NCBI GenBank assembly: GCA_028873975.1
Contig: JAPPMO010000011.1
Location: forward strand, 55,986 to 119,985
Source of the DNA: Chloroflexota bacterium
GTDB lineage: Bacteria > Chloroflexota > Anaerolineae > Aggregatilineales > Phototrophicaceae
Reading direction: 5' to 3'
Length of the DNA stretch: 64,000 nt
Positions within the stretch are counted from its first letter, which is position 1. Each line of letters starts with the position of its first letter. Position numbers and translations under genes: made by a program. Shown in pieces: positions 1-64,000 of this stretch. Below the pieces are notes generated by a model that was given only the letters and a program-made list of their open reading frames with translations, did not search any database and was not told where the DNA came from.

Positions 1-1059
1 GAGGTCGAGTCTGTTATCGGCGCGGAAAGTCAAGCGCAGACGGGCGAGATGCACGCCGTCGAGGGCGATCCGCTGCCGCTCGATCAGCAAGCGATTTCCT
101 GGTGCTTCGCCATTGATCACCTGGAAGGCGAAGATCATACCATCGACAAGCCGGAAGACTATGACTTTTGGCGCGACTACAAAGCCGATTTCTGGCCCGA
201 CAAACAATTGAGCTGGTATTATCCCAGCCCCATCACGCTGGAAACAGTGCATCGGGAAATATTTCACCAAGGCAAAGGGGCAAATTCGGACCTTTGGCAC
301 TTCCGCCGCATCCTCTACAAGGGACACTACCCGGAAGGGAGCTTCCGCAGCGATATCACACTGGTCAATTGGCCCCAGATTGATTACTGGCTCAAGCCGC
401 TGCTGGGCGTCGACGAAGAGACCAAACAAGCTGCGCTGCGCGAATGCAAGCAATTGAGCTACTCCGTGCTCTACTGGATGCAGACCGAGGCGCCTCGCTC
501 GGACGGCAAAGGCTACGGCTATCCCGGCTTGCGGCTGCGTCCCGATGTGGTCGGCGCCAGCGACGGCATGGCGAAGTATGTCTACGTCCGCGAAGCGCGG
601 CGCATCCTGGCCGAGTTCACGGTGCTGGAAGAGCACGTCGGCGTCCGACAGCGCGCAGGCTTGGACAGCGCCGAGCAATTCGACGACAGCGTCGGCATCG
701 GCAGTTATCGCATCGACCTGCATCCCAGCACCGGCTTGCGCAACTATATCGACATCAGTTGTTATCCCTTCCAGATTCCGCTCGGCTCATTGATACCCCA
801 GCGCCTCGAAAACCTGCTGCCCGCCTGCAAAAACCTGGGCGTGACGCATATCACCAACGGTTGTTACCGCTTGCATCCGGTGGAATGGAATATCGGCGAG
901 GCGGCGGGGGCTTTGGCGGCATATTGCCTGGACAAGGACTTGAGGCCCCGGCAGGTGCGTAATACCGAGACTCATTTGCGCGATTTTCAATGTTTGCTGA
1001 AAGATCAGTTGGGCATTCCTCTGGATTGGCCAATGTATGCGCGCAGGACAGCGCGGTAA
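1..1059 (+). CDS. FAD-dependent oxidoreductase, C-terminal part (5' end outside window)
   Basis: The reading frame is open from base 1, so the N-terminal Rossmann FAD-binding part lies upstream of the window and 352 residues are visible. The first residues ([11 protein letters not shown]) match the end of the FAD-domain strand in PF12831-type oxidoreductases. The C-terminus has the typical second FAD-contact block: '[17 protein letters not shown]' followed by '[16 protein letters not shown]'. In this family the protein is a soluble flavoprotein, often encoded near sugar or glycan catabolic genes; its substrate cannot be read from the sequence. The next gene follows on the same strand. The family call is firm, the specific reaction is not. 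Confidence 0.85.
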
Positions 1060-1200
1060 AGATTGCAGTTCAGTGAGGCGGTCAACCCGGTGGGTCGTCC
1101 TATTTGTGTAAACCATGTCGCTCATGCAACGAGAAAACTTGCTGTTTTGCGTGAGCGCGGCAAAGCTTTGCGCTGCCCCCGAGCGGCAGCAAACACTTGC

Positions 1201-2814
1201 TTGACGATACAAAATGCGCCTAGACTCTTGCCTGTGTTTGTCGTTTTCTGGCTTTGCGCGCTGGTCGCAGCCCAAGAAGATGCGGAATCGCTCATCTTTC
1301 GTGATATCAGCCAAGCCGCCGGCATCACGGCGACGCATCGCGGCGTCTGGGACGATAAAGAAGCGCTGCAAGGCTATCTGGCGATCGGGCAGGCTTGGGG
1401 CGATTATGATCGCGACGGCTGGGTCGATCTCTATGTCACCGGCAACCTTGATCCCAATGTACTCTATCGCAACAATCAGGATGGCAGTTTTTCGGTCTCC
1501 GAATTCTCTAATGATCTGAGTCTGCCTGATGTGCCGAGCGGGGGCGTACTCTGGGCGGATTACGACAACGACGGCTGGCTCGATCTCTACGTGGTCAATT
1601 ACGGCGCCAATACGCTCTTCCGCAACGAAGCCGGCGCTGGATTCCGCGATGTCACCCTGGAAGCCGGGGTCGGTGACACGGGCAAGGGCACATCGGCGGC
1701 TTTCGGCGATTACAATAGCGATGGCTGGCTGGATTTATACGTGACCAACTGGTCCTGTTTCCCCGAATGCGACCCGGTTGATTTCTCGCGGCAGCAAGAT
1801 CGGCTCTACCTCAATAACCGCGATGGCAGCTTCACAGATGTTTCCGCCATGCTGGAATACGGGCTGACCTTGGGCGCTGGTTTCGCGCCCGGTTTCCTCG
1901 ATTATGACGGCGATGGCGATCTCGATCTCTATGTCGTCAACGACAAATTGCAGAACGAAATCGGCAATGTGCTCTGGCGCAACGATGGCTCAGGTTGCGG
2001 TCACTGGTGCTTTACAGACGTATCGGCAGAGTCCGGGAGCGATCTGTTGATCAACGGCATGGGACTGGACGCCAGCGATTACGACAACGATGGCGATCTG
2101 GATCTATACATCACCGACATGGTCTATCAAATGCACCTGATGATGAACGACGGCGCCGGCGGCTTCAGGAATCGCGCCCGCTCCACCGGTTCCGCCATCA
2201 ATATGGGTCCGAATCAAGGTGTGGGCTGGGGAGCGGTCTTCTTCGACTTTGACAACGACGGCTGGCAGGACTTGTATGTCGCCACCACCCAATATTTTCA
2301 GACCTTTCCCGAGCTGGAAGTCAGCTTTATGAACGCGCTGCCCGACGCCCTATTCCGCAACAACAGGCATCGTTCTTTCGTCAATGTTAGCCACGCGAGC
2401 GGCATTGATACGCCCTTAGCCACGCTGGGCGTCGCCTACGCCGACTACGACCGCGATGGCGACCTGGATCTGGTCACGGGCAATTGGAACAGCGGCTATC
2501 GCCTGTATCAAAATCAGGGCAACGACAATCGCTGGCTGGCTTTGAGCTTGCGCGGCGGCGCTGACGTCAATCGAGACGCCGTCGGGAGCAAGGTCTATCT
2601 ATCCACAGAGGCCGGCTCGACGCAGATGCAAACGGTCAAAATCGGTTCCGGGCTTGGCGGCAACAATCAACAGGAATTGCACTTTGGGCTCGGCGCTTCT
2701 ATGGCAGCCGATCTGCGCATTATTTGGAGTAATGGCGCCGAATGCAGCTTGGACGATATACCCGCGAATCAACGACTGCTATTGCAATACGGGGTCACCG
2801 CCGGCTGCCAATGA
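1201..2814 (+). CDS. Secreted FG-GAP/VCBS-repeat protein with C-terminal ASPIC/UnbV domain
   Basis: About seven Ca-binding-like repeats of the form D-[YF]-D/N-x-D-G-x-x-D-L-Y (for example DYDNDGWLDLYVVN, DYDGDGDLDLYVVND, DYDRDGDLDLV) form a predicted beta-propeller. They are followed by an ASPIC/UnbV domain (NRWLALSLRGG ... VGSKVYL ... IGSGLGGNNQQELHFGLG). A hydrophobic segment ending in CALVAAQED looks like a Sec signal peptide, so the product is probably extracellular, in adhesion or carbohydrate binding. The start is uncertain: the frame has no ATG before the signal peptide. I chose TTG at 1201; TTG at 1063 would also be open. An ATG at 1214 lies one frame off and would give M-R-L just before the signal peptide, which hints at a one-base indel. 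Confidence 0.8.
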   Translation: MTIQNAPRLLPVFVVFWLCALVAAQEDAESLIFRDISQAAGITATHRGVWDDKEALQGYLAIGQAWGDYDRDGWVDLYVTGNLDPNVLYRNNQDGSFSVSEFSNDLSLPDVPSGGVLWADYDNDGWLDLYVVNYGANTLFRNEAGAGFRDVTLEAGVGDTGKGTSAAFGDYNSDGWLDLYVTNWSCFPECDPVDFSRQQDRLYLNNRDGSFTDVSAMLEYGLTLGAGFAPGFLDYDGDGDLDLYVVNDKLQNEIGNVLWRNDGSGCGHWCFTDVSAESGSDLLINGMGLDASDYDNDGDLDLYITDMVYQMHLMMNDGAGGFRNRARSTGSAINMGPNQGVGWGAVFFDFDNDGWQDLYVATTQYFQTFPELEVSFMNALPDALFRNNRHRSFVNVSHASGIDTPLATLGVAYADYDRDGDLDLVTGNWNSGYRLYQNQGNDNRWLALSLRGGADVNRDAVGSKVYLSTEAGSTQMQTVKIGSGLGGNNQQELHFGLGASMAADLRIIWSNGAECSLDDIPANQRLLLQYGVTAGCQ

Positions 2815-2863
2815 TAATCAGAAAAACAAGCGAAAATAAGCGAAAAATAGGATTGAAAGTTAC

Positions 2864-4327
2864 CTAGCGAACGTCAGTCTGGTAAGGCACGACATCGCAA
2901 GTCTTTTGATACCAGGTCAGCATGCGCTCGCGCAGTTCCGCCAGAATGCCTGCATAGGCTGGATCGTCGATGAGATTGCGCAGCTCCCCCGGGTCTTCTC
3001 GCAAGTCATAGAGTTCGTCGGTTTCGTAAAGCCGTCGGACATATTTGAAGTCCCGCGTGCGGCACATGGTCGCCTTGCTGTGTTCGCCGTCTTCGCTGCC
3101 CTGCAACTGCACCCGGGGCCAATACAGTCCGCCCGGATCGTAGAATGAGGGACTGTCCTTTTCCATCGCCTGCTCTTCGCCCAGCAACCGGCCGCCCTCG
3201 CAAAAGACCGCGTCGCGATGTTCATCTGCCGCGCCCGTCAACAAGGGACTGAGCGAAATCCCGAAGTGGTCGTAGTCCGGCGCGATGCCGGCAAACTCAT
3301 AAGCAGTCGCGGTGAAATCAATCAGTTCAACCAGGGCATCGCGGATGCCGGGCTGGACAGGGATGTCCGACGGCGGCTTAATGATGAGCGGCACCCGCGT
3401 CAGGCAATCCTCAAAGGTATTTTGTGTCTTTTCAACCAGACCGTAATCGCCGGTGAAATCACCGTGATCGGAAAAGAAGAAGATGGCGCTGTCGTCGTAA
3501 ATGCCCCGCTCTTGCAAAGCCGCCACCAGTTTTCCAAACTGGGCGTCGACGCGCGCGCACATGCCGTAATAGGTCGCGCGCAATTCCCTGAAGCGCTCTT
3601 CGCTCCAGCCAGCCAAGCCCTGCCGCTGATAGATGCCGGCCGTGAGTTTGGGTTTCTTGCTCCAATCCGGCGTCGGCAGGCGTGGCGGGATACGCTCGCG
3701 GTTGATCTGACTGTACCAGGGATCTTCCACGCCATAGGGCGGGTGCGGATAGCCCAGGGGCAAGTAAATGCAAAGCGGCTGATCATCGGTCCCGTTGCGA
3801 ATCAGATCCACCGCGCCGTCGACCATCGCCCAATCATTGTCGTAGTAGACGTCTTCATCACCAGAATCGAGCTTGCCGGCGTAGAAGGAATAATAATTGT
3901 CGCCGTCCGGATCGCCGCGCCACTCGTCCGCGCGATGCAAATTGGGACGGAGCGCTCGCCCCGCCTCATATTTGACATCGCAGTATTCGTCAAAGCCATC
4001 CTGCCGTGGCACCAGGTCGTTCTTGCCGCCCCACCAGACGAAATAGCCATAATCCTTGAGATACTTGAGCAGCACGGGCTCGTCCGGGCGCAGCATGTGG
4101 AACATGGTGCGGTGCCCGCGGACATGGGGATACCAGCCAGTCATGAAGGAACAGCGGCTGGGCGTGCAGACCGGGTTCTGGCAGAAGGCGTGGCGAAAGG
4201 AGACGGCATCGCTTTGGATGATCGCGTCGAGGTTGGGCGTGACCGCGGCGGGATTGCCCAGGTGGTTCATCACATCGCCGCGCCACTGGTCCGGATTGAA
4301 GATGATGATGTGAGGTTGTTTTGGCAT
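2864..4327 (-). CDS. Sulfatase (alkaline phosphatase superfamily)
   Basis: This 487-residue protein hydrolyses a sulfate ester, with the substrate unknown. The signature C-T-P-S-R at residues 54-58 is the Cys-type formylglycine motif and is followed by CSFMTGWYPH. Metal ligands are visible in the N-terminal FNPDQWRGD and in FFFSDHGDFTGDYGL. The C-terminus carries the usual short domain (YVRRLYETDELYDLREDPGE, 'LYDL..DP.E' motif). No signal peptide is visible, so the enzyme is probably cytoplasmic and would need a formylglycine-generating enzyme, not seen in this window. It lies 21 bases downstream of the VapC-like gene on the same strand and is the last gene before the convergent UnbV gene. 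Length and motifs are complete. Confidence 0.93.
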   Translation of the reverse strand: MPKQPHIIIFNPDQWRGDVMNHLGNPAAVTPNLDAIIQSDAVSFRHAFCQNPVCTPSRCSFMTGWYPHVRGHRTMFHMLRPDEPVLLKYLKDYGYFVWWGGKNDLVPRQDGFDEYCDVKYEAGRALRPNLHRADEWRGDPDGDNYYSFYAGKLDSGDEDVYYDNDWAMVDGAVDLIRNGTDDQPLCIYLPLGYPHPPYGVEDPWYSQINRERIPPRLPTPDWSKKPKLTAGIYQRQGLAGWSEERFRELRATYYGMCARVDAQFGKLVAALQERGIYDDSAIFFFSDHGDFTGDYGLVEKTQNTFEDCLTRVPLIIKPPSDIPVQPGIRDALVELIDFTATAYEFAGIAPDYDHFGISLSPLLTGAADEHRDAVFCEGGRLLGEEQAMEKDSPSFYDPGGLYWPRVQLQGSEDGEHSKATMCRTRDFKYVRRLYETDELYDLREDPGELRNLIDDPAYAGILAELRERMLTWYQKTCDVVPYQTDVR

Positions 4328-4348
4328 AGCGTATTCCTTGTGCTTGGT

Positions 4349-4765
4349 CTAGCTCGCCGAGTCAATCGTCCAGTCTTCGATTGGCAACTCGGGGAGCCGC
4401 CAAAATCCACGCCGATCATGTGTTACGACAATTAGGCTGTTTGCCATAGCAATCGCTGCGATCTGCATGTCAGCGGCACCCATAAGCTGCCCTCTGTCTC
4501 TTAACCGTGCGTGTATGCGCCCATAAACGTCGGCCGCGCTGTCATCAAAGGGCAGACTAGGGAAGTACGAAAAAAACGCTTCCTGCTCTTGCCGATACCG
4601 CGCTGGCATGTGTCGACGGTGCGAACCAGCGTACATTTCTGCTTTGGAAATCGCGCTGACGGAAATGCCGAACTGTTGATGCCGCAGCAGCACTCTATCG
4701 AACAACTGCGGATATCTTCTGTTGATGCAATAAATGCAGATGTTTGTATCGAGCAGGTATCTCAT
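4349..4765 (-). CDS. vapC: PIN-domain ribonuclease, VapC-type toxin
   Basis: The 138-residue protein opens with MRYLLDTNI, the strand carrying the first catalytic Asp (D6). The other acidic residues expected of the PIN active site are visible: E43 (SKAEMYAG), D99 (GAADMQIA) and D117 (VVTHDRRGF). VapC toxins are Mg-dependent endoribonucleases that cut tRNA or rRNA when released from a VapB antitoxin. The gene starts 6 bases after the stop of a small upstream ORF (4772-5044), the usual antitoxin position, but that product does not look like a standard VapB. PIN proteins can also act in RNA processing, so the toxin role is inferred. Confidence 0.87.
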   Translation of the reverse strand: MRYLLDTNICIYCINRRYPQLFDRVLLRHQQFGISVSAISKAEMYAGSHRRHMPARYRQEQEAFFSYFPSLPFDDSAADVYGRIHARLRDRGQLMGAADMQIAAIAMANSLIVVTHDRRGFWRLPELPIEDWTIDSAS

Positions 4766-4771
4766 CCGGCG

Positions 4772-5044
4772 TCAAAACACATACTTCCAGACACCGTGAT
4801 CAACTTCCCTCATCACAATGAGCAGCGGGTCATCCTCAAAGGCGCCGAAGCCTAATTCGTCAGCCATCCACACCGGCATGCGGCGATAAAACTCCAACTC
4901 AACTTCGCGGGGCAGTCGCTTCAAGCCCTCGCGCGTCAGCGGCAATGTTTGATTGTGCTCCTCACAGTAAGCATGGAAATCGGCGTCGGCTTTGCAGATG
5001 CCATTGTCATGAATAGTCCATTTAAGCGTTTGGCGCTTGTTCAT
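4772..5044 (-). CDS. Small unrecognised protein upstream of vapC (possible antitoxin)
   Basis: A 90-residue ORF beginning MNKRQTLKWTIHDNG and ending DHGVWKYVF. I chose the ATG at 5044 because an AAGG-rich stretch precedes it; an in-frame ATG at 5113, 3 bases after the DUF917 stop, would add 23 residues. I recognise no family. It lacks the short N-terminal swapped-hairpin or ribbon-helix-helix pattern typical of VapB antitoxins, although its position immediately before vapC suggests that role. The C-terminal half is acidic (FGAFEDDPLLIVMREVD), as in many antitoxin tails that wrap the toxin. Confidence 0.6.
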   Translation of the reverse strand: MNKRQTLKWTIHDNGICKADADFHAYCEEHNQTLPLTREGLKRLPREVELEFYRRMPVWMADELGFGAFEDDPLLIVMREVDHGVWKYVF

Positions 5045-5116
5045 CGTTGCACCGCTTGCCTTTCCCACTTGTACATCCAGCCTAGCGAAAGCTGCGTAAT
5101 CCGTCAATCCCATCGC

Positions 5117-6202
5117 TTATAGCAAATCCCCCGCCATCGGACAGAACTCGACATCGTATCCAAAAGCCCGTGGTCCCACCACCGCCAGCGCTTCCGGCGT
5201 CTTTAGTTCCTTTGGCGCCGGCATGGCCAGCACCGCCACGCGCAAGCCATAACGCAAGGACTCTGTGCCGATCGCTTCGCCGTCATCCAGGCTAACCAGG
5301 GTGATCAGATCGGGCACGGTGCAAAGCGCCTCGTCGCCCACGCGCGCGATCAGGTTTTCATTCTGGAAGTCGATTTCCATTTGTGTGTCGAAGTCATCAA
5401 AGGCGCTGATTTTGAGCCTGCCGCGCGCGAATCCTTCCACGGTACGTCGATTGACATCAACGATCTTGCCGGTGAAGATGACTGTGCCATTGCATAACGC
5501 CGCCACAGTTTCCGCCGGTTCGATGCTGCGGGCGCGGCAATCGAGCACGGCTTCGCCGATGCGCTTCGCCAGGCTGAGGGTATCGCGGATAATCGTCGCT
5601 TTCATGTCGGCGCCGGACATGACAGGCATCACCAGACCGGCGGAACCGCCCATCTCGATTGTCAAGCTGCGCGCGAAGGCTTCCGCTTGCTGCGCCGAGC
5701 CGATGCGCGTGAAAATCGCGACATTGCCATGACTGTCTGACAGCGCAAAAGGCGCCGGCGACAAGCCATAAATCATAAAAGTATCCATCTGCAATTCGGG
5801 GAAGGCGCGGCCCATGCTGTCGCCATCGACGACGGGCAAGCCGCATTGCAAAGCCGTGATCATCGGTCCCAGGGCATTGCCGCCGCCGATCTCACCGATG
5901 ACGACAGCGTAGACTTCCCGCCGCAGATGCTCTTCCAAAGCCCGCACGGCTCGTTTGATCTCCTGCCCCTCTTGCAGTTTCTCGTTGCTGACGGTGGGCG
6001 CGCCCATGCCGCCCACGGCGCAAACCAGCGCCTCATCCGGCACATCGTCGGCTTGGATAACTGGTACCGCCCCGCCCTGCGCCCGCAGTTCATGATCCAA
6101 GCGCAGGCGGTTGAGGTAGGTGCTGCCGCCGCCGCCGGTGCCGAGGATGCCGGCGCCGATGGCGATGGCCTGGGTGTCGTTGAGGGTGACAGATTGCATC
6201 AT
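5117..6202 (-). CDS. DUF917 (S-methyl-thiohydantoin desulfurase-like) protein, copy 1
   Basis: A 361-residue member of the DUF917 family (PF06032). The N-terminal glycine loop IAIGAGILGTGGGGSTY and the internal VDGDSMGRAFPELQM block are both family hallmarks. Some members of this family are, as I recall, thiohydantoin desulfurases or partners of hydantoinases; the reaction here is unknown. The frame is open further upstream, but the start is set at ATG 6202 because it overlaps the stop of copy 2 (ATGATG arrangement), implying translational coupling. In sequence it is closer to copy 5 at 15.8 kb than to its immediate neighbours 2-4, so the array mixes two subtypes. Confidence 0.88.
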   Translation of the reverse strand: MMQSVTLNDTQAIAIGAGILGTGGGGSTYLNRLRLDHELRAQGGAVPVIQADDVPDEALVCAVGGMGAPTVSNEKLQEGQEIKRAVRALEEHLRREVYAVVIGEIGGGNALGPMITALQCGLPVVDGDSMGRAFPELQMDTFMIYGLSPAPFALSDSHGNVAIFTRIGSAQQAEAFARSLTIEMGGSAGLVMPVMSGADMKATIIRDTLSLAKRIGEAVLDCRARSIEPAETVAALCNGTVIFTGKIVDVNRRTVEGFARGRLKISAFDDFDTQMEIDFQNENLIARVGDEALCTVPDLITLVSLDDGEAIGTESLRYGLRVAVLAMPAPKELKTPEALAVVGPRAFGYDVEFCPMAGDLL

Positions 6203-7281
6203 GAGGCAAAGCGCTCCTCGACCGGTACATAATCGATATCGTAGCCAAAGTAACGCGGACAGACGAGTGCCAGCGCGGCCGGCTCCCGCCATTGCGGCGC
6301 GCAAGGGAAGGCGATGACAGCCACGCGCATGCCATAGCGCAGGGCCTCGGTGGTGATGGGCGCGCCGGTTTCGCTGTCCAAGACCGCGATCAGATCGGGC
6401 GTGGTCGCCACATAATCGCCATCGACGCACAGTACCAGATGCTCGTTTTGAAAATCGAGCTGCAGCGCTTGCCCTGCGAATGCGCCGCTGCCGGTCATCC
6501 TGGCGCCGCCTTTGGCGAAACCTTCTGAAACGCGACGATCGACATCGCTGATCTTTCCGCGAAAGACGAGAAAACCGTCGACCGCGAGACGTATCGCATC
6601 AACGGGATTCTTTTCCTTCAAGCGAGCCTCCCGCACGGTCCTGCCGATCTTTTCCGCCAGTGTCGTCGTACCATGGATCGCGGCGGCCTTCAGTTGCTTG
6701 ACTGTCGCCGAGTAAAGCGCGATCGCGCCGATGGCGCCCATGCGCGTCACGCAAGAGCGGGCGAAGGTTTCTACCCACCTGTTGCTCACGGCATCTATCA
6801 GCAGCATATTGCCGCGTTCGTCGGACATGGCAAAAGGACTTGCGCTGATCCCATAAGCCGTCAAGACCGTCATCTGTATTTCCGGGAAGGCGCGGCCCAT
6901 GCCGTCGCAATCGACGACGGGAATCCCCAAACGCGCGGCAAGGTAGATCGGCCGGATCGAGTTCATACCGCCGGATTCGACGCTCATGGTGGCGCGGGGC
7001 GCGCGGCCAGTGTATTTGCCCAAAGCCTGAAAAGCGCGGACGATATCGTCCCCGGCCGGCAATTTTTCCACAGCGACAACCGGCGCGCCCATACCGGCTG
7101 ACGGCACAATCAGGTCGTCGTCAGCCAGTTCGCCCAGGGCGTATAGTTCAACAGGACCATATCGCCTGATGGCTTCGCGCGCCATCAACTTGCCAATGTA
7201 GGGATTGCTCCCGCCGCCGGAGCCCAATATCGCCGCGCCAACCGCGATGTCGTCGATGTTCTCTTCATCGAGCAGGCGCAT
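6199..7281 (-). CDS. DUF917 (S-methyl-thiohydantoin desulfurase-like) protein, copy 2
   Basis: A 360-residue DUF917 protein starting MRLLDEENIDDIAVG with the glycine loop AAILGSGGGSNPYIG. The central block reads VDCDGMGRAFPEIQM, as in copies 3 and 4. The start at 7281 overlaps the TGA of copy 3 (TGATG), and its own stop overlaps the start of copy 1, so copies 3-2-1 form one coupled translation unit. Compared with copy 3 it has GSGGGSN in place of GTGGGGD in the loop, a possible change at a ligand position. Copies 2-4 look like recent tandem duplications: long stretches are near-identical even at DNA level. Confidence 0.88.
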   Translation of the reverse strand: MRLLDEENIDDIAVGAAILGSGGGSNPYIGKLMAREAIRRYGPVELYALGELADDDLIVPSAGMGAPVVAVEKLPAGDDIVRAFQALGKYTGRAPRATMSVESGGMNSIRPIYLAARLGIPVVDCDGMGRAFPEIQMTVLTAYGISASPFAMSDERGNMLLIDAVSNRWVETFARSCVTRMGAIGAIALYSATVKQLKAAAIHGTTTLAEKIGRTVREARLKEKNPVDAIRLAVDGFLVFRGKISDVDRRVSEGFAKGGARMTGSGAFAGQALQLDFQNEHLVLCVDGDYVATTPDLIAVLDSETGAPITTEALRYGMRVAVIAFPCAPQWREPAALALVCPRYFGYDIDYVPVEERFAS

Positions 7282-8366
7282 CAAGGACCTCGGTAGCGCT
7301 CTTCCACCGGCACATAATCGACATCGTAGCCGAAGTAGCGCGGGTGAGCCAGTTTCAGGGCTTCGGGCTCCCGCCATTGCGGGGCGCAAGGGAAGGCGAT
7401 GACCGCCACGCGCATGCCATAGCGCAGCGCCTCGGTGGTGATGGGCTCGCCGGTCTCGCCATCGAGCACCGCGATCAAGTCGGGCACAGTAGCGGCAAAC
7501 TCGCCGTCCACGCGCGCTGCCAGGTGTTCATTTTGAAAGTCGAGCTTGAGCGTCTGCCCTGCAAAGTCGCCGGCGCCAGCCATCGTGGCGTCGCCGCGGT
7601 TCCAGCCGCCCTCAATACGCCGATCGACATCGGTGATCTTGCCGCGGAAGAGCAGGAAGCCGCCGACGGCTTGGCGCACGGCGTCGACCGGATTGGCTTC
7701 GGCGCGGCGGGCGTTGCGAACGGTTTTGCCGATCTCTTCCGCGAGCGTAATCGTGCCGTAAATCGCGGCTTCCTTGAGTTGCTTGACCGTCGCCGAGTAA
7801 AGCGCGATCATGCCCTCGGCGCCCATGTGCACGACGCAGGAGCGGGCGAAAGTCTCCACCCATTTGTTGCTCACCGTATCCATCAGCAGGACATTGCCGC
7901 GTTCGTCAGACATGGCGAAGGGACTGGCGGTGATGCCGTAGGCGGTGAAAATGGTCATCTGGATTTCCGGGAAGGCGCGTCCCATGCCGTCGCAATCCAC
8001 CATCGGGATGCGCAAGCGGGCGGCGACATAAATCGGCATGACCGAATTGAGTCCGCCGGCTTCAATGCTCATGGTGCCGCGCGGCCTCCGCCCGGAATAT
8101 TTGCCCAGTGCCTGAAAGGCGCGGATCATGTCGTCGCCGGCGGGCAACTTTTCCACGATGACGATGGGTGCGCCCATGCCGGCCGACGGCACGATCAGGT
8201 CATCGTCGTCCAGTTCGTCCAGGGTGTAAAGTTCAACGGGACCATACTGCCGCACCGCTTCGCGCGCCATCAACTTGCCGACGTAGGGATCGCCGCCGCC
8301 GCCCGTGCCAAGGACCGCCGCGCCCAGCGCGATGTCTTCAATGTTCTCTTCGTATAACAATCGCAT
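7281..8366 (-). CDS. DUF917 (S-methyl-thiohydantoin desulfurase-like) protein, copy 3
   Basis: A 361-residue DUF917 paralogue starting MRLLYEENIEDIALG, with the loop AAVLGTGGGGDPYVG and block VDCDGMGRAFPEIQM. I chose ATG 8366 because a GGAG lies about 11 bases upstream and the start aligns with copy 2 (MRLLDEENI); an upstream in-frame start at 8399 is unlikely. It is separated from copy 4 by 133 bases that hold a hairpin repeat (8414-8434), so copies 3-2-1 may be transcribed at a different level from the HyuA-copy 4 pair. Its specific substrate is unknown. Confidence 0.88.
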   Translation of the reverse strand: MRLLYEENIEDIALGAAVLGTGGGGDPYVGKLMAREAVRQYGPVELYTLDELDDDDLIVPSAGMGAPIVIVEKLPAGDDMIRAFQALGKYSGRRPRGTMSIEAGGLNSVMPIYVAARLRIPMVDCDGMGRAFPEIQMTIFTAYGITASPFAMSDERGNVLLMDTVSNKWVETFARSCVVHMGAEGMIALYSATVKQLKEAAIYGTITLAEEIGKTVRNARRAEANPVDAVRQAVGGFLLFRGKITDVDRRIEGGWNRGDATMAGAGDFAGQTLKLDFQNEHLAARVDGEFAATVPDLIAVLDGETGEPITTEALRYGMRVAVIAFPCAPQWREPEALKLAHPRYFGYDVDYVPVEERYRGP

Positions 8367-8413
8367 GTTCTGTTTTGCTCCCTGTCCGTCAATCCTCACA
8401 AAGGGAGGATTGC

Positions 8414-8434
8414 GGGCGACTCACCGAGTCGCCC
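8414..8434. repeat. Short perfect hairpin, GGGCGnnTC family
   Basis: GGGCGACTC, a 3-base loop, then GAGTCGCCC, followed by CTAC. The 9-bp stem is perfect. It lies between DUF917 copies 4 and 3 and belongs to a family with other members at 33495, 46748 and 59607, all intergenic. There is no T-run, so it is more a dispersed REP-like repeat than a clear terminator, though it could stabilise or attenuate the transcript. Confidence 0.7.
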
Positions 8435-8499
8435 CTACCGAATTGGATTGAGATTCTCTCGGCAGGGGTCGGCCGGTGGCTGATCCGCCGCATGTAAAC

Positions 8500-9582
8500 T
8501 CAAGCTCCGTACCGTTCTTCCACCGGGACATATTCCGTGTCATAGCCGAAGTACGCGGGTCCCACCAGCTCCAGCCCCTTGGGGCTGCGCCATTTCTCGG
8601 CGCAGGGAATGGCGATGATGGCGACGCGGAAGCCATAACGCAGCCCCTCGGTCGTGATGGGCTCGCCGGTATCGACATCCAGGACCGCCAGCAGATCGGG
8701 CACCGTTACCCGGAACTCGCCATCAATACGGGCGGCCAGATGTTCATTCTGAAAGCTGAGCTGCAGCGACTGGCTCGCGTATTCCTCAATGCCGTCAATC
8801 ATGGCATCGCCCTTGGCAAAGCCGGCTTCGGTACGGCGCTCGACATCGCTGATTTTGCCCCTGAAGATCAGATATCCGCCGACTGCCGCGCGGATCGTTT
8901 CCACCGGATTGTCTTCCTCAAGCCGAGCGCGGCGCACGACCTTGCCGATCTCTTCGGCCAAGGTGATGGTGCCGGGGATGGCGGCTTGGCGCAGCTCGGC
9001 CGCCGTTGCCGCATAGAGCGCGATCATCGCCATAGCGCCCATATTGACCGTGACGCTGCGAGCGAAAGTTTCCGTCCACAAGTTGCTGATCGTCTCCATA
9101 AGGACGGTATTGCCGCGCTCGTCGGACATGGCGAAGGGCGTCGAAGAGATGCCGTGAATGGTATGCGTGACCATCTGCAGTTCGGGGAAGGCGCGTCCCA
9201 TGCCATCGCAGTCGACCATGGGCACGCGCAGCCGCGCGGCGCAGTAAATCGGCACCACGGAATTGAGCCCGCCCGCTTCGATGCTCATCGTCGCCTTGAC
9301 CGGTTTGCCGATGTATTTGCCGACCGATTGAAAGGCGTTGACGATATCGTCGCCGTTGGGCATCTTCTCGACCATAACTGTCGGAGCGCCCATCATGGCA
9401 GTAGGCACGACGAGGTCATCGTCATCCAGTTCGTCCAAGGTGTAAAGTTCAACAGGACCATAGTCGCGGATGGCTTGGCGAGCCATCAATTTGCCGATGT
9501 AGGGATCGCCGCCGCCGCCGGTCCCCAAGACCGCTGCGCCCAGCGCCAGGTCTTCCAGTACCGTTTCGTCGATGATGCGCAT
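8500..9582 (-). CDS. DUF917 (S-methyl-thiohydantoin desulfurase-like) protein, copy 4
   Basis: A 360-residue DUF917 paralogue starting MRIIDETVLEDLALG, loop AAVLGTGGGGDPYIG, block VDCDGMGRAFPELQM. It begins 2 bases after the stop of the HyuA-like gene, so the two are surely co-transcribed. DUF917 proteins are often encoded beside or fused to HyuA/oxoprolinase-type proteins, which supports joint action on a hydantoin-like or related ring compound. It is the first DUF917 of the array and may be the original HyuA partner, with copies 3 and 2 as later duplicates. Confidence 0.9.
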   Translation of the reverse strand: MRIIDETVLEDLALGAAVLGTGGGGDPYIGKLMARQAIRDYGPVELYTLDELDDDDLVVPTAMMGAPTVMVEKMPNGDDIVNAFQSVGKYIGKPVKATMSIEAGGLNSVVPIYCAARLRVPMVDCDGMGRAFPELQMVTHTIHGISSTPFAMSDERGNTVLMETISNLWTETFARSVTVNMGAMAMIALYAATAAELRQAAIPGTITLAEEIGKVVRRARLEEDNPVETIRAAVGGYLIFRGKISDVERRTEAGFAKGDAMIDGIEEYASQSLQLSFQNEHLAARIDGEFRVTVPDLLAVLDVDTGEPITTEGLRYGFRVAIIAIPCAEKWRSPKGLELVGPAYFGYDTEYVPVEERYGA

Positions 9583-9584
9583 GA

Positions 9585-11216
9585 CTATGCCCCCACCAGA
9601 TCGCCGACGGCCTTGACCATGATGCGGGTGGCATTGCCAGGCAGATAAGCCAGCGGCACTTCCTCGACATCCACAATATCGACGCTTGCGGCGGCGGCGC
9701 CGGCGTTGACTGCGCGATCCGAGGCTTCCTGCTTGGCTTGGTCCAGCGCTTCATCCCGGCTGAGCTCAGCCAAAGAGAAGATGCGATCGCATTCTCCGCC
9801 GACCTGGGCGATGGCGGCGCCGATGGCGTTGGCGACCGGGAAGTGATCGGGTTTGATGATTTCGGATGCGCCTTCAATTTCGCCGGTGACCAGGATGCTG
9901 CCGCCGCCCACTACGATAACCGGCACCGGGGTGGCGCTGGTTTTCATGCGATCGACGGCGATGGCGATCATCTCCATGATGCGCGCTTCCACCGCTGTCA
10001 CCAATCCGGCGTCGAGATCGCTGACAGCATCTCTGTCCCCAATATCCGCGCTAGCGCTGGCGACGATGACATCGGTCGCGGTCAGCACATCGCCGCCGAA
10101 GACGAGCGCCTTCTCTGTCAGTTCGTACCCGACGCTGCGCGGACCAACTTTGACTTCCCCCCATCCCCCGGCCCCTTCCCCCACAAGGAGGGAAGGGCTG
10201 TCCAATGTCAAAGAAGTCCCTCCCTCTCTATGGGGGAGGGATTTAGGGTGGGGGTCAATCAAGCTGCCGCCGCCCAAACCGATGGAATAGGTATCGGGCA
10301 TGCGGAAGTTGGTGCGCACGCCGCCGATTTCAACCGCCAGCGCCGCGACCCGCGGGAAGCCGTGCTGCAAAACGCCGATATCGGTGGTGGTGCCGCCGAC
10401 ATCGACCACGATGGCATCCTTGAGTCCGCTGAGGAAGGCTGCGCCGCGCATGCTGTTCGTCGGTCCAGAGGCAAAGGTCAGCACCGGATATTCCTTGGCG
10501 AAATCGGCATTCATCAAGGTGCCGTCGTTTTGGCTGATGTAAAAGGGCGACGTGATCCGCAATTCGTCGAGCGCGGCTTTGAAACCGTCAACCGTGCGCG
10601 CCGCCAGTTGGCGCAGGCAAGAATTCATGATGGCGGCGTTCTCGCGCTCCAGCAAACCGATGCGCCCGATCTCGCTCGACAGCGTGATATTGGCATCCGG
10701 AATCACGGAACGGACGATCTCGGCGCTCTGTTCCTCAAAGGTGGCATTGACCGGCGAAAAGACCGACGAGATGGCGATGGCTTTCAAGCCGGCCGCCTTG
10801 ATCTTTTCGGCGATCTCGCGGATCTCATCCGGTTCAAAGGCGGAGATTTCCCGCCCGTCGAATTCGTGCCCGCCGTGCGCCAGGTGAGCGTTGCCGCCAA
10901 CCAAATCTCGCAGATCGAGGGGCCAATCTACCATGGGCGGCAGGCAGACCGTCGCCGGCAAGCCCAGGCGGATACAAGCAGTCGGCGTCAGGTGCTTGCG
11001 CTCGACCACGGCATTGGTGAAATGCGTGGTGCCGATCATCACGCCGTCGATGGTCGCCGCGTTGATGCCCGAATCCGCAATGACATCTCGCAAGGCGGTA
11101 GCAATGCCTTCCGAGACATTGGCGGTGGTCGGCGTTTTGGTCGAGCTGACGACGGTCGTGCCGTCCATCAAGACGGCATCGGTATTGGTGCCGCCGACAT
11201 CTATTCCTATTCTCAT
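9585..11216 (-). CDS. hyuA: Hydantoinase/oxoprolinase family protein (HyuA-like) with an in-frame repeat insertion
   Basis: A 543-residue HyuA-type protein. The N-terminal MRIGIDVGGTNTDAVLMDG and central VVDVGGTTTDIGVLQHG (about residues 270-286) are the two ASKHA-like phosphate loops of hydantoinase A/oxoprolinase. Members act on hydantoins, 5-oxoproline or related rings, or on ketones, often using ATP. About 34 residues (321-354, PHPKSLPHREGG...LLVGEGAGGWGE) interrupt the conserved join between GLGGGSLI and KVGPRSVGYELTEKALVFGGD; this stretch is encoded by an inserted palindromic repeat and is in frame. It is the first gene of the DUF917 operon, with ATG at 11216. Whether the loop insertion is tolerated is unknown. 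Confidence 0.9.
   Translation of the reverse strand: MRIGIDVGGTNTDAVLMDGTTVVSSTKTPTTANVSEGIATALRDVIADSGINAATIDGVMIGTTHFTNAVVERKHLTPTACIRLGLPATVCLPPMVDWPLDLRDLVGGNAHLAHGGHEFDGREISAFEPDEIREIAEKIKAAGLKAIAISSVFSPVNATFEEQSAEIVRSVIPDANITLSSEIGRIGLLERENAAIMNSCLRQLAARTVDGFKAALDELRITSPFYISQNDGTLMNADFAKEYPVLTFASGPTNSMRGAAFLSGLKDAIVVDVGGTTTDIGVLQHGFPRVAALAVEIGGVRTNFRMPDTYSIGLGGGSLIDPHPKSLPHREGGTSLTLDSPSLLVGEGAGGWGEVKVGPRSVGYELTEKALVFGGDVLTATDVIVASASADIGDRDAVSDLDAGLVTAVEARIMEMIAIAVDRMKTSATPVPVIVVGGGSILVTGEIEGASEIIKPDHFPVANAIGAAIAQVGGECDRIFSLAELSRDEALDQAKQEASDRAVNAGAAAASVDIVDVEEVPLAYLPGNATRIMVKAVGDLVGA
10152..10256. repeat. Palindromic repeat element inserted in frame in hyuA
   Basis: About 100 bases made of two inverted arms, both C/G-rich: one arm contains CCCCCCATCCCCCGG and AAGGAGGGAAGG, the other CTCCCTCTCTATGGGGGAGG and TTAGGGTGGGGGTC. 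The element type is common between genes in many bacterial genomes. Here it lies inside the hyuA reading frame and is translated as PHPKSLPHREGG...SPSLLVGEGAGG, adding about 34 residues without a stop. Exact edges are approximate because the arms are degenerate. Confidence 0.75.
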
Positions 11217-11301
11217 GTGTGTCTCCTCGTGGTTGCGAACGGATAAGAACTTCCAAATACGATTCCGGGTCCCTGATAGGCTGGCAGCGCTGCTTGCATC
11301 G

Positions 11302-12522
11302 CTACCGCCGCCAAGTGTCAGGGTGTCCGACCGAAGCGCTCAGCCATGGGACATCCTTGGAGTCTGGTTTGATGGTAGCGATTACGTCCAAGCGCGCCTC
11401 TTCGCAAGGCAGCTCGTTTGCCCAGCCGACAGTTTGGGTGTAGGTGCGCTGCTTGATGGCATGACAGGCTTCATGTGCGATACCGCCCGCATAACCCACA
11501 ATATAATCTAGGTTCGGCTCCCAGTTTGGATCTTCTTGCTGCCAACTGTAATAGCCATGCCCCACGACCCATGACTGGTTGAAGAAGCCGCCTCCTACAT
11601 CAGCAGGGAGTAGCTCAAACTCTCGCACGCCACTGATTTCGATATACTTCAGCCACTCCGGCGTATGAACCCGCATTAATTCAAGTGCCGTATTCACAAG
11701 TTTTGTGAATTTGGCGGTGCCTAATGGCGAGTCGTTGCCTACGATGACGGGACGTGTCCAGAGAGGCGCTGGGTGAATGCACTGATGATTTTGGTATTGC
11801 GAGGCGCCACGCTGCCAGTCTTCCTCGCTATGACAAGTGCCATGGTGGTGCATATAACAGCAATTGTTAAATGGATCTGAGGAAGGATTGGCGAGCAAGC
11901 GTTTGACCCCCTCGGTCATATTGGGCGTCCAAACGCTAATCCCAGCCAGGTTCGGCACGGGAGCGACAGTCGTTGCCGGACACTGATTGTTCTGAAAAGC
12001 ATGATAGCCGTCCGTCCAGTCCGAATCACTCTGGCATTGCCGATCCACAAAACAGCAATTATCCACTTGCGCGGGTACATTGCTGACGGGCTGCGCCGAT
12101 GTTTGCGGCTGAGACGGCGCCGGCGCGGCGCATTGACCGTTCTGGAACGCCCAGTAGCCATTATCCCAGTCCGCAGGCGTATTGCATTGCCGATCCACGA
12201 AACAGCAATTATCCACCTGCGGGGGTACATTACTGGCTGGTTGGGGCTGGACCGGCGCGCTGTCCTCGACGCGGCTGTAGCTGACCCAATCCGCCATCCA
12301 CAATTCATTGCCGTTTCGATTTATCTTCAACCAGCGACCAGAATGTTCCAGCACTTGCAAAACGGAGCCGGCTGGCGCGGATTCGACGACTTGGCTGTCG
12401 AGACTGGCGGCCGAGCGCAAGTTGGTATTAAATTGCACGCGTATCGAATAAGTCTGCGCCGAGGCGACATTGCACAGAACAAAGACCCACACCATGATAC
12501 TGAACTGCATTGCTTTAATCAT
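11302..12522 (-). CDS. Secreted SH3/Cys-rich-repeat protein with HEACH metallopeptidase-like domain, paralogue 1
   Basis: 406 residues. Order: signal peptide (MIKAMQFSIMVWVFVLCNVASAQ), bacterial SH3 domain (YSIRVQFNTNLRSAAS ... WMADWVSYSRV), two Cys repeats of the form DNCCFVDRQC...DW..GY.AFQN.QC plus a third divergent one (NNCCYMHHHGTC), then a C-terminal domain with IAHEACHAIKQ at about residue 350. HEACH fits HExxH, and a conserved NE follows 15 residues later, as in gluzincin zinc peptidases; a conserved Cys follows (NELPC). The start is ATG 12522 with AGGAG 6 bases upstream. Peptidase activity is inferred from the motif alone. It is likely exported and wall- or surface-associated through SH3. 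Confidence 0.82.
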   Translation of the reverse strand: MIKAMQFSIMVWVFVLCNVASAQTYSIRVQFNTNLRSAASLDSQVVESAPAGSVLQVLEHSGRWLKINRNGNELWMADWVSYSRVEDSAPVQPQPASNVPPQVDNCCFVDRQCNTPADWDNGYWAFQNGQCAAPAPSQPQTSAQPVSNVPAQVDNCCFVDRQCQSDSDWTDGYHAFQNNQCPATTVAPVPNLAGISVWTPNMTEGVKRLLANPSSDPFNNCCYMHHHGTCHSEEDWQRGASQYQNHQCIHPAPLWTRPVIVGNDSPLGTAKFTKLVNTALELMRVHTPEWLKYIEISGVREFELLPADVGGGFFNQSWVVGHGYYSWQQEDPNWEPNLDYIVGYAGGIAHEACHAIKQRTYTQTVGWANELPCEEARLDVIATIKPDSKDVPWLSASVGHPDTWRR

Positions 12523-12602
12523 TCGCAACTCCTAAACGAGAAATGAAGAGACAGTTTCCATTTTAACGCGCCGCGCGCGCATGCGAATTCTTCGCATCAA
12601 AA

Positions 12603-13982
12603 TTAGTCCCACCACCAGACTTCCGGGTTTTGGATATTGGCCACCAAATCCCGCAGCCAAGGGACGTCTGGAGAGTTTGGATTGATAGCCTCGATGACAG
12701 CCAACTGCGCTTCGACGCAAGCCGCTTCGTTGGTCCAACCCGGGGATTGACTGTAGGTTCGCTGCTGGATGGCATGGCAAGCTTCATGCGTGATGCCGCC
12801 GGCATAGCCCGCGATATAATTGAGATCGGGCTCCCAAGACGGATTCTCATTGAGATAATCGAGCCAGCCGTGCCAAATCGACCATTGACTGTTTATGAAC
12901 CCGCCAACATTCGGGGTTTCCTTAAACTCCCGCGCGCCACTGAGGTTGATATAGTGCAGCCAGTCCGGCGCATGGGTCGCTATCAAATCCAAGGCGCGAT
13001 TCACCAGCTGATGAAACTTGCCGCCACCTACAATCGCGGGGCGCGCGCCCAGCGGCCATGGAGGGATGCAGTGACCGTTCCGGAACGCCAAATAGCCCGC
13101 TTCCCACTCGGCGTCGCCGCTGCAATCTTTATCTTGATAGCGCATGTGACAGCAATTGTTGAAGGGATCCACTGTGGGGTTCGCCATCAGGCGCCTCACG
13201 CCTTCGGTCATGTACCTGGTCGAAAGCGGTATCGCGGACGAGCTTGGCGCTTGCGAGCTTATGGCTTCCCCTTGTTGAGAGACCGTCGACACCGGGCACT
13301 GATTGTTCAAGTAAGCAAGATAGCCGTCCGTCCAGTCCGCATCGCTATGGCATTGCCGGTCCACGAAGCAGCAATTGTCCACTTGCGCGGACGCATTGCT
13401 GACCGGCTGCGCCGGGCTTTGCGGCAGAGCCTGCGCTGGCGCGCCGCACTGACCATCCCGGAAAGCATGATAGCCATTCTCCCAGTCCGCAGGCGTATTG
13501 CATTGCCGATCCACGAAACAGCAATTGTCGACCTGCGCGGGGACATTGCTGACGGGCTGCGCTGATGTCTGCGGCTGAGACGGCGCGGGCGCGGCGCATT
13601 GCCCGTTCTGGTAAGCCCAGTAGCCATTCTCCCAATCTTGCGCGGTTTGGCACTGCCTGTCAACGAAACAGCAATTGTCGACTTGTGCGGGGCTAACGCT
13701 CGCGGGAGCGGCCGGCGCGCTGTCCTCGACGCGGCTGTAGCTGACCCAATCCGCCATCCACAATTCAACCTCGCTTCGATTTATCTTCAACCAGTGACCA
13801 GAATGTTCCAGCACTTGCAAAACAGAGCCGGCGGGCGCGGATTCGATGACCTGACTGTCGAGGCTGGCTTCCGCGCGCAGATTGGTATTGAATTGCACAC
13901 GTATCGAATAAGTCTGCGCCGAGGCGACATTGCAAATCAGCAAGACCCACATCATGATGCTGAACTGCATTGCTTTAATCAT
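12603..13982 (-). CDS. Secreted SH3/Cys-rich-repeat protein with HEACH metallopeptidase-like domain, paralogue 2
   Basis: 459 residues with the same architecture as its neighbours: signal peptide (MIKAMQFSIMMWVLLICNVASAQ), SH3 domain, three clear Cys repeats (DNCCFVDRQC...DW.NGY.A) and a fourth divergent one (NNCCHMRYQDKDC), then ITHEACHAIQQ near residue 399 with the conserved W.NE..C following. It is longer than paralogue 1 by one Cys repeat, so repeat number varies between copies. The signal peptide and upstream AGGAGTTGCGAATG are almost identical to paralogue 1, which points to recent duplication. The substrate is unknown. Confidence 0.82.
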   Translation of the reverse strand: MIKAMQFSIMMWVLLICNVASAQTYSIRVQFNTNLRAEASLDSQVIESAPAGSVLQVLEHSGHWLKINRSEVELWMADWVSYSRVEDSAPAAPASVSPAQVDNCCFVDRQCQTAQDWENGYWAYQNGQCAAPAPSQPQTSAQPVSNVPAQVDNCCFVDRQCNTPADWENGYHAFRDGQCGAPAQALPQSPAQPVSNASAQVDNCCFVDRQCHSDADWTDGYLAYLNNQCPVSTVSQQGEAISSQAPSSSAIPLSTRYMTEGVRRLMANPTVDPFNNCCHMRYQDKDCSGDAEWEAGYLAFRNGHCIPPWPLGARPAIVGGGKFHQLVNRALDLIATHAPDWLHYINLSGAREFKETPNVGGFINSQWSIWHGWLDYLNENPSWEPDLNYIAGYAGGITHEACHAIQQRTYSQSPGWTNEAACVEAQLAVIEAINPNSPDVPWLRDLVANIQNPEVWWWD

Positions 13983-14012
13983 TCGCAACTCCTGTTTACG
14001 TAAACCGTATCG

Positions 14013-15248
14013 CTATTCCCACCACCAATAGTCCGGATTGCGGATATTGTCGACGATGTCTTGCGCCCAGGCAATAAAGCCATAACGGTCCGTTGGATCG
14101 ACCGCGCGGTAGGACTCGAGCTCCTTTTGCATGCAGGGCAATTCGTTGCGCCAGCCGGATGTCGCCGTGCCATCAGCCAATTGATGCGCGTGACAGGCTT
14201 CATGCGCGATGCCGCCGACCACCGTAACCACATCGTAATCGGTGTAGCTGCCGCGCCCGAATGCCTGCTGATAGGTATTGATATGGTCAAAGTAGCCGGT
14301 GTCGTCATCGGCTGGCGCCTCGCGGATCGCATCAAAGCCGGTGATGCCGTAGAGGTACAGGCGCGGAGACGTCCTCTTGAGCCGGTTATAGGCTTCCCGC
14401 ACCAGGTTGACGAAGGTCGACGATCCTTTAATGCGCATAGGAATTTCGTCGCTGCATTTAAAATACTTATAAGCTGACCAGCCGTGTTGCCAATCCTGCT
14501 CGGTTTCGCAGTGCCAACCGGCTCGACAGCAATTGTCTATGCCCTCAGGGACGCCACACTGGTTATTCAGATAAGCGTAATAGCCGTTTGTCCAATCCGC
14601 GTCTGTCTGGCACTCCATATCGACCTTGCAGCAATTGTCAACACCCGCTGGGATGCTGCTAACCGGCTGCGCAGGACTCTGTGGCTGCGTCGGCGCGGGC
14701 GCGGCGCATTGCCCGTTCTGGTAAGCATAAAAGCCATCGGCCCAGTCCGCTTCCGTATGGCATTGCCGATCCACGAAACAGCAATTATCCACTTGCGCGG
14801 GGACATTGCTGACAGGCTGCGCTGATGTCTGCGGCTGAGACGGCGCCGGCGCGGCGCATTGCCCGTTCTGGAAGGCCCAGTAGCCATTCTCCCAGTCCGC
14901 AGCTGTATTGCATTGCCGATCCACGAAACAGCAGTTATCTACCTGCGCGGGGACATTGCTGGTTGGTTGGGGCTGGACCGGCGCGGTGTCTTCGACGCGG
15001 CTGTAGCTGACCCAATCCGCCATCCACAATACATTTCCACTGCGGCTTATCTTCAACCAGCGACCAGAATGTTCCAGCACTTGCAAAACGGAGCCGGCTG
15101 GCGCGGATTCAATGACCTGGCTGTCGAGACTGGCTTCCGCGCGCAAGTTGGTATTGAACTGCACGCGTATCGCATAGGACTGGGCCAGCGCCGAAAACGA
15201 TGTCAGATTCGCTAGCATCATTAAGGCTATAGCTGTCAAACGAATCAT
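14013..15248 (-). CDS. Secreted SH3/Cys-rich-repeat protein with HEACH metallopeptidase-like domain, paralogue 3
   Basis: 411 residues: signal peptide (MIRLTAIALMMLANLTSFSALAQ), SH3 domain, four Cys repeats (two DNCCFVDRQC, then DNCCKVDMEC and DNCCRAGWHC), and a C-terminal domain with IAHEACHAHQL near residue 349 followed by W.NELPC. The promoter-proximal signal peptide differs from paralogues 1 and 2, while the SH3 and first repeats are nearly identical to theirs, consistent with gene conversion or mosaic duplication. AAGGAG lies just upstream of ATG 15248. It is probably the first gene of a three-gene unit (3-2-1). Confidence 0.82.
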   Translation of the reverse strand: MIRLTAIALMMLANLTSFSALAQSYAIRVQFNTNLRAEASLDSQVIESAPAGSVLQVLEHSGRWLKISRSGNVLWMADWVSYSRVEDTAPVQPQPTSNVPAQVDNCCFVDRQCNTAADWENGYWAFQNGQCAAPAPSQPQTSAQPVSNVPAQVDNCCFVDRQCHTEADWADGFYAYQNGQCAAPAPTQPQSPAQPVSSIPAGVDNCCKVDMECQTDADWTNGYYAYLNNQCGVPEGIDNCCRAGWHCETEQDWQHGWSAYKYFKCSDEIPMRIKGSSTFVNLVREAYNRLKRTSPRLYLYGITGFDAIREAPADDDTGYFDHINTYQQAFGRGSYTDYDVVTVVGGIAHEACHAHQLADGTATSGWRNELPCMQKELESYRAVDPTDRYGFIAWAQDIVDNIRNPDYWWWE

Positions 15249-15327
15249 ATTTTCTCCTTTGCGTACTTTGTGAAATCAAAGATGTCATGCCGATTCTACC
15301 GCGCCTTGCCAGTTTCGACGGAAGCGT

Positions 15328-15786
15328 TTACCCGCCCAGCGCAACTCGATGAATATATCCTATGCTGACGAAAGAATGATCTTGGCGGGTGAAGACGGTG
15401 TAGTTGGGCGCATCCTCGCCAAATTCCTCGCGCATTTTCGCGTACCCGCCCGCATTCACAAATTCCAGAATCCAATCTCTGACTGCGCTGGGGTGATCTG
15501 TCGCAAATACCAAGTCGCCCCGCGGATCGCGAATCTCGTACTCGCGCCCGCTGCTCGCGCCTAGGGCAAGAACATCGCAGCCGGGGCGCTCTCCGCCTTT
15601 CAGCCAAATCCGGGCGCATACCAGGCGGAAGTCGCCATTCCATCTCCCATCATCACGCAATAACGCGAAAGCGCCATCCAGAAACATCCGCGCGCCGTCC
15701 GCGCGCCCCATCTGCCCTGCCCGGCGCAGCGCGTCTATTCGGCCTGAAATTGCGCAATATATGTAGATTAAGCCCAGATTCTTCAT
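15328..15786 (-). CDS. Hypothetical protein
   Basis: 152 residues, no family recognised. The middle reads GRWNGDFRLVCARIWLKGGERPGCDVLALGASSGREYEIRDPRGD and the C-terminus is FTRQDHSFVSIGYIHRVALGG. There is no signal peptide or membrane segment. It starts 12 bases after the stop of DUF917 copy 5, on the same strand, so it may be the last gene of the Dpp-DUF917 operon. No function is proposed. Confidence 0.65.
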   Translation of the reverse strand: MKNLGLIYIYCAISGRIDALRRAGQMGRADGARMFLDGAFALLRDDGRWNGDFRLVCARIWLKGGERPGCDVLALGASSGREYEIRDPRGDLVFATDHPSAVRDWILEFVNAGGYAKMREEFGEDAPNYTVFTRQDHSFVSIGYIHRVALGG

Positions 15787-15798
15787 TCACGCATTATC

Positions 15799-16896
15799 TC
15801 AATTTGGCCGCCGGCCAATCACGCCGCCCGGCCGCGGACGGAACGCGACATCGTAACCGAAGGCGGCTGGTCCCACCACCTCAAGCGCAATCTCGGTCTT
15901 GAGCTGCGGCGGCGCCGGCACGGCGATGACAGCCACCCGCGTCCCATAGCGCAGCAGCTCCGTAGTCACTGGCTCGCCCTCGTCCTCGGTGACGATGCAG
16001 ATCAGGTCGGGGGTCGTCACCGCCACCTCGCCGTTGATGAAGGCGATTAGAAACTCGTTTTGGAACTCGATTTCCAGCTTGTCCGCTCCGCCGAAGCTCT
16101 CGATGCGGACGCCGCCGCGGGCGAATCCTTTGCTGACGCGGCGGTCGACGTCGGTGATCTTGCCATGAAAGATAACGTCGCCATCCAGAACATGCGCCAC
16201 AACCTCGGGCACATCGGACTTTTGTCGCTGCGCCTCCAGCACCTGGCAGCCGAGATGATGCGCCAGGCTCAGCGTGTAATGGACGCCAGCCGCTTTGACC
16301 TGGGCGCCCGTCATGATGGTGCCAGCCAGCCCCGCCCGCGCGCCCATGCTGACAGCGATGTTGCGGGCGATTTTCTCCGCCCATTTGTCGCTGACCGCAG
16401 CCGGTACAACTGCGGCATTGTCGGCGGCGTCCACCATTGCCAGGGGCGCGGCGTTGGCGCTGGAATCGAAGAGGAAGGAGGACATCTGGATTTCTGGGTA
16501 GGCGCGGCCCATGCTGTCGCTATCAACAGTCGGGATGCCAGCCTGCAAGCCGCCGATCAGCGGCTGCATCGAGTTCGCGCCGCCGATCTCGGCAATGGCG
16601 ACCGCGTCAAAGCGGCGGCCGATATGCTCTTCCAACAGGCGCAACGCCCGGCACATCTCGCTGCCTTCCGGCAGCTTTTCGATGCTGACGGTCGGCGCGC
16701 CGATGCTGCCAACCACACAGCAGAGCGCGTCATCCGCCAGCTCGAAAGGATCGATTATGGTCTGCGGACCCTTCTCTCGGATGATCGACGCCAGGTGCAA
16801 ACCGCCCAAATAGGGATTGCCTCCCCCGCCCGTGCCCAGGATGCCGGCGCCGATGCCAATAGGACGGATATCTTCCAATGTGATTTGGCTGAGCAT
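15799..16896 (-). CDS. DUF917 (S-methyl-thiohydantoin desulfurase-like) protein, copy 5
   Basis: A 365-residue DUF917 protein: [16 protein letters not shown], loop AGILGTGGGGNPYLGG, block VDSDSMGRAYPEIQM. It belongs with copy 1 (similar N-terminus, D-S/G-D-S-M-G instead of D-C-D-G-M-G). The ATG at 16896 overlaps the TGA of the upstream dppF (TGATG), so it is translated with the peptide-type transporter. That coupling suggests the compound imported by the Dpp system is the DUF917 substrate or is processed into it. Confidence 0.88.
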   Translation of the reverse strand: MLSQITLEDIRPIGIGAGILGTGGGGNPYLGGLHLASIIREKGPQTIIDPFELADDALCCVVGSIGAPTVSIEKLPEGSEMCRALRLLEEHIGRRFDAVAIAEIGGANSMQPLIGGLQAGIPTVDSDSMGRAYPEIQMSSFLFDSSANAAPLAMVDAADNAAVVPAAVSDKWAEKIARNIAVSMGARAGLAGTIMTGAQVKAAGVHYTLSLAHHLGCQVLEAQRQKSDVPEVVAHVLDGDVIFHGKITDVDRRVSKGFARGGVRIESFGGADKLEIEFQNEFLIAFINGEVAVTTPDLICIVTEDEGEPVTTELLRYGTRVAVIAVPAPPQLKTEIALEVVGPAAFGYDVAFRPRPGGVIGRRPN

Positions 16897-17894
16897 CAAG
16901 CGGGCTCCGATGCGGATGATGCGGATAAGGCAGGATGCAAATGACAGGCGACCAGATGCCCTTGATCCGCTTCCAGCAACGGCGGCAAAACGGAATCGCA
17001 GCTGGCAAGTTTTTCGGCATGGCAGCGCGGCGCAAAGGGACAGCCCCCCTGCGGAAAAGTGTGGGACAGATCGCCGCGGATGATGATTTCCTCCCGTTGC
17101 AGGTCTGGATCGGGTTCAGGAATAGCGGAAATCAGCGCCTGGGTATAGGGGTGCTTGGGTTCTTCAAAAATAACTTCGGTCTTCGCCACCTCGACGATCT
17201 TGCCCAAATATAGCAGGGCGACCTCGTCGCACATATAACGCACCACGCCAAGGTCATGCGAGATGAAGAGATAAGTCAAGTCGAATTGATCTTGCAAGTC
17301 TTGCAACAGGTTTAAGATCTGCGCTTGCACGGATACATCGAGCGCGGAGGTCGGCTCGTCGAGAACGATCAGGCGCGGCTGCACAGCCAAGGCGCGGGCG
17401 ATGCCAATGCGCTGTTGCTGCCCGCCGCTGAATTCATGCGGATAGCGGTAGTAGTGCTCTTCTTTCAAGCCAACTACGGTCATCAGTTCCAGCACGCGGT
17501 CGCGCGCATCGTCTCCACGCAGTTTTTCGTGGATCCAAAGCGGCTCGCCGATGATCTGCCCGACGGTCATGCGCCCGTTCAATGAGGCGGCTGGCGCTTG
17601 ATAGATCATTTGAATCTCGCTGCGCAGGCGGCGCAATTCACGGGCTTTGATATGGGTGATGTCCTGCCCATCGTAGAGGATCTGTCCGGACGTGGGTTCC
17701 AAAAGTCGCAAGATGCACTTGCCGATGGTCGTCTTGCCGGAACCGGATTCACCGACCAAACCGAGGGTTTTGCCTTCTTGCAACGTGAAGCTGACGTCGT
17801 CCACCGCGCGGAAGTCCGCCACCTGTCGGTTCAGCAAGCCGCCGCGAATGGGAAAGTATTTCTTCAGGTGATTGATCTCCAGCAGACGGCTCAT
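16896..17894 (-). CDS. dppF: Peptide-type ABC transporter ATPase (DppF/OppF-like)
   Basis: 332 residues. Walker [17 protein letters not shown], signature [15 protein letters not shown] and Walker [13 protein letters not shown] are intact. The C-terminal extension has [17 protein letters not shown] and the Cys pattern GCPFAPRC...C, typical of Opp/Dpp ATPases that bind the permease and carry a predicted Fe-S site. ATG 17894 overlaps the stop of dppD (ATGA), and a longer upstream frame is rejected. With DppB, DppC, DppD and the binding protein at 22.7 kb it forms a complete importer; the substrate is not known but the operon context (DUF917) points to a small ring or peptide-like compound. Confidence 0.92.
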
Positions 17895-18922
17895 GCATCC
17901 TCCGGGTACAAGAAACACGATGCCTTGTGTTCCGCGCCGACCGCGATCGCCGCCGGAACCTGCCGGCGGCAGATCTCCATCGCCTGTTCGCAGCGGGGAT
18001 GAAAACGGCAACCCGCCGGCGGATTGATGAGATTCGGGATCATGCCCGGAATGCCGATCAGTCCGCCGCGACTGACGTCTTTTTGCGGCACGGCATTGAT
18101 CAATCCGCGCGTGTAAGGATGTTTGGGATTCTTGAAGAGTTCGCGCACCGGTGATTCTTCGACGACGCGCCCGGAATACATCACGGCGACGCGTTCACAG
18201 CTGCGCGCGACCACGCCAAGATTGTGGGTGATGAGCAAGACGGTCAAGCCGAGCTGTTTGACCAGGGAACGTATCAAGCGCAGGATCTGCGCCTGGATGG
18301 TGACATCAAGAGCCGTCGTCGGCTCGTCGGCGATCAACAAATCCGGATCGCCTGCCAAAGCCATCGCAATCAAGACACGCTGGCGCATGCCGCCACTGAA
18401 TTGATGCGGGTATTCAAAAATGCGCTTGTCGCCATCGGGGATGCCGGTCAGGCGCATCAATTCAACCGCGCGTTCCTGCGCCTCGCTCCGCAGTTGCCGC
18501 ACCGATGGCAGGAAACCCTTCCAGCGCCCGGGCACCCTTTGTCCGCGCGCTTGTTGATAGAGCACGGCATCCACCAATTGCTCGCGAATGGTAAAAAGCG
18601 GATTCAGATTCGTGACCGGATCCTGAAAAATCATGCCCAGATGACTGGCGCGGAAAGACTCCATTTCGCTTTCCGACTTGCTCAGGATGTCTTCGCCATC
18701 AAAAGTGACGCGGCCCTCAGTGATCTTGCCCGGCGGCATGGGGATCAAACGCGGCACGGAAAGCGCTGTCATCGATTTGCCACAGCCCGTTTCGCCGACC
18801 AAGCCCAGCACATCGCCGCGCTGCATCTTTAAGTCGACCCCTGCCAGCACTTTGGCCACGCCGTCGTAGGTGTGGAACTCCAGGTGCAGGTCTTCTATGT
18901 TGAGCAAATCAGCCATGGGCAT
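17891..18922 (-). CDS. dppD: Peptide-type ABC transporter ATPase (DppD/OppD-like)
   Basis: 343 residues with Walker [17 protein letters not shown], signature [15 protein letters not shown] and Walker [13 protein letters not shown]. The C-terminal region has [13 protein letters not shown] and [16 protein letters not shown], the oligopeptide-type extension. It energises import with DppF. It starts 1 base after the dppC stop, at ATG 18922 or at the in-frame ATG 18916, and ends in a 4-base overlap with dppF. Confidence 0.93.
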
Positions 18923-18923
18923 G

Positions 18924-19829
18924 CTACCGCCGCGCGCGCGGGTCCAAGACGTCGCGCAAGCCGTCGCCGATTAGATTCCAACTGAAAACCATCAACCAGA
19001 TTGCCAGCCCGGGGAAGGTCGCGATCCACCACTCATCGGGGAAATAACGACGGCCGTCGTTGATCATCGCGCCCCATTCCGGGGTCGGCGGCTGCGCGCC
19101 CAGCCCGATGAATCCCAGCGCGGCGGCGGTCAACACCGCGAAGCCGAAGTCGGTGGTCATCTTGATGATGATGGGCGAGACCGCATTGGGGAGAATATGA
19201 CGGAAGATGATGCGCATGTGACCGGCGCCGATGCCAAAGGCGGCTTCGACGAAGGGCTCTTCCCGCAAGGACAGCACCAGACTGCGGGTCAAGCGGGCGA
19301 AGCCCGGCCACCAGACCAGTGAAATGCCGATCATGGCATTGATGATGCCCTTGCCCAGCGCCGCGGAAATGGCGATCGCCAGAACCAGGGCGGGCACGGT
19401 CAGGAAGATATCGGTGATGCGCATCAAGATGTCATCAATCCAGCCGCCTGCATATCCGGCTATGGCGCCAATAGTCACGCCGATGGTCGTGGCGAGCAGG
19501 ATGATTATAGTGCCGACTTGCAGCGCCAGACCGGTTCCCATGACCACGCGGCTGAAGATATCGCGCCCAATCTTGTCGGTGCCAAAGACAAAATCCTCGC
19601 TCGGCGGTTGCAGACGTTCCATGACACGAGTTTTGCCAGCGGCGTCCTCGGGATAGGGCGCGATGATCGGGGCGAAGATGGCGACCAGCAAGATGAAGAT
19701 CAGCATCAACAGGCCGATCATCGAGAGCCGGTTGGAGCGAAAGCGATACAAGCCGCGGGCGATATTCTCCCAGCGGGCCGAGCGCGCCTCGTCCCGGATT
19801 GAAGTCTTGCGCTTGTCGGACTCAGCCAT
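18924..19829 (-). CDS. dppC: Peptide-type ABC transporter permease (DppC-like)
   Basis: 301 residues with the N-terminal OppC-type segment (SNRLSMIGLLMLIFILLVAIF), a periplasmic loop (GTDKIGRDIFSRVVMGTG), and about six membrane segments. The EAA loop is FVEAAFGIGAGHMRIIFRHI (between residues ~195 and 225), which contacts the ATPases. The start at 19829 overlaps the dppB stop by 8 bases (ATGGCTGA), showing coupling. It is an inner-membrane pore subunit. Confidence 0.92.
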   Translation of the reverse strand: MAESDKRKTSIRDEARSARWENIARGLYRFRSNRLSMIGLLMLIFILLVAIFAPIIAPYPEDAAGKTRVMERLQPPSEDFVFGTDKIGRDIFSRVVMGTGLALQVGTIIILLATTIGVTIGAIAGYAGGWIDDILMRITDIFLTVPALVLAIAISAALGKGIINAMIGISLVWWPGFARLTRSLVLSLREEPFVEAAFGIGAGHMRIIFRHILPNAVSPIIIKMTTDFGFAVLTAAALGFIGLGAQPPTPEWGAMINDGRRYFPDEWWIATFPGLAIWLMVFSWNLIGDGLRDVLDPRARR

Positions 19830-20835
19830 AGCGAATCCTCGGGTCCAATATGCCATAGACCATATCCGTCAGGATATTGATCAGGCTGAAGACCACTCCA
19901 TAAAGAAAGGCGATCCCCATGATCGGCTGGAAATCGAGGCTCAGCGACGCGTGCACAGCGTACAAGCCCAGCCCGGGCCAGTCGAAAATGGTTTCGATCA
20001 AAATGGCCCCCGCCATTAACCAGCCAAAATTGAGCGAGATGACGGTGATGGTGGCAATGAAGGCGTTGCGCAGCACATATTTGAAAATGATGATGCGATA
20101 AGGGATGCCGATGGCGCGCTCCATGCGCACGAAATCCTTTTCCAGCGCTTCGACCATGCTGGCGCGGGTGATGCGCGTGATGCTGGCGAAGGCGCTAAAG
20201 GATAATACCAGCGAGGGGATAAAAATATGTTTCAACGAGATAAAAAAGGTCTCGAAATCGAGTTGAATCAAGCTGTCAATCAAAAATAAACCGGTGGTCG
20301 TGGGCGGGGGCGCGACGAGCACTGGCAGACGCTTGTTGATGGGAAACATGCCCAAGTCGCGACCGAACCAGGTCTGGAAGATCATCGCCAGCCAAAAGGC
20401 CGGAAAACTGACAAAGAAGAGCGACAATATCCGCGCAATGTGGTCGGGCAGGCGATTGCGATACATGGCCGAGATGACGCCGGCCGGCACGCCCAAAAGC
20501 GTGGCGATGATGACGGCGATGGTGGTCAATTCCAGCGTCGCCGGCCAGAAAGTCCGCAGGTCAGGCAAGACATCGCGACGCGTATAGAGCGATTGCCCCC
20601 AGTCGCCGCGGAAAAGACCCGACATATAATTGATATATTGAACCGGCAGCGGCTGATCCAGCCCGAATTCGCGCCGCAGCGCTTCTTTGATCTCTTCGGT
20701 GGCTTGGGGTCCGGCCGCCAGCCCGACGGGATCGCCCGGCACCAGGCGGGCGATGGAGAAAGTGAGGATGCTGAGGCCGATGAGCGTCGGGACGATCAAA
20801 GCGATGCGGCGCAGCAGATAGAATCGGAGGTTCAT
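19822..20835 (-). CDS. dppB: Peptide-type ABC transporter permease (DppB-like)
   Basis: 337 residues. The N-terminus MNLRFYLLRRIALIVPTLIG and the LVPGDP motif are diagnostic for DppB/OppB. About six membrane helices are present, and the EAA loop reads MVEALEKDFVRMERAIGIPY. It pairs with DppC to form the channel. The gene follows the unknown 403-residue ORF by 9 bases, so it is transcribed together with that module and with the binding protein upstream. Confidence 0.92.
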   Translation of the reverse strand: MNLRFYLLRRIALIVPTLIGLSILTFSIARLVPGDPVGLAAGPQATEEIKEALRREFGLDQPLPVQYINYMSGLFRGDWGQSLYTRRDVLPDLRTFWPATLELTTIAVIIATLLGVPAGVISAMYRNRLPDHIARILSLFFVSFPAFWLAMIFQTWFGRDLGMFPINKRLPVLVAPPPTTTGLFLIDSLIQLDFETFFISLKHIFIPSLVLSFSAFASITRITRASMVEALEKDFVRMERAIGIPYRIIIFKYVLRNAFIATITVISLNFGWLMAGAILIETIFDWPGLGLYAVHASLSLDFQPIMGIAFLYGVVFSLINILTDMVYGILDPRIRYG

Positions 20836-20844
20836 GCTTGCGCC

Positions 20845-22056
20845 TCAAGCGTCGGGCAATGGGAGTGCGGGAACATCGGTTGATTCTTGCTGATCCTGGT
20901 CGTCAATTGCCGAGACATCACTTGTGCTGGCAAGACGAATACGATTGACACGGTTCTTTTTCTTCTTCATTTGCTTGCCGCTGATTGCAACACGGCGTTT
21001 GAAGTACATACGAACAATTTCATCCAATACATCTTCGGGACCCTCGATATCCCACTGCGCATTGTCATCAGTGACCAGCACGCATTCGGTTTTGACCAGG
21101 CCGTCCGCAACTTTCAGGACGCCTTCCTTTTGTAAGTCTGAGCCTGTCACTTGATATCCATTGAGCGCCCCCTGCTCCGCAGTCGGTTCAGGCAAAGGGA
21201 CATCTGCTAGGTCACGCTGTGTTGCGTTGAAAGACACGATTTTGAGTTGATCGTGAACGCTTGCCTGGAATTTGACTGAATCGACTCGATTGCCATCTGG
21301 GGCTAGTTTTCGCGCGGCTTTCACAAAGTCAAGATAAGCATCGGGATCATCCAGCTCCTTCTGAAGTTCGTAGAACTCGCCCCTATCTACCAAGTTTAGA
21401 TGCTGCAGAAAGGGCTCTATGACGTTGTCGAAACGCTCAAAACCGAGCAGTTCGTTTTGAATCGGGCTGCCTAATCGCAGGCTCACGATGAAGCTGCCAG
21501 ACGCGAAACTGTCGACGAATATCGGGATTTCGCTGTAGTCGTCTGCGCTAACTTCCGAAATATCACTTAGGCGGCGATAAACGGATTTCGCGGTTATCTG
21601 CAGCATGCTCCCAATGCTCGGCATACGAGAAGTCAACTCGGATAGCGCCGCCTTCCCATAACCTACCTCGCTGCCCTGCAGCGAGAATTGTAGTTGCCCT
21701 TTGCCAAGGCGAATGCCGGCCTCTTCCAATCTTACCGTGCTCAGTAAGTCCTTGAGTTCCCACGCAATATCGGGCGGCGGGTTGCCGGCGAGCGCGCGAT
21801 AGGCGAGTCGCTTGGCTCTGTCATACTCTTGGCAGCGCCAAGCCAGGGTGGCGGCGGAGCGGTGCAAGACGGAGCGGGTAGGTTCGATGTCTTCGTCCAA
21901 CATGAGATCGGCGGCGGCGGTTTCTTTTTCCAGCGCGAGACGGGTGAAGTGGAGAAATTGTTCGCGTTCGCCTTCCAACTGCAAAATATAAGCCTCGTCA
22001 ACATATTCCATAGCTTTTCTGTGCAAGCGCTTGACTTCGCGGGCTTTATTATTCAT
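20845..22056 (-). CDS. Unknown protein with helical N-terminus, second gene of a two-gene module
   Basis: 403 residues. The N-terminal ~100 residues are helical and TPR-like (EVKRLHRKAMEYVDEAY ... EPTRSVLHRSAATLAWRCQEYDRAKRLAYRAL). The middle is a mixed alpha/beta region (YSEIPIFVDSFASGSFIVSLRLG) and the C-terminus holds a basic patch (KQMKKKKNRVNRIRL) and an acidic tail. From memory, similar proteins occur in cyanobacteria beside a partner like the next gene; function unknown. ATG 22056 overlaps the partner's stop (ATGA). It lies inside the Dpp operon, between binding protein and permeases. Confidence 0.75.
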   Translation of the reverse strand: MNNKAREVKRLHRKAMEYVDEAYILQLEGEREQFLHFTRLALEKETAAADLMLDEDIEPTRSVLHRSAATLAWRCQEYDRAKRLAYRALAGNPPPDIAWELKDLLSTVRLEEAGIRLGKGQLQFSLQGSEVGYGKAALSELTSRMPSIGSMLQITAKSVYRRLSDISEVSADDYSEIPIFVDSFASGSFIVSLRLGSPIQNELLGFERFDNVIEPFLQHLNLVDRGEFYELQKELDDPDAYLDFVKAARKLAPDGNRVDSVKFQASVHDQLKIVSFNATQRDLADVPLPEPTAEQGALNGYQVTGSDLQKEGVLKVADGLVKTECVLVTDDNAQWDIEGPEDVLDEIVRMYFKRRVAISGKQMKKKKNRVNRIRLASTSDVSAIDDQDQQESTDVPALPLPDA

Positions 22057-22607
22057 AGCTGCACCAAATAGATTACTGGTCGGCTGAATTCCGTTGCCAA
22101 TACCCAAGCCGGCAAATCCGCATTATCCGAATTCTTTATTTGGTCTATTCCGTCGTTTACTGCGCGAACTATCTGACTAGGATACTGCGCGTGCGATAGC
22201 CCCTTGGCTTCCAACCCGGCTTCATACTGAAAGGGAAACTGATCGTCTTCATCGTTCCGGCTTAGCCAGAAGTCGAAACCGTTGCCGATTGGGGCTCGCT
22301 CAAACACAGTGTATTCGGTAAGCGCTAGTATCGTCAGGATAGCGATGCCCTCGCCCGCCCGCTCCGCCGCATTGCGCGGCGCACCAAAGGCCCGCCTGAT
22401 TCGCTCGGAATAAGATGTCTTCCAATCTATTCTGACTTCTTCCAGAACGCTCTCGAGATCTTGAAGATTGCACAAGACACCTGAAGCATGATTATGCGGC
22501 ATCATGCACATCACGATTGCTTCTTGCATCAGGCGGGCGAAGCTGCTCGTCAACGCCGGTATATCTTCCGTCAAGTCATCTACATTCAGGACTATTGGAT
22601 TCGACAT
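22053..22607 (-). CDS. Unknown protein, first gene of a two-gene module inside the Dpp operon
   Basis: 184 residues, starting MSNPIVLNVDDLTEDIP with GAGGGAAG-like ribosome site (GAGGGAAG) just upstream. The block NGFDFWLSRNDEDDQFPF followed by YEAGLEAKGLS resembles a D...E-x-K arrangement seen in PD-(D/E)XK nuclease-like folds, but this is only a pattern. No signal peptide or membrane segment. It is translationally coupled to the 403-residue partner. I recall homologous pairs in other phyla with no known function; a role in transport is not implied by sequence and the pair may be a passenger. Confidence 0.72.
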   Translation of the reverse strand: MSNPIVLNVDDLTEDIPALTSSFARLMQEAIVMCMMPHNHASGVLCNLQDLESVLEEVRIDWKTSYSERIRRAFGAPRNAAERAGEGIAILTILALTEYTVFERAPIGNGFDFWLSRNDEDDQFPFQYEAGLEAKGLSHAQYPSQIVRAVNDGIDQIKNSDNADLPAWVLATEFSRPVIYLVQL

Positions 22608-22662
22608 CTTCCCTCAATTCGCAAAGATTAAGCTGTGGAGTAGATCTTCCTTGAGAGAAGAG

Positions 22663-22692
22663 AAGCCTCCCCCAAATCCATGAAGGAGGCTT
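22663..22692 (-). terminator. Stem-loop after the Dpp binding-protein gene
   Basis: AAGCCTCC and GGAGGCTT (8-bp perfect stem, 14-base loop) lie 11 bases beyond the stop of the binding-protein gene on the minus strand, followed by a pyrimidine-rich CTTCTCTC. Probably a leaky terminator or 3' stabiliser that gives more binding protein than downstream products. Confidence 0.6.
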
Positions 22693-22703
22693 GTGAACTT
22701 AGC

Positions 22704-24257
22704 CTAACAGCCGTCCATCCACAGGTCCTGGAAAAGAACCGTGATCGGATACATCGGCGAATAGACAAAGCCCTTGACACAGTTATTGAGCGACATGCTG
22801 CTATCTTCGGTATACATCCAGACCGAGGGCTGCTCGGCGGCGATTATCTCTTGCGCTTCTGTGTAGAGCGCGGCGCGTTCCGCGGCATCGCCGATGACGC
22901 GGGCTGTATCCAGCAGTTCGTTGACGCGGTCGTTCTGGTAGAAGCTGCAGGAATTGAAGCTGCCCCATTGGCCCGAGTGATACTGGTTGTAGAGATGAGC
23001 GTCCGGATCCAGGAATGGCGGCAGTGTGTAGATGTTGATGATGTCCGGTCCAGTTTCCTGCGAGCCACAGCTTGCAGTCATATCGGGCCAAAGCATGGGG
23101 ATCATATTGAGTTCAATGTTCAACTGCGCAAGCCCTTCCAGCAGGATCAAGCCCGGGATCTCCTCGCGCGGGAAGTCGGTGACGTAGACGTAATCCAAGG
23201 TGATGCCGCCGTCGGGCCAAGGCGTCATCGCCAGGTATTCGCGCGCCTTGTCCAGATCAAATTTGGGATAGTCCAAGCCATCAACATAGCCCACAAAATT
23301 CGCCGGCGTCGGACCGGGCAGTATGGTGATCTTGACGTCCTGCGCTTCGACCATGGCTTCATAGTTCATCGCATGGGCGACGGCTTTACGCAGATTGATG
23401 TCGCTGGTGTATTCGCCCGTATTGTTCATTTTCAGCGTATTGGTGAAGAAACCGCCGTGCTCTTCCCAAACGTAGTCCTCGGAACCAACGATTTTCTCTT
23501 TGTCGCTGGCCGCCACAGTATCGGCGATATGCGTTTCGCCCGCCAGCAGGGAGTTCAACTGAGTCGACGCATCGCGCTGGATGATCCAGAAGAAGCCGTC
23601 CAAATGGTCATCGCCCGTCCAGCCCGCCCAGTAGTCGTCGACGGCGATGAACTCGTAGAGATTGCCGATCTCCCAGCGTCCCTGGGTGAAGGGACCGGAA
23701 CCCGCGGCATTTTCTTTGAGGAAGGTCTGGCCCATGTCATCACCCAGGTTGGCTTCGACGATGGCAGGATTGACCACGAAGAGCTGCGGCAGCGTACCGA
23801 TGAAGGGGGCGTAGGGCTGCGTCAGTGTGAATTGCACGGTGAATTCGTCAACGGCTGCTGCCGTATTTTCATCGGCGATAGTCGCCCAGCGCCAACTCGG
23901 CGGACCTGAGATCGCCAAAATCCGGTTGAAGCTATAAACGACGGCGTCGGCGTTGACCGGGCTGCCATCGTGGAAGACGGCGTTCTCTTTCAAGTGGAAG
24001 GTCCAGACGGACGCGTCGTCATTGACTTCATAACTGTCCACCAAATGCGGGATCGTATCGCTGCCGCGGTAAATGTAGAGCGCGTCATACAGGCTGCGCA
24101 GCGCGGCGTTGATCGAGTAGTTTTCGCCCGTGGCCGGGTCGATGTTTTCGATATCCTGGTTGCCGCCGTAGAGCAGGATATCGTCCTGCGCCAGGGCGGT
24201 GGACGAGAGCAAGGCGAGGCACAGGACTAAACACAGAAATACAAGACGTTTGAACAT
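22704..24257 (-). CDS. Peptide-type ABC transporter substrate-binding protein (SBP_bac_5)
   Basis: 517 residues. A Sec signal peptide (MFKRLVFLCLVLCLALLSSTALAQ) is cleaved before DDILLYGG; there is no lipobox Cys, so the protein is probably free or otherwise tethered. The fold is family 5: NIDPATGENYSINAALRSLYDAL, then ENAVFHDGSPVNADAVVYSFNRI, and the later INLRKAVAHAMNY block. GGAGGAAGTC precedes ATG 24257. It delivers the substrate to DppBCDF downstream on the strand. Binding-protein family 5 covers peptides, nickel and other compounds, so the ligand is open. Confidence 0.92.
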   Translation of the reverse strand: MFKRLVFLCLVLCLALLSSTALAQDDILLYGGNQDIENIDPATGENYSINAALRSLYDALYIYRGSDTIPHLVDSYEVNDDASVWTFHLKENAVFHDGSPVNADAVVYSFNRILAISGPPSWRWATIADENTAAAVDEFTVQFTLTQPYAPFIGTLPQLFVVNPAIVEANLGDDMGQTFLKENAAGSGPFTQGRWEIGNLYEFIAVDDYWAGWTGDDHLDGFFWIIQRDASTQLNSLLAGETHIADTVAASDKEKIVGSEDYVWEEHGGFFTNTLKMNNTGEYTSDINLRKAVAHAMNYEAMVEAQDVKITILPGPTPANFVGYVDGLDYPKFDLDKAREYLAMTPWPDGGITLDYVYVTDFPREEIPGLILLEGLAQLNIELNMIPMLWPDMTASCGSQETGPDIINIYTLPPFLDPDAHLYNQYHSGQWGSFNSCSFYQNDRVNELLDTARVIGDAAERAALYTEAQEIIAAEQPSVWMYTEDSSMSLNNCVKGFVYSPMYPITVLFQDLWMDGC

Positions 24258-24315
24258 GACTTCCTCCAGACACAATAGGATTTCAGTTGGCAGTATGCGC
24301 CAAAAGCTAGACGCG

Positions 24316-24344
24316 ATTATATCCGCTGCATCCGCCAGTCGCAA
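24316..24344 (-). promoter_or_regulatory. Predicted sigma70-type promoter for the Dpp operon
   Basis: On the minus strand TTGCGA (24344-24339) is followed after 17 bases by a perfect TATAAT (24321-24316). It lies about 58 bases before the ATG of the binding-protein gene and just inside the MITE-like element's downstream flank. Motif match only. Confidence 0.5.
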
Positions 24345-24362
24345 CTTATGCCTGGGCTGGAT

Positions 24363-24649
24363 CAGGGCAATCGCATCAAAATGGGGCGGCTGACATGGTA
24401 CGAAATTGGACTGATTATTAACCACCGAGGGCGCCGAGGGTCGCGTAGACACTGACCGTCAACACCGAGAAAAGCAACGGAACATAGCTCATCCTATGTT
24501 TCAGGCTTGTTTTCAGCCACAAATGAAGTTTCGCTGGCGACCTCACTGTATTCAGGTGATGGAATTAGATGGAAAGCAGACAAATGAACCTAAACTCGGT
24601 GCTCTCGGTGTCCTCGGTGGTGAAAAAATGATTTGATGCAATTGCCCTG
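24363..24649. mobile_element. MITE-like element, copy 1 (287 bp)
   Basis: Terminal inverted repeats: left CAGGGCAATCGCATCAAA, right the complement of CAGGGCAATTGCATCAAA. Flanking bases TGGGCTGGAT and TCGGCCGGAT form an imperfect 10-bp direct repeat (8/10). The element has no coding frame of note. Its internal sequence matches copy 2 at 36380 almost end to end in the opposite orientation. It sits between the divergent Dpp and sugar-transport operons. Confidence 0.8.
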
Positions 24650-24678
24650 TCGGCCGGATAGTGTATCCATTTCGATTG

Positions 24679-24707
24679 TTGGCAGCTTGCGCTGAAAATG
24701 GTAGACT
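24679..24707 (+). promoter_or_regulatory. Predicted sigma70-type promoter for the sugar ABC operon
   Basis: TTGGCA, 17 bases, TAGACT. It lies about 105 bases before ATG 24813 and just outside the right end of the MITE-like element. Motif match only. Confidence 0.35.
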
Positions 24708-24812
24708 TCGCAAAGTTGGGAAATCCGTCCGGCTCATCCAACCATCCAGCGCAGCGAAGATTCCGGACGGTCACCGGCAATGTTCGTTTCAACTTTTTGC
24801 ATGGAGGCAAGC

Positions 24813-25802
24813 ATGTTCAACAAATTCCGTATCATAAGTTTGCTCTTGATCGTCGCCTTGGCGCTTCCCGCGCTCGCGCAGGATGATCTTGATCGCGCCC
24901 ATTGGTGCGATGGCGTGACGGTTCGCTTCTTCGCCGGAGGCACCGAAGGCGACGCCTTCGCCGGCATCGTTTATCGCGGCGCGCTGGCGGCAGAACGTGA
25001 TCTCGGCGCCAATGTCGAATATGTCTTTTCCGGCTGGGACAGCGAGCTGATGACGCAACAACTGCGCGAAGCGGTAGCGCAGGCTCCCGATGGCATCGCC
25101 ATGATGGGCCACCCGGGCAACGAAGCCATCATGCCGCTGGCGGCGGAAGCGGCCGAAGCCGGCATTATCATGATGTATCAGAACGTTGATGTCGATCAGG
25201 TACGCGCGCGCTACGGCGGCGGTTATGTAGGGGCGCAGCTGGCGTCGCAAGGCCGGGCTCTGGGCGAAGAGGCTCTGCGTCAATTCGGTTTCGGCGCCGG
25301 GGACAAAGCCATCGTCTTGGCGAATCTGGCGCAACGCGAACGCGCCCTGCGCGAATTGGGCACCTGGGAAGCGCTGGAAGACGCCGGCATGGAAATCATC
25401 CACGTCGACTCGGCGCCGACCTGGGCAGCCGACCCCAACCTGGGCATCCCGGCTATGGTGGCCGCGCTCACCGACAATCCGGACACGAAGATGGTTGTTT
25501 TCTCCGGCGGGCAGGTACTGGGCAATACGCAGACCTACTTCGAAGCGGCTGGCTTGGAAGCCGGTCAAGTCAAGGCAATCGGCTTCGACACCAATGAGTT
25601 CATCATGCAGGGCTTCGCGGACAACTGGATTCACTTGACCGCCGACCAGCAGCCCTTCTTGCAAGGTTACTTGCCGGTCCTCAGCATCTGCCAGACCGCC
25701 AAGTTCGGCCTGGCGCCGCTGAACGCCGATACCGGCGCTGGTTTCATCGATGTCAGCAACTATGAGCAGGTCAAGGAACTGGCGATCGCTGGCTACCGCT
25801 AA
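24813..25802 (+). CDS. Sugar ABC transporter substrate-binding protein (CUT2-like, periplasmic-binding type)
   Basis: 329 residues with a Sec signal peptide (MFNKFRIISLLLIVALALPALAQ) and no lipobox. The fold follows ribose/galactose-type binding proteins: FFAGGTEGDAFAGIVYRG, GWDSELMTQQLREAVAQ, DGIAMMGHPGNEA, and a C-terminal AIGFDTNEFIMQGF hinge block. GGAGG lies 6 bases before ATG 24813; an earlier in-frame ATG at 24780 is rejected because it precedes the signal peptide. It feeds the ATPase and permease immediately downstream. The sugar is not identified; a MocA-type dehydrogenase in the operon suggests an inositol- or sugar-like ligand. Confidence 0.9.
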   Translation: MFNKFRIISLLLIVALALPALAQDDLDRAHWCDGVTVRFFAGGTEGDAFAGIVYRGALAAERDLGANVEYVFSGWDSELMTQQLREAVAQAPDGIAMMGHPGNEAIMPLAAEAAEAGIIMMYQNVDVDQVRARYGGGYVGAQLASQGRALGEEALRQFGFGAGDKAIVLANLAQRERALRELGTWEALEDAGMEIIHVDSAPTWAADPNLGIPAMVAALTDNPDTKMVVFSGGQVLGNTQTYFEAAGLEAGQVKAIGFDTNEFIMQGFADNWIHLTADQQPFLQGYLPVLSICQTAKFGLAPLNADTGAGFIDVSNYEQVKELAIAGYR

Positions 25803-25831
25803 GCCATCACCGAGTGATTTCAAGTGATTCA

Positions 25832-25861
25832 ATCGGGGCTGATCTTTGCGTCAGCCCCGAT
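25832..25861 (+). terminator. Stem-loop after the sugar-binding-protein gene
   Basis: ATCGGGGCTGA, 8-base loop, TCAGCCCCGAT: an 11-bp perfect stem between the binding-protein stop and the ATPase start, followed by CGTCTTTGC. It likely attenuates or protects the binding-protein message. Confidence 0.7.
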
Positions 25862-25887
25862 CGTCTTTGCGGAACGCGGGACTGCCT

Positions 25888-26664
25888 ATGAATAGCGAGT
25901 ACTTAATCGAATTGCGCAGCGTCACCAAATCCTTCGGCAATGTCAACGCGGTGGACGGCATCAGCTTTGGCGTTCGCCCGGGCGAAGTCGTCGGCTTGAT
26001 TGGCGACAATGGCGCCGGCAAGTCCACGCTCATCAAGATCTTATCCGGCGTTCATCAGCCGGATAGCGGGCAGATCATCGTGCGCGGGCGCGAAGTGAGG
26101 AATTGGAATGCCGCCAAGTCGCGCGAATCCGGCATTGAGACCGTGTATCAGGATCGCGCCCTGGCGCCGCAGCAGACCATCACCCGCAACATTTTCATGG
26201 GACGGGAAATCAAGAACCGTCTCGGCGTCATCAAGGTCAAGACACAGTACGAGGAAGCCAATCGTCTCATGCGCGAAATCGGCTTCACCTCCAAAGTCTT
26301 CGATCCGGATTCGCCGGTAGCCACACTCTCCGGCGGCGAGCGGCAAGGCGTGGCGATCGCCCGCGCGCTTTATTTCGATGCCGACCTCATTGTCCTGGAC
26401 GAGCCGACGACCGCCCTCTCCCTGGTGGAAACAGCCAAGGTATTCGGCTTCATCGAGAACGTCCGCGCCCGCGGACGTTCGATTATCTTCATCGGGCACA
26501 ATATCTATCATGTCTTTGATGTTGCCGATCGCTTTGTGGTATTGGATCGCGGCAAAGTCGTTATGACAGAAGACAAAGCCAATATCCCGGTTGCCGAGGT
26601 CCTCATCAAGCACATGCAAGAAATCGCGGAATTGGGCCACGCGGCAGACGCTTCGCCCGCATAG
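25888..26664 (+). CDS. Sugar ABC transporter ATPase, single domain (CUT2-like)
   Basis: 258 residues, one ABC domain where the usual RbsA-type proteins have two. Walker A GLIGDNGAGKSTLIKI, signature LSGGERQGVAIARAL and Walker [13 protein letters not shown] are intact; the D-loop is ALSL in place of ALD. This matches the single-domain CUT2 ATPases (FrcA-like). The chosen ATG 25888 precedes MNSEYLIELRSVTKSFG; the frame is open upstream to 25846. It ends 17 bases before the permease start. Confidence 0.9.
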   Translation: MNSEYLIELRSVTKSFGNVNAVDGISFGVRPGEVVGLIGDNGAGKSTLIKILSGVHQPDSGQIIVRGREVRNWNAAKSRESGIETVYQDRALAPQQTITRNIFMGREIKNRLGVIKVKTQYEEANRLMREIGFTSKVFDPDSPVATLSGGERQGVAIARALYFDADLIVLDEPTTALSLVETAKVFGFIENVRARGRSIIFIGHNIYHVFDVADRFVVLDRGKVVMTEDKANIPVAEVLIKHMQEIAELGHAADASPA

Positions 26665-26680
26665 TCAGGAGACTGCGTCC

Positions 26681-27712
26681 ATGATAGGCAGCGCAACAGG
26701 CGGCAAGCAGAAGCAGATCGCGCGGGAAGAAGCCAGCGGCATAGCCAAGTGGTCGCGCAACAACCGCCGCGCCATCACCTCCACGCTCTTCTTGATCGTC
26801 ATGTTGATCGGCTTCACCATGGCGAATCCCGAGGTCTTTTCTCAATTCAAAACTTATCGCTCGGTCATGATTGCGCTGCCGGTTTCGATATTTCTGGTCG
26901 TGCCCCTGGTTTTCGTGGTAACAGCCGGCGAAATCGACCTGTCCTTTCCATCGGTGGTCGGGCTGGCCTCTTATGCCTTTGTTTCGATAGTCGACCAAGG
27001 CGGCGACCCGCTGGTCGGCATCGCGGCGGCGCTGCTGGTCGGCGCCTTCCTCGGGTTTCTCAATGGCATTCTTGTCGTGCGCATCGGCTTATCCGCCCTG
27101 GTAGCGACGTTGGGCATGAATTTCTTCTTGCGCGGCTTAATTAATATCCTTGTTGAAGGCTTTTCCATCGCTATCCCAGAGATTCGCGGCAGCTTCATTC
27201 ATACGCTGCTAACCGACGACACCATCATGATCGTTGAGAATCAGGGCATTCCCAATCAAATGCTTTGGGCCCTGGCTTTCACCGCATTGGGCGTGTTTTT
27301 GTATAACCGGCACAGCTTCGGCGTGCGTGTCCATTGCGTCGGCGACAATCCCGAAAGCGCCGCCGAGATGGGCATCGACGTCGACCGAACGCGCATCCTG
27401 GTTTTTGTATTCACCGGCATCGGCGCGGCGCTGGCGGGCGTCTTTTCGGTCATGATCAATTTTGTCTGGTGGCCCACCACCGGCGACGGATTGCTTCTGC
27501 CGGTGCTGGCTGGTCTGTTCGTGGGCGGCACGCCGACCTGGGGCGGCATCGGCACGGTCTTCGGAGGCTCGATCGGCACATCGATTGTGGCCTTCATCGA
27601 GACAGGCGTAATCGCGGCCGGTCTGACCGGCTTCTTCACGCAGTTTTTCTACGGCTTGATCATTATCCTCTCGTTGATATTCCAGCGTTTCAACGGCGGG
27701 CGCGTACGCTAG
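26681..27712 (+). CDS. Sugar ABC transporter permease (CUT2-like)
   Basis: 343 residues with 8-10 membrane segments. Typical landmarks are VTAGEIDLSFPSVVGL, GFLNGILVVRIGLSALVATLG and the C-terminal LLPVLAGLFVGGTPTWGGIGTVFG. AGGAG lies 12 bases before ATG 26681; the upstream part of the frame overlaps the ATPase gene and is rejected. It forms the membrane pore for the sugar system. Confidence 0.92.
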   Translation: MIGSATGGKQKQIAREEASGIAKWSRNNRRAITSTLFLIVMLIGFTMANPEVFSQFKTYRSVMIALPVSIFLVVPLVFVVTAGEIDLSFPSVVGLASYAFVSIVDQGGDPLVGIAAALLVGAFLGFLNGILVVRIGLSALVATLGMNFFLRGLINILVEGFSIAIPEIRGSFIHTLLTDDTIMIVENQGIPNQMLWALAFTALGVFLYNRHSFGVRVHCVGDNPESAAEMGIDVDRTRILVFVFTGIGAALAGVFSVMINFVWWPTTGDGLLLPVLAGLFVGGTPTWGGIGTVFGGSIGTSIVAFIETGVIAAGLTGFFTQFFYGLIIILSLIFQRFNGGRVR

Positions 27713-27730
27713 ACCCCCTCACCAGAAAGT

Positions 27731-28756
27731 ATGTCTATGAAAGTAATTCAAGTCGGCATCGGCGGCATGGGAGAGACCTGGCTACGGGCTGTACAGCGCT
27801 CGGCCGAGGTCGATTACGCCGGCTTCGTCGAAATCAACGATGCCATCGCGCGCCAGCAAGCCGCCGCGTACAACCTTGATCCCGCTACTATCTTCACGTC
27901 GTTGCCGGCTGCCTTGGAAAAGCTCGACGCCGACGCGATTATTGATGTGACGCCCCCGCAATTTCACAGGGCGAACTCCACCCTGGCGCTGGAAGCCGGC
28001 TTGCCAGTGCTTTCGGAGAAACCGCTGGCGGGCGCGCTGGAAGACGCACAAGCCATCGTTGACAAAGCGCGTGAGACGGGCCTCAGCCACATGGTTGCGC
28101 AAAACTACCGCTATCGTCCCGTTACGCAAACGATCAAGTCGCTGCTTGAAACTGGCGAATTAGGCGCTGTTGGGGCGGTACATGCCGAGTTTTTCAAGGG
28201 ACCGCATTTCGGCGGCTTCCGCGAGGAAATGCCCCATCCGCTCATCATTGATATGGCCATCCACCACTTCGACATGATGCGCTATTTCCTGGGCAGTGAT
28301 GTACAGGAAATCAGCGCCCGAAGCTGGAATCCGCCCTGGAGTTGGTTCAAGGGCGATGCCAGCGCCGCCGCGTCCATGCGCTTCGAGAACGGCGTGTTCG
28401 CCAGCTACAGCGCCTCCTGGTGCTCACAGGCGCTGCCCACAAGTTGGAATGCGGATTGGCGCTTCGACTGCGAAAAAGGCGTGATGCTGGTCAAAGACGA
28501 TGTTGTGACCGTACAAGATCTGTTGCGGGTTACAGACAGCCGGGGCGCTCTAGCCAATGCGCATGGCGAACGGCGAGTGATTCCGCTGCTGGAGATGGAG
28601 CGCGAGGGGCAGGACTATCTGCTGCGCGAATTCTTCGCCGCAGTCACAAAGGGCAAGCCGGTCGCTACATCGGCTCAGGACAATATCCGCACAATTGAAT
28701 TTGTTTTTGGTGTTGTGCAGGCTTGTGACAGCGGCGAAACCGTCAAGCTCTCCTAA
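27731..28756 (+). CDS. Gfo/Idh/MocA family NAD(P)-dependent oxidoreductase
   Basis: 341 residues. The N-terminal Rossmann strand MKVIQVGIGGMGETWL and the LSEKPLAG motif (catalytic-site Lys) are diagnostic. The C-terminal domain includes HPLIIDMAIHHFDMMRYFLG with the catalytic-type His/Asp. Family members oxidise inositols or sugars. It starts 18 bases after the permease, so it is the last gene of the sugar operon, and its stop overlaps the convergent enolase gene by 4 bases. A second in-frame ATG lies at 27737. Confidence 0.92.
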   Translation: MSMKVIQVGIGGMGETWLRAVQRSAEVDYAGFVEINDAIARQQAAAYNLDPATIFTSLPAALEKLDADAIIDVTPPQFHRANSTLALEAGLPVLSEKPLAGALEDAQAIVDKARETGLSHMVAQNYRYRPVTQTIKSLLETGELGAVGAVHAEFFKGPHFGGFREEMPHPLIIDMAIHHFDMMRYFLGSDVQEISARSWNPPWSWFKGDASAAASMRFENGVFASYSASWCSQALPTSWNADWRFDCEKGVMLVKDDVVTVQDLLRVTDSRGALANAHGERRVIPLLEMEREGQDYLLREFFAAVTKGKPVATSAQDNIRTIEFVFGVVQACDSGETVKLS

Positions 28757-29916
28757 TCGAAATAACTGTCGCCATTCCAGAGCAGCGATTTGGCTATTTC
28801 ATCGTTAAGTTCCACGCCGATGCCCGGACGCTCTGAAACGGTCATGACGCCGTCCCGAACGAAGGGCTTGTCCCCGTCGCAAAGGTCATTCCACCAGGGG
28901 ATATCGCGGGCATGGAACTCCAGAAATAAAAAGTTCGGCACGGCAGCCAGCACATGACAAGCCGCCATCATGCCTAGCGGCGACGAGACATTGTGCGGCG
29001 CGATCGGAATATAGTGCGCGTCCGCCAGTTCGGCGATTCTCTTGCCTTCCGCGATGCCGCCGGCTTTCGCCAGATCGGGCATGATCACATCGCAGGCGCC
29101 CTGCCGAAACAACTCCAGGAATTCGAAGCGCGTGTATTGATTTTCGCCAGTGCAGATGACCGTGCTGCTGGAGGCGCGCACTTGCGCCAAAGCAGCGACA
29201 TTTTCCGCCGGCACCGGTTCTTCCAGCCAGAGCAGGCGCAGCGGCTCGACGGCGCGAGCCAGCGTGATCGCCGAAGGCAGGTCGAATTGACCGTGGCAGT
29301 CGATGGCCAGGTCGATTTCAAAGCCGATCGCATCGCGCACGCCTTCGATGATGCCGATGATATGCGACATCTCCTTGGCGCCCACCGTCCAATTGAAGGC
29401 ATCCAGGCGGCCCGTTCCAGTGCCGTCAACATCAAACTTGACCGCGCCGAAGCCCTCGGCCACTGCCTCCAAAGCCTTGTCCCCGAAGGCAGCCGGGCTG
29501 TCGTCGGCGCCAAAATGGCAGTCGGCGTATAGACGAATCCGGTCACGGAACTTGCCGCCGAGCAATTTGTAAACCGGAACCCCGAGCGCCTTGCCGACGA
29601 TATCGTGCAGGGCGTTGTCGATGCCGGTCAGCGCGAAGATCAGCGGAGCATTGCTAGCGCCGCCGTAGCGTCCATGCCGGCGCAGCTTCTCGTAAATCAT
29701 GTTGATATTAAAGGGATCTTCGCCGATGAGCAGGTCTTTGAGCGCCAGGATGGCATGTTTGGTAGCGAATCCCGAGAAACCCGGTCCGCCGGAATTGCAC
29801 TCGCCGCTGCCGACGAGGCCTTCGTCGGTGTAAATGCGGACAAAAGTCCAGACGCTGCCGCCGCTATCCGGCTCTTGCCGGCCGATCACACTGGCTTGAA
29901 CATCGGTGATTTTCAT
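28753..29916 (-). CDS. Mandelate racemase/muconate-lactonizing enzyme family protein (sugar-acid dehydratase-like)
   Basis: 387 residues of the enolase superfamily. N-terminal capping domain MKITDVQASVIG...; barrel metal ligands are in AIDCHGQFD (Asp), WLEEPVPAEN (Glu) and TGENQYTRFEF (Glu), with a likely acid/base His in APHNVSSPLG. The IDCHGQ block resembles galactonate dehydratase-type enzymes. The upstream frame is open but ATG 29916 matches the family start. It is the last gene of the operon that starts with the diol dehydratase. Confidence 0.88.
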   Translation of the reverse strand: MKITDVQASVIGRQEPDSGGSVWTFVRIYTDEGLVGSGECNSGGPGFSGFATKHAILALKDLLIGEDPFNINMIYEKLRRHGRYGGASNAPLIFALTGIDNALHDIVGKALGVPVYKLLGGKFRDRIRLYADCHFGADDSPAAFGDKALEAVAEGFGAVKFDVDGTGTGRLDAFNWTVGAKEMSHIIGIIEGVRDAIGFEIDLAIDCHGQFDLPSAITLARAVEPLRLLWLEEPVPAENVAALAQVRASSSTVICTGENQYTRFEFLELFRQGACDVIMPDLAKAGGIAEGKRIAELADAHYIPIAPHNVSSPLGMMAACHVLAAVPNFLFLEFHARDIPWWNDLCDGDKPFVRDGVMTVSERPGIGVELNDEIAKSLLWNGDSYFD

Positions 29917-29935
29917 GCTTTTACAGTACCTCGTC

Positions 29936-30877
29936 TCAGTGATAATGCTCGATACTCGCCATGATCCGCTCGATCTGGCGCGCGATATCGGGCGGAACGG
30001 GCGGGTTGAAGGGTCCGCCGCCGCCGCCAACGACGTCATCGAAACCGGCGCAGTTGATCGCCGCCATCACAGCCGAATAGTTATAGGCGCGTTCAAGCAT
30101 GAAGCGAATGTCTTCCAGCGGCGAAATCTCGTCTTCGATTTGACGGGCGGCTTCATAATCGCGCCTTCGCTGCGCGTTGTTGATCGCGTCAGATGCCCGA
30201 GCCGCCACGATATTGATGCCCGAGGTATGACCCTTGGCGCCCATTTCAGCGGCGGCCGTCGAGCGATCGCCGATGCCCCAGATGACAATTTTTTTCCCTT
30301 CGTCCAACGCTTCCACGAAGGGCAGCACATCGTCTTCGTTGGTCCCGATCTTGACTCCGACAAAATGCGGCGAATCGAGCAGCAAACGAATGATCATATC
30401 GCGGTCGCGCGGGCGCCGGTAATAATACAGGAAGCGCGCCCCGTACCGATTTGCTTGTGTCTCGGCAAAGTTCATAAAACTCTCGTACAAGCCAGCCGGA
30501 CCATAAGTCCCGCTGAGCGGCATGATCAAGTAAATATCGGGCGGACGCTGCAGGGCGGCCAGCTGCGTGATCAAGTCGGCGGCGGCGGGTAAGGGATTGG
30601 GAACGATAGCCGCCATCAGGATGCCCTCGCCGTCCATGCCGCGCCCGGCGATATCAAGCAGCTTGATCTGGTCGTCGATGGCGACATGATGAACCAGGCT
30701 GGTGCCCGCGATGGAAATCACCCGCGGACGATTCTCGCTTAAATGATTGTTCTTCATCAAATAGTCGATATTCTTGGCGTGTCCGGCGTAGTCGATCTGT
30801 CCGCCGCTGAAGGGAATCAGCGGAATGCCGATCACCGAGTTGAGGCCATCGAGCAGCGCGGGCTTTTCAATTGTCAT
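29936..30877 (-). CDS. Dihydrodipicolinate synthase/N-acetylneuraminate lyase family protein
   Basis: 313 residues. The Schiff-base Lys is K176 in FVGVKIGTNEDD and a Tyr-rich block FLYYYRRP (about 150-154) supplies the usual catalytic Tyr. GIPLIPFSGGQIDYAG matches the N-terminal strand. Family enzymes do retro-aldol cleavage or dehydration of 2-keto acids, such as 2-keto-3-deoxy sugar acids, which fits its position between enolase-superfamily dehydratases. It lies 10 bases downstream of the next enolase gene. Confidence 0.88.
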   Translation of the reverse strand: MTIEKPALLDGLNSVIGIPLIPFSGGQIDYAGHAKNIDYLMKNNHLSENRPRVISIAGTSLVHHVAIDDQIKLLDIAGRGMDGEGILMAAIVPNPLPAAADLITQLAALQRPPDIYLIMPLSGTYGPAGLYESFMNFAETQANRYGARFLYYYRRPRDRDMIIRLLLDSPHFVGVKIGTNEDDVLPFVEALDEGKKIVIWGIGDRSTAAAEMGAKGHTSGINIVAARASDAINNAQRRRDYEAARQIEDEISPLEDIRFMLERAYNYSAVMAAINCAGFDDVVGGGGGPFNPPVPPDIARQIERIMASIEHYH

Positions 30878-30887
30878 TGGTCCTCCT

Positions 30888-32165
30888 TCACCAGCGCGTG
30901 GCTTGGAATCGCCAGCCGGGTTCGATCTTTTGCATTTCGACCTCGTCGTCCCGCTCCGTCAAGCCGCAAGCCAGGTACTGTTGATGCAATGTCGCCAGCC
31001 TGTCGCGATCAACTTCGATGCCCAATCCCGGCGAGGTCGGCGCCGCGATGGCGCCCTCGTCGAAAGGCAAGGGTTCCACCAGCAAGTCATGACCATCTTG
31101 CCAGGGATAATGCGTATCGCAATCGTAGGTCAGGTTGGGACTTGCAGCCGCCAAGTGCGTCATCGCCGCCAGCGAGATACCCAGGTGGCTGTTGGAGTGC
31201 ATGGACAGGCCGCGGCCGAATACCCGGCAGAAACGCGCCAGATCCAGCGATGCGCGGAAGCCGCCCCAGAAATGATGATCGGAGAGGATAATCGCCTCGG
31301 AATTATGCTCCACGCTGCCGGGCAAATCGTCAAATGAGGTGGCGCACATATTGGTCGCCAAGGGAATACCCAGCGCTTTTGCCACCGCGCTCATATTCTC
31401 CTGGCCGCGCACGGGATCTTCGTAATACTCCAAGACGCCTTCCAGTTGCCGGCCGGCCGCAATGGCGGTATCAACTCGCCAGATCGCATTGGGATCCAAG
31501 CGCAGCGGCATGCCGGGACCAAAAGCCTCGCGCAGCGCCAGGATCGAGTCGACTTCGACACCCGGCGGGAAAACGCCGCCCTTGAGCTTGATCGACTTGA
31601 AGCCATAGCGCTCGACCATGGCTTGGGCCTGCGCCACGATGCCCTCGGCGTCCAGAGCCGCGTCTTGCCGCGCCGCGAACCAGCCAGCCGCGCCGGGATC
31701 GCGCTCAAAGCCGAACTCGCCGCCCGCGCCCTCGCGCTTGTAAAAAAGATAAGCGGCGAAAGGGACGCGATGGCGCGCCGCCCCACCCAGCAAATCGACC
31801 ACAGGCCGCCCGCAAGATTTTCCCATCAAGTCATAACAAGCGACTTCAATGGCGCTGCGCGCGTGCACCCAGCTCCGTTGATCCCAGGGCGAATCGCCTC
31901 GTTGATCTTCCTCCGCGAGCGCGTCCAAAGCCGCGAAAATCTCATTGAGTTGCCAAGGGTCTACGCCGATGATGCGCTCGGCGGCTTTTTCCAGCGCGGC
32001 GCGCGTCCCCTCGCCCCCCGGGATCTCGCCCCAGCCGGATAGTCCATCGTCGCTGACCAGTTCCAGCACGATGCGCAGCGCGTAGGGCGCGTGCAGTCCA
32101 GCCGCGTTCAGAAGCGGCGGATCGGCGACGGCGATGGGCGTGATGTGGATGTCTTGAATGCGCAT
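30888..32165 (-). CDS. Enolase superfamily protein, glucarate dehydratase-like
   Basis: 425 residues. TNMCATSFDDLPGS and MHSNSHLGISLAAMTHLA are glucarate-dehydratase-type blocks, with barrel lysines in IKLKGGVFPPG and metal ligands in RLDPNAIW and YYEDPVRGQENM. It is expected to dehydrate a sugar diacid to a 2-keto-3-deoxy product. ATG 32165 starts 2 bases after the stop of the next enolase gene; an earlier in-frame start at 32195 is less likely. Substrate could be other aldarates or aldonates. Confidence 0.88.
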   Translation of the reverse strand: MRIQDIHITPIAVADPPLLNAAGLHAPYALRIVLELVSDDGLSGWGEIPGGEGTRAALEKAAERIIGVDPWQLNEIFAALDALAEEDQRGDSPWDQRSWVHARSAIEVACYDLMGKSCGRPVVDLLGGAARHRVPFAAYLFYKREGAGGEFGFERDPGAAGWFAARQDAALDAEGIVAQAQAMVERYGFKSIKLKGGVFPPGVEVDSILALREAFGPGMPLRLDPNAIWRVDTAIAAGRQLEGVLEYYEDPVRGQENMSAVAKALGIPLATNMCATSFDDLPGSVEHNSEAIILSDHHFWGGFRASLDLARFCRVFGRGLSMHSNSHLGISLAAMTHLAAASPNLTYDCDTHYPWQDGHDLLVEPLPFDEGAIAAPTSPGLGIEVDRDRLATLHQQYLACGLTERDDEVEMQKIEPGWRFQATRW

Positions 32166-32167
32166 GT

Positions 32168-33448
32168 TTAGCTCCACAAGTGGTCGCGTGACCACTCGCT
32201 GTCCCAGGCTTCAGTCGGCTCGAAGTAACCGGCATCGCGCCCAGGCCTTGTGTCGATATGCTCGCGGATGACCTCTTCGTTGAGATCGCCGAAGCCCAGA
32301 CCGGGCGCTTCCGGCACGGGCGCATAGCCGTCGACGATCAGCGGTTTTTCGATGCCGTCGATCAGATCCTCCCACCAGGGCAAGTCGACCGAGTGATTTT
32401 CCAGCACGTAGAAATTCTCGGTTGCGGCGGCGCAATGGATATTGGCCAAGAATGAGATCGGCGATCCCGCCATGTGCATGGCCATCGGCACGCCGTAATC
32501 CGCCGCCAGATCGCCGATTTTCTTGGTTTCCATGATGCCGCCGGAAGTCGCCAGATCGGGATGGATGACCGAGACGGCCTCAGCCTCCAGCAAGGGCATG
32601 AAGCCCTCTTTCAAATAGATGTCTTCGCCGGTGCAAACCGGGGTCAGGACCGAGTTTTTCAAACGAAGCCACTGGTCGCTGAACTGCCAGGGGATCATGT
32701 CCTCGTACCAAGCCAGCGAGAAGGGATCCAGAGCCTGGCCCAGCCGAATGCAGGATTCGACATTGATGTGGCCGAAATGATCAGCCGCCAGCGGGACCTC
32801 GTAGCCGATGATATCGCGTACCTGCCGCACGTATTCCACCAGATAGTCGACGCCGATGTCGGTAATCTGGATGCCGGTGAAAGGGTGCATGATCGTCCGC
32901 GTTTCGGTCATGCCCGGCGGCGCGGACACGGCGCCCGCAATCCCTTCCAGCAAACCGATGCCGATATCCATCTTGAGGAATTTGAAGCCGGCGTCCTGGC
33001 GCGCCTTGAGGCGCGCGCCCATGGCCGCGCCGTCCGTCGTAGACTCGGTATCGCAGTAGATCAGCGCCTTGTCGCGGAATTTGCCGCCCGCCAGTTGATA
33101 GGCCGGCACGCCATGGGCTTTGCCCGCCAAATCAAAAAGCGCCATCTCGATGCCGCAGACGCCCCCGCCCTGCCGGCCATGAAAGCCGAATTGTTTGATC
33201 TTCCGGAAAATCTTGTCGATGTTGCAAGGATTTTCGCCCAGCAAGCGCGATTTGAGCAGCAGCGCATAAGTCGGGCTGGCGCCGTCCCGCACCTCGCCGT
33301 AACCGCTGATGCCTTGATTGGTGTCGAGCCTAAGAATCGTGACATCGAAGGGCAGCGCGCGCAAATTGACAATGCGCAGGTCAGTGATTTTGAGGTCGGT
33401 CGGCCGCGAATACGCGCTTACATTCGATTCCAGCGGGCGATCACCCAT
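32168..33448 (-). CDS. Mandelate racemase/muconate-lactonizing enzyme family protein
   Basis: 426 residues of the enolase superfamily. The capping domain starts LKITDLRIVNLRALPFDVTIL; metal ligands are in ADHFGHIN (Asp), YEDMIPW (Glu) and CTGEDIYLKEG (Glu), with MHMAGSP as the His-bearing block. GGAGAATTGCC precedes ATG 33448. It is the third enzyme of the operon. The reaction is most likely dehydration of an aldonate-like acid; the exact subgroup is not recognisable. Confidence 0.87.
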   Translation of the reverse strand: MGDRPLESNVSAYSRPTDLKITDLRIVNLRALPFDVTILRLDTNQGISGYGEVRDGASPTYALLLKSRLLGENPCNIDKIFRKIKQFGFHGRQGGGVCGIEMALFDLAGKAHGVPAYQLAGGKFRDKALIYCDTESTTDGAAMGARLKARQDAGFKFLKMDIGIGLLEGIAGAVSAPPGMTETRTIMHPFTGIQITDIGVDYLVEYVRQVRDIIGYEVPLAADHFGHINVESCIRLGQALDPFSLAWYEDMIPWQFSDQWLRLKNSVLTPVCTGEDIYLKEGFMPLLEAEAVSVIHPDLATSGGIMETKKIGDLAADYGVPMAMHMAGSPISFLANIHCAAATENFYVLENHSVDLPWWEDLIDGIEKPLIVDGYAPVPEAPGLGFGDLNEEVIREHIDTRPGRDAGYFEPTEAWDSEWSRDHLWS

Positions 33449-33494
33449 GGCAATTCTCCTTCAGCTGCGTCAGCAGGGCTTTAATTTAAGCGAC

Positions 33495-33515
33495 GGGCGA
33501 GCCGTCGGCTCGCCC
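33495..33515. repeat. Short perfect hairpin, GGGCGnnnC family
   Basis: GGGCGAGCC, loop GTC, GGCTCGCCC, then TACGC. Perfect 9-bp stem between the diol-dehydratase small subunit and the next enolase gene (minus-strand operon). Same family as 8414, 46748 and 59607. Nearby 'ACTCGGTGTTCTCGGTGG' resembles the inside of the MITE-like element. Confidence 0.7.
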
Positions 33516-33580
33516 TACGCATTTTCAACAAATTTCCCAAATGCCATTGCTAAAACTCGGTGTTCTCGGTGGTTAAATCC

Positions 33581-33994
33581 TTAACGCCGCAGCAAATCCC
33601 GCTCGCGGTAGGTCTCCGCCGCTTCTCGGATAAAGGCTGCGTTTTCGCGCGCGCCGTATGTCAACTCCAGGTAATCGGCCAGGCGCGCCAATTCTTCATG
33701 CGTCGCGCGCTCCGGGCGCAGCAGTTCATAGATTTTCAGCAACTCATCATTTGGCACAGACGCAAGTTCAGCGGCGCGCGAGAAGTTGCCCGCCAATTGC
33801 GGATAGCCGGCCTCCCGCGCGATCCGCGCCTGCTGACGCAAGGCATCGGCATGGGTGCGCAGATCGTCGCCGGAGACTTCGCCCTTGGCGACCGCTTCGG
33901 CGGTGATTTCGCTCAGCGGGCGCTCGCTGAAGCTGCGCAAGTCATCAGCCGCGTTGTCGCGCAAAGGATACGCTTTTCCAGGTTTTTCGCGCAT
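33581..33994 (-). CDS. pduE: Diol/glycerol dehydratase small subunit (PduE/DhaB3-like)
   Basis: 137 residues. YPLRDNAADDLRSFSERPLSEITAEAVAKGEV and the C-terminal NAAFIREAAETYRERDLLRR match the gamma subunit of B12-dependent diol dehydratase (compare PduE endings with VNAAFVRESAEVYQQR). AAGGAAG lies 6 bases upstream of ATG 33994, so the longer frame reaching 34081 is rejected. It completes the alpha-beta-gamma set with the fused subunit upstream. No reactivase (PduGH-like) gene is in the window. Confidence 0.88.
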   Translation of the reverse strand: MREKPGKAYPLRDNAADDLRSFSERPLSEITAEAVAKGEVSGDDLRTHADALRQQARIAREAGYPQLAGNFSRAAELASVPNDELLKIYELLRPERATHEELARLADYLELTYGARENAAFIREAAETYRERDLLRR

Positions 33995-34065
33995 GGCGCT
34001 TCCTTCACAGATTGCACAGTTCGCAGCGCGGGCGAGAACAGCCGCAGCGCTGATCGCCAGAGCCA

Positions 34066-36300
34066 TCAGTCCGGCTCCCAATCAAAGAGGCACTCCACAG
34101 GCGCTTGATCGGGGCAGACCTCGTCCGTTTCGCGCCGATGCAGCAGCGCGGTTTTGACGATCAGGCGCAGGCGGGCGCCGTTGTCGATCTTGACCGAAAC
34201 CGGCACTGTCGACTTGCCGAGCGCGTAACGCGCGGCGTTTACTCCGATATTCTCGTAGGTGGCGAGGGTCAAACTGGGCGATTGCGAGAAAAGCTCCAGA
34301 TTATTGAGCGGCGCCAGGTCCTTCTGATGGATCACCGCCGTGCCGCGCGACTGCAAGCCGATAGCGACGCCGCTGCCGCTGAGCCGCGCGCCGACAAAGC
34401 CGATCGCGGCGCAATCGGAGGAGTGATAGATACGGATAATCCGCGCCACAGCGCCCTCGCCCGCGATGCCGCCCAGGATCGCCTTCAGCACCGCCTCGTG
34501 TTCCAGCCCGCCGATGGTCACCCCCAGCGCTCGCCCAAATGCCGGTCCCAGCGCCAGGACGACTTCTTTGCCCGTCCCTCGCGCGGCGGGGCCGATCTCA
34601 ACCAGGCGCGACAGCGGCTGCCCAACATGCGGCTCGACGAATCCGGTTGGCGGTTTCGCCTGGGGTATGGCTTGTATGTCCTGCCAACGCTGCCCCTGCG
34701 GTCGATACCCGCTGCCAGGACCGGTATAGTTGTTGGGGTCGTTGATGGCGCTCTGTACTTTGAAGTCGGCATCAAAGATGGCGGCCGGTTGCAGATAATC
34801 CGCCGCGATGCGCTGCCGACCCATTTCCAGGATATTGTCGGCGACCTCGCCAAAACCGCTGCGCTGCAAAGCTTGCATGACCGTGACGAAATCGGAATCG
34901 CTTGCCATGAAGCGGTCGGCAGCCTCCAGGTCGGGCACGATATCGCGCTCGGGCATGTCGTCGCTGCTGTGGGCAACGGTGGCGGCATCAACTTCTTCGT
35001 CCGAGATGGCGGGCAAATCCAGTTCGCGGTAGACCGCTTGAATCGCTTCCCCCGCCTTGCGACGAATGTGAAGCGCCTCGTCTTCGCGGATTGGCTTGAC
35101 GCCGCCGTCGATCTGCATATCGCGCTGCAGCACATTGTAATCGTCAAAATCTTCGGCATCGAAGTTGCCGCCGCCAAACAGGTTGTCGCGTTTGGGTATG
35201 GCGCTATAGCCGGAAAAGATGAAATCGGCGCCGGGGATAAACTGCAGCATGAGCTTGGCTGTCTTGCGGATGCTGGAATGCGATGCCAGCGCATCGTTGC
35301 CGGAGGCCACTTCCAGACCCAGCATTGACGCCAGCAAGTTCTCGGCAAGTACCGCGCGCACGCCGCCGGGCAGCGCTTCCGGCAAGGCAATGCAGGAGAT
35401 TGAGCCGTTCTGGACACCCTGGCTGCCCGCGCCTTTGACCACCAGCAAACAGCGCGCTTCCAAGTAGAGCATGGACTTCTGTTCCGCCCGCCCCATCAGC
35501 GCTTCCGAGCCCGTGCCGGAGGTGAAGCGGATCTTCACCCCGCGCGAGGCATAGGCGGAGGCCAGGAAGGCTTTGGACCAAGGCGTATCATCGCCGTCGA
35601 CGAAGGTCAATTCGGTACCGTAAACGGACAGGGTTTCCGCATAGCTGGTCAGCCCTTTCATCGCCAGCCGCAAGCCCAGCGCTTCTTCCACCGAACATTG
35701 CGTCAAAACCCCGCCGCGTCCGGTCTGTGTGCCGATGAGAATGGCCAACGCGTTCAATGGCGCAAAGCGCGCTACGCGCACGGTTGTCTCGACTTCGGCG
35801 AAGCCGCGCAAAGCCGCTTCGGCCGCGTCCGCCGCCAGCAAGGCCGGGTGCTCCCGCCAGTTGGTCACGTGCGCCTGATTGGCCGGCATGCGCCTGACGC
35901 GCATCTTCGCCAGCCCCATCATCATCTCCAGCACATTCATATGGCGCATGATGTCGGTGAGCTTGGCCGGTGTGCAACCGGCGACAAGACGAGCGATATC
36001 CGCGCGCGGCACGTTGATATCCGCCAGCATGCGTGCGTATTCCTTTGACGACATCGCCATCGCAGCGCCTGCGACATCCAGATCGAGGGCATGGGAAACG
36101 ATGAAACGATCAAGCGCGTCAAAGTCGGCGCGCGGCGCCCCGTCCATTTCGACGACCTTGCCGCCGTCGATCGAGATGCTCGGCTGCGGATCGTAGGGGC
36201 TGTCGGCGACGATCAAGCCGGCTTCGGGCCAAGGCTCGACGAAGGTCTCTTTGTTGATATCGCGTTTTGACAAGAGATCGAAGCGAATGGACCGCTCCAT
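34066..36300 (-). CDS. pduCD: Fused large+medium subunit of B12-dependent diol/glycerol dehydratase (PduCD-like)
   Basis: 744 residues in one chain. The N-terminal ~555 residues match the large subunit (FVEPWPEAGLIVADSPYDP, ISIDGGKVVEMDG, MRVRRMPANQAHVTNW). From about residue 560 the chain matches the medium subunit (GKEVVLALGPAFGRALGVT, GARLSGSGVAIGLQSRGTA, VIHQKDLAPLNNLELFSQ, YENIGVNAARYALGKS). Adenosylcobalamin-dependent enzymes of this type dehydrate vicinal diols to aldehydes. ATG 36300 has TTGGAG 8 bases upstream; a GTG at 36318 is the other option. The fusion is unusual but both halves keep their conserved blocks. Confidence 0.92.
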   Translation of the reverse strand: MERSIRFDLLSKRDINKETFVEPWPEAGLIVADSPYDPQPSISIDGGKVVEMDGAPRADFDALDRFIVSHALDLDVAGAAMAMSSKEYARMLADINVPRADIARLVAGCTPAKLTDIMRHMNVLEMMMGLAKMRVRRMPANQAHVTNWREHPALLAADAAEAALRGFAEVETTVRVARFAPLNALAILIGTQTGRGGVLTQCSVEEALGLRLAMKGLTSYAETLSVYGTELTFVDGDDTPWSKAFLASAYASRGVKIRFTSGTGSEALMGRAEQKSMLYLEARCLLVVKGAGSQGVQNGSISCIALPEALPGGVRAVLAENLLASMLGLEVASGNDALASHSSIRKTAKLMLQFIPGADFIFSGYSAIPKRDNLFGGGNFDAEDFDDYNVLQRDMQIDGGVKPIREDEALHIRRKAGEAIQAVYRELDLPAISDEEVDAATVAHSSDDMPERDIVPDLEAADRFMASDSDFVTVMQALQRSGFGEVADNILEMGRQRIAADYLQPAAIFDADFKVQSAINDPNNYTGPGSGYRPQGQRWQDIQAIPQAKPPTGFVEPHVGQPLSRLVEIGPAARGTGKEVVLALGPAFGRALGVTIGGLEHEAVLKAILGGIAGEGAVARIIRIYHSSDCAAIGFVGARLSGSGVAIGLQSRGTAVIHQKDLAPLNNLELFSQSPSLTLATYENIGVNAARYALGKSTVPVSVKIDNGARLRLIVKTALLHRRETDEVCPDQAPVECLFDWEPD

Positions 36301-36336
36301 GGCGCGGGCTCCAAGCACGTAAATGACTTTCAGGAG

Positions 36337-36365
36337 AATCTAACACATGGCGGCAAAGCTGTCGA
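36337..36365 (-). promoter_or_regulatory. Predicted sigma70-type promoter for the diol dehydratase operon
   Basis: On the minus strand TCGACA (36365-36360) is followed after 17 bases by TAGATT (36342-36337), about 37 bases before ATG 36300. It sits just beside the MITE-like element. Weak motif match. Confidence 0.3.
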
Positions 36366-36379
36366 ATGGCGTTTTTTCA

Positions 36380-36668
36380 CAGGGCAATTGCATCAAATTA
36401 TTTTTTCACCACCGAGGACACCGAGATCACCGAGTTTAGGGTCCTTTGTCTGCCTTCCTTCTAATTCCGCCACCTGAATAAGGCAAGGTCGCCAGCGAAA
36501 CTTCATTTGTAGCTGAAAAGCAAGCCTGAAACATAAGATGAGCTATATTCCGTTGCTTTTCTCGGTGTTGACGGTCAGTGTCTACGCGACCCTCGGTGCC
36601 CCCGGTGGTTAATAATCAGTCCAATTTCGTACCATTTCAGTAGCCACCATTTTGATGCGATTGCCCTG
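36380..36668. mobile_element. MITE-like element, copy 2 (289 bp), inverted relative to copy 1
   Basis: Termini CAGGGCAATTGCATCAAA (left) and the complement of CAGGGCAATCGCATCAAA (right). A perfect 10-bp direct repeat, CGTTTTTTCA, flanks it (36370-36379 and 36669-36678), the target-site duplication expected from transposition. Its reverse complement aligns with copy 1 over its whole length. It fills most of the divergent gap between the diol dehydratase operon and the PhyH gene. No transposase is encoded. Confidence 0.85.
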
Positions 36669-36724
36669 CGTTTTTTCAGACGGGAATGAATCAAGCCTGT
36701 TTATGCGGTTCACAAATGGTGTAG

Positions 36725-36753
36725 TTGCCTTTGAAGAAACCAGGGACTATACT
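36725..36753 (+). promoter_or_regulatory. Predicted sigma70-type promoter for the PhyH gene
   Basis: TTGCCT, 17 bases, TATACT, ending about 36 bases before ATG 36790 and outside the MITE-like element. Good spacing and near-consensus -10. Confidence 0.45.
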
Positions 36754-36789
36754 TTGCGCACAACAGGATGCTGGCGGAGCCTTGATCAA

Positions 36790-37617
36790 ATGAAAACTGA
36801 TCTGACCCAAGAACAAATCAATTTCTATCAAGAGAACGGCTTTATCATCATCGAGGACTTTCTGACGCCCGCCGAGTTGGCAACCTGGCGCCAGCATGTA
36901 GACGATGCGGTGGAAAAACGCGCGGATCGCCGGCTCGCTGATGGTCCCGGTTGGGAGGATGATGACAGTGAGGAGAGCCGATACTATAATCGGGTTTTTG
37001 TGCAGCGCCTCAACCTCTGGACCGACCACGAGGGCATGCGCGGCCTAATGCTCGATCCGCGACTGGGGAAGCTGGCGAGCGAACTGGCTGGGGTCGACGG
37101 CATGCGCATCTGGCACGATCAAGCCTTGATCAAGCTGCCCTGGGCCAACCCCACCGGCTGGCACCTGGACAACCCCTACTGGTCTTATTCGTCGCGCGAC
37201 GCCATCAGCATTTGGGTCGCGCTGGACGACGCCACGCGAGACAATGGCTGCCTATACTTCTTGCCTGGCACCCACAAGACCGCCACCTTTGATAATTCGG
37301 GCATCGGCGTCAATACGGGCGAATTGCTGGACGTCTATCCGCAATGGGCGGAAATCCAGTCTGTGGCCGCGCCGATGAAAGCTGGATCCTGCTCCTTCCA
37401 CAACGGCTTGCTGGCGCATGGCGCCGGCGCCAACATGACGCCCGGCACAAGGCGGGCGATGACCTGCGGCTATATGCCCGATGGCTGCGTCTTTAACGGC
37501 AAACCAAATATCCTGCCACAGAACTACCTCGATACGCTGGAGATCGGTGACGTCCTGGACGATGACAGCATCAATCCCTTGATCTGGCACAAGACCAAAT
37601 CCTACCTGACAGCTTGA
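36790..37617 (+). CDS. Phytanoyl-CoA dioxygenase (PhyH) family protein
   Basis: 275 residues of an Fe(II)/2-oxoglutarate oxygenase. The iron facial triad is H125-x-D127 (GWHLDNPYW) and a distal His in SCSFHNGLLAHGAG, with an Arg in PGTRRAMTCGY to bind 2-oxoglutarate. Frame is open upstream to 36652 but ATG 36790 (MKTDLTQEQINFYQENG) matches the family start. It is one of four PhyH proteins in the window. Substrate unknown; such proteins hydroxylate many small molecules. Confidence 0.88.
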   Translation: MKTDLTQEQINFYQENGFIIIEDFLTPAELATWRQHVDDAVEKRADRRLADGPGWEDDDSEESRYYNRVFVQRLNLWTDHEGMRGLMLDPRLGKLASELAGVDGMRIWHDQALIKLPWANPTGWHLDNPYWSYSSRDAISIWVALDDATRDNGCLYFLPGTHKTATFDNSGIGVNTGELLDVYPQWAEIQSVAAPMKAGSCSFHNGLLAHGAGANMTPGTRRAMTCGYMPDGCVFNGKPNILPQNYLDTLEIGDVLDDDSINPLIWHKTKSYLTA

Positions 37618-37708
37618 CAATCGGCCGGAAAGCGATTTTTGATTCGCCGCGCGTCTAGGACCTGTAATATCGCCATAGCCCTGCGCCCTGCCACGGCACG
37701 ACGGGAGA

Positions 37709-38833
37709 TCATGCGTAGCGCTGGCGCAAGATGTCGGCGGCTTGCGACAGGGCCGTGAGTTTCTGATAAGCCTCTTCCAGCGAGATCGGATTCGTGCTCG
37801 TCGGCGCGAATCCACAATCCGGGTTGAGCGTGATCTGTTCCGGCGCCAGGAATTTCAGCGCTTTTTCGACCCGCTCGACAATGAGTTCCGGCGTATCGGC
37901 GATCTCTCCACGGACATCAACCACGCCTAATCCGATCTCCTTGTCGGTTGGGAATCGACCAAAGATCGAAATATCGCCGGCTTGCGACACCGCAAATTCC
38001 ATCGCCAATTGGTCAACATCGGCGTCCAGCAGATAGGGCATGATCGCTTCGTAATCTCCGCTGGCGTAAACCGTCCGCGCGCGATTGCCTCGGCAAACAT
38101 GCAGCGCGGTCTTGACCCCGTCAATACCCGCTACCGCGCGATTCAGATCATCAATCGCGCGCTCAATCTCGGCATCCGGGTCCTTGAACCGCGCCCGGTG
38201 TTCCGGATCCACGAAGAAGCAGAGCCAGGGATCATCAAATTGAACGACATCGACGCCGACATCGCGCAATGCGCGGACTTCCTCCCGCAAAATCGGAATC
38301 ACAGCTTCGATGAAGTCCCGGCGACTGGCATAAGCGTCGCCCGAATAATCCGGATGCCACAACCGTCCCCCAATCATATGCGGCGACGGCAATGCGACTT
38401 TGCTTTGCCGCTCCGTCTTCTGGCACAGGAAGGAGGCGCCCCCCGCCGCAATCGGCCGCGAATAGCTCATGGTTTCCACGACGAGGGCTTGCTGGAATTC
38501 CTGCAAGGTCCATTGCTGCGGGGCGGATAAACCCGTATCCGGCAGGATCTCGGGCGCAAGCGAAGCAGTCTGATATTCGCCTTGTTGAAAGCCGCCAACC
38601 ATTTGCGCGAAAACTTCAAAGTAACCGATTCTGCGCCATTCGCCGTCCGATATGATGTCTATGCCAGCCGCTTCTTGCAGGCCAATGGCAAAGCTGACGG
38701 CTTTATCCATTGCCTCGTCCAGCTCCGCATCGCTCAAGCGCCCGCTTTGATGCGCCAGCAGCAGGTCAATAACCCATTTTGGACGCGGCAAACTGCCGAT
38801 CACGCTGGTTGGGAAAAGCGTTTCCGCTGCCAT
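37709..38833 (-). CDS. MetE-like (cobalamin-independent methionine synthase C-terminal type) methyltransferase
   Basis: 374 residues. TSVIGSLPRPKWV at the N-terminus and the zinc ligand set (LHVCRGN, LAMEFAVSQ and LNPDCGFAP) match the UROD/MetE-like methyltransferases. It corresponds to the C-terminal catalytic half of MetE only, and so may use a different methyl donor or act on another thiol. It follows the GDPD gene by 24 bases on the same strand. Expected in the cytoplasm. Confidence 0.85.
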   Translation of the reverse strand: MAAETLFPTSVIGSLPRPKWVIDLLLAHQSGRLSDAELDEAMDKAVSFAIGLQEAAGIDIISDGEWRRIGYFEVFAQMVGGFQQGEYQTASLAPEILPDTGLSAPQQWTLQEFQQALVVETMSYSRPIAAGGASFLCQKTERQSKVALPSPHMIGGRLWHPDYSGDAYASRRDFIEAVIPILREEVRALRDVGVDVVQFDDPWLCFFVDPEHRARFKDPDAEIERAIDDLNRAVAGIDGVKTALHVCRGNRARTVYASGDYEAIMPYLLDADVDQLAMEFAVSQAGDISIFGRFPTDKEIGLGVVDVRGEIADTPELIVERVEKALKFLAPEQITLNPDCGFAPTSTNPISLEEAYQKLTALSQAADILRQRYA

Positions 38834-38857
38834 TGTTTGTCTCGCCAGGGCTTAGGT

Positions 38858-40312
38858 CTACACCAATAACTCGGGCTTGTCGGAACAGATGGCATCGACG
38901 CCCAGCGCCTTCAAAGCGGCGATTTCTGATGGGCGCTCCTCATGCCAACAGACGATGCCCAATTCCGCCTTCCGCACCGCCTCTATCCACTCGGGTTTGA
39001 GCAAACGATGCGGCTCCTCGGCTCGATTTTCCCAGCAGGGATGGACGTAATCCGCCCCAATCGACTGCGCCAGCTTCACCGGATCAATATTGACAGCGCC
39101 GAACAATATCGAAGTCTGGGCATCGGATCGAGCCGCCTTTACATGGGCGAGATAATCCGGCCGGAATGAGCCGAAGATCGTGTTTCGCAGATAGTGGTGT
39201 TCATCAAGCGTCTCCAACAGCGCTACAGCCGACTGCGCGCTTAGCTGCTTGATATCCAAATACAAACCCAGGGCGAGGCGGCGGCATAAGCTGACGGCTT
39301 CTTCAAAGCTGATGATCTTGCCCTGGTTTGTATCGAAACGTCTCAACTCGTTCATGCTGTAGTCCGAGACATTGCCATCAATGCCGTAGACACGTCTCAA
39401 GCTGCTGTCATGGATGACGACCGGCACATCATCCGCGGTGGCGCGGATGTCAATTTCGACCATATCGGCGCCGAGCGCGGCGGCTGCCCGCAATGCCTCT
39501 GCCGAGTTTTCCCGGGCGTAGGCTGACGCGCCGCGATGCGCGATGCGCAACACACGCCGCTGATCTGGCGGAATCGTATGCCGCAGTTGCTCCACCCACG
39601 CGCTAATTCGTCGGGGGATCCACTCATAAAGCTGCCGCCAAGGGACCAAGATCGCCTCGCGCAGGTCAAACTCCTTTGAAAAATCGAAACTCGGCTCGAA
39701 GCGCAATCCTTCCAGATAGGTATGAACCAGGCGATTGTTGAGCGGTACCCGTTCCTGAATGATCCCTGCAAACAAAGGCGTTACATGCAGGCCCATTTTA
39801 CCGGCCCGAGGACCGCAGCTTGCCCGGGTCTGGGCTTTTCTTTCCAGCAGCCAACGGGGCGAGGGGGCAAAAGCGTGTTTGCCGGGCTCCGAATACAGCG
39901 CGGGGCGATTGTCTTCAAAACGGGGCTGCTGGCCATCATCCGCCATCCGATTGTAACCGCCATGCCAACTCGCTTCGGCATCAACCACAAGCCCGTCGCA
40001 ATCGACATAAACCCAGATATGCTCAAGTTCATAAAGATGCCCGATATCCCAATCCCACCAAATGGCGTATTCGATGGCAAAGGCGATATTTTCCTTCAGT
40101 TGGATCTCGCGAGGGAAAGAAGCCGATGAACCGCTCTCGCGGAAGAAGCTATAGCCGACAGCCGATGGCAGGAATGGCTCTTTCGCGTCAAAGCGGATAC
40201 GAGCGGCGTAGCGCAAGGCAAGCTCATGATCCGAAGGAGAGGCTACCGCTCGGTCAAGCCCCTGCAAGCGCGTATCCAGCATGGCGACAGGTTTGCTCGT
40301 CCTTACTGCCAC
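38858..40312 (-). CDS. Glycerophosphodiester phosphodiesterase with unknown N-terminal domain
   Basis: 484 residues. The C-terminal ~230 residues form a GDPD TIM barrel (RIAHRGASAYARENSAEALRAAAALG, DMVEIDIRATADDVPVVIHD, ending LKALGVDAICSDKPELL), with the HRG, EN and ED-like catalytic residues. The N-terminal ~250 residues (YAIWWDWDIGHLYELEHIWVYVD, AEASWHGGYN) are a separate domain that I do not recognise. It probably releases sn-glycerol-3-phosphate from diesters brought in by the ABC system beside it, as UgpQ does. Start: GTG 40312 overlaps the ATPase stop; ATG 40282 is the alternative. Confidence 0.85.
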   Translation of the reverse strand: MAVRTSKPVAMLDTRLQGLDRAVASPSDHELALRYAARIRFDAKEPFLPSAVGYSFFRESGSSASFPREIQLKENIAFAIEYAIWWDWDIGHLYELEHIWVYVDCDGLVVDAEASWHGGYNRMADDGQQPRFEDNRPALYSEPGKHAFAPSPRWLLERKAQTRASCGPRAGKMGLHVTPLFAGIIQERVPLNNRLVHTYLEGLRFEPSFDFSKEFDLREAILVPWRQLYEWIPRRISAWVEQLRHTIPPDQRRVLRIAHRGASAYARENSAEALRAAAALGADMVEIDIRATADDVPVVIHDSSLRRVYGIDGNVSDYSMNELRRFDTNQGKIISFEEAVSLCRRLALGLYLDIKQLSAQSAVALLETLDEHHYLRNTIFGSFRPDYLAHVKAARSDAQTSILFGAVNIDPVKLAQSIGADYVHPCWENRAEEPHRLLKPEWIEAVRKAELGIVCWHEERPSEIAALKALGVDAICSDKPELLV

Positions 40313-41382
40313 AAAAGCGATTTTTCTGTTTCCGGGTCGAAGAACTGCGCTTGTTCCATATCAAAGGCAAGCGAGACGCGCTCGCCGGCTTGGTGCCGAT
40401 CTTCCGTGTCCGCAAGCAGCAGGAAACTGTGCCGTCCCACGCGCACGTCGATCAGGTCTTCGCGCCCCAGCGGCTCAACGACAAAGATCTCGCCCGATAC
40501 CGACCCATTGCTCGCGATTTGGATATCCTCGGGCCTGATACCCATCACGACCGGACCATCATGGCTGGCAGGCGGCGCGCCGCGCTGCTCTTGTACTTCC
40601 AGGCGAAGCGACTCCGCTTCGGCGAAGAAGCGCCCATTGGACGCTTGGACGTTGACATCGACGAAGTTCATTGGCGGGTTGCCAACAAAGCCCGCGACAA
40701 ACTGCGTCTTTGGGCGGTCATATAACTCATCGGGCGAATCAAAGGCTTGCAAATGGCCGCCGCTCATCACCGCGATTCGGTCAGCCATGGTCATCGCTTC
40801 CACCTGATCGTGCGTCACGTAAATCGATGTGATGCCGAGGTCCTTCTGCAGGTGTTTGATCTCGCCACGCATCGTCAGCCGCAGCCGCGCGTCCAGATTG
40901 GACAGCGGTTCGTCAAAAAGCAGCACGTCCGGTTCTTTCACCAAAGCCCGACCCAAAGCCACCCGCTGCTGCTGCCCGCCCGACAGTTGCCCCGGTCGGC
41001 GATCCAGCAACTCCCCGATACCCATCACGTTGGCGACCTGCCGGACGCGGTCGTGTTGATCGGCTTTCGACACTTTTTTCAGTTTGAGCGGATAGGCGAT
41101 ATTCTGGAAGACGGTCATATGAGGGTAAAGCGCATAGCTCTGGAAGACCATGCCGATATTGCGGTCTTTTGGCTGGACCGTGTTGACGACGCGTTCGCCA
41201 AATTGAATGACCCCGTCCGTTGGTTTGTAGATCCCCGCCAGGGTAAGAAGCGTGGTCGTCTTCCCGCAGCCGGAAGGTCCCAAAAAGGCGACGAATTCGC
41301 CGTCTTCAATGTGCAGGGTCAAGTTCTCGACTCCGACAACGTCGCCAAATTTCTTGCTGAGATTATCGATTGTCACTTTCAT
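40303..41382 (-). CDS. ugpC: ABC transporter ATPase, UgpC/MalK family
   Basis: 359 residues. Walker A GPSGCGKTTTLL, signature LSGGQQQRVALGRAL and Walker B VLLFDEPLSNLD; the C-terminal TOBE-like regulatory domain (VVMGIRPEDIQI) is present. This is the ATPase type used by CUT1 importers including Ugp. Its GDPD neighbour overlaps its stop, supporting a Ugp-like (glycerol phosphate or diester) role. It lies 231 bases downstream of the aspartyl-protease-like gene; that gap shows no gene or clear repeat. Confidence 0.92.
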   Translation of the reverse strand: MKVTIDNLSKKFGDVVGVENLTLHIEDGEFVAFLGPSGCGKTTTLLTLAGIYKPTDGVIQFGERVVNTVQPKDRNIGMVFQSYALYPHMTVFQNIAYPLKLKKVSKADQHDRVRQVANVMGIGELLDRRPGQLSGGQQQRVALGRALVKEPDVLLFDEPLSNLDARLRLTMRGEIKHLQKDLGITSIYVTHDQVEAMTMADRIAVMSGGHLQAFDSPDELYDRPKTQFVAGFVGNPPMNFVDVNVQASNGRFFAEAESLRLEVQEQRGAPPASHDGPVVMGIRPEDIQIASNGSVSGEIFVVEPLGREDLIDVRVGRHSFLLLADTEDRHQAGERVSLAFDMEQAQFFDPETEKSLLWQ

Positions 41383-41613
41383 AAATAACCTCTGTGTTAA
41401 CGGGGCTTATGCCTCAAAGCGCTAAGGCGCAAAACAGCTAATCCCAGAGTCAACTTGCCGTCGGTGTATGACAAAGCCCTATATGGCGATCTCTACACCT
41501 TCCCCCCCGCGTTTCGGCAATGCGCGGCATCATTAGTGCTGGACCACGCGGTTGCATGCTGTTCAGAGGGCTTTGTCCGCGGTTGAAGTTTGAAGCTTTC
41601 GCCCATATTCTAA

Positions 41614-42129
41614 TCAATCTTTATGCGTTCCAGCGCTGGGATCATTTCGCTGACTGTCTTTGGAAGCGTCCAGGTCACCAACAAAGTCAAATTCTTCGAC
41701 AGACGGTATCCGAAACGTAAATGTCGTCCTGCCGTTAAGATTTGAAACAGCAAAGTCTCCTTGAGAGATAATGTCCATTCCAACTAAGACATCATAGTTT
41801 GTAAGCGGAAGCTGTGCTACGGGCCTACCAATCATCACCACATTGTTGGGCAGTAGCAGGTTCACATAGTGCTGGGGCACGTCAACTGAAACGCCACCCG
41901 CGTGCTGGATCGGAATCAGCGCCTCAGTTGGCAAGCCTAGATCGGTAACCATACGCTCAGTAACGGCACTGATTGTGGCGCCTGTATCCCAGAGACACTG
42001 ATATCGCACTGCGACAGGTTCGGGCTTTTCTTCTAACGGATCCCACGATGCAGAAACCGCACAGGGAGTTATCAGCGTACGCACAATTCCCGGATATCTC
42101 GTCGTAAAATTGTACTGAAGAGGAATCAT
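41614..42129 (-). CDS. Retropepsin-like aspartyl protease family protein
   Basis: 171 residues. The catalytic motif D48-T-G-A (CLWDTGATIS) and the later DVLVGMDIISQGDFAVSN match single-domain retroviral-type aspartic proteases. The protein would act as a dimer. Its start overlaps the stop of the small upstream gene (ATGA). Small gene pairs of this type are common in bacteria but their targets are unknown. It interrupts the Ugp-like operon between permease and ATPase. Confidence 0.75.
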   Translation of the reverse strand: MIPLQYNFTTRYPGIVRTLITPCAVSASWDPLEEKPEPVAVRYQCLWDTGATISAVTERMVTDLGLPTEALIPIQHAGGVSVDVPQHYVNLLLPNNVVMIGRPVAQLPLTNYDVLVGMDIISQGDFAVSNLNGRTTFTFRIPSVEEFDFVGDLDASKDSQRNDPSAGTHKD

Positions 42130-42377
42130 TTAGTCAGCACAATTCCCGGTGTGTGAATGATTCCTACATGCGCGTCTCTGCCGGATCTGATCTCCTGTAT
42201 GAAAACAGTGCCTTGTTTGTACTCAGGATACAGGTTTCTCGCGACCGCCATATAGTCGCTATAGAAACCGAGAACCTCCGTGCCTTTAATTGCAACATAC
42301 TTGCCAGCATGTTCTTTAGCCAGATCCTCGCGAATGGATTGATAGTGTTCGTACTCCTCCTTCAGCAGTGTAGTCAT
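42126..42377 (-). CDS. Small protein with DUF5678-like motif, coupled to the aspartyl protease-like gene
   Basis: 83 residues from ATG 42377 (MTTLLKEEYEHYQ); an in-frame start at 42500 is open but the GGAGGGAAAGG upstream of 42377 supports the shorter form. EHAGKYVAIKGTEVLGF resembles the DUF5678 pattern (GKYVA-x-x-G-x-x-x-G). It has a 4-base overlap with the next gene, so the two are made together. In memory, such small proteins often accompany retropepsin-like genes, perhaps as substrate or partner. Confidence 0.7.
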   Translation of the reverse strand: MTTLLKEEYEHYQSIREDLAKEHAGKYVAIKGTEVLGFYSDYMAVARNLYPEYKQGTVFIQEIRSGRDAHVGIIHTPGIVLTK

Positions 42378-42500
42378 TTGAGCTAGCCTTTCCCTCCCAA
42401 CTACATTGTACTTCAGTGCGTAGTTCCACCTATATCCAATCCCTAAAGGTTGGATATCGCTCCCATCTACAGCTATCCAGTCTCGGCGTCCCATGTTCAA

Positions 42501-44078
42501 TTAGGAGCTACCTTTCGTCCCGCCGGCATAAATGTTCAGCAGGTATTCCTGGGCGAAGATAAAGAAGATGAAAATGGGTATCAATTGGAACAAGCCGACC
42601 GCCGCCACCTGGTTCCAATCAACCGGCGCGGTTTCGTCGATCAGTTCGTTCAGGAAAACCGGCAAGTTGCTGACGCCGCTGCCGATAGAATAGGTGGCTG
42701 GAATAATATAAGCGTTCCAGCCGCCGATGAAAGCGAAAATGCCCAGCGCCAACAAACCGGGACGAATCTGCGGCAAGAGGATCTCCCAGTAAGTGCGCCA
42801 GCGAGAAGCGCCGTCTATGAGCGCCGACCGCTCCATATCCCAAGGGATGTTGTCGAAGAACCCCTTCATCAACCAAACGCCCAGCGGCAGTTGAAAAGCC
42901 ACCATGACCAGCGCGATGCCCCCTACTGTATTGAAGCCGATCAATTCGCCGATGACCGGTATGTTCCCAAGCCGCAGCAGCACAATGAAAATGGGAATGA
43001 GCAAGGTGATGGCTGGGAAGCCATGAAGGATGAGCGTGAACGAGAGAAAGAAACGCCGCCCCGGGAAGTGCATCCGCGATAAAGCATAACCCGCCATCGA
43101 CGATACCAATAACACCACGAAGGTCATTAGCACTGCGATCGCCAGTGAGGTCATGAAAATAGGGACGATATTGAATTCCAAGCCGGCGATATTGCCAACG
43201 AAGATCGACTCCCAGTTTTTCAGGGTAAAGCCGCCAAAATTGTCATTGCCATCGAGCGGCACCAGCCCCTCGGTGCGGAAGCTGAATGTCGCGATGATCA
43301 CCCAAAAATAGCCGACGATCAAAGGCGACAGCAGACCGACCAAGGCAATATAAGGCGCCCAGTGACCGGGCAAAAATACGATGATCGCGGTGAATGCCAG
43401 CGCCAGCGCCAAACCGGGCAATAAAGCGCCAATCTGCTTGTCGGAAATCAGAACGACCCGCGCCGTCTCCTGAAGTTCCTCGTCGCCGCGCGTGAAGCGC
43501 AAACGCAGCGGGTCGCCCTCCATTGACTGGCTCAGGCGCTTGTTGAAGGCTGCCAAATCCACCGCATCGCGACGAATGGCGCTGATGACATCCCCGACCT
43601 GCAAGCCAGCCGTCTCGGCCGCGCCGCCGGCGACGACGGCATCGACGCGAATGCCCGCTTCGCTCTGGCGGAGCGTCATTTGCAGGGATGCCCGCGGCGC
43701 GAATACGCCATAGTCAAGAACATAATAGCCAGCGGAAATGAGCGCGAACAATATCACCGTGCTGGTAAAAGCCAGTCCCAGCGCCTTCGCGATATCAGAT
43801 CTTGTATAGCGGCGGGCGACGCTTGCCCCGGAAATATAAGCGACAAAGGGCATCGCCAGCAAAGCGAGGCGGGTCAAAACATCCGTCACCGTCTCTTCGA
43901 CGCTGCCCAGGGCAAAAAGCGGACCAATAACCCCGCTGAACAAGAAGGCGGCGATGAGCAAAACAATAATGCTTATCGCGCCGAGCCGCAGGGCTTCCGC
44001 CAGGTCCTGCGGGAAGCTCTGCGGGCTGTCGTCGACCTTGACTTTGAGCGTATCGAAGACTGGGTCGCGGGGTTTCAT
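42501..44078 (-). CDS. ABC transporter permease (MalG/UgpE-like) with embedded PDZ domain
   Basis: 525 residues, far longer than the usual ~280 for this family. Order: three N-terminal membrane segments (about 33-58, 70-88, 98-122), a PDZ domain (about 140-212: AGIRVDAVVAGGAAETAGLQ, VGDVISAIRR, LRLRFTRGDEE), two more membrane segments (about 216-236 and 241-266), then the standard permease core with EAA loop MERSALIDGASRWRTYWEIL (415-434). The PDZ probably lies outside the membrane, where it could bind the solute-binding protein or another partner. ATG 44078 overlaps the MalF-like stop (ATGA). Confidence 0.87.
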   Translation of the reverse strand: MKPRDPVFDTLKVKVDDSPQSFPQDLAEALRLGAISIIVLLIAAFLFSGVIGPLFALGSVEETVTDVLTRLALLAMPFVAYISGASVARRYTRSDIAKALGLAFTSTVILFALISAGYYVLDYGVFAPRASLQMTLRQSEAGIRVDAVVAGGAAETAGLQVGDVISAIRRDAVDLAAFNKRLSQSMEGDPLRLRFTRGDEELQETARVVLISDKQIGALLPGLALALAFTAIIVFLPGHWAPYIALVGLLSPLIVGYFWVIIATFSFRTEGLVPLDGNDNFGGFTLKNWESIFVGNIAGLEFNIVPIFMTSLAIAVLMTFVVLLVSSMAGYALSRMHFPGRRFFLSFTLILHGFPAITLLIPIFIVLLRLGNIPVIGELIGFNTVGGIALVMVAFQLPLGVWLMKGFFDNIPWDMERSALIDGASRWRTYWEILLPQIRPGLLALGIFAFIGGWNAYIIPATYSIGSGVSNLPVFLNELIDETAPVDWNQVAAVGLFQLIPIFIFFIFAQEYLLNIYAGGTKGSS

Positions 44079-45058
44079 AGCGCTTCCACCCGAGGCTCGG
44101 CGATCAATTCGTCAAAGCGGAATACCCGCATATAAATCACCGCCAATACCACCCCGATCATCACCAGCAACACGGCGAAAGCCGAGCCGTAACCCCATTG
44201 GGCATTGCCAAAATAATTCGACAAGGCGCGGTGATATGCCGTCAGGGACCATACCTCCGTGCGATAAAGACCGGGACCGCCATCGGTCAACAACTGAATC
44301 TCGACAAATGAAGTCAACAAAGACAGCGTCTGATACGTCACGACAAAGAGCAGGGGCCAACGGATCAAAGGCATAATGACATAGCGGATGCGCTGCAACT
44401 TCGACGAACCGTCGACCAGCGAGGCGTTGAGCAGATCTTTGGGGATCGACTCGATAGCGGAGGTGAAGATGATCATGCCAAAGGACACGCCGATAAATCC
44501 ATTAACGACAACGACGAATACCCAGGGATTGGTGGAAATATAGTTGAACGTGGGCTGGCCGAGCGCCTCGTTGAATTGGTTGATAATCCCAAAGGGCGCT
44601 TCCGCTATCATTCGCTTCCAGATCAGAATGTAGACAACGGGCGAGGTGATGCGCGGCAAGATCCACAGCGCGCGAAAGACAAAGCCCGCGCTGCGGTCGA
44701 TATGCGTCGTCAGCAGGGAGACCAATAGCGCCAAGGATACATTAAAGATCGAGAGTGTAACAAGCACATAAAAGATGGTGTTAAAGAAAATCTTGCGCGC
44801 GAATTGATCGTTCAACAATGTCCGGTAGTTTTTGAGGCCGATAAATTCCATGATGGCCAGGTTGGAGGTGAAATTCGAACTCGCCAGATTGGTGACGCTT
44901 AAGTAGAGGACGATGGCGACCGGGATCAAGAAAAAGATGATGACGAGAATGCCCGCCGGCGCCATAAATCCATAGGCGCCCAGATATGATTTCAGAGCGT
45001 TGCTTCCGCCGCGGCCGCGCGAAATTGTCGCATCTCCTGTTTTTGCTCGCTCGGACAT
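44075..45058 (-). CDS. ABC transporter permease (MalF/UgpA-like)
   Basis: 327 residues, six membrane segments. EAA loop: PKDLLNASLVDGSSKLQRIRY. N-terminal YGFMAPAGILVIIFFLIPVAIVLYL and C-terminal GGPGLYRTEVWSLTAYH are typical of CUT1 permeases. The frame is open to 45163, but MSERAKTGDATIS at 45058 gives the usual short cytoplasmic start. It pairs with the PDZ-containing permease. Confidence 0.92.
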   Translation of the reverse strand: MSERAKTGDATISRGRGGSNALKSYLGAYGFMAPAGILVIIFFLIPVAIVLYLSVTNLASSNFTSNLAIMEFIGLKNYRTLLNDQFARKIFFNTIFYVLVTLSIFNVSLALLVSLLTTHIDRSAGFVFRALWILPRITSPVVYILIWKRMIAEAPFGIINQFNEALGQPTFNYISTNPWVFVVVVNGFIGVSFGMIIFTSAIESIPKDLLNASLVDGSSKLQRIRYVIMPLIRWPLLFVVTYQTLSLLTSFVEIQLLTDGGPGLYRTEVWSLTAYHRALSNYFGNAQWGYGSAFAVLLVMIGVVLAVIYMRVFRFDELIAEPRVEAL

Positions 45059-45159
45059 AAATAAAACTCGCGCCTCCCCGGATACCTGAGAGTAATGGCA
45101 AGCATTCCCGGATAGTTGCCGGAAAGACCTGCGAAAGCAGAGCCTGTCGTGGCGGTCAG

Positions 45160-45187
45160 TCAAGGGGAGCGAGGCCGCTCCCCTTGA
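45160..45187 (-). terminator. Stem-loop after the Ugp-like binding-protein gene
   Basis: TCAAGGGGAGC, 6-base loop, GCTCCCCTTGA, an 11-bp perfect stem between the binding-protein stop (45226) and the MalF-like start. It likely attenuates transcription and protects the binding-protein message. Confidence 0.7.
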
Positions 45188-45225
45188 TAGCGATTACTTA
45201 GCTTGCGCGGACAGCAGACAGCCGC

Positions 45226-46569
45226 CTAGCGCACTGTGATGCCGTCGCCCAATTCATTCTGCATTTGCGCGATGGCGATATCAGCCGCGCCAGCCGCGTC
45301 CGCTTCGCCGGTTTCTACCGCCTGGATCCCCAGGAAGTAAGCGTTCGACCAGGCATTCCAACCGGGATGGTTGGGCAGTGCGGTCGTATGGTCCAGCATG
45401 TAATGCGCGCTGCTCAACAGCCGGTTGTTGGCGTAAGCCTCGGATTCCAACTGCGCGTTGAGAATGCCCAGATGGAAGCTGTCAATGGCGTGCTTGTTGT
45501 TGTGCTCGGGCGTGGTGATCGCCGCGATCAGCGCCAGAGCCACATCGGGATTCTCGCTGCCGCTGCTGATCATGTAGGTAAGCGGGTGCGTCAGCGTGAT
45601 GGCTTTGCCTGTAGCCATGGCCGGGATCAGGGTCAGGCCGATATTTTCGAAGAGGAACTCATCGCCGCCCTTGTCGGCAACATAGTTGATCGACCAGTTG
45701 GGCCAGTTCCAGGTGCCGCCAGCGGCGAAGAGCACGGTATCAGCCTGGGCCACGGTCGGATGCCAGACTTCGTTCCAGTCCAGCCCGATGACATCGGAGC
45801 GCAATACGCCGGATGCGACCGCGCCGCCCAGGAGCTCGTAAGTCGCGACCAAAGCCTCGCTGTCCACGACCAGGTTGCCTTCCATATCCAGGACTTCGCC
45901 GCCATGCCCGTAGTAGTAGTAGAGGAAATCGGGACCGTTGCTCGGGCGGTGCCACCAGCCATTGCCGGCATCGACGATGCCTTCTTCAACCGCGGCTTCA
46001 GCGGTCGCCAGCATATCGGCGAAGGTCCACTCGCCAGCAGCGACGCGGTCCGGCAGCGACTCGATGTCTTCCTCGCTCCAGCCCAAGTCGCGCAGCAGCA
46101 GCTTGCTATAGAAGATGGGCCGCGCTTCGGCATCTTGCGGAATACCCCAAATCTGGCCCGCGTAGCCGTGCGAATCCCACAATGACGGCACGATGTCGTC
46201 AAATTCGCTGTGCATGCCAATCACGTCATCCAGCGGGATGATGAACCCAGCCGGCGCCCAGGCGCCAATGTCTTCGTGGCCCGACAAAATGATATCTGGC
46301 GCTTCTCCCGCTTCCGATGCCAGAACAAACTCGTTCTTGTAGTCGCCCCATCCGGCATTGTCCTGGATGAGATTCAAGTCGATATCGATACCCAAGTCGG
46401 CTTCGACTTCGGCTTCGACTTCCGCAAAATTGTTGCAGCGCCAGTCTTCTTCCGGCGGGCTGGCTTTGCAACGGATCGTGATGCCGACGGAATCTTGCGC
46501 GCCTGCAATTCCCGTCAGCATGCTCAAAAGCAGAATGAGAATCATTGTAAAACAAAGCTTGTACTTCAT
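45226..46569 (-). CDS. ABC transporter substrate-binding protein (SBP_bac_1, Ugp/CUT1 type)
   Basis: 447 residues with a Sec signal peptide (MKYKLCFTMILILLLSMLTGIAGAQ) and no lipobox Cys. Extracellular solute-binding family 1 landmarks: APDIILSGHEDIGAWAPAGFIIPLDD, IPQDAEARPIFYSKLLLRDLG, and LTHPLTYMISSGSENPDVALALI. AAGGAG lies 8 bases before ATG 46569. It would bind the glycerophosphodiester- or sugar-like ligand of the downstream importer. Ligand not determined. Confidence 0.9.
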   Translation of the reverse strand: MKYKLCFTMILILLLSMLTGIAGAQDSVGITIRCKASPPEEDWRCNNFAEVEAEVEADLGIDIDLNLIQDNAGWGDYKNEFVLASEAGEAPDIILSGHEDIGAWAPAGFIIPLDDVIGMHSEFDDIVPSLWDSHGYAGQIWGIPQDAEARPIFYSKLLLRDLGWSEEDIESLPDRVAAGEWTFADMLATAEAAVEEGIVDAGNGWWHRPSNGPDFLYYYYGHGGEVLDMEGNLVVDSEALVATYELLGGAVASGVLRSDVIGLDWNEVWHPTVAQADTVLFAAGGTWNWPNWSINYVADKGGDEFLFENIGLTLIPAMATGKAITLTHPLTYMISSGSENPDVALALIAAITTPEHNNKHAIDSFHLGILNAQLESEAYANNRLLSSAHYMLDHTTALPNHPGWNAWSNAYFLGIQAVETGEADAAGAADIAIAQMQNELGDGITVR

Positions 46570-46610
46570 TGTCAATACTCCTTCATTGAACGATAGTTGA
46601 CGACGTTTGC

Positions 46611-46640
46611 ATTGTAACATGTTTGCCGTTGGATAATCAA
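46611..46640 (-). promoter_or_regulatory. Predicted sigma70-type promoter for the Ugp-like operon
   Basis: On the minus strand TTGATT (46640-46635), 18 bases, TACAAT (46616-46611), about 42 bases before ATG 46569. Motif match only. Confidence 0.4.
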
Positions 46641-46655
46641 ACAGTTTGTGCGTCT

Positions 46656-46926
46656 CGGGTGCATTTCAGATTATTGGCAATTACCCACTGAGGACACCGA
46701 GAGCACCGAGATTTAAGCTCTTGCCTGCCAAAAAGGAGGCGGTGTAGGGGCGTTTCGCTGAAACGCCCGCGAATAAAAGGTCGATGAAAATGGGCGACTC
46801 AGCGGGTCGCGTGGACACTGACCGTCAACCGCCCTTACATTTTGCCAGATTCATGTGATATTTGACGTATATTGATTTTGCAGCGATTGCCCTGTGGACA
46901 TCTGCCAAAATATTGAAATGCACCCG
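46656..46926. repeat. Mosaic repeat region related to the MITE-like element
   Basis: This fills most of the 498-base gap between the Ugp-like operon and the next PhyH gene. It starts and ends in an inverted repeat (CGGGTGCATTTCA at 46656 and TGAAATGCACCCG at 46914). Inside are pieces of the MITE-like element in mixed orientation (ACTGAGGACACCGAGAGC, then GTCGCGTGGACACTGACC), a terminal-like GCGATTGCCCTG ending at 46894, and a hairpin (46748-46768). It looks like a decayed, rearranged copy. No gene was seen in the gap. Confidence 0.55.
46748..46768. repeat. Short perfect hairpin, GGGCGnnTC family
   Basis: GGGCGTTTC, loop GCT, GAAACGCCC; preceded by GTAG. A 9-bp stem inside the mosaic repeat region. 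Same family as 8414, 33495 and 59607. Confidence 0.7.
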
Positions 46927-46999
46927 TGCGTCTCTCGCATACCCCGCTCTATTCTTCGATGCCTTCAAGTCGGCAACTTGCTTGCTCGATGCAAAACTA

Positions 47000-47029
47000 T
47001 GTGACGAACCCGCCTTCCTACGCTAGAAT
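47000..47029 (+). promoter_or_regulatory. Predicted sigma70-type promoter for the PhyH-desaturase pair
   Basis: TGTGAC, 18 bases, TAGAAT, about 38 bases before GTG 47068. Weak -35, fair -10. Confidence 0.3.
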
Positions 47030-47067
47030 ATAGCTATCAAAAAACCTTTTATGAGGAGTGCATAATT

Positions 47068-48108
47068 GTGTCCCAGGAACTAAAGGAGTTTCGCGTCTCC
47101 AACGACGCCATGAACGACCCGGAAGAACTGCAACGCCGCATCGACGATGAAGGCTATCTCTTCTTCAAGCGACTGGTGAATCCCGACAAGCTCTGGGAAT
47201 TGCGCCGCGAGATGATGAGTATGATTCAGCAGGTCGGCTGGCTGGTCGCCGGCACTGATCCCATGGACGGCATCGCCGACATCAACATGCGCTACACCGA
47301 GGGCGATAACGAATACAGCGCCGGTTACGCCGAAGTCTACAAGATCGAAAACTTCCATCGTGCCGGGCACTGGCTCGAATACCTGGACATCATCGAGAAG
47401 ATGGCGGGCGCGCCGATCATGCCGCACCCGCAGAAGATCGCGCGCATCTGGTTCCCCAAATACACCGAGCACACCACGCCCAAGCACCAGGACTTTGTGC
47501 ACTTCCAAGGCAGCTACGACAATATCACCTGCTGGGCGCCGATCGGCGATTGCCCGATCGAGTTGGGCGGCTTGGCGGTCATTCCGGGCTCGCACAAGGT
47601 CAATCGCGTGCTGGATCATCACTTCTCGCTGGGCGCCGGCGGGCTCATCGTCGACGAAACCGAACATGAAGACATCAATCCGGTCTGGTATACAACCGAT
47701 TACGAAGCCGGCGACGCGCTCTTCTTCCCCGCGCTGACCATCCACCAGGCGCTGCCGAACTATACCGAAGACAAGCTGCGCCTCTCGCTGGACAATCGCT
47801 ATATGGTCATCGGCGATCAGATCTCCGAGCACATGCTGTCTCCGCACGAACCAAGCCAGCTTAGCTGGGAGGATGTTTACCCGCACTGGCAGTCGGATGA
47901 TCTCAAGTACTACTGGAAGGAATATGACAATCCCGTTGTTGAGAAAGATTTGAGCTTCGGCGACAAGGCTCGCGTTGAAGTGATAGAATTGGCGCGCGAA
48001 GGCAACGAGCAGGCCATCTATGCGCTGACGCGCGGCGCCAGGAATAGTCCCGATGCTGTAACGCCGGAAGTCTGGGCTGTCCTGGACGAGCTTGGCGTCG
48101 AGGTCTAG
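47068..48108 (+). CDS. Phytanoyl-CoA dioxygenase (PhyH) family protein
   Basis: 346 residues. The iron ligands are HQD (TPKHQDFVHFQG) and the distal His in FFPALTIHQALPN, with Arg in LRLSLDNRYM. Start GTG 47068 has AGGAG 9 bases upstream. It is about 70 residues longer than the 36.8-kb paralogue because of a C-terminal extension (DLKYYWKEYDNPV ... EVWAVLDELGVEV). It lies 45 bases before the desaturase start, so both may act on a lipid or fatty acyl substrate. Substrate unknown. Confidence 0.88.
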   Translation: MSQELKEFRVSNDAMNDPEELQRRIDDEGYLFFKRLVNPDKLWELRREMMSMIQQVGWLVAGTDPMDGIADINMRYTEGDNEYSAGYAEVYKIENFHRAGHWLEYLDIIEKMAGAPIMPHPQKIARIWFPKYTEHTTPKHQDFVHFQGSYDNITCWAPIGDCPIELGGLAVIPGSHKVNRVLDHHFSLGAGGLIVDETEHEDINPVWYTTDYEAGDALFFPALTIHQALPNYTEDKLRLSLDNRYMVIGDQISEHMLSPHEPSQLSWEDVYPHWQSDDLKYYWKEYDNPVVEKDLSFGDKARVEVIELAREGNEQAIYALTRGARNSPDAVTPEVWAVLDELGVEV

Positions 48109-48153
48109 TAAAGACGCCCTTCCAGGCGGCGGATAGAATTGGGAGGGTCGCCA

Positions 48154-49311
48154 ATGACTTACCAAGAACTCTCCAAAGTACGGAAGACGCTGCGCGTCGA
48201 CTGGTATCGTTGCCCAACGCGCCCCGGCTTGCTGCGCGAGCTGTCGCGCCGCAGCGATGCCCAGGGCTGGTTCCAAGCCGGCGGTCACCTCGCTCTCTTC
48301 ATTGTCACCGGTTCCTTGGTGTTCTTCTTCTGGTGGCAAGAGCTCTGGCTGGCATTTCTGGTCGCGCTCTTCTTTCACGGCACTGTGACCAGCTTTTTCA
48401 CCGGCACCGCGCCGCACGAGCTCGGCCACGGAACGGTCTTCAAGACCAAGTGGCTGAACAAGTTCTTCATGTATCTTTTCAGCCTCATTGGCTGGTGGGA
48501 CCACTTCGACTACGCCAGCAGCCATACCTACCACCACCGCTATACCCTGCATCCGGAAGGCGACAGGGAGAACTTGCTGCCGCTGGAGCCGTCGCTGGCC
48601 TCGACTTTCATGTTACAACTTTTTACCGTGAATTTGCTGACGCAGCGCGGACGCACATTCGGCAAGGGCGGTCTGATTTCCACCCTCTACCTGACTGTCT
48701 TGGGCGCCCTCGCTATGGAGCCCCCGGGCGACAAACCGATTGATGAATGGCTCGGCGCGTTGCATCGCGACCAGCCGGAGGAACATCGCAACTCCATTCG
48801 CTGGTCCCGCATCCTGCTGCTCGTCCACGGATCGGTGCTGCTCGTCGCTATCATCACCGGCTTATGGGTCTTGCCGCTGATTCTTTCCGTTTCCGTGTTC
48901 ATCGCTAATTGGCTGAGCTATTTCGTCGGGCTGACGCAGCACTGCGGCCTGCGCGAAGATATTCCCGATTTCCGCAAAAATACTCGCTCGGTCAAGCTCA
49001 ACCCGCTCTTCTCCTTCCTTTATTGGCGTATGAACTGGCATATCGAACATCACATGTACGCTGGCGTACCCTGTTACAATCTGGGCAAGCTGTATAAGGA
49101 AATCGCCCACGATATGCCGAAGCCGCGTACGTTGATCGGCGCCTGGAAAGAAATGCGCGCGGTCTGGCGGCGACAGAAGACCGACCCCGACTATCAGTTC
49201 GATACGCCGCTGCCGGCAACGGCGAAGAGCGCCCGCGAAGATACCCCCGACGAACGACTGGAAGGTTCCATCGGCGAGTTGGCGCCCGCGGGTCTGCAAG
49301 AGAATCCGTAA
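48154..49311 (+). CDS. Membrane fatty acid desaturase
   Basis: 385 residues with the three His boxes of membrane desaturases: HELGHG, HTYHHRYT and HIEHHMYAG, between several membrane segments. The enzymes insert double bonds in acyl chains or hydroxylate related substrates using a di-iron centre. GGAGGG lies 6 bases before ATG 48154; an earlier in-frame codon at 48139 is unlikely. Neighbour to a PhyH oxygenase. Confidence 0.92.
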   Translation: MTYQELSKVRKTLRVDWYRCPTRPGLLRELSRRSDAQGWFQAGGHLALFIVTGSLVFFFWWQELWLAFLVALFFHGTVTSFFTGTAPHELGHGTVFKTKWLNKFFMYLFSLIGWWDHFDYASSHTYHHRYTLHPEGDRENLLPLEPSLASTFMLQLFTVNLLTQRGRTFGKGGLISTLYLTVLGALAMEPPGDKPIDEWLGALHRDQPEEHRNSIRWSRILLLVHGSVLLVAIITGLWVLPLILSVSVFIANWLSYFVGLTQHCGLREDIPDFRKNTRSVKLNPLFSFLYWRMNWHIEHHMYAGVPCYNLGKLYKEIAHDMPKPRTLIGAWKEMRAVWRRQKTDPDYQFDTPLPATAKSAREDTPDERLEGSIGELAPAGLQENP

Positions 49312-49367
49312 GACAAACCAACGGACCGAATCCATTTGGCGCTTAACTCGGCAATGTTGTGTAGCGC

Positions 49368-50429
49368 TCAGCGATCTGGTTGGAGGCTCGCGCCGCAAGA
49401 TTGACGAATCACCAGCGATACCGGCGTGATGATCTTCAAGTAACGATCGTCTGGCTTCTCGATGCGCTGGACGAGGCGTTCCGCAGCCAGCTCGCCCATG
49501 AGCCCTTTATGCACATTCACCGTGGTCAGGGGCGAAAAAGTGAATTGAGCGTCAGGTATGTTGTCGAATCCGGTCACGGCGATATCTTCGGGGACGCGGA
49601 AGCCGTTGCGCTGCAGCCAGCCCATCGCGCCGATAGCCAGGCGATCCGATGCGCAGACGATGGCGTCCGGGCGCGGTTTTATTGTCATGAGCTTGCGGGC
49701 GCCGCGCTCGCCGAGTTCCGGCGTCCAGCCCGAAGGACCCGGTTCCTGGATTTGGCATAGACCGTCGTCTTGCGGCAGGCCCAATTCTGCTAGCCCCTGG
49801 CAAAAGCCGGCGTGACGGATATCGACATTGCCGCTGACAAAACCCAGCCGGCGATGACCCAGACTCACAAGATGCTTTACCAGCGCGCGCATGCCCTTCG
49901 CGCCATCAAAAAGAACCACATCGTCCTCAATATCTTGCTTGTCGTCGGTGGTCACGATAGGCACAACAGGCGAAAATTGATCGCGCAAATAGCGGACGCG
50001 ATCGATTAAATCGGCGCCCAGCAGAATTAAGCCGTCGATCGTAAACGTTTCCAGCAAATGCCGGGCTTTCGCGGGGCTGTCGATCTCGTGCAAGGTCTTC
50101 ACGAAAGCGAATTGATAGCCGTGCCGCTCCAGCGCCCGGTCGACGCCCTCCAGCACCATGTTATAGAAGGGGTCCCGATATTTGTCGATACGTGTCGACA
50201 AGATGATGCCAACCTGCCCGATTATGGAGCGAGCCGGCGCATGATTCAGTTGGGCGCCTCCATATTGCCGCTGGATCAGGCCGGCGCTTGCCAGCGCTTT
50301 GAAGTCGCGGCGGATGGTGGCTTCGGAGACATCGAAATGGGCAGCCAGCTCCCGGGTCGACAAGAGTTCGTGCGGCACTGCAGCTTGTACGCGCTCCAGA
50401 ATCAAGCGCTGCCGAATCGATTTTTTCAT
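49368..50429 (-). CDS. Transcriptional regulator with DeoR-type HTH and LacI-type sensor
   Basis: 353 residues. The N-terminal winged HTH is DeoR-like (LSTRELAAHFDVSEATIRRDF) and the C-terminal part is a periplasmic-binding-type sensor (VGIILSTRIDKYRDPFYNMV, RPDAIVCASDRLAIGAMGWL, VTGFDNIPDA). This mix occurs in sugar regulators. It is divergent from the GH32 operon, so it likely represses that operon until a fructoside-type effector binds. Operator candidate: see 50647-50675. Confidence 0.9.
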   Translation of the reverse strand: MKKSIRQRLILERVQAAVPHELLSTRELAAHFDVSEATIRRDFKALASAGLIQRQYGGAQLNHAPARSIIGQVGIILSTRIDKYRDPFYNMVLEGVDRALERHGYQFAFVKTLHEIDSPAKARHLLETFTIDGLILLGADLIDRVRYLRDQFSPVVPIVTTDDKQDIEDDVVLFDGAKGMRALVKHLVSLGHRRLGFVSGNVDIRHAGFCQGLAELGLPQDDGLCQIQEPGPSGWTPELGERGARKLMTIKPRPDAIVCASDRLAIGAMGWLQRNGFRVPEDIAVTGFDNIPDAQFTFSPLTTVNVHKGLMGELAAERLVQRIEKPDDRYLKIITPVSLVIRQSCGASLQPDR

Positions 50430-50646
50430 GAATCGCTACTTTTTCTTCGCTTCACAGGCTTACGCAGTTCCCCATTGTACACCTTGAAGGGCCAAATTCT
50501 AATTTTTCCGAGCGAAAATGCGCGATTTTGCGCGAATTCTGCGCGATTTTGACATTTCCCCTGATAAGATGAATCCTCGGATTTCCCCCAGCGATGGACA
50601 ATTGTAGCTAGTTTTGCGCAAGTTTTACAGGATTGTGACTTTTTTC

Positions 50647-50675
50647 TTGACAAAGCGCATGGAACATGTTCAAAT
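50647..50675 (+). promoter_or_regulatory. Promoter with palindromic operator for the GH32 operon
   Basis: TTGACA (50647-50652), 17 bases, TCAAAT (50670-50675). A perfect palindrome, GAACATGTTC (50662-50671), lies between them, where a repressor would block RNA polymerase; a second TGTTCAA half site follows at 50690. The 344-base gap between the regulator and the first GH32 gene otherwise holds no gene. Motif match; the operator is an inference. Confidence 0.45.
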
Positions 50676-50773
50676 CTGCATATAAAATTGTTCAAAGAAG
50701 CACTTCTGGCGCAAGGCATCGACACGCTCGAACAAGAGAACGTGATTTACCTAGAAGAAGGAAGGCGGTTCTT

Positions 50774-52228
50774 ATGAGACTCTTTGGATACAGGCCTCAA
50801 ATTGGCGACGCCGGCGATACCATGCCCTTCTATTACAATGGCGAGTGGCATATCTTCCTGCTGGCAACGCCCCCGGATACCTGGACGGTCCCCGAACGCG
50901 CAGCCTGCCGTCTGGGTCATATTGTCTCGAAGGATCTGGTAAATTGGGAAGAATTGCCCGACTCCTTTGGTCCGGGGCAAGAGGGGGATCCTGATGTAGG
51001 CGCTGTCTGGACCGGGTCGATCCACGACCACAAGGGCAAATTCCACTTTTTCTACACCGGCTACAGCCACCACGCGAAGTTCCAGCAGACCATCTGTCAC
51101 GCCGTCAGCGATGACATGATCCACTGGGAAAAAGACCCGGACAATCCCATTATCATTGCCGATACAACCCAATGGGAACCGGCCGATTGGCGCGACCCCT
51201 ACGTTTATTTTGATGAAGAAAAAGGCCGCTACGCCATGCTTATCGCCGCGCGCCTGCTCGAGGGACTGACGGATCGGCGCGGCTGCGTGGTGGTCTATTA
51301 TTCCGATGACCTGGAAAGCTGGGAACCTGGCGGCACGATTTGGGCGCCGCAGCAAGCGCACTGTATGGAATGCCCCGAGACCTTCAGCCTCGGCGGTTAC
51401 AACTACCTGATATTCTCCCGCTATTCTGGCGACGCCAAGACCTTGTACCGCGTCGCGAAACCAGGGCAACCTTGGGAGGCGCGGCCGCTTGACGCCATTG
51501 ACGGATCAAAATTCTACGCCGCCAAATCGGCCGGCGACGGCGAGCGGCGCTTCACCTTCGCCTGGATCCCGCGGCGCAAATTCGGCAGCAACGACGAAGA
51601 CTTCATCTGGGGCGGTCAATTTGGCTCCCCGCGGGAAATGATCTCCATGCCAGATGGCAGTTTAACCTGCCGCCTGCCCGCGGAGGTCGTCGCCAGCTAT
51701 GCGGACGAGCAGTCGCTGGAGTTCATCCCCGGCGATGGCGACTGGGACGGTATGCGCTGCGATGCCCGTGGAACATTTGGCTTCGGACACATCAAAACAG
51801 AGCGCAGCGACCTGATGCTGGAAGTCGAGATCGCATGTGACCCCAACACCATGAATGCCGGTGTCTTGCTGGAACCGACCGGCGATATGTCAATGGGACA
51901 TCTGTTGATGGTCGAACCCGGACGCAAACGGGCGTCGATCCGGCGCTGGCCCATCCAGTGGGAACCGTTCTGGCAAGCCTGGGTTCCCGACAGCCCGGAA
52001 CTGGGCCCCGATATGGCGCGTCCCATCCTGGTCGATCAATTCTTGTACAGCGAGCCGCAGGACGGCAAATATCACCTGCGCATCTTGCGCAACGGGCAGT
52101 TGGTCGAGTGCTATGTCAACGACGAGGTCGTGATGTCTTACCGGATCTATGAAGAGTCGGAGACCATGTTCGGTTTCTTCGTCGATCAAGGCGCCGTCAG
52201 CTTCAATAACCTGTCGATCCGCACCTGA
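50774..52228 (+). CDS. Glycoside hydrolase family 32-like protein (variant active site)
   Basis: 484 residues. A five-bladed beta-propeller domain with RDP (WRDPYVYFD, residues 140-142) and the acid/base EC motif (MECPETFSL, 199-200), followed by a beta-sandwich-like C-terminal part (LEVEIACDPNTMNAGVLLEP). In place of the usual N-D-P-N-G the N-terminus reads IGDAGDTMPFYYNGEW, with D15 as the likely nucleophile, a subtype of GH32. No signal peptide is visible, so the enzyme is cytoplasmic and acts on imported sugar. GGAAGGCGG precedes ATG 50774. Confidence 0.85.
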   Translation: MRLFGYRPQIGDAGDTMPFYYNGEWHIFLLATPPDTWTVPERAACRLGHIVSKDLVNWEELPDSFGPGQEGDPDVGAVWTGSIHDHKGKFHFFYTGYSHHAKFQQTICHAVSDDMIHWEKDPDNPIIIADTTQWEPADWRDPYVYFDEEKGRYAMLIAARLLEGLTDRRGCVVVYYSDDLESWEPGGTIWAPQQAHCMECPETFSLGGYNYLIFSRYSGDAKTLYRVAKPGQPWEARPLDAIDGSKFYAAKSAGDGERRFTFAWIPRRKFGSNDEDFIWGGQFGSPREMISMPDGSLTCRLPAEVVASYADEQSLEFIPGDGDWDGMRCDARGTFGFGHIKTERSDLMLEVEIACDPNTMNAGVLLEPTGDMSMGHLLMVEPGRKRASIRRWPIQWEPFWQAWVPDSPELGPDMARPILVDQFLYSEPQDGKYHLRILRNGQLVECYVNDEVVMSYRIYEESETMFGFFVDQGAVSFNNLSIRT

Positions 52229-52374
52229 TCGGACCTTGACTGAGGTTTCAAACAGAAAGGGAGGCTGCTATCGATTTGATCTTTCACATTCGCCAGGCGC
52301 ATCACGCGGATGCGCTAAGCAAGCGTTTCGCACATCGTTTGCAAGCAAGTTTAAGACAATAGGAGAACAAAATC

Positions 52375-53688
52375 ATGTCAATGTTGAAGAGGTTCGCATT
52401 CTTGTTGCTCATCTTGTCGCTATTGGGCGGTATCGTCTCGGCGCAAGACAGCCAGTTCCTGGAAGTTTGGGACCAGTGGGAATTCTACGGCATGACCGCG
52501 GCAGGTCCCGCGCTTGAGGTCATCCATGCTGCCTGGAACGCGGAGCATCCCAATGTCTTCATGGACCGCTCGGTCTTCGGCGGCGGTTGGCCGATTCGAA
52601 ACGCCATCGAGCTGGCTTTGACCTCCGGCGATGCGCCGGACGTCTTCTACTCCTGGCCCTCCGGCGCTGGTCTGACCGCCTACGCGCAAGAAGGTTATTT
52701 GCTCGACCTGACGCCATACGCCGACCAGTACGGCTGGTGGGATCGCCTGCCCGACTGGGCCATCGAGCGCAACATGTGGAACGGCAAGCTCTATGCCTAT
52801 CCCTGGGAGCAAGACCTCGAGTACGTCTATTACAACCAGGTCATATTTGAAGAGCTGGGCTTGGATATCCCGCAGAGCTGGGAAGACATCCTCAATTGGT
52901 GCGCCGTCGCCAATGAAGCCGGCTACATCCCGATTTCCTTCTCCAACAGCCCCGACGGCTGGCAGGGCGCCAACATGTTCACCGACATGGTCGCGCTTAC
53001 CGGCGGTCGTCAAGTTGGCCTGGACGTACTGCGCGGCGCCACCAGCTGGAACCGCCCAGAAGTGGTTGATGCCCTGGAAAAACTGCTGGAGATGGTTGAC
53101 GCCGACTGCTTCTCGCCCGGCTTCAACGGCAAGCACTATGGCGATTCGCTGGCGGAACTTTACACTGGACGCGCGACATCGGTCTGGACCGGCACCTGGG
53201 TCATCCACGATATCAGCGGCAACATGGCCGAAGGCGCCCTGGACGTCTTCTACATGCCGGCCATCTATGATGACATCCCGCAGGCAACCCACATGTCGGA
53301 GGGTTCGGCCTATTACATTTGGGCGCATGCCACTGATCCGGACCTGGCTGCCGAGTACATTGATTTCGTGACCGACCCACGCTGGCTGCCGACCTGGATT
53401 GAAGAAGGCTTCGCTATTCCCATCCAAAAGGACCCCATCGACTGGAGCATCTATGACGTCGCGCCGGTGATCGGCAAGGCTTTCCGCATCGGCCAAGAGA
53501 TGCAGGATCTCAATGTCGACGCCTTCCACACCACCGTGGCCCCCAACGTTGTTCGCGCGCTCTATCAAGGCGTGCAGGGCGTATTGGGCGGCGAATTGAG
53601 CATCGATGACTTCCTCAATAATATGGACGAGGAAATGGCAGTCGCCGCCGAGCTCGGACAGGTTTGGGAGCCGGGCGAGCGCATGTAA
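52375..53688 (+). CDS. Sugar ABC transporter substrate-binding protein (SBP_bac_1, CUT1)
   Basis: 437 residues. Sec signal peptide (MSMLKRFAFLLLILSLLGGIVSAQ) with no lipobox. Family-1 landmarks: GDAPDVFYSWPSGAGLTAYAQEG, NQVIFEELGLDIPQSWEDIL, and GRATSVWTGTWVIHDI. AGGAG lies 9 bases before ATG 52375. It belongs with the two permeases downstream; no ATPase is in the operon, so it may share the UgpC-like ATPase at 40.3 kb. Ligand likely a fructoside or sucrose, judged from the GH32 enzymes around it. Confidence 0.9.
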   Translation: MSMLKRFAFLLLILSLLGGIVSAQDSQFLEVWDQWEFYGMTAAGPALEVIHAAWNAEHPNVFMDRSVFGGGWPIRNAIELALTSGDAPDVFYSWPSGAGLTAYAQEGYLLDLTPYADQYGWWDRLPDWAIERNMWNGKLYAYPWEQDLEYVYYNQVIFEELGLDIPQSWEDILNWCAVANEAGYIPISFSNSPDGWQGANMFTDMVALTGGRQVGLDVLRGATSWNRPEVVDALEKLLEMVDADCFSPGFNGKHYGDSLAELYTGRATSVWTGTWVIHDISGNMAEGALDVFYMPAIYDDIPQATHMSEGSAYYIWAHATDPDLAAEYIDFVTDPRWLPTWIEEGFAIPIQKDPIDWSIYDVAPVIGKAFRIGQEMQDLNVDAFHTTVAPNVVRALYQGVQGVLGGELSIDDFLNNMDEEMAVAAELGQVWEPGERM

Positions 53689-53710
53689 TCCCGCTTCGAT
53701 AACTTCTGGT

Positions 53711-53738
53711 CTTCGGTAGCCTTGCCCGGCTGCCGAAG
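53711..53738 (+). terminator. Stem-loop after the GH32-operon binding-protein gene
   Basis: CTTCGGTAGCC, 6-base loop, GGCTGCCGAAG: 11-bp stem with one G-T pair, 22 bases after the stop, followed by GCCTTATAATAG. It lies before the permease genes and probably tunes their level. Confidence 0.7.
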
Positions 53739-53802
53739 GCCTTATAATAGCTCTAAGCGCAAATCTACAGCCCAGCGTCCGTCGATCCGGAAAGATAGCG
53801 GT

Positions 53803-54672
53803 ATGCCGCGTTTCAATATAAGACCGTATATATTTATTGCCCCAGCTCTGATCTACCTCGCCATTTGGATCTTCTATCCCATCCTCAACGCCTTTGTTCT
53901 GAGCTTTTTCGATTCGCCGACCGGGCGCTCGCGCGATTACTTCTGGGTTGGCCTCGGCAACTATACGAAACTGCTTCAAGACGATCTCTTTCTCAAATCC
54001 TTATATCACAACATCCTTTGGGTATTGCTAAGCATCGCTATTCCTGTCGTTCTGGGATTGTTGCTGGCGGTTGTCCTTTCCGGCCGGGGCAGGACGCGCC
54101 TGGTCTACGCCAGCATCTATTTCATCCCGCAAACGGTGGCGGCGGTATGCGCGGCGATCGTCTGGCGCTGGATCTACGACCCCAGCATCGGGCCGCTCAA
54201 CCACCTGCTGGAGGCGATCGGCCTGACAGGCCGGCCCTGGCTGGCGGATGAATCAATCGTCCTGATCGCCGTAAACATGATCGGCAGCTGGTCCTATTAC
54301 GGCTTCTGTGTGCTGATATTCATGGCCGGGCTGCAAAATATCAGTCCCGAGCTATACGACGCGGCCAAGATTGACGGCGCCGGCGCGCTGCAAAGATTCC
54401 TTTACGTCACGATTCCGCTGCTGCGCAATGCCATCACTTTTGTACTCGTCTACACCATCATCGGTTCGATGAAGTTCTTTGACCTGATATTCGTGGCCAC
54501 CAATGGCGGACCCAACGAAGCCAGCACAGTCGTCGGGCTGCGCATATACTGGCATAGCATGCGCGAAGGGCGCTTCAATTATGCGGCGACGATGAGCACG
54601 ATATTGACGGTTGTCATCCTGGCGCTCAGCGTGGTTGTCATCCGGCAGATCGTCACAGAAGAGGGCGATTAG
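53803..54672 (+). CDS. Sugar ABC transporter permease (MalF-like)
   Basis: 289 residues, six membrane segments (PYIFIAPALIYLAIWIFYPI at the start; ATMSTILTVVILALSVVVI at the end). EAA loop: PELYDAAKIDGAGALQRFLY. The frame is open from 53722 but ATG 53803 fits the permease start. It ends 10 bases before the next permease gene. It carries the imported sugar across the membrane. Confidence 0.92.
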   Translation: MPRFNIRPYIFIAPALIYLAIWIFYPILNAFVLSFFDSPTGRSRDYFWVGLGNYTKLLQDDLFLKSLYHNILWVLLSIAIPVVLGLLLAVVLSGRGRTRLVYASIYFIPQTVAAVCAAIVWRWIYDPSIGPLNHLLEAIGLTGRPWLADESIVLIAVNMIGSWSYYGFCVLIFMAGLQNISPELYDAAKIDGAGALQRFLYVTIPLLRNAITFVLVYTIIGSMKFFDLIFVATNGGPNEASTVVGLRIYWHSMREGRFNYAATMSTILTVVILALSVVVIRQIVTEEGD

Positions 54673-54682
54673 AGGAGATTCG

Positions 54683-55549
54683 ATGAATATCAAAGCCCAG
54701 CCGCGCAAAAGGCGATCCTATCAGTCCTCCCGTATCATACAAAGCATCATCATCCACGCCATCTTGCTGCTATTTGTGTTTATCGCCTTATTCCCGATTT
54801 ATCTGATGTTCAACGCCGCGCTCAAGACCTCTGCCGAATTATTCCAGAGCTTTCTCTCCCTGCCCAAGGATCCGCAATGGAAGAACTTCAGTTTCATCCT
54901 CAACGAACAAGGCTACAAGGGAGCGCTATACAACAGCATGATTCTGTCGACCTCGTCGATGATTCTGACGACTGTCATATCGGTCTTGGCAGGTTACGGC
55001 TTCGCGGTCTATCGCTTTGTCGGCAAGCAATGGCTCTTCCTGCTGGTGCTGACGGGACTGATGGTTTCCGAAACCTCGGTACTGATACCGGTATATCAAC
55101 TGCTGCAAGACCTGGGACTCTTGAACACCTACGCCGGGATGATCCTGCCGCAGGCGGCGCTGGGCTTGACCTTCGGCGTCTTTCTGATGACCACCTTTTT
55201 CAAAGACATCCCGCACGCGCTGATCGACGCCGCCGTTGTGGACGGCGGTTCCGACCTGCAGGTGCTGCGTCATGTCATCATGCCCCTGGCGCGCCCGGCC
55301 ATCATGTCGCTGGCTCTGATTGAGTTCATGTGGGCTTGGAACAGCTTCTTCTTCCCGCTGGTGATCGCCACCAAGCAATGGCTAATGCCGATGAGCGTGC
55401 GCATCATCGACTTCATGGGAAGATTCACATTCAAATACGACATGATCGCGACCACCACCGTCATCCTGTTCACGCCCATTTTGATCCTCTATCTGATTAC
55501 ACAGCGCAGTTTCCACCGCGGCATAACCTTCGGCGCGCTGAAGGACTGA
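54683..55549 (+). CDS. Sugar ABC transporter permease (MalG-like)
   Basis: 288 residues, standard length for the family. EAA loop: PHALIDAAVVDGGSDLQVLR. GAGGAG lies 7 bases before ATG 54683. A contrast with the other MalG-type permease at 42.5 kb, which is almost twice as long because of its PDZ insert. It pairs with the MalF-like protein. Confidence 0.92.
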   Translation: MNIKAQPRKRRSYQSSRIIQSIIIHAILLLFVFIALFPIYLMFNAALKTSAELFQSFLSLPKDPQWKNFSFILNEQGYKGALYNSMILSTSSMILTTVISVLAGYGFAVYRFVGKQWLFLLVLTGLMVSETSVLIPVYQLLQDLGLLNTYAGMILPQAALGLTFGVFLMTTFFKDIPHALIDAAVVDGGSDLQVLRHVIMPLARPAIMSLALIEFMWAWNSFFFPLVIATKQWLMPMSVRIIDFMGRFTFKYDMIATTTVILFTPILILYLITQRSFHRGITFGALKD

Positions 55550-55592
55550 ACGCATTGACATGACCGATCACAGCAAGTAAGGACAAAAGCCA

Positions 55593-57137
55593 ATGTCGGA
55601 AAACTATTCCGAGATTCTCGCCAAAGCGGACCAAGCGGTTGCGCGCGCTGCCGCGACGCTCGCTGACGATCCGCATCGTCCGGCCTATCACCTGTTTACC
55701 GCCGCCAATTGGATCAACGATCCCAACGGTCCCTGCTACTACAAGGGCTACTGGCACATGTTCTTCCAGCACAATCCCTACATCGCCGATTTCGGGCCTA
55801 TGGGCTGGGGTCATGTTCGCAGCCGCGATCTGGTGCATTGGGAGCATTGTCCTATCGCCATTATGCCCAGCCCGGACGGCTACGACAGCGCCGGCTGCTG
55901 GTCGGGCAGCGTGGTCATTCACGATGGCCTGCCTACCATGATTTACTCCGGCGTCGCGGATATGACCCTTTGGAGCGCCGACGACGACCTGCCGCCCTCG
56001 GACAGACAGCGAATCCCACAAGGCTACTACCACGAATTTGTCCTGGAGATCGACCAGGAGACGCAATGCGTCGCGACCAGCAAGGACAACTTGCAGACCT
56101 GGCAGAAGCATCCCGCAAATCCGGTTATCCCCGCCATCCCGCCCGGCCTGGATCTGATCGGTTTTCGCGATCCCTTTTTGTGGAAAGAGGACGATGGCTG
56201 CTGGTATATGCTCCTGGGTTCGGGCATCAAGGGTCAAGGCGGCGTGGCGCTGCTCTATCGCTCGCCTGATATGATCAATTGGGAATACCTCAACCCCCTG
56301 TATATCGGGGACCCGGCCGAAAGCGGCATCAATTGGGAATGCCCCAATTTTCTCGATCTGGGGAAAAAGCACATGTTGGTTGTATCACCCCATGGGCGGC
56401 CAGTTTATTGGCTGGGAGACTATGCGAAGCACCGCTACCAGCCCGACAGCCCGCCGAGACGCCTGGATTGGGGGGACGTCTTCTACGCGCCGAACAGCCT
56501 GCTCGACCCCAGCGGTCGCTGGCTGATGTGGGGATGGATACGCGAGGCGCGCCCGCGCGACCAGTACGCGGCGGCCGGCTGGGCCTCCTGCCTGACCTTG
56601 CCGCGTGAAATCTCGCTGGATGACGCAGGCCAACTGAACGTGAAGCCAGCCGCCGAACTCCAGCAATTGCGGGGCGCCGCCCTCTTTGACGGCGGACTAA
56701 GAGTCGCGGATGGCAATCCCGACCCGCTGGATGGCGCGTCGGGCGATCGGCTCGAGATTTCGCTCCGCGTGACATCGGCGAATTGCGCTTCCCTGGGACT
56801 GCAATTCCGGCGCAGCCCCGACGGCGCGCAATACACGCAACTCGCCTACGATTACCGCTCCGGCGCCTTGCGCTTGACGCGCGATCAATCTACCGACACG
56901 GCGGAAGTCACCCTGGATGCCTGCGAATATGCCTTGAAGCTCGGCGATGACGAGGAATTGAACCTGACTATTTACCTGGACAACTCCGTCATTGAAATAT
57001 ACGCCAATGACCGGCTGTCGATGACCAGCCGCATTTATCCCTCGCGGGACGATGCCCAGGGACTGCGCCTGTTCGCGCAGGGCGGGAGCGCCACGGCGCG
57101 CGTGTCCGTCTGGCAGATGGGCAGCATCTGGGATTGA
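55593..57137 (+). CDS. Glycoside hydrolase family 32 (beta-fructosidase/invertase)
   Basis: 514 residues. Canonical motifs: NWINDPNGPCYY with the nucleophile D43, GFRDPFLWKED and INWECPNFLDL with the acid/base Glu. The C-terminal beta-sandwich ends NSVIEIYANDRLSMTSRIYP. No signal peptide, so it works in the cytoplasm on imported sucrose or fructan-like sugars. It is the last gene of the CUT1 operon, 43 bases after the permease. Confidence 0.93.
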   Translation: MSENYSEILAKADQAVARAAATLADDPHRPAYHLFTAANWINDPNGPCYYKGYWHMFFQHNPYIADFGPMGWGHVRSRDLVHWEHCPIAIMPSPDGYDSAGCWSGSVVIHDGLPTMIYSGVADMTLWSADDDLPPSDRQRIPQGYYHEFVLEIDQETQCVATSKDNLQTWQKHPANPVIPAIPPGLDLIGFRDPFLWKEDDGCWYMLLGSGIKGQGGVALLYRSPDMINWEYLNPLYIGDPAESGINWECPNFLDLGKKHMLVVSPHGRPVYWLGDYAKHRYQPDSPPRRLDWGDVFYAPNSLLDPSGRWLMWGWIREARPRDQYAAAGWASCLTLPREISLDDAGQLNVKPAAELQQLRGAALFDGGLRVADGNPDPLDGASGDRLEISLRVTSANCASLGLQFRRSPDGAQYTQLAYDYRSGALRLTRDQSTDTAEVTLDACEYALKLGDDEELNLTIYLDNSVIEIYANDRLSMTSRIYPSRDDAQGLRLFAQGGSATARVSVWQMGSIWD

Positions 57138-57265
57138 CCCGAGCCCGGACCCTTGGCAAGGGACTTTGGCGCCTGTCGCCAGGCTTCGGCTGCTAGACTT
57201 GCGCGGACTATCACGGTCTTTTGGGGCGCCGCAAGAGCGCAGACCGCCGCTTTGCTATTGCCGCC

Positions 57266-58306
57266 CTAGTCCGCGTGTGATTCGAGCCCTTTAGTTATAT
57301 CCGTTATTTGCCTGGACCCGGCATGGGTCGACACGTCTTCGTCCACAAAGATGCGATCGATCTCGGCGCGGTCCGCATCAGTTAAGCGCCAGTCGGCAGC
57401 CGCGATATTCTCTTCCAATTCGCGCTCGTCTCGCATGCCCACCAGCCCGACAGTCACAGCCGGATGGCTCAATACCCAAGCCAGCGCCAATTGCGCTACC
57501 GACTTGTCGTAAGTCCCCGCCACTTCTTTGAGCCGTTCCGTGACCCGCAGCTCTTTCAAGAAGTTCTCGCGTTCGAATAGCGGCAAGCCAAAAGCCATGC
57601 CCCGTCGGCGCCAGTCATTCTCTTCGAACTCGGTATCCGGCTTCAAGCCGCCGCTGAGCAGACCGAAACCCAGACTGCCATAAGCCATGAAACCGATGCC
57701 TTGCTCCAGGCAATAGGGCAGAACCGCCCGCTCGACACGCCGGTCGAAGAGATTATAGCCGATCTGATTGGCGGTTAGGCTGCCGTGCTTCTGGCACTCC
57801 GTCATCATCCCTACATCATAATTGGAGACTCCATAGTGACGGATCTTGCCCGCCGCCTTCAGGTCTTCCAGCGCGCCAATTGTCTCTTCATGCGGCGTGA
57901 CGAGATCGGGCCAATGAATCAGCATCAAGTCGACATAATCAGTGTTGAGACGTTCAAGGCAGCCTTCCGTTCGTTCGATGACATGAGCCGCCGAAGCGTC
58001 TCCTCTCACGATGGCGGCGTTGCCGCGAATGGCCGGGTCATTATCGTAGACAAAGCCCACTTTGGTAACCAGAACGATGTCCGCCCGGCGTTTTCCCAAT
58101 CCGCGAGCGAGCAATTCCTCGGACGTATAGGGACCATAGGCTTCGGCGGTGTCGAAGAGGGTGATGCCATGGTCGATCGCCATATCAATTGCGCGCACGG
58201 CTTCATCAATGTCGATCTTGCCGTACTGTGTCAAGCCCAGCGCCCAGGTGCCGAATCCTATCGCCGAGCAGGTGAGGTCCGTATTGCCGAAGGTTCGCTT
58301 TTCCAT
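57266..58306 (-). CDS. Aldo/keto reductase
   Basis: 346 residues. The catalytic tetrad is visible: D52 and Y57 (FDTAEAYG), K82 (VTKVGF) and H131 (MLIHWPD). The C-terminal NADPH-binding part reads AVTVGLVGMRDERELEENI. It reduces a carbonyl group of a sugar or other aldehyde with NAD(P)H. It is divergent from the PhyH gene at 58.5 kb. Substrate unknown. Confidence 0.93.
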   Translation of the reverse strand: MEKRTFGNTDLTCSAIGFGTWALGLTQYGKIDIDEAVRAIDMAIDHGITLFDTAEAYGPYTSEELLARGLGKRRADIVLVTKVGFVYDNDPAIRGNAAIVRGDASAAHVIERTEGCLERLNTDYVDLMLIHWPDLVTPHEETIGALEDLKAAGKIRHYGVSNYDVGMMTECQKHGSLTANQIGYNLFDRRVERAVLPYCLEQGIGFMAYGSLGFGLLSGGLKPDTEFEENDWRRRGMAFGLPLFERENFLKELRVTERLKEVAGTYDKSVAQLALAWVLSHPAVTVGLVGMRDERELEENIAAADWRLTDADRAEIDRIFVDEDVSTHAGSRQITDITKGLESHAD

Positions 58307-58392
58307 GCTGTCATCCCTTTCAGGAACCGTTCAAAGTCCCTCGCGATTATAGCGATTTCTGGTTTGGTCGTCACCCGCCTCCGGATTCGGGT

Positions 58393-58409
58393 CAGGGCAA
58401 TCGCATCAA
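58393..58409. repeat. Isolated terminal repeat of the MITE-like element
   Basis: CAGGGCAATCGCATCAA, identical to the left end of copy 1 (24363), without the rest of the element nearby. It lies in the divergent gap between the aldo/keto reductase and PhyH genes and may be a remnant. Confidence 0.6.
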
Positions 58410-58477
58410 CGCTGCGAATTGCAGTTCGCGGATTTCGCGGTAAGATACGGAACAATAAAAGATTTGGGAATCGGAAA

Positions 58478-59503
58478 ATGATCGAAGACCAATTGCTCCG
58501 GCGGGTACACGAGACCTACCAGGTCAGCGTGGAGGAATACAAGTCGTTCCGCCGCGACGGCTACCTGGTGGCGCGCGGATTGGTCGCGGGCGACGAAGTG
58601 CGGGAACTGGCGGCTTACACCGAAGACCTGATGGCGGGACGCGCAACTTTGCCCGGGGTGCCGCCGCCCGCTGAAGACGCGACCGCAGGCGAGCGACGTC
58701 ATCACTACGAACGCGTACACATGCCCCACCGCACCGAGGAAATCGCCGAGCGTTTCCTCTTGCATCCGCGCGTGGTGGATGTGCTGGAGGCGCTGATTGG
58801 ACCCGACGTTCTGGGATTGCAGACCATGCTCTTTTTCAAGCAGCCTGGGCAGGCTGGCCAGGGCTTCCACCAGGACTCCTATTACATCCCCACCCAGCCC
58901 GATACGCTGATCGGCGCCTGGATCGCCATCGACCCGGCCACCGAAGAGAACGGCTGCCTGTGGATCACGCCCGGTTCCCAGCACGAGCCGATCTATCCCG
59001 ATTGCGACGGCGTGACGCAGCAAGGCGATACCGTCCTCGGCGATATCGAATCCATCATCAACGCCAGCCATCCCGACGAAGACAAGAATACCCTGGCGAA
59101 AATCGCGCTGCGTTACGAGAACGAAGTCGCTGTACCCGCCCAGCCGGGCGATGTGGTATTTTTCGGCGGACATGTCTTGCATCGCTCCCACCGCAACGAC
59201 TCGGACAAGCCGCGTCGCGCTTTTGTGAGCCACTATTGCAATGCCCGTTCGCGCGTGCCATGGAACCACCGCGGAGCATACGACGGCGACGAGAGCGGGG
59301 AGGCGGCCAATTATCTGCATATTCTGGCGCGGGGCGCCACGCACCTGCCCTACGCCCAGCCCCGGTTCGGCACGCTCTGCGCCGCCAACGCCCCGGAACT
59401 ATACGGGCATCGCTTCGATAATCACCGCGTCAAATCGATGATGGGCGATGGCAACGGCTTCATGGTCGTCGTTCCCCACGAAGACGTCGATCACGATCAT
59501 TGA
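58478..59503 (+). CDS. Phytanoyl-CoA dioxygenase (PhyH) family protein
   Basis: 341 residues. Iron ligands: HQD in GQGFHQDSYY and the distal His in GGHVLHRSHRN; Arg in KPRRAFVSHY. MIEDQLLRRVHETYQVSVEEY is the chosen start (ATG 58478); the longer frame from 57785 overlaps the aldo/keto reductase gene and is rejected. It is followed, across a repeat element, by another PhyH gene. Substrate unknown. Confidence 0.88.
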   Translation: MIEDQLLRRVHETYQVSVEEYKSFRRDGYLVARGLVAGDEVRELAAYTEDLMAGRATLPGVPPPAEDATAGERRHHYERVHMPHRTEEIAERFLLHPRVVDVLEALIGPDVLGLQTMLFFKQPGQAGQGFHQDSYYIPTQPDTLIGAWIAIDPATEENGCLWITPGSQHEPIYPDCDGVTQQGDTVLGDIESIINASHPDEDKNTLAKIALRYENEVAVPAQPGDVVFFGGHVLHRSHRNDSDKPRRAFVSHYCNARSRVPWNHRGAYDGDESGEAANYLHILARGATHLPYAQPRFGTLCAANAPELYGHRFDNHRVKSMMGDGNGFMVVVPHEDVDHDH

Positions 59504-59520
59504 GAAGATTGGCTACGAGG

Positions 59521-59674
59521 AGTAATTCCAAGTAAGTTGTGCAACAAAATCTAAACACAGAGGACACAGAGAGCGCAGAGAAAACCAACAGAGGAATATA
59601 TTGTGCGGGCGTTTCGGCGAAACGCCCCTACAGTTCGTCCCTGTTTTGATTCTCATTACTTTCTTGGAATTACT
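59521..59674. mobile_element. MITE-like element 2 (154 bp)
   Basis: Terminal inverted repeats of 17 bp, 16 matching: AGTAATTCCAAGTAAGT at the left and the complement of AGTAATTCCAAGAAAGT at the right. The interior holds ACACAGAGGACACAGAGAGC and a 9-bp hairpin (GGGCGTTTC, loop GGC, GAAACGCCC at 59607-59627). No target duplication was found and no protein is encoded. It lies between two PhyH genes. Confidence 0.7.
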
Positions 59675-59682
59675 GAGATGCC

Positions 59683-60483
59683 ATGATGGAATGGAATAAA
59701 CCCTATGCCTTGACCGACGAGCAAGTCGCGACCTACCAGCGCGACGGACATATCTTGCTGGAGAACGTGCTGCCGGCGGCTTGCATCCCGCCCTATCACG
59801 AAGCCATCGTCGGGACTGTCGCCGAGCGCAACAAAGAAACGCGAAAACTGGCGGACCGGGACACCTATGGCAAAGCCTTCCTGCAGACGACGAACCTGTG
59901 GCAATACAGCGAGGTGGTCAAGGAATATGTCATGGCGACGCGCTTTGCCGGCATCGCCGCGCGCTTGATGGGCGTTGACAAAGTGCGGCTTTACCACGAC
60001 CAGGCGCTGTTCAAGGAAGCCGGCGGCGGCATCACCCCCTGGCACCAAGACCAGCATTATTGGCCCCTGGCGACGGACAAGACCATCACCATGTGGATGA
60101 CGCTGGCTGATATCGACGCCGCTATGGGGACCTTGCAGTTCGCATCAGGTTCGCAGCGCGAAGGCTACCTGGGCGATATCCCCATCTCTGACGATTCCGA
60201 GAGCCAATTGCGCGCCTTTGTGGAGAGCCGGGGCTTCAAGTTGCGGCAGGCGCGTTCGATGACAGCCGGTTCCGCCACCTTCCACAGCGGCTGGACCTTG
60301 CATTCGGCGCCCCCGAATAGCTCCGACCAGATGCGACCGGCCATGACCGTCATCTATTATGCCGATGGCGCGCGGGTTAGCGCCTTGGACAACACGAACC
60401 GCGTTGGCGATCGTGATCACTGGCTGCCCGGTACTGAGCCGGGCGATCTGGCGGCGACTCATTTGAATCCGGTGTTAGGTTAA
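59683..60483 (+). CDS. Phytanoyl-CoA dioxygenase (PhyH) family protein
   Basis: 266 residues. Iron ligands: HQD in TPWHQDQHYW, distal His in SATFHSGWTLHSAPPN, Arg in QMRPAMTVIYYADG. ATG 59683 is followed by a second ATG at 59686, either could be used. It sits 3 bases before the enolase gene, so they form a two-gene unit. The product of this oxygenase may be the dehydratase substrate. Shorter than the PhyH at 47 kb. Confidence 0.88.
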   Translation: MMEWNKPYALTDEQVATYQRDGHILLENVLPAACIPPYHEAIVGTVAERNKETRKLADRDTYGKAFLQTTNLWQYSEVVKEYVMATRFAGIAARLMGVDKVRLYHDQALFKEAGGGITPWHQDQHYWPLATDKTITMWMTLADIDAAMGTLQFASGSQREGYLGDIPISDDSESQLRAFVESRGFKLRQARSMTAGSATFHSGWTLHSAPPNSSDQMRPAMTVIYYADGARVSALDNTNRVGDRDHWLPGTEPGDLAATHLNPVLG

Positions 60484-60486
60484 TCC

Positions 60487-61611
60487 TTGAAAATCACTCA
60501 AGTCGAAGCAATTCCCCTCTTCGCATCCTTCGCCGAGGCCCTGGGCAACGTGCCAAGCGAGCTAGCGCATCCCGCCTTTGGCATGCGGGCCAATCCCCTG
60601 CTCGGTCAAGGCGCGGTCGTCGTGCGCCTCAGCACCGACGAGGGTTTGGTCGGCATCGGCGAGGCCATGGGACGCCCGGGACCGCGCGGCACAGCCGCCT
60701 ATATCAACGACGTCCTCGCGCCCATGTTGATCGGCGCAGATCCGCGCCATCACCAGGCTTTGTGGAGCGCGATGTACGAAGAGATTCGCTTCGCGCCTAT
60801 GGGCATCAGCGGCGTCGATATGGCGCTTTGGGACCTGCGTGGCAAGATCTACGGCGACTGCCTGCCGAATCTGCTGGGCGGACCCATGCGCGAGGCGGTG
60901 GAAGCCTACGCCAGCCCGATACCCTACCTGCCGACGCCGGATAAGTCCGCTGAAAAGGCGCGTGAGTTTCTCAGCGCCGGATTCCGCGCGCTCAAGCTCA
61001 AGATCGGCCGCGGGCTGACCACAGACATCGCGCACGTCGAAGCGGTGCGCGCCGCCATCGGGCCGGCAATCAAGCTGCTGGTGGACGCCAACGGCGCTTA
61101 TACCGTCAGCCAGTCCATCGCCTTGGCCAAGGACCTGGTCAAGCATAGCGTTTACTGGCTGGAAGAACCGGTCCATCCGGAATACGCCGACGATCTGGCG
61201 CGCATCCGCCGCCGCGTCGATTTGCCCATCGCCTCCGGCGAGTGGCTGGGCAGCGTCTATCAATTCCGCGACCTGCTGAAAGCCGAAGCCGTGGACGCGC
61301 TCATGCCCAATATCACGCGCTGCGGCGGCTTCACCGGGCTGTTGAAAATCGCGGATATGGCCGTGCTGGAGAATGTGACGGTCGCGCCGCACGGCGTAGG
61401 GGCGGGCATTGGGATTGTCGCCGCCGTCGCCGCTTGCGCTGTCATGCCCAACTTCCTGATCTATGAATACAATCAACTCTTCAATCCGCTGCGGCACACA
61501 GTCATGCGCGAAGCCATCCCTTTCCATGACGGCGTTCTTAAGCCACTGGATGGACCGGGCTTGGGGATCAGCTTGAACGAAGATACGATCGCCAGGTATC
61601 GCGCAGATTAA
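60487..61611 (+). CDS. Mandelate racemase/muconate-lactonizing enzyme family protein
   Basis: 374 residues of the enolase superfamily. Barrel Lys pair KLKIGRG, ligands in VDANGAY (Asp), LEEPVHPEY (Glu), SGEWLG (Glu) and the His in APHGVGAG. It starts with TTG at 60487 (MKITQVEAIPL). The convergent cupin gene ends 2 bases after its stop. Not the same subgroup as those at 28.7-33.4 kb: the K-x-K motif places it in the mandelate racemase-type subgroup. Confidence 0.88.
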   Translation: MKITQVEAIPLFASFAEALGNVPSELAHPAFGMRANPLLGQGAVVVRLSTDEGLVGIGEAMGRPGPRGTAAYINDVLAPMLIGADPRHHQALWSAMYEEIRFAPMGISGVDMALWDLRGKIYGDCLPNLLGGPMREAVEAYASPIPYLPTPDKSAEKAREFLSAGFRALKLKIGRGLTTDIAHVEAVRAAIGPAIKLLVDANGAYTVSQSIALAKDLVKHSVYWLEEPVHPEYADDLARIRRRVDLPIASGEWLGSVYQFRDLLKAEAVDALMPNITRCGGFTGLLKIADMAVLENVTVAPHGVGAGIGIVAAVAACAVMPNFLIYEYNQLFNPLRHTVMREAIPFHDGVLKPLDGPGLGISLNEDTIARYRAD

Positions 61612-61613
61612 GC

Positions 61614-62006
61614 TCATTCGCCTGCGGCGGGACGGTCATAGTCATCCTCATAGCGCCTGATGTCTTCCTGGCGCCAGTCGCCAAAAGCCACTTCGAGAAC
61701 CCGCGCCGTTTCACCCGCGCTGCCGAGCCGATGTTTGCTGCCGGCCGGTATCCAGATTTCGTCGCCCGCTTTTGCCCTGATGATGCGGTCATCCACTTGG
61801 ATAATCGCGCCATCATCGAGCGCGATCCAAAGTTCGGCGCGTCCCGTGTGTGATTGCAGGCTCAAGCGCTGTCCGGCTTCGACCGTCATCAGGCTGATCG
61901 TCACTTCTTCGTTGTTGGCATATTGCGCGAAGCCGCCCCAAGGGCGCGTCACCCGGAGCGTGTCCGGCTGTTTGTCTGGGATCGGCTTGGTTCTGTAACT
62001 CGACAC
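61614..62006 (-). CDS. Cupin, mannose-6-phosphate isomerase-like
   Basis: 130 residues. RVTRPWGGFAQYANNEEV and SLQSHTGRAELWIALDDG match the C-terminal cupin of type II mannose-6-phosphate isomerases, and IWIPAGSKHRLGS has the second metal-binding His. GTG 62006 is preferred because GGGAG lies 9 bases upstream; TTG 62012 is possible. It is a single small cupin, not a fused isomerase/guanylyltransferase, so it may act as a sugar-phosphate isomerase or an isomerase-like binding protein. Confidence 0.8.
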   Translation of the reverse strand: MSSYRTKPIPDKQPDTLRVTRPWGGFAQYANNEEVTISLMTVEAGQRLSLQSHTGRAELWIALDDGAIIQVDDRIIRAKAGDEIWIPAGSKHRLGSAGETARVLEVAFGDWRQEDIRRYEDDYDRPAAGE

Positions 62007-62031
62007 TGGCAAAAGCTCCCTTTGCTATGAG

Positions 62032-62973
62032 CTAGCGCGTCGCGGCGGCGAAACGCTGGTACTCCGCGCGGGTGGGCAAGCCGTCAATCACGCCGAGGCG
62101 CGTGGCGGTATAAGCGCCGGAAACGACCGCCCGCCGTACCGCAGCTTCAATTGACAAGCCTTCGCCCAGGAATACCGCCAGCGCCGCGTTGAAGCTGTCG
62201 CCGGCGCCGGTGACATCCACCGCGTCGATTGCGAGGGCGGGAATATGCGTCGCGCCATCCCGGCTGACGATGAGCGCTCCCCGCTCGCCAAGCGTCACGA
62301 TGACCGTACCCGCGCCAGAATCCAGCAACCTGCGAGCCAGCGCCTCGGTCGGGCTGGGATCCCCAGGGGGCAGACCCAGAAGAATGCGCGCTTCGGTGGC
62401 ATTAGGGGTCAAGATATCGACATCCGCGAACATAGCCGGATCAACCGGACGGGCCGGGGCCGGATTGCAAATGGTCAGCTTGCCATGCGCCCTGCCCAGC
62501 GCCATCGCTTCGGCGACTGGCGCCGGCGGCGCTTCAAATTGCGCCATCACGATATCGCTGCCCCGGATAAGCGCTTCGCAGTCGCGGACATGATCCGCCG
62601 TCATCAACAGATTGGCGCCCAAGTCAACCGTGATCCAGTTTTCGCCATCGGGCAAAACATTGACGAATCCGATACCGGTATGAGCGCCGGGCAAGCGATG
62701 CGCCTTGTCGGCTGCGATACCCTCCCTGGCATAGAGCTGCAGGGCGCGGTCGGCGAAGATATCGTCGCCGACGCAAGCCAACAAACTCACTTGAGCGCCC
62801 AAACGCGCCGCCGCGATGGCCTGATTGCTGCCCTTGCCGCCCGGACCCATGTCGAAGGAGTCGCCAGGCAAGCTTTCGCCCAGCGCGGGCATGCGCGGCA
62901 CGCGGATTGTCAGCCCCTCGTTGTAACTGCCGAGGAAGAAGATTTTGGGAATCGCCTGGCGCGCTGGGGTCAC
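62032..62973 (-). CDS. PfkB family carbohydrate kinase (ribokinase-like)
   Basis: 313 residues. The N-terminal signature GPGGKGSNQAIAAARLGA binds sugar and the C-terminal DVTGAGDSFNAALAVFLG carries the catalytic Asp (D259) and the anion hole. VPRMPALGESL is typical of ribokinases. It phosphorylates a sugar, probably ribose or a related one, with ATP. Start GTG 62973; no clear ribosome site is upstream. CACAGTGGC at the start is repeated in inverse at 63030. Confidence 0.9.
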   Translation of the reverse strand: MTPARQAIPKIFFLGSYNEGLTIRVPRMPALGESLPGDSFDMGPGGKGSNQAIAAARLGAQVSLLACVGDDIFADRALQLYAREGIAADKAHRLPGAHTGIGFVNVLPDGENWITVDLGANLLMTADHVRDCEALIRGSDIVMAQFEAPPAPVAEAMALGRAHGKLTICNPAPARPVDPAMFADVDILTPNATEARILLGLPPGDPSPTEALARRLLDSGAGTVIVTLGERGALIVSRDGATHIPALAIDAVDVTGAGDSFNAALAVFLGEGLSIEAAVRRAVVSGAYTATRLGVIDGLPTRAEYQRFAAATR

Positions 62974-63058
62974 AGTGGCAGGGAAATTTATCCGGGCGGA
63001 TGCTTAAGTGTAACATATCGAGGCAAGCCGCCACTGTGTAAATTAGCCAGCGGCTGGA

Positions 63059-63746
63059 TTAGTAAGGACCGTAGCAAAGCCAGCAGTTCTGGTCCGTGTA
63101 GGGCGGAGTGCGGAAATACTCCTCTTTCAAGAACTTAATTTCGCCTGATGTGTCCTCTATGGCGAATGCCCAATAGTAGTCGGTATCGGAGCACAATGGG
63201 TAGAATTTCTCCGCGTGTTCACCTTCAGATGGCAGACTGAATTCCCCGGAATGAAGCCAGCCACAGAGGCCATCCTTGACTTTGGGACGCATAAGGATGA
63301 CTACCCGCCGTGTAGAAGCGGGGAGATGTTTCCAGCTCCATTCAAGGTGCGCGCTGTCACCATAGATATGATTAATGGTGAATTCGACAGAGGGATCTGG
63401 AATCGGCGCGGCGGCCGGGCATTTGGCTGTGACATTCGCCCATTTGGATAAGCCGTCTTTGCGTTTGACGCGGACTTTGGCGGTATAGGTTTGCCCGGGT
63501 TCGCCGGCGCCCAAGTCTACGCTGGTCTTTTTCGTGCGATCATTGACGCGGCGCTGGCTATCGGCGACAAGCCGGTAGCGATAGTGTTTCGCGCCCTTTA
63601 CCGCGCGCCATTGAAAGAACAAGCCGCCGGCATCACATTTCAGCTGCGGATCTTTGGGGGGGGGGGGCAGCGTTTTGCGCTGCAACTAGCGGAAGGATAG
63701 CAAACAACAGAACAGAACAAATTGAGAACAACCCTACTCTGGTCAT
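63059..63746 (-). pseudogene. Secreted FN3-like protein, split by a C12 tract between signal peptide and domain
   Basis: The mature part (about 200 residues, 63059 up to the C tract) looks like two fibronectin-type-III-like domains (GGLFFQWRAVKGAKHYRYRL; SAHLEWSWKHLPASTRRV) and ends CWLCYGPY. The only good start, ATG 63746, gives a clear signal peptide (MTRVGLFSICSVLLFAILPL, then VAAQ), but this runs out of frame with the domain across a run of 12 C on the coding strand (63656-63667). With 11 C the two would join as AAPPPKDPQLK. An in-frame TTG at 63685 lacks a signal peptide. Either a real switch or a sequencing error. Confidence 0.65.
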
Positions 63747-64000
63747 TTTACCTTAACTCATTTCTCCTCGTATCGTAGCAAGTATAACATTTGGAGCGCC
63801 TGGCAGCAAGCCAAGCCATACAAAAGTCGCTGGGAATGTCGAATATTGAGGATATATGGTTTCTTGCGATCCTATCGAAAATCTCTGTGTCCTCTGTGTT
63901 CTCAGTAGGACCAACAAAGTCATGCAAATTTTGCTAAGGCAACGATCTGTAAGGCTTGTCCGCTACTGAGTCGACATTGATCAATGCAAATGTAAAGAAG
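63747..64000. other. Non-coding end of window
   Basis: No gene of credible length or motif. It contains CTCTGTGTCCTCTGTGTTC near 63880, which matches the interior of the MITE-like element 2 in reverse, so a fragment of that repeat is likely. The ribosome-binding GAGGAG for the split gene lies at its left edge. Confidence 0.4.

Follow-up and report, generated by a model that had tools for sequence, protein, structure and literature searches.

A PDZ domain within the MalG-type permease of a CUT1-type ABC importer from Chloroflexota

Results and discussion

The MalG-type permease of a CUT1-type ABC importer in a Chloroflexota bacterium carries, ahead of its usual core, an N-terminal membrane module that includes a predicted PDZ domain of the HtrA type. 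The gene lies in a 64,000-nucleotide stretch of contig JAPPMO010000011.1 (assembly GCA_028873975.1), which is referred to here as the window. Sequence comparison and structure prediction demonstrate the predicted fold, its fusion to the permease, the inheritance of the fusion, and purifying selection on the domain. As to function, recruitment of an exported partner protein to the importer is tentatively regarded as the most likely role of the PDZ domain, ahead of quality control, a structural role, and docking of a protein tail.

Architecture of the permease

The protein matches BPD_transp_1, contains an EAA loop (a motif that we take to mark the class), and is encoded adjacent to genes for a MalF-type permease, a solute-binding protein and a MalK-type ATPase (Table 1), as expected of a MalG-type CUT1 permease. 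An initial annotation made from the window alone had called it a MalG/UgpE-type protein. The MalG-type part of this label is retained on the basis of BPD_transp_1 and genomic context, but the score for the NCBIfam UgpE equivalog is below its cut-off (59.9 versus 297 bits). The cut-off for the MalG equivalog is likewise not reached (99.6 versus 261 bits).

Table 1. Features of the PDZ-permease operon in the window (window coordinates)
Feature	Coordinates	Strand	Basis or remark
PDZ-MalG permease, 525 aa	42501..44078	-	Fused form in 49 of the 51 order genomes that have the core
Extra membrane helices TM1-TM3, residues 22-121	43716..44015	-	AlphaFold2 helices 22-56, 64-91, 96-121
HtrA-type PDZ domain, residues 127-212, predicted extracellular	43443..43700	-	Pfam PDZ_2, AlphaFold2, structure match
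Extra membrane helix TM4, residues 216-235	43374..43433	-	AlphaFold2 helix
MalG-type core, residues 238-525, which includes the TM1 of the permease and the EAA loop	42504..43367	-	BPD_transp_1, SugB/MalG structures, alignment of PDZ-less orthologues
MalF-type partner permease of ordinary length; its start codon is uncertain	44075..45163	-	Stop overlaps malG start
MalE-like solute-binding protein with a signal peptide, no lipobox and a C-tail predicted to be folded	45226..46569	-	Pfam SBP_bac_1
MalK/UgpC-type ATPase	40303..41382	-	Profile matches
GDPD enzyme, N-terminal region of about 250 aa without Pfam match	38858..40312	-	In some family operons only

Alignments of PDZ-less orthologues begin at approximately window residue 237-256, and the match to the SugB structure begins at residue 249, so the helix at residues 238-269 corresponds to the first helix of the permease core. 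Because this helix is the permease's own TM1, the added module comprises three transmembrane (TM) helices, the PDZ domain and one more TM helix, or about 236 residues. The initial annotation had proposed about 280 extra residues containing five extra segments. The extension is real but shorter, and three segments before the PDZ domain and one after it are retained, whereas the fifth is the TM1 of the core.

The malG start codon is an ATG that overlaps the malF stop codon. A wrong start codon or a misassembly as the source of the long form was rejected, and that form is conserved across genomes of the order. TTG and GTG codons do occur near residue 236, and it is possible that an additional short permease product is made from one of them. 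Within the genome there are 77 matches to the whole permease, and the window gene is the only one that matches over its full length. The other importer in the window has ordinary permeases; the standard length of its MalG-type member (54683-55549) had been noted at the outset.

Conservation of the PDZ domain

The PDZ domain scores 27.7 and 29.1 bits against the Pfam PDZ_2 model, above the curated cut-off of 27, and residues 127-212 adopt a PDZ fold in the AlphaFold2 model of the permease. In structure comparisons, the nearest folds to the predicted domain are the PDZ domains of HtrA, DegS and DegP. The fold and the structure match reject chance similarity, and with the Pfam score they uphold the original proposal that a PDZ domain resides within a MalG-type permease. 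The Pfam matches of the permease include no protease family. Its match to the NCBIfam degP_htrA_DO model covers the PDZ domain only and scores 24.7 bits against a cut-off of 416.2.

Ratios of dN/dS between the window gene and those of seven genus mates are 0.10-0.27 for the PDZ domain (all seven pairs) and 0.005-0.054 for the core. Across 17 sequences from the order, mean identity to the window protein is 47% for the PDZ domain, 28% for TM1-3, 34% for TM4 and 75% for the main core. Together, these values indicate that selection on the domain is looser than that on the core and stronger than that on the membrane helices that anchor it; as judged from these comparisons, the PDZ domain is under purifying selection. 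Seven of its residues (G142, A154, G162, D163, R170, R194 and R197) do not vary among 21 sequences.

A separate 461-residue frame of the same genome (L128:1588-2970, plus strand) has a start resembling a signal peptide and four PDZ_2 stretches.

Membrane topology and cell envelope

The first helix of the MalG fold presumably starts on the inside, so TM4 would run from outside to inside and the PDZ domain would lie outside. Charges in 21 sequences mostly agree with this arrangement. The TM2-TM3 loop has two to four basic residues in all 21 and a positive net charge in 20; the net charge is negative for the TM1-TM2 loop in 20 and for the PDZ domain in all 21. However, the N-terminal tail, for which an inside location is expected, has a positive net charge in only 6, and thus breaks the positive-inside rule in 15. 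The sequences therefore make the outer face of the membrane the most likely location of the PDZ domain, and the initial placement outside is supported rather than proven by helix parity and loop charges, with the charges of the N-terminal tail to the contrary.

A search for Omp85 gave no match in this genome, and the control search matched in 7 of 14 named genomes. Judging from this result, the lineage is probably monoderm. The outside would then probably be the cell exterior, and a binding protein that is not anchored probably has no outer membrane to retain it.

Distribution and origin of the fusion

When 154 genomes of the order were screened by scoring 15 first-look candidates per genome, the permease core was found in 51 (E <= 1e-75), so the importer as a whole is patchily distributed. 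The N-terminal module is present in 49 of these 51: the genus accounts for 28 (it has 34 genomes), the rest of the family for 13, and two other families for 8. The two exceptions are G126, in which only a 182-aa piece was seen, and G040, which has no PDZ domain and a different insert. This insert in the G040 permease (L057:3460-4650, minus strand) amounts to about 80 residues with hydrophobic stretches and follows the first helix.

A draw of 396 genomes from the class (6 first-look candidates scored per genome) yielded 49 with the core. Frames of the size of the PDZ permease were found in 13 of these, all in the same order as the window, and the other 36 have open frames of 286-409 residues. 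The module is in none of the 37 PDZ-less loci that were read, out of 38 (G269 was left out). Among 400 genomes of the phylum, with at most 6 first-look candidates each, 11 matched, and only the window's own genome did so along the module; two of the remaining matches cover the permease TM1 region only, and eight cover mainly the PDZ region. A contig scan that used a single pattern, taken from the permease TM1 region, returned 23 loci, of which 16 have the module and 7 lack it. Named relatives are metagenome-assembled genomes (MAGs) of Anaerolineae and other Chloroflexota, and one that is labelled Bacteroidetes. Loci L129-L151 include contigs that also occur in the genome sets, and the orthologue comparisons that involve them are not independent.

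In a midpoint-rooted tree of 57 cores, from which five PDZ-less rows were left out because the start pattern missed them, a single branch has all 24 PDZ rows on one side (support 100/93; 99% of 200 bootstrap trees). The long-branched G040 row adjoins them, and its placement is taken with reserve. With all PDZ rows on one side and G040 beside them, the simplest reading of these sequences would be a single gain of the module after the split from the line leading to G040.

Operon context

The gene order of binding protein, MalF and MalG is the same in 20 of 20 loci, including the PDZ-less G040 locus. The MalK gene is next in 19 of the 20, and the contig of the remaining locus (L047) ends. The GDPD gene is next in L053, L054 and L056 and in the genus loci L058 and L059, and does not follow in the others where the DNA is visible. 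In L045/L136, which are one contig, a homologue of the GDPD N-terminal region (39549-40312 in the window, minus strand) occurs by itself on the opposite strand.

In the window, genes for a DUF5678 protein and a retropepsin-like aspartyl protease (41614-42500, minus strand) are located between the PDZ-malG gene and malK. Among the genus loci, this pair occurs only in the window (L009) and in L019 (genome G010), and the others with readable downstream DNA continue straight to malK. The binding-protein gene is split into two frames in G047 (L056:6295-7664) and in G383 (L178:1231-2817), which reflects either assembly error or decay.

Possible functions of the PDZ domain

In the preferred reading, the MalG subunit of a CUT1-type importer (binding protein, MalF, MalG and MalK) acquired a membrane module at its N-terminus, most simply in a single event, and this module bears the HtrA-type PDZ domain. 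By analogy with the P2 region of MalF, we infer that the PDZ domain would serve as a built-in recruitment arm that holds a partner beside the mouth of the importer. The candidate partner is the solute-binding protein, gripped away from its C-terminal tail, or another exported protein. It is possible that the PDZ domain contacts another part of the binding-protein surface, as MalF P2 does with MalE. The conserved gene order of binding protein, MalF and MalG and the lack of an Omp85 match were counted in favor of recruitment. Counted against it were that other importers of the genome seemingly manage without a PDZ domain and that the binding protein does not end in a free hydrophobic tail. A fuller version of the recruitment idea, in which the domain is an extracellular scaffold on which the binding protein, or else another exported protein, forms a surface complex at the pore, is plausible but is put forward with still more reserve; the lineage would be one that is probably monoderm and has lost the lipid anchors of its binding proteins.

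Among bacterial proteins, proteases are the best-known carriers of PDZ domains. The domain of the permease might bind peptides that are exposed or misfolded in the vicinity of the importer, and so link the importer to envelope proteases or quality control, as in HtrA. The closest folds are consistent with such a role, and in a 2019 survey of microbial PDZ proteins, 88% of the classified proteins are joined to protease domains (PMC6411480). However, the permease protein has no protease domain, no protease gene was noticed as common to the operons (the queries being the eight operon proteins of the window only), and the window owes its aspartyl-protease gene to a local insertion. Quality control is considered an unlikely role.

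An equally doubtful alternative is that the module is mainly structural, with the four helices and the PDZ domain stabilizing or spacing the transporter without any peptide ligand. At residues 131-139 and 174-185, which form the predicted ligand groove, conservation is lower than in the remainder of the domain (0.43 versus 0.54 in the 21 sequences). Moreover, the loop that putatively holds a carboxylate is mostly S-L-Q/E-M/F, in which the middle glycine of the GLGF-type loop, which we take to be the carboxylate-binding motif, is replaced by Q or E in 20 of 21 sequences and kept in one. Both observations favor a structural role and were counted against recruitment, and peptide binding by the domain is putative. 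Against a structural role, loop positions 132 (L/I/V) and 134 (M/F) are hydrophobic in all 21 sequences, and conservation across the order is lower in the helices than in the PDZ domain.

The least probable of these explanations, and one for which we see little prospect, is that the PDZ domain holds the binding protein of its own operon by the C-terminal tail and thereby makes up for a lost lipid anchor. The probable location of the domain outside the cell membrane would suit this arrangement, and the binding protein has a signal peptide and no lipobox, in line with the initial annotation, which had given it no lipid anchor. Lipoboxes, scored by eye on N-termini and with a simple pattern, were found in all 29 readable binding proteins from 37 loci with PDZ-less operons of other orders (the other 8 have no readable binding-protein N-terminus), versus none of the 19 readable ones from 20 PDZ operons. 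This contrast, which also favors docking, nevertheless follows lineage rather than the importer. None of the 65 SBP_bac_1 proteins of the window's own genome has a clear lipobox; four match the pattern away from the end of a signal peptide, one of which, C27, is ambiguous (its cysteine is inside the hydrophobic stretch), and C88 has no signal peptide in the segment read. Six other PDZ-bearing genomes gave no lipobox in 30 binding proteins read, out of 206 matches (one of the 30, L222, has an internal cysteine similar to that of C27). The PDZ-less order-mate G040 gave none in 15 read, out of 19, with one start cut by a contig end; the binding protein of this operon itself is cut in G040 in this way, and its lipobox status is not readable. 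By comparison, G433, from another order, has lipoboxes in all 15 read, out of 70. The contrast is thus confounded by descent, and lipobox loss as a feature of the PDZ operon was rejected because it is common to the lineage. Within the window, the binding protein of the second importer (52375-53688) also has no lipobox, beside ordinary permeases, and the rationale that a missing anchor calls for a docking domain is not supported.

The lipobox pattern, with no clear lipobox in the binding proteins read in this order and lipoboxes in those read in other orders of the class, exists despite the presence of Lgt and LspA genes. Lgt was matched in 61 of 61 genomes searched and LspA in the window's own genome, and loss of the lipoprotein pathway as a cause of the missing lipoboxes was not supported. 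In the window genus, the match of Lgt to its profile is broken in two by an insert (G000:C56:62770-63744 and genus mates).

The tails themselves also argue against docking. The last residue is R, K or Q in all 43 binding proteins of PDZ operons that were read, which come from 26 of the 27 genus loci and all 17 order loci; the 33 read from PDZ-less operons end in R, E, K or Q after a similar aliphatic stretch. The end of the window's binding protein is modelled as a confident strand (residues 444-446, last block pLDDT 95). These endings, their likeness to those of PDZ-less operons, and the folded tail make a canonical contact between PDZ domain and tail unlikely, and the tail is disfavored as a canonical ligand.

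Relationship to known systems and significance

Recruitment by the PDZ domain would have a counterpart in the E. coli importer MalFGK2, which is likewise of the CUT1 type and has an extracytoplasmic domain on a permease subunit. This domain, MalF P2, contacts MalE. It belongs to MalF and has a different fold from PDZ, whereas the window protein has its PDZ domain on MalG. The contact between MalF P2 and MalE is indicated by the titles of two references cited in PMC3328499. The mycobacterial trehalose importer subunit SugB (8ja7, 7cad) shares the core and is the best-scoring solved relative by sequence, but its match is limited to window residues 249-523 and it lacks the N-terminal module. The PDZ domains of HtrA, DegS and DegP are linked to proteases, whereas the window protein has no protease domain and the loop glycine is replaced as described. 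Orthologous importers in other orders of the class (L145-L151 and G433) have the same gene order and a core identity of approximately 51-62%. They lack the PDZ module, and their binding proteins have a lipobox, usually followed by a linker.

A full-text search of open-licence papers revealed none that describes a fusion of PDZ and ABC permease in its title or abstract. The terms permease, transporter and ABC are absent from the main text of the 2019 survey, in which 7% of proteins are unclassified (PMC6411480).

Because the PDZ domain is borne by the importer across the order, it allows a natural comparison with PDZ-less orthologues. The PDZ importer also offers a route to asking how cells that seemingly have no outer membrane retain unanchored binding proteins near their transporters.
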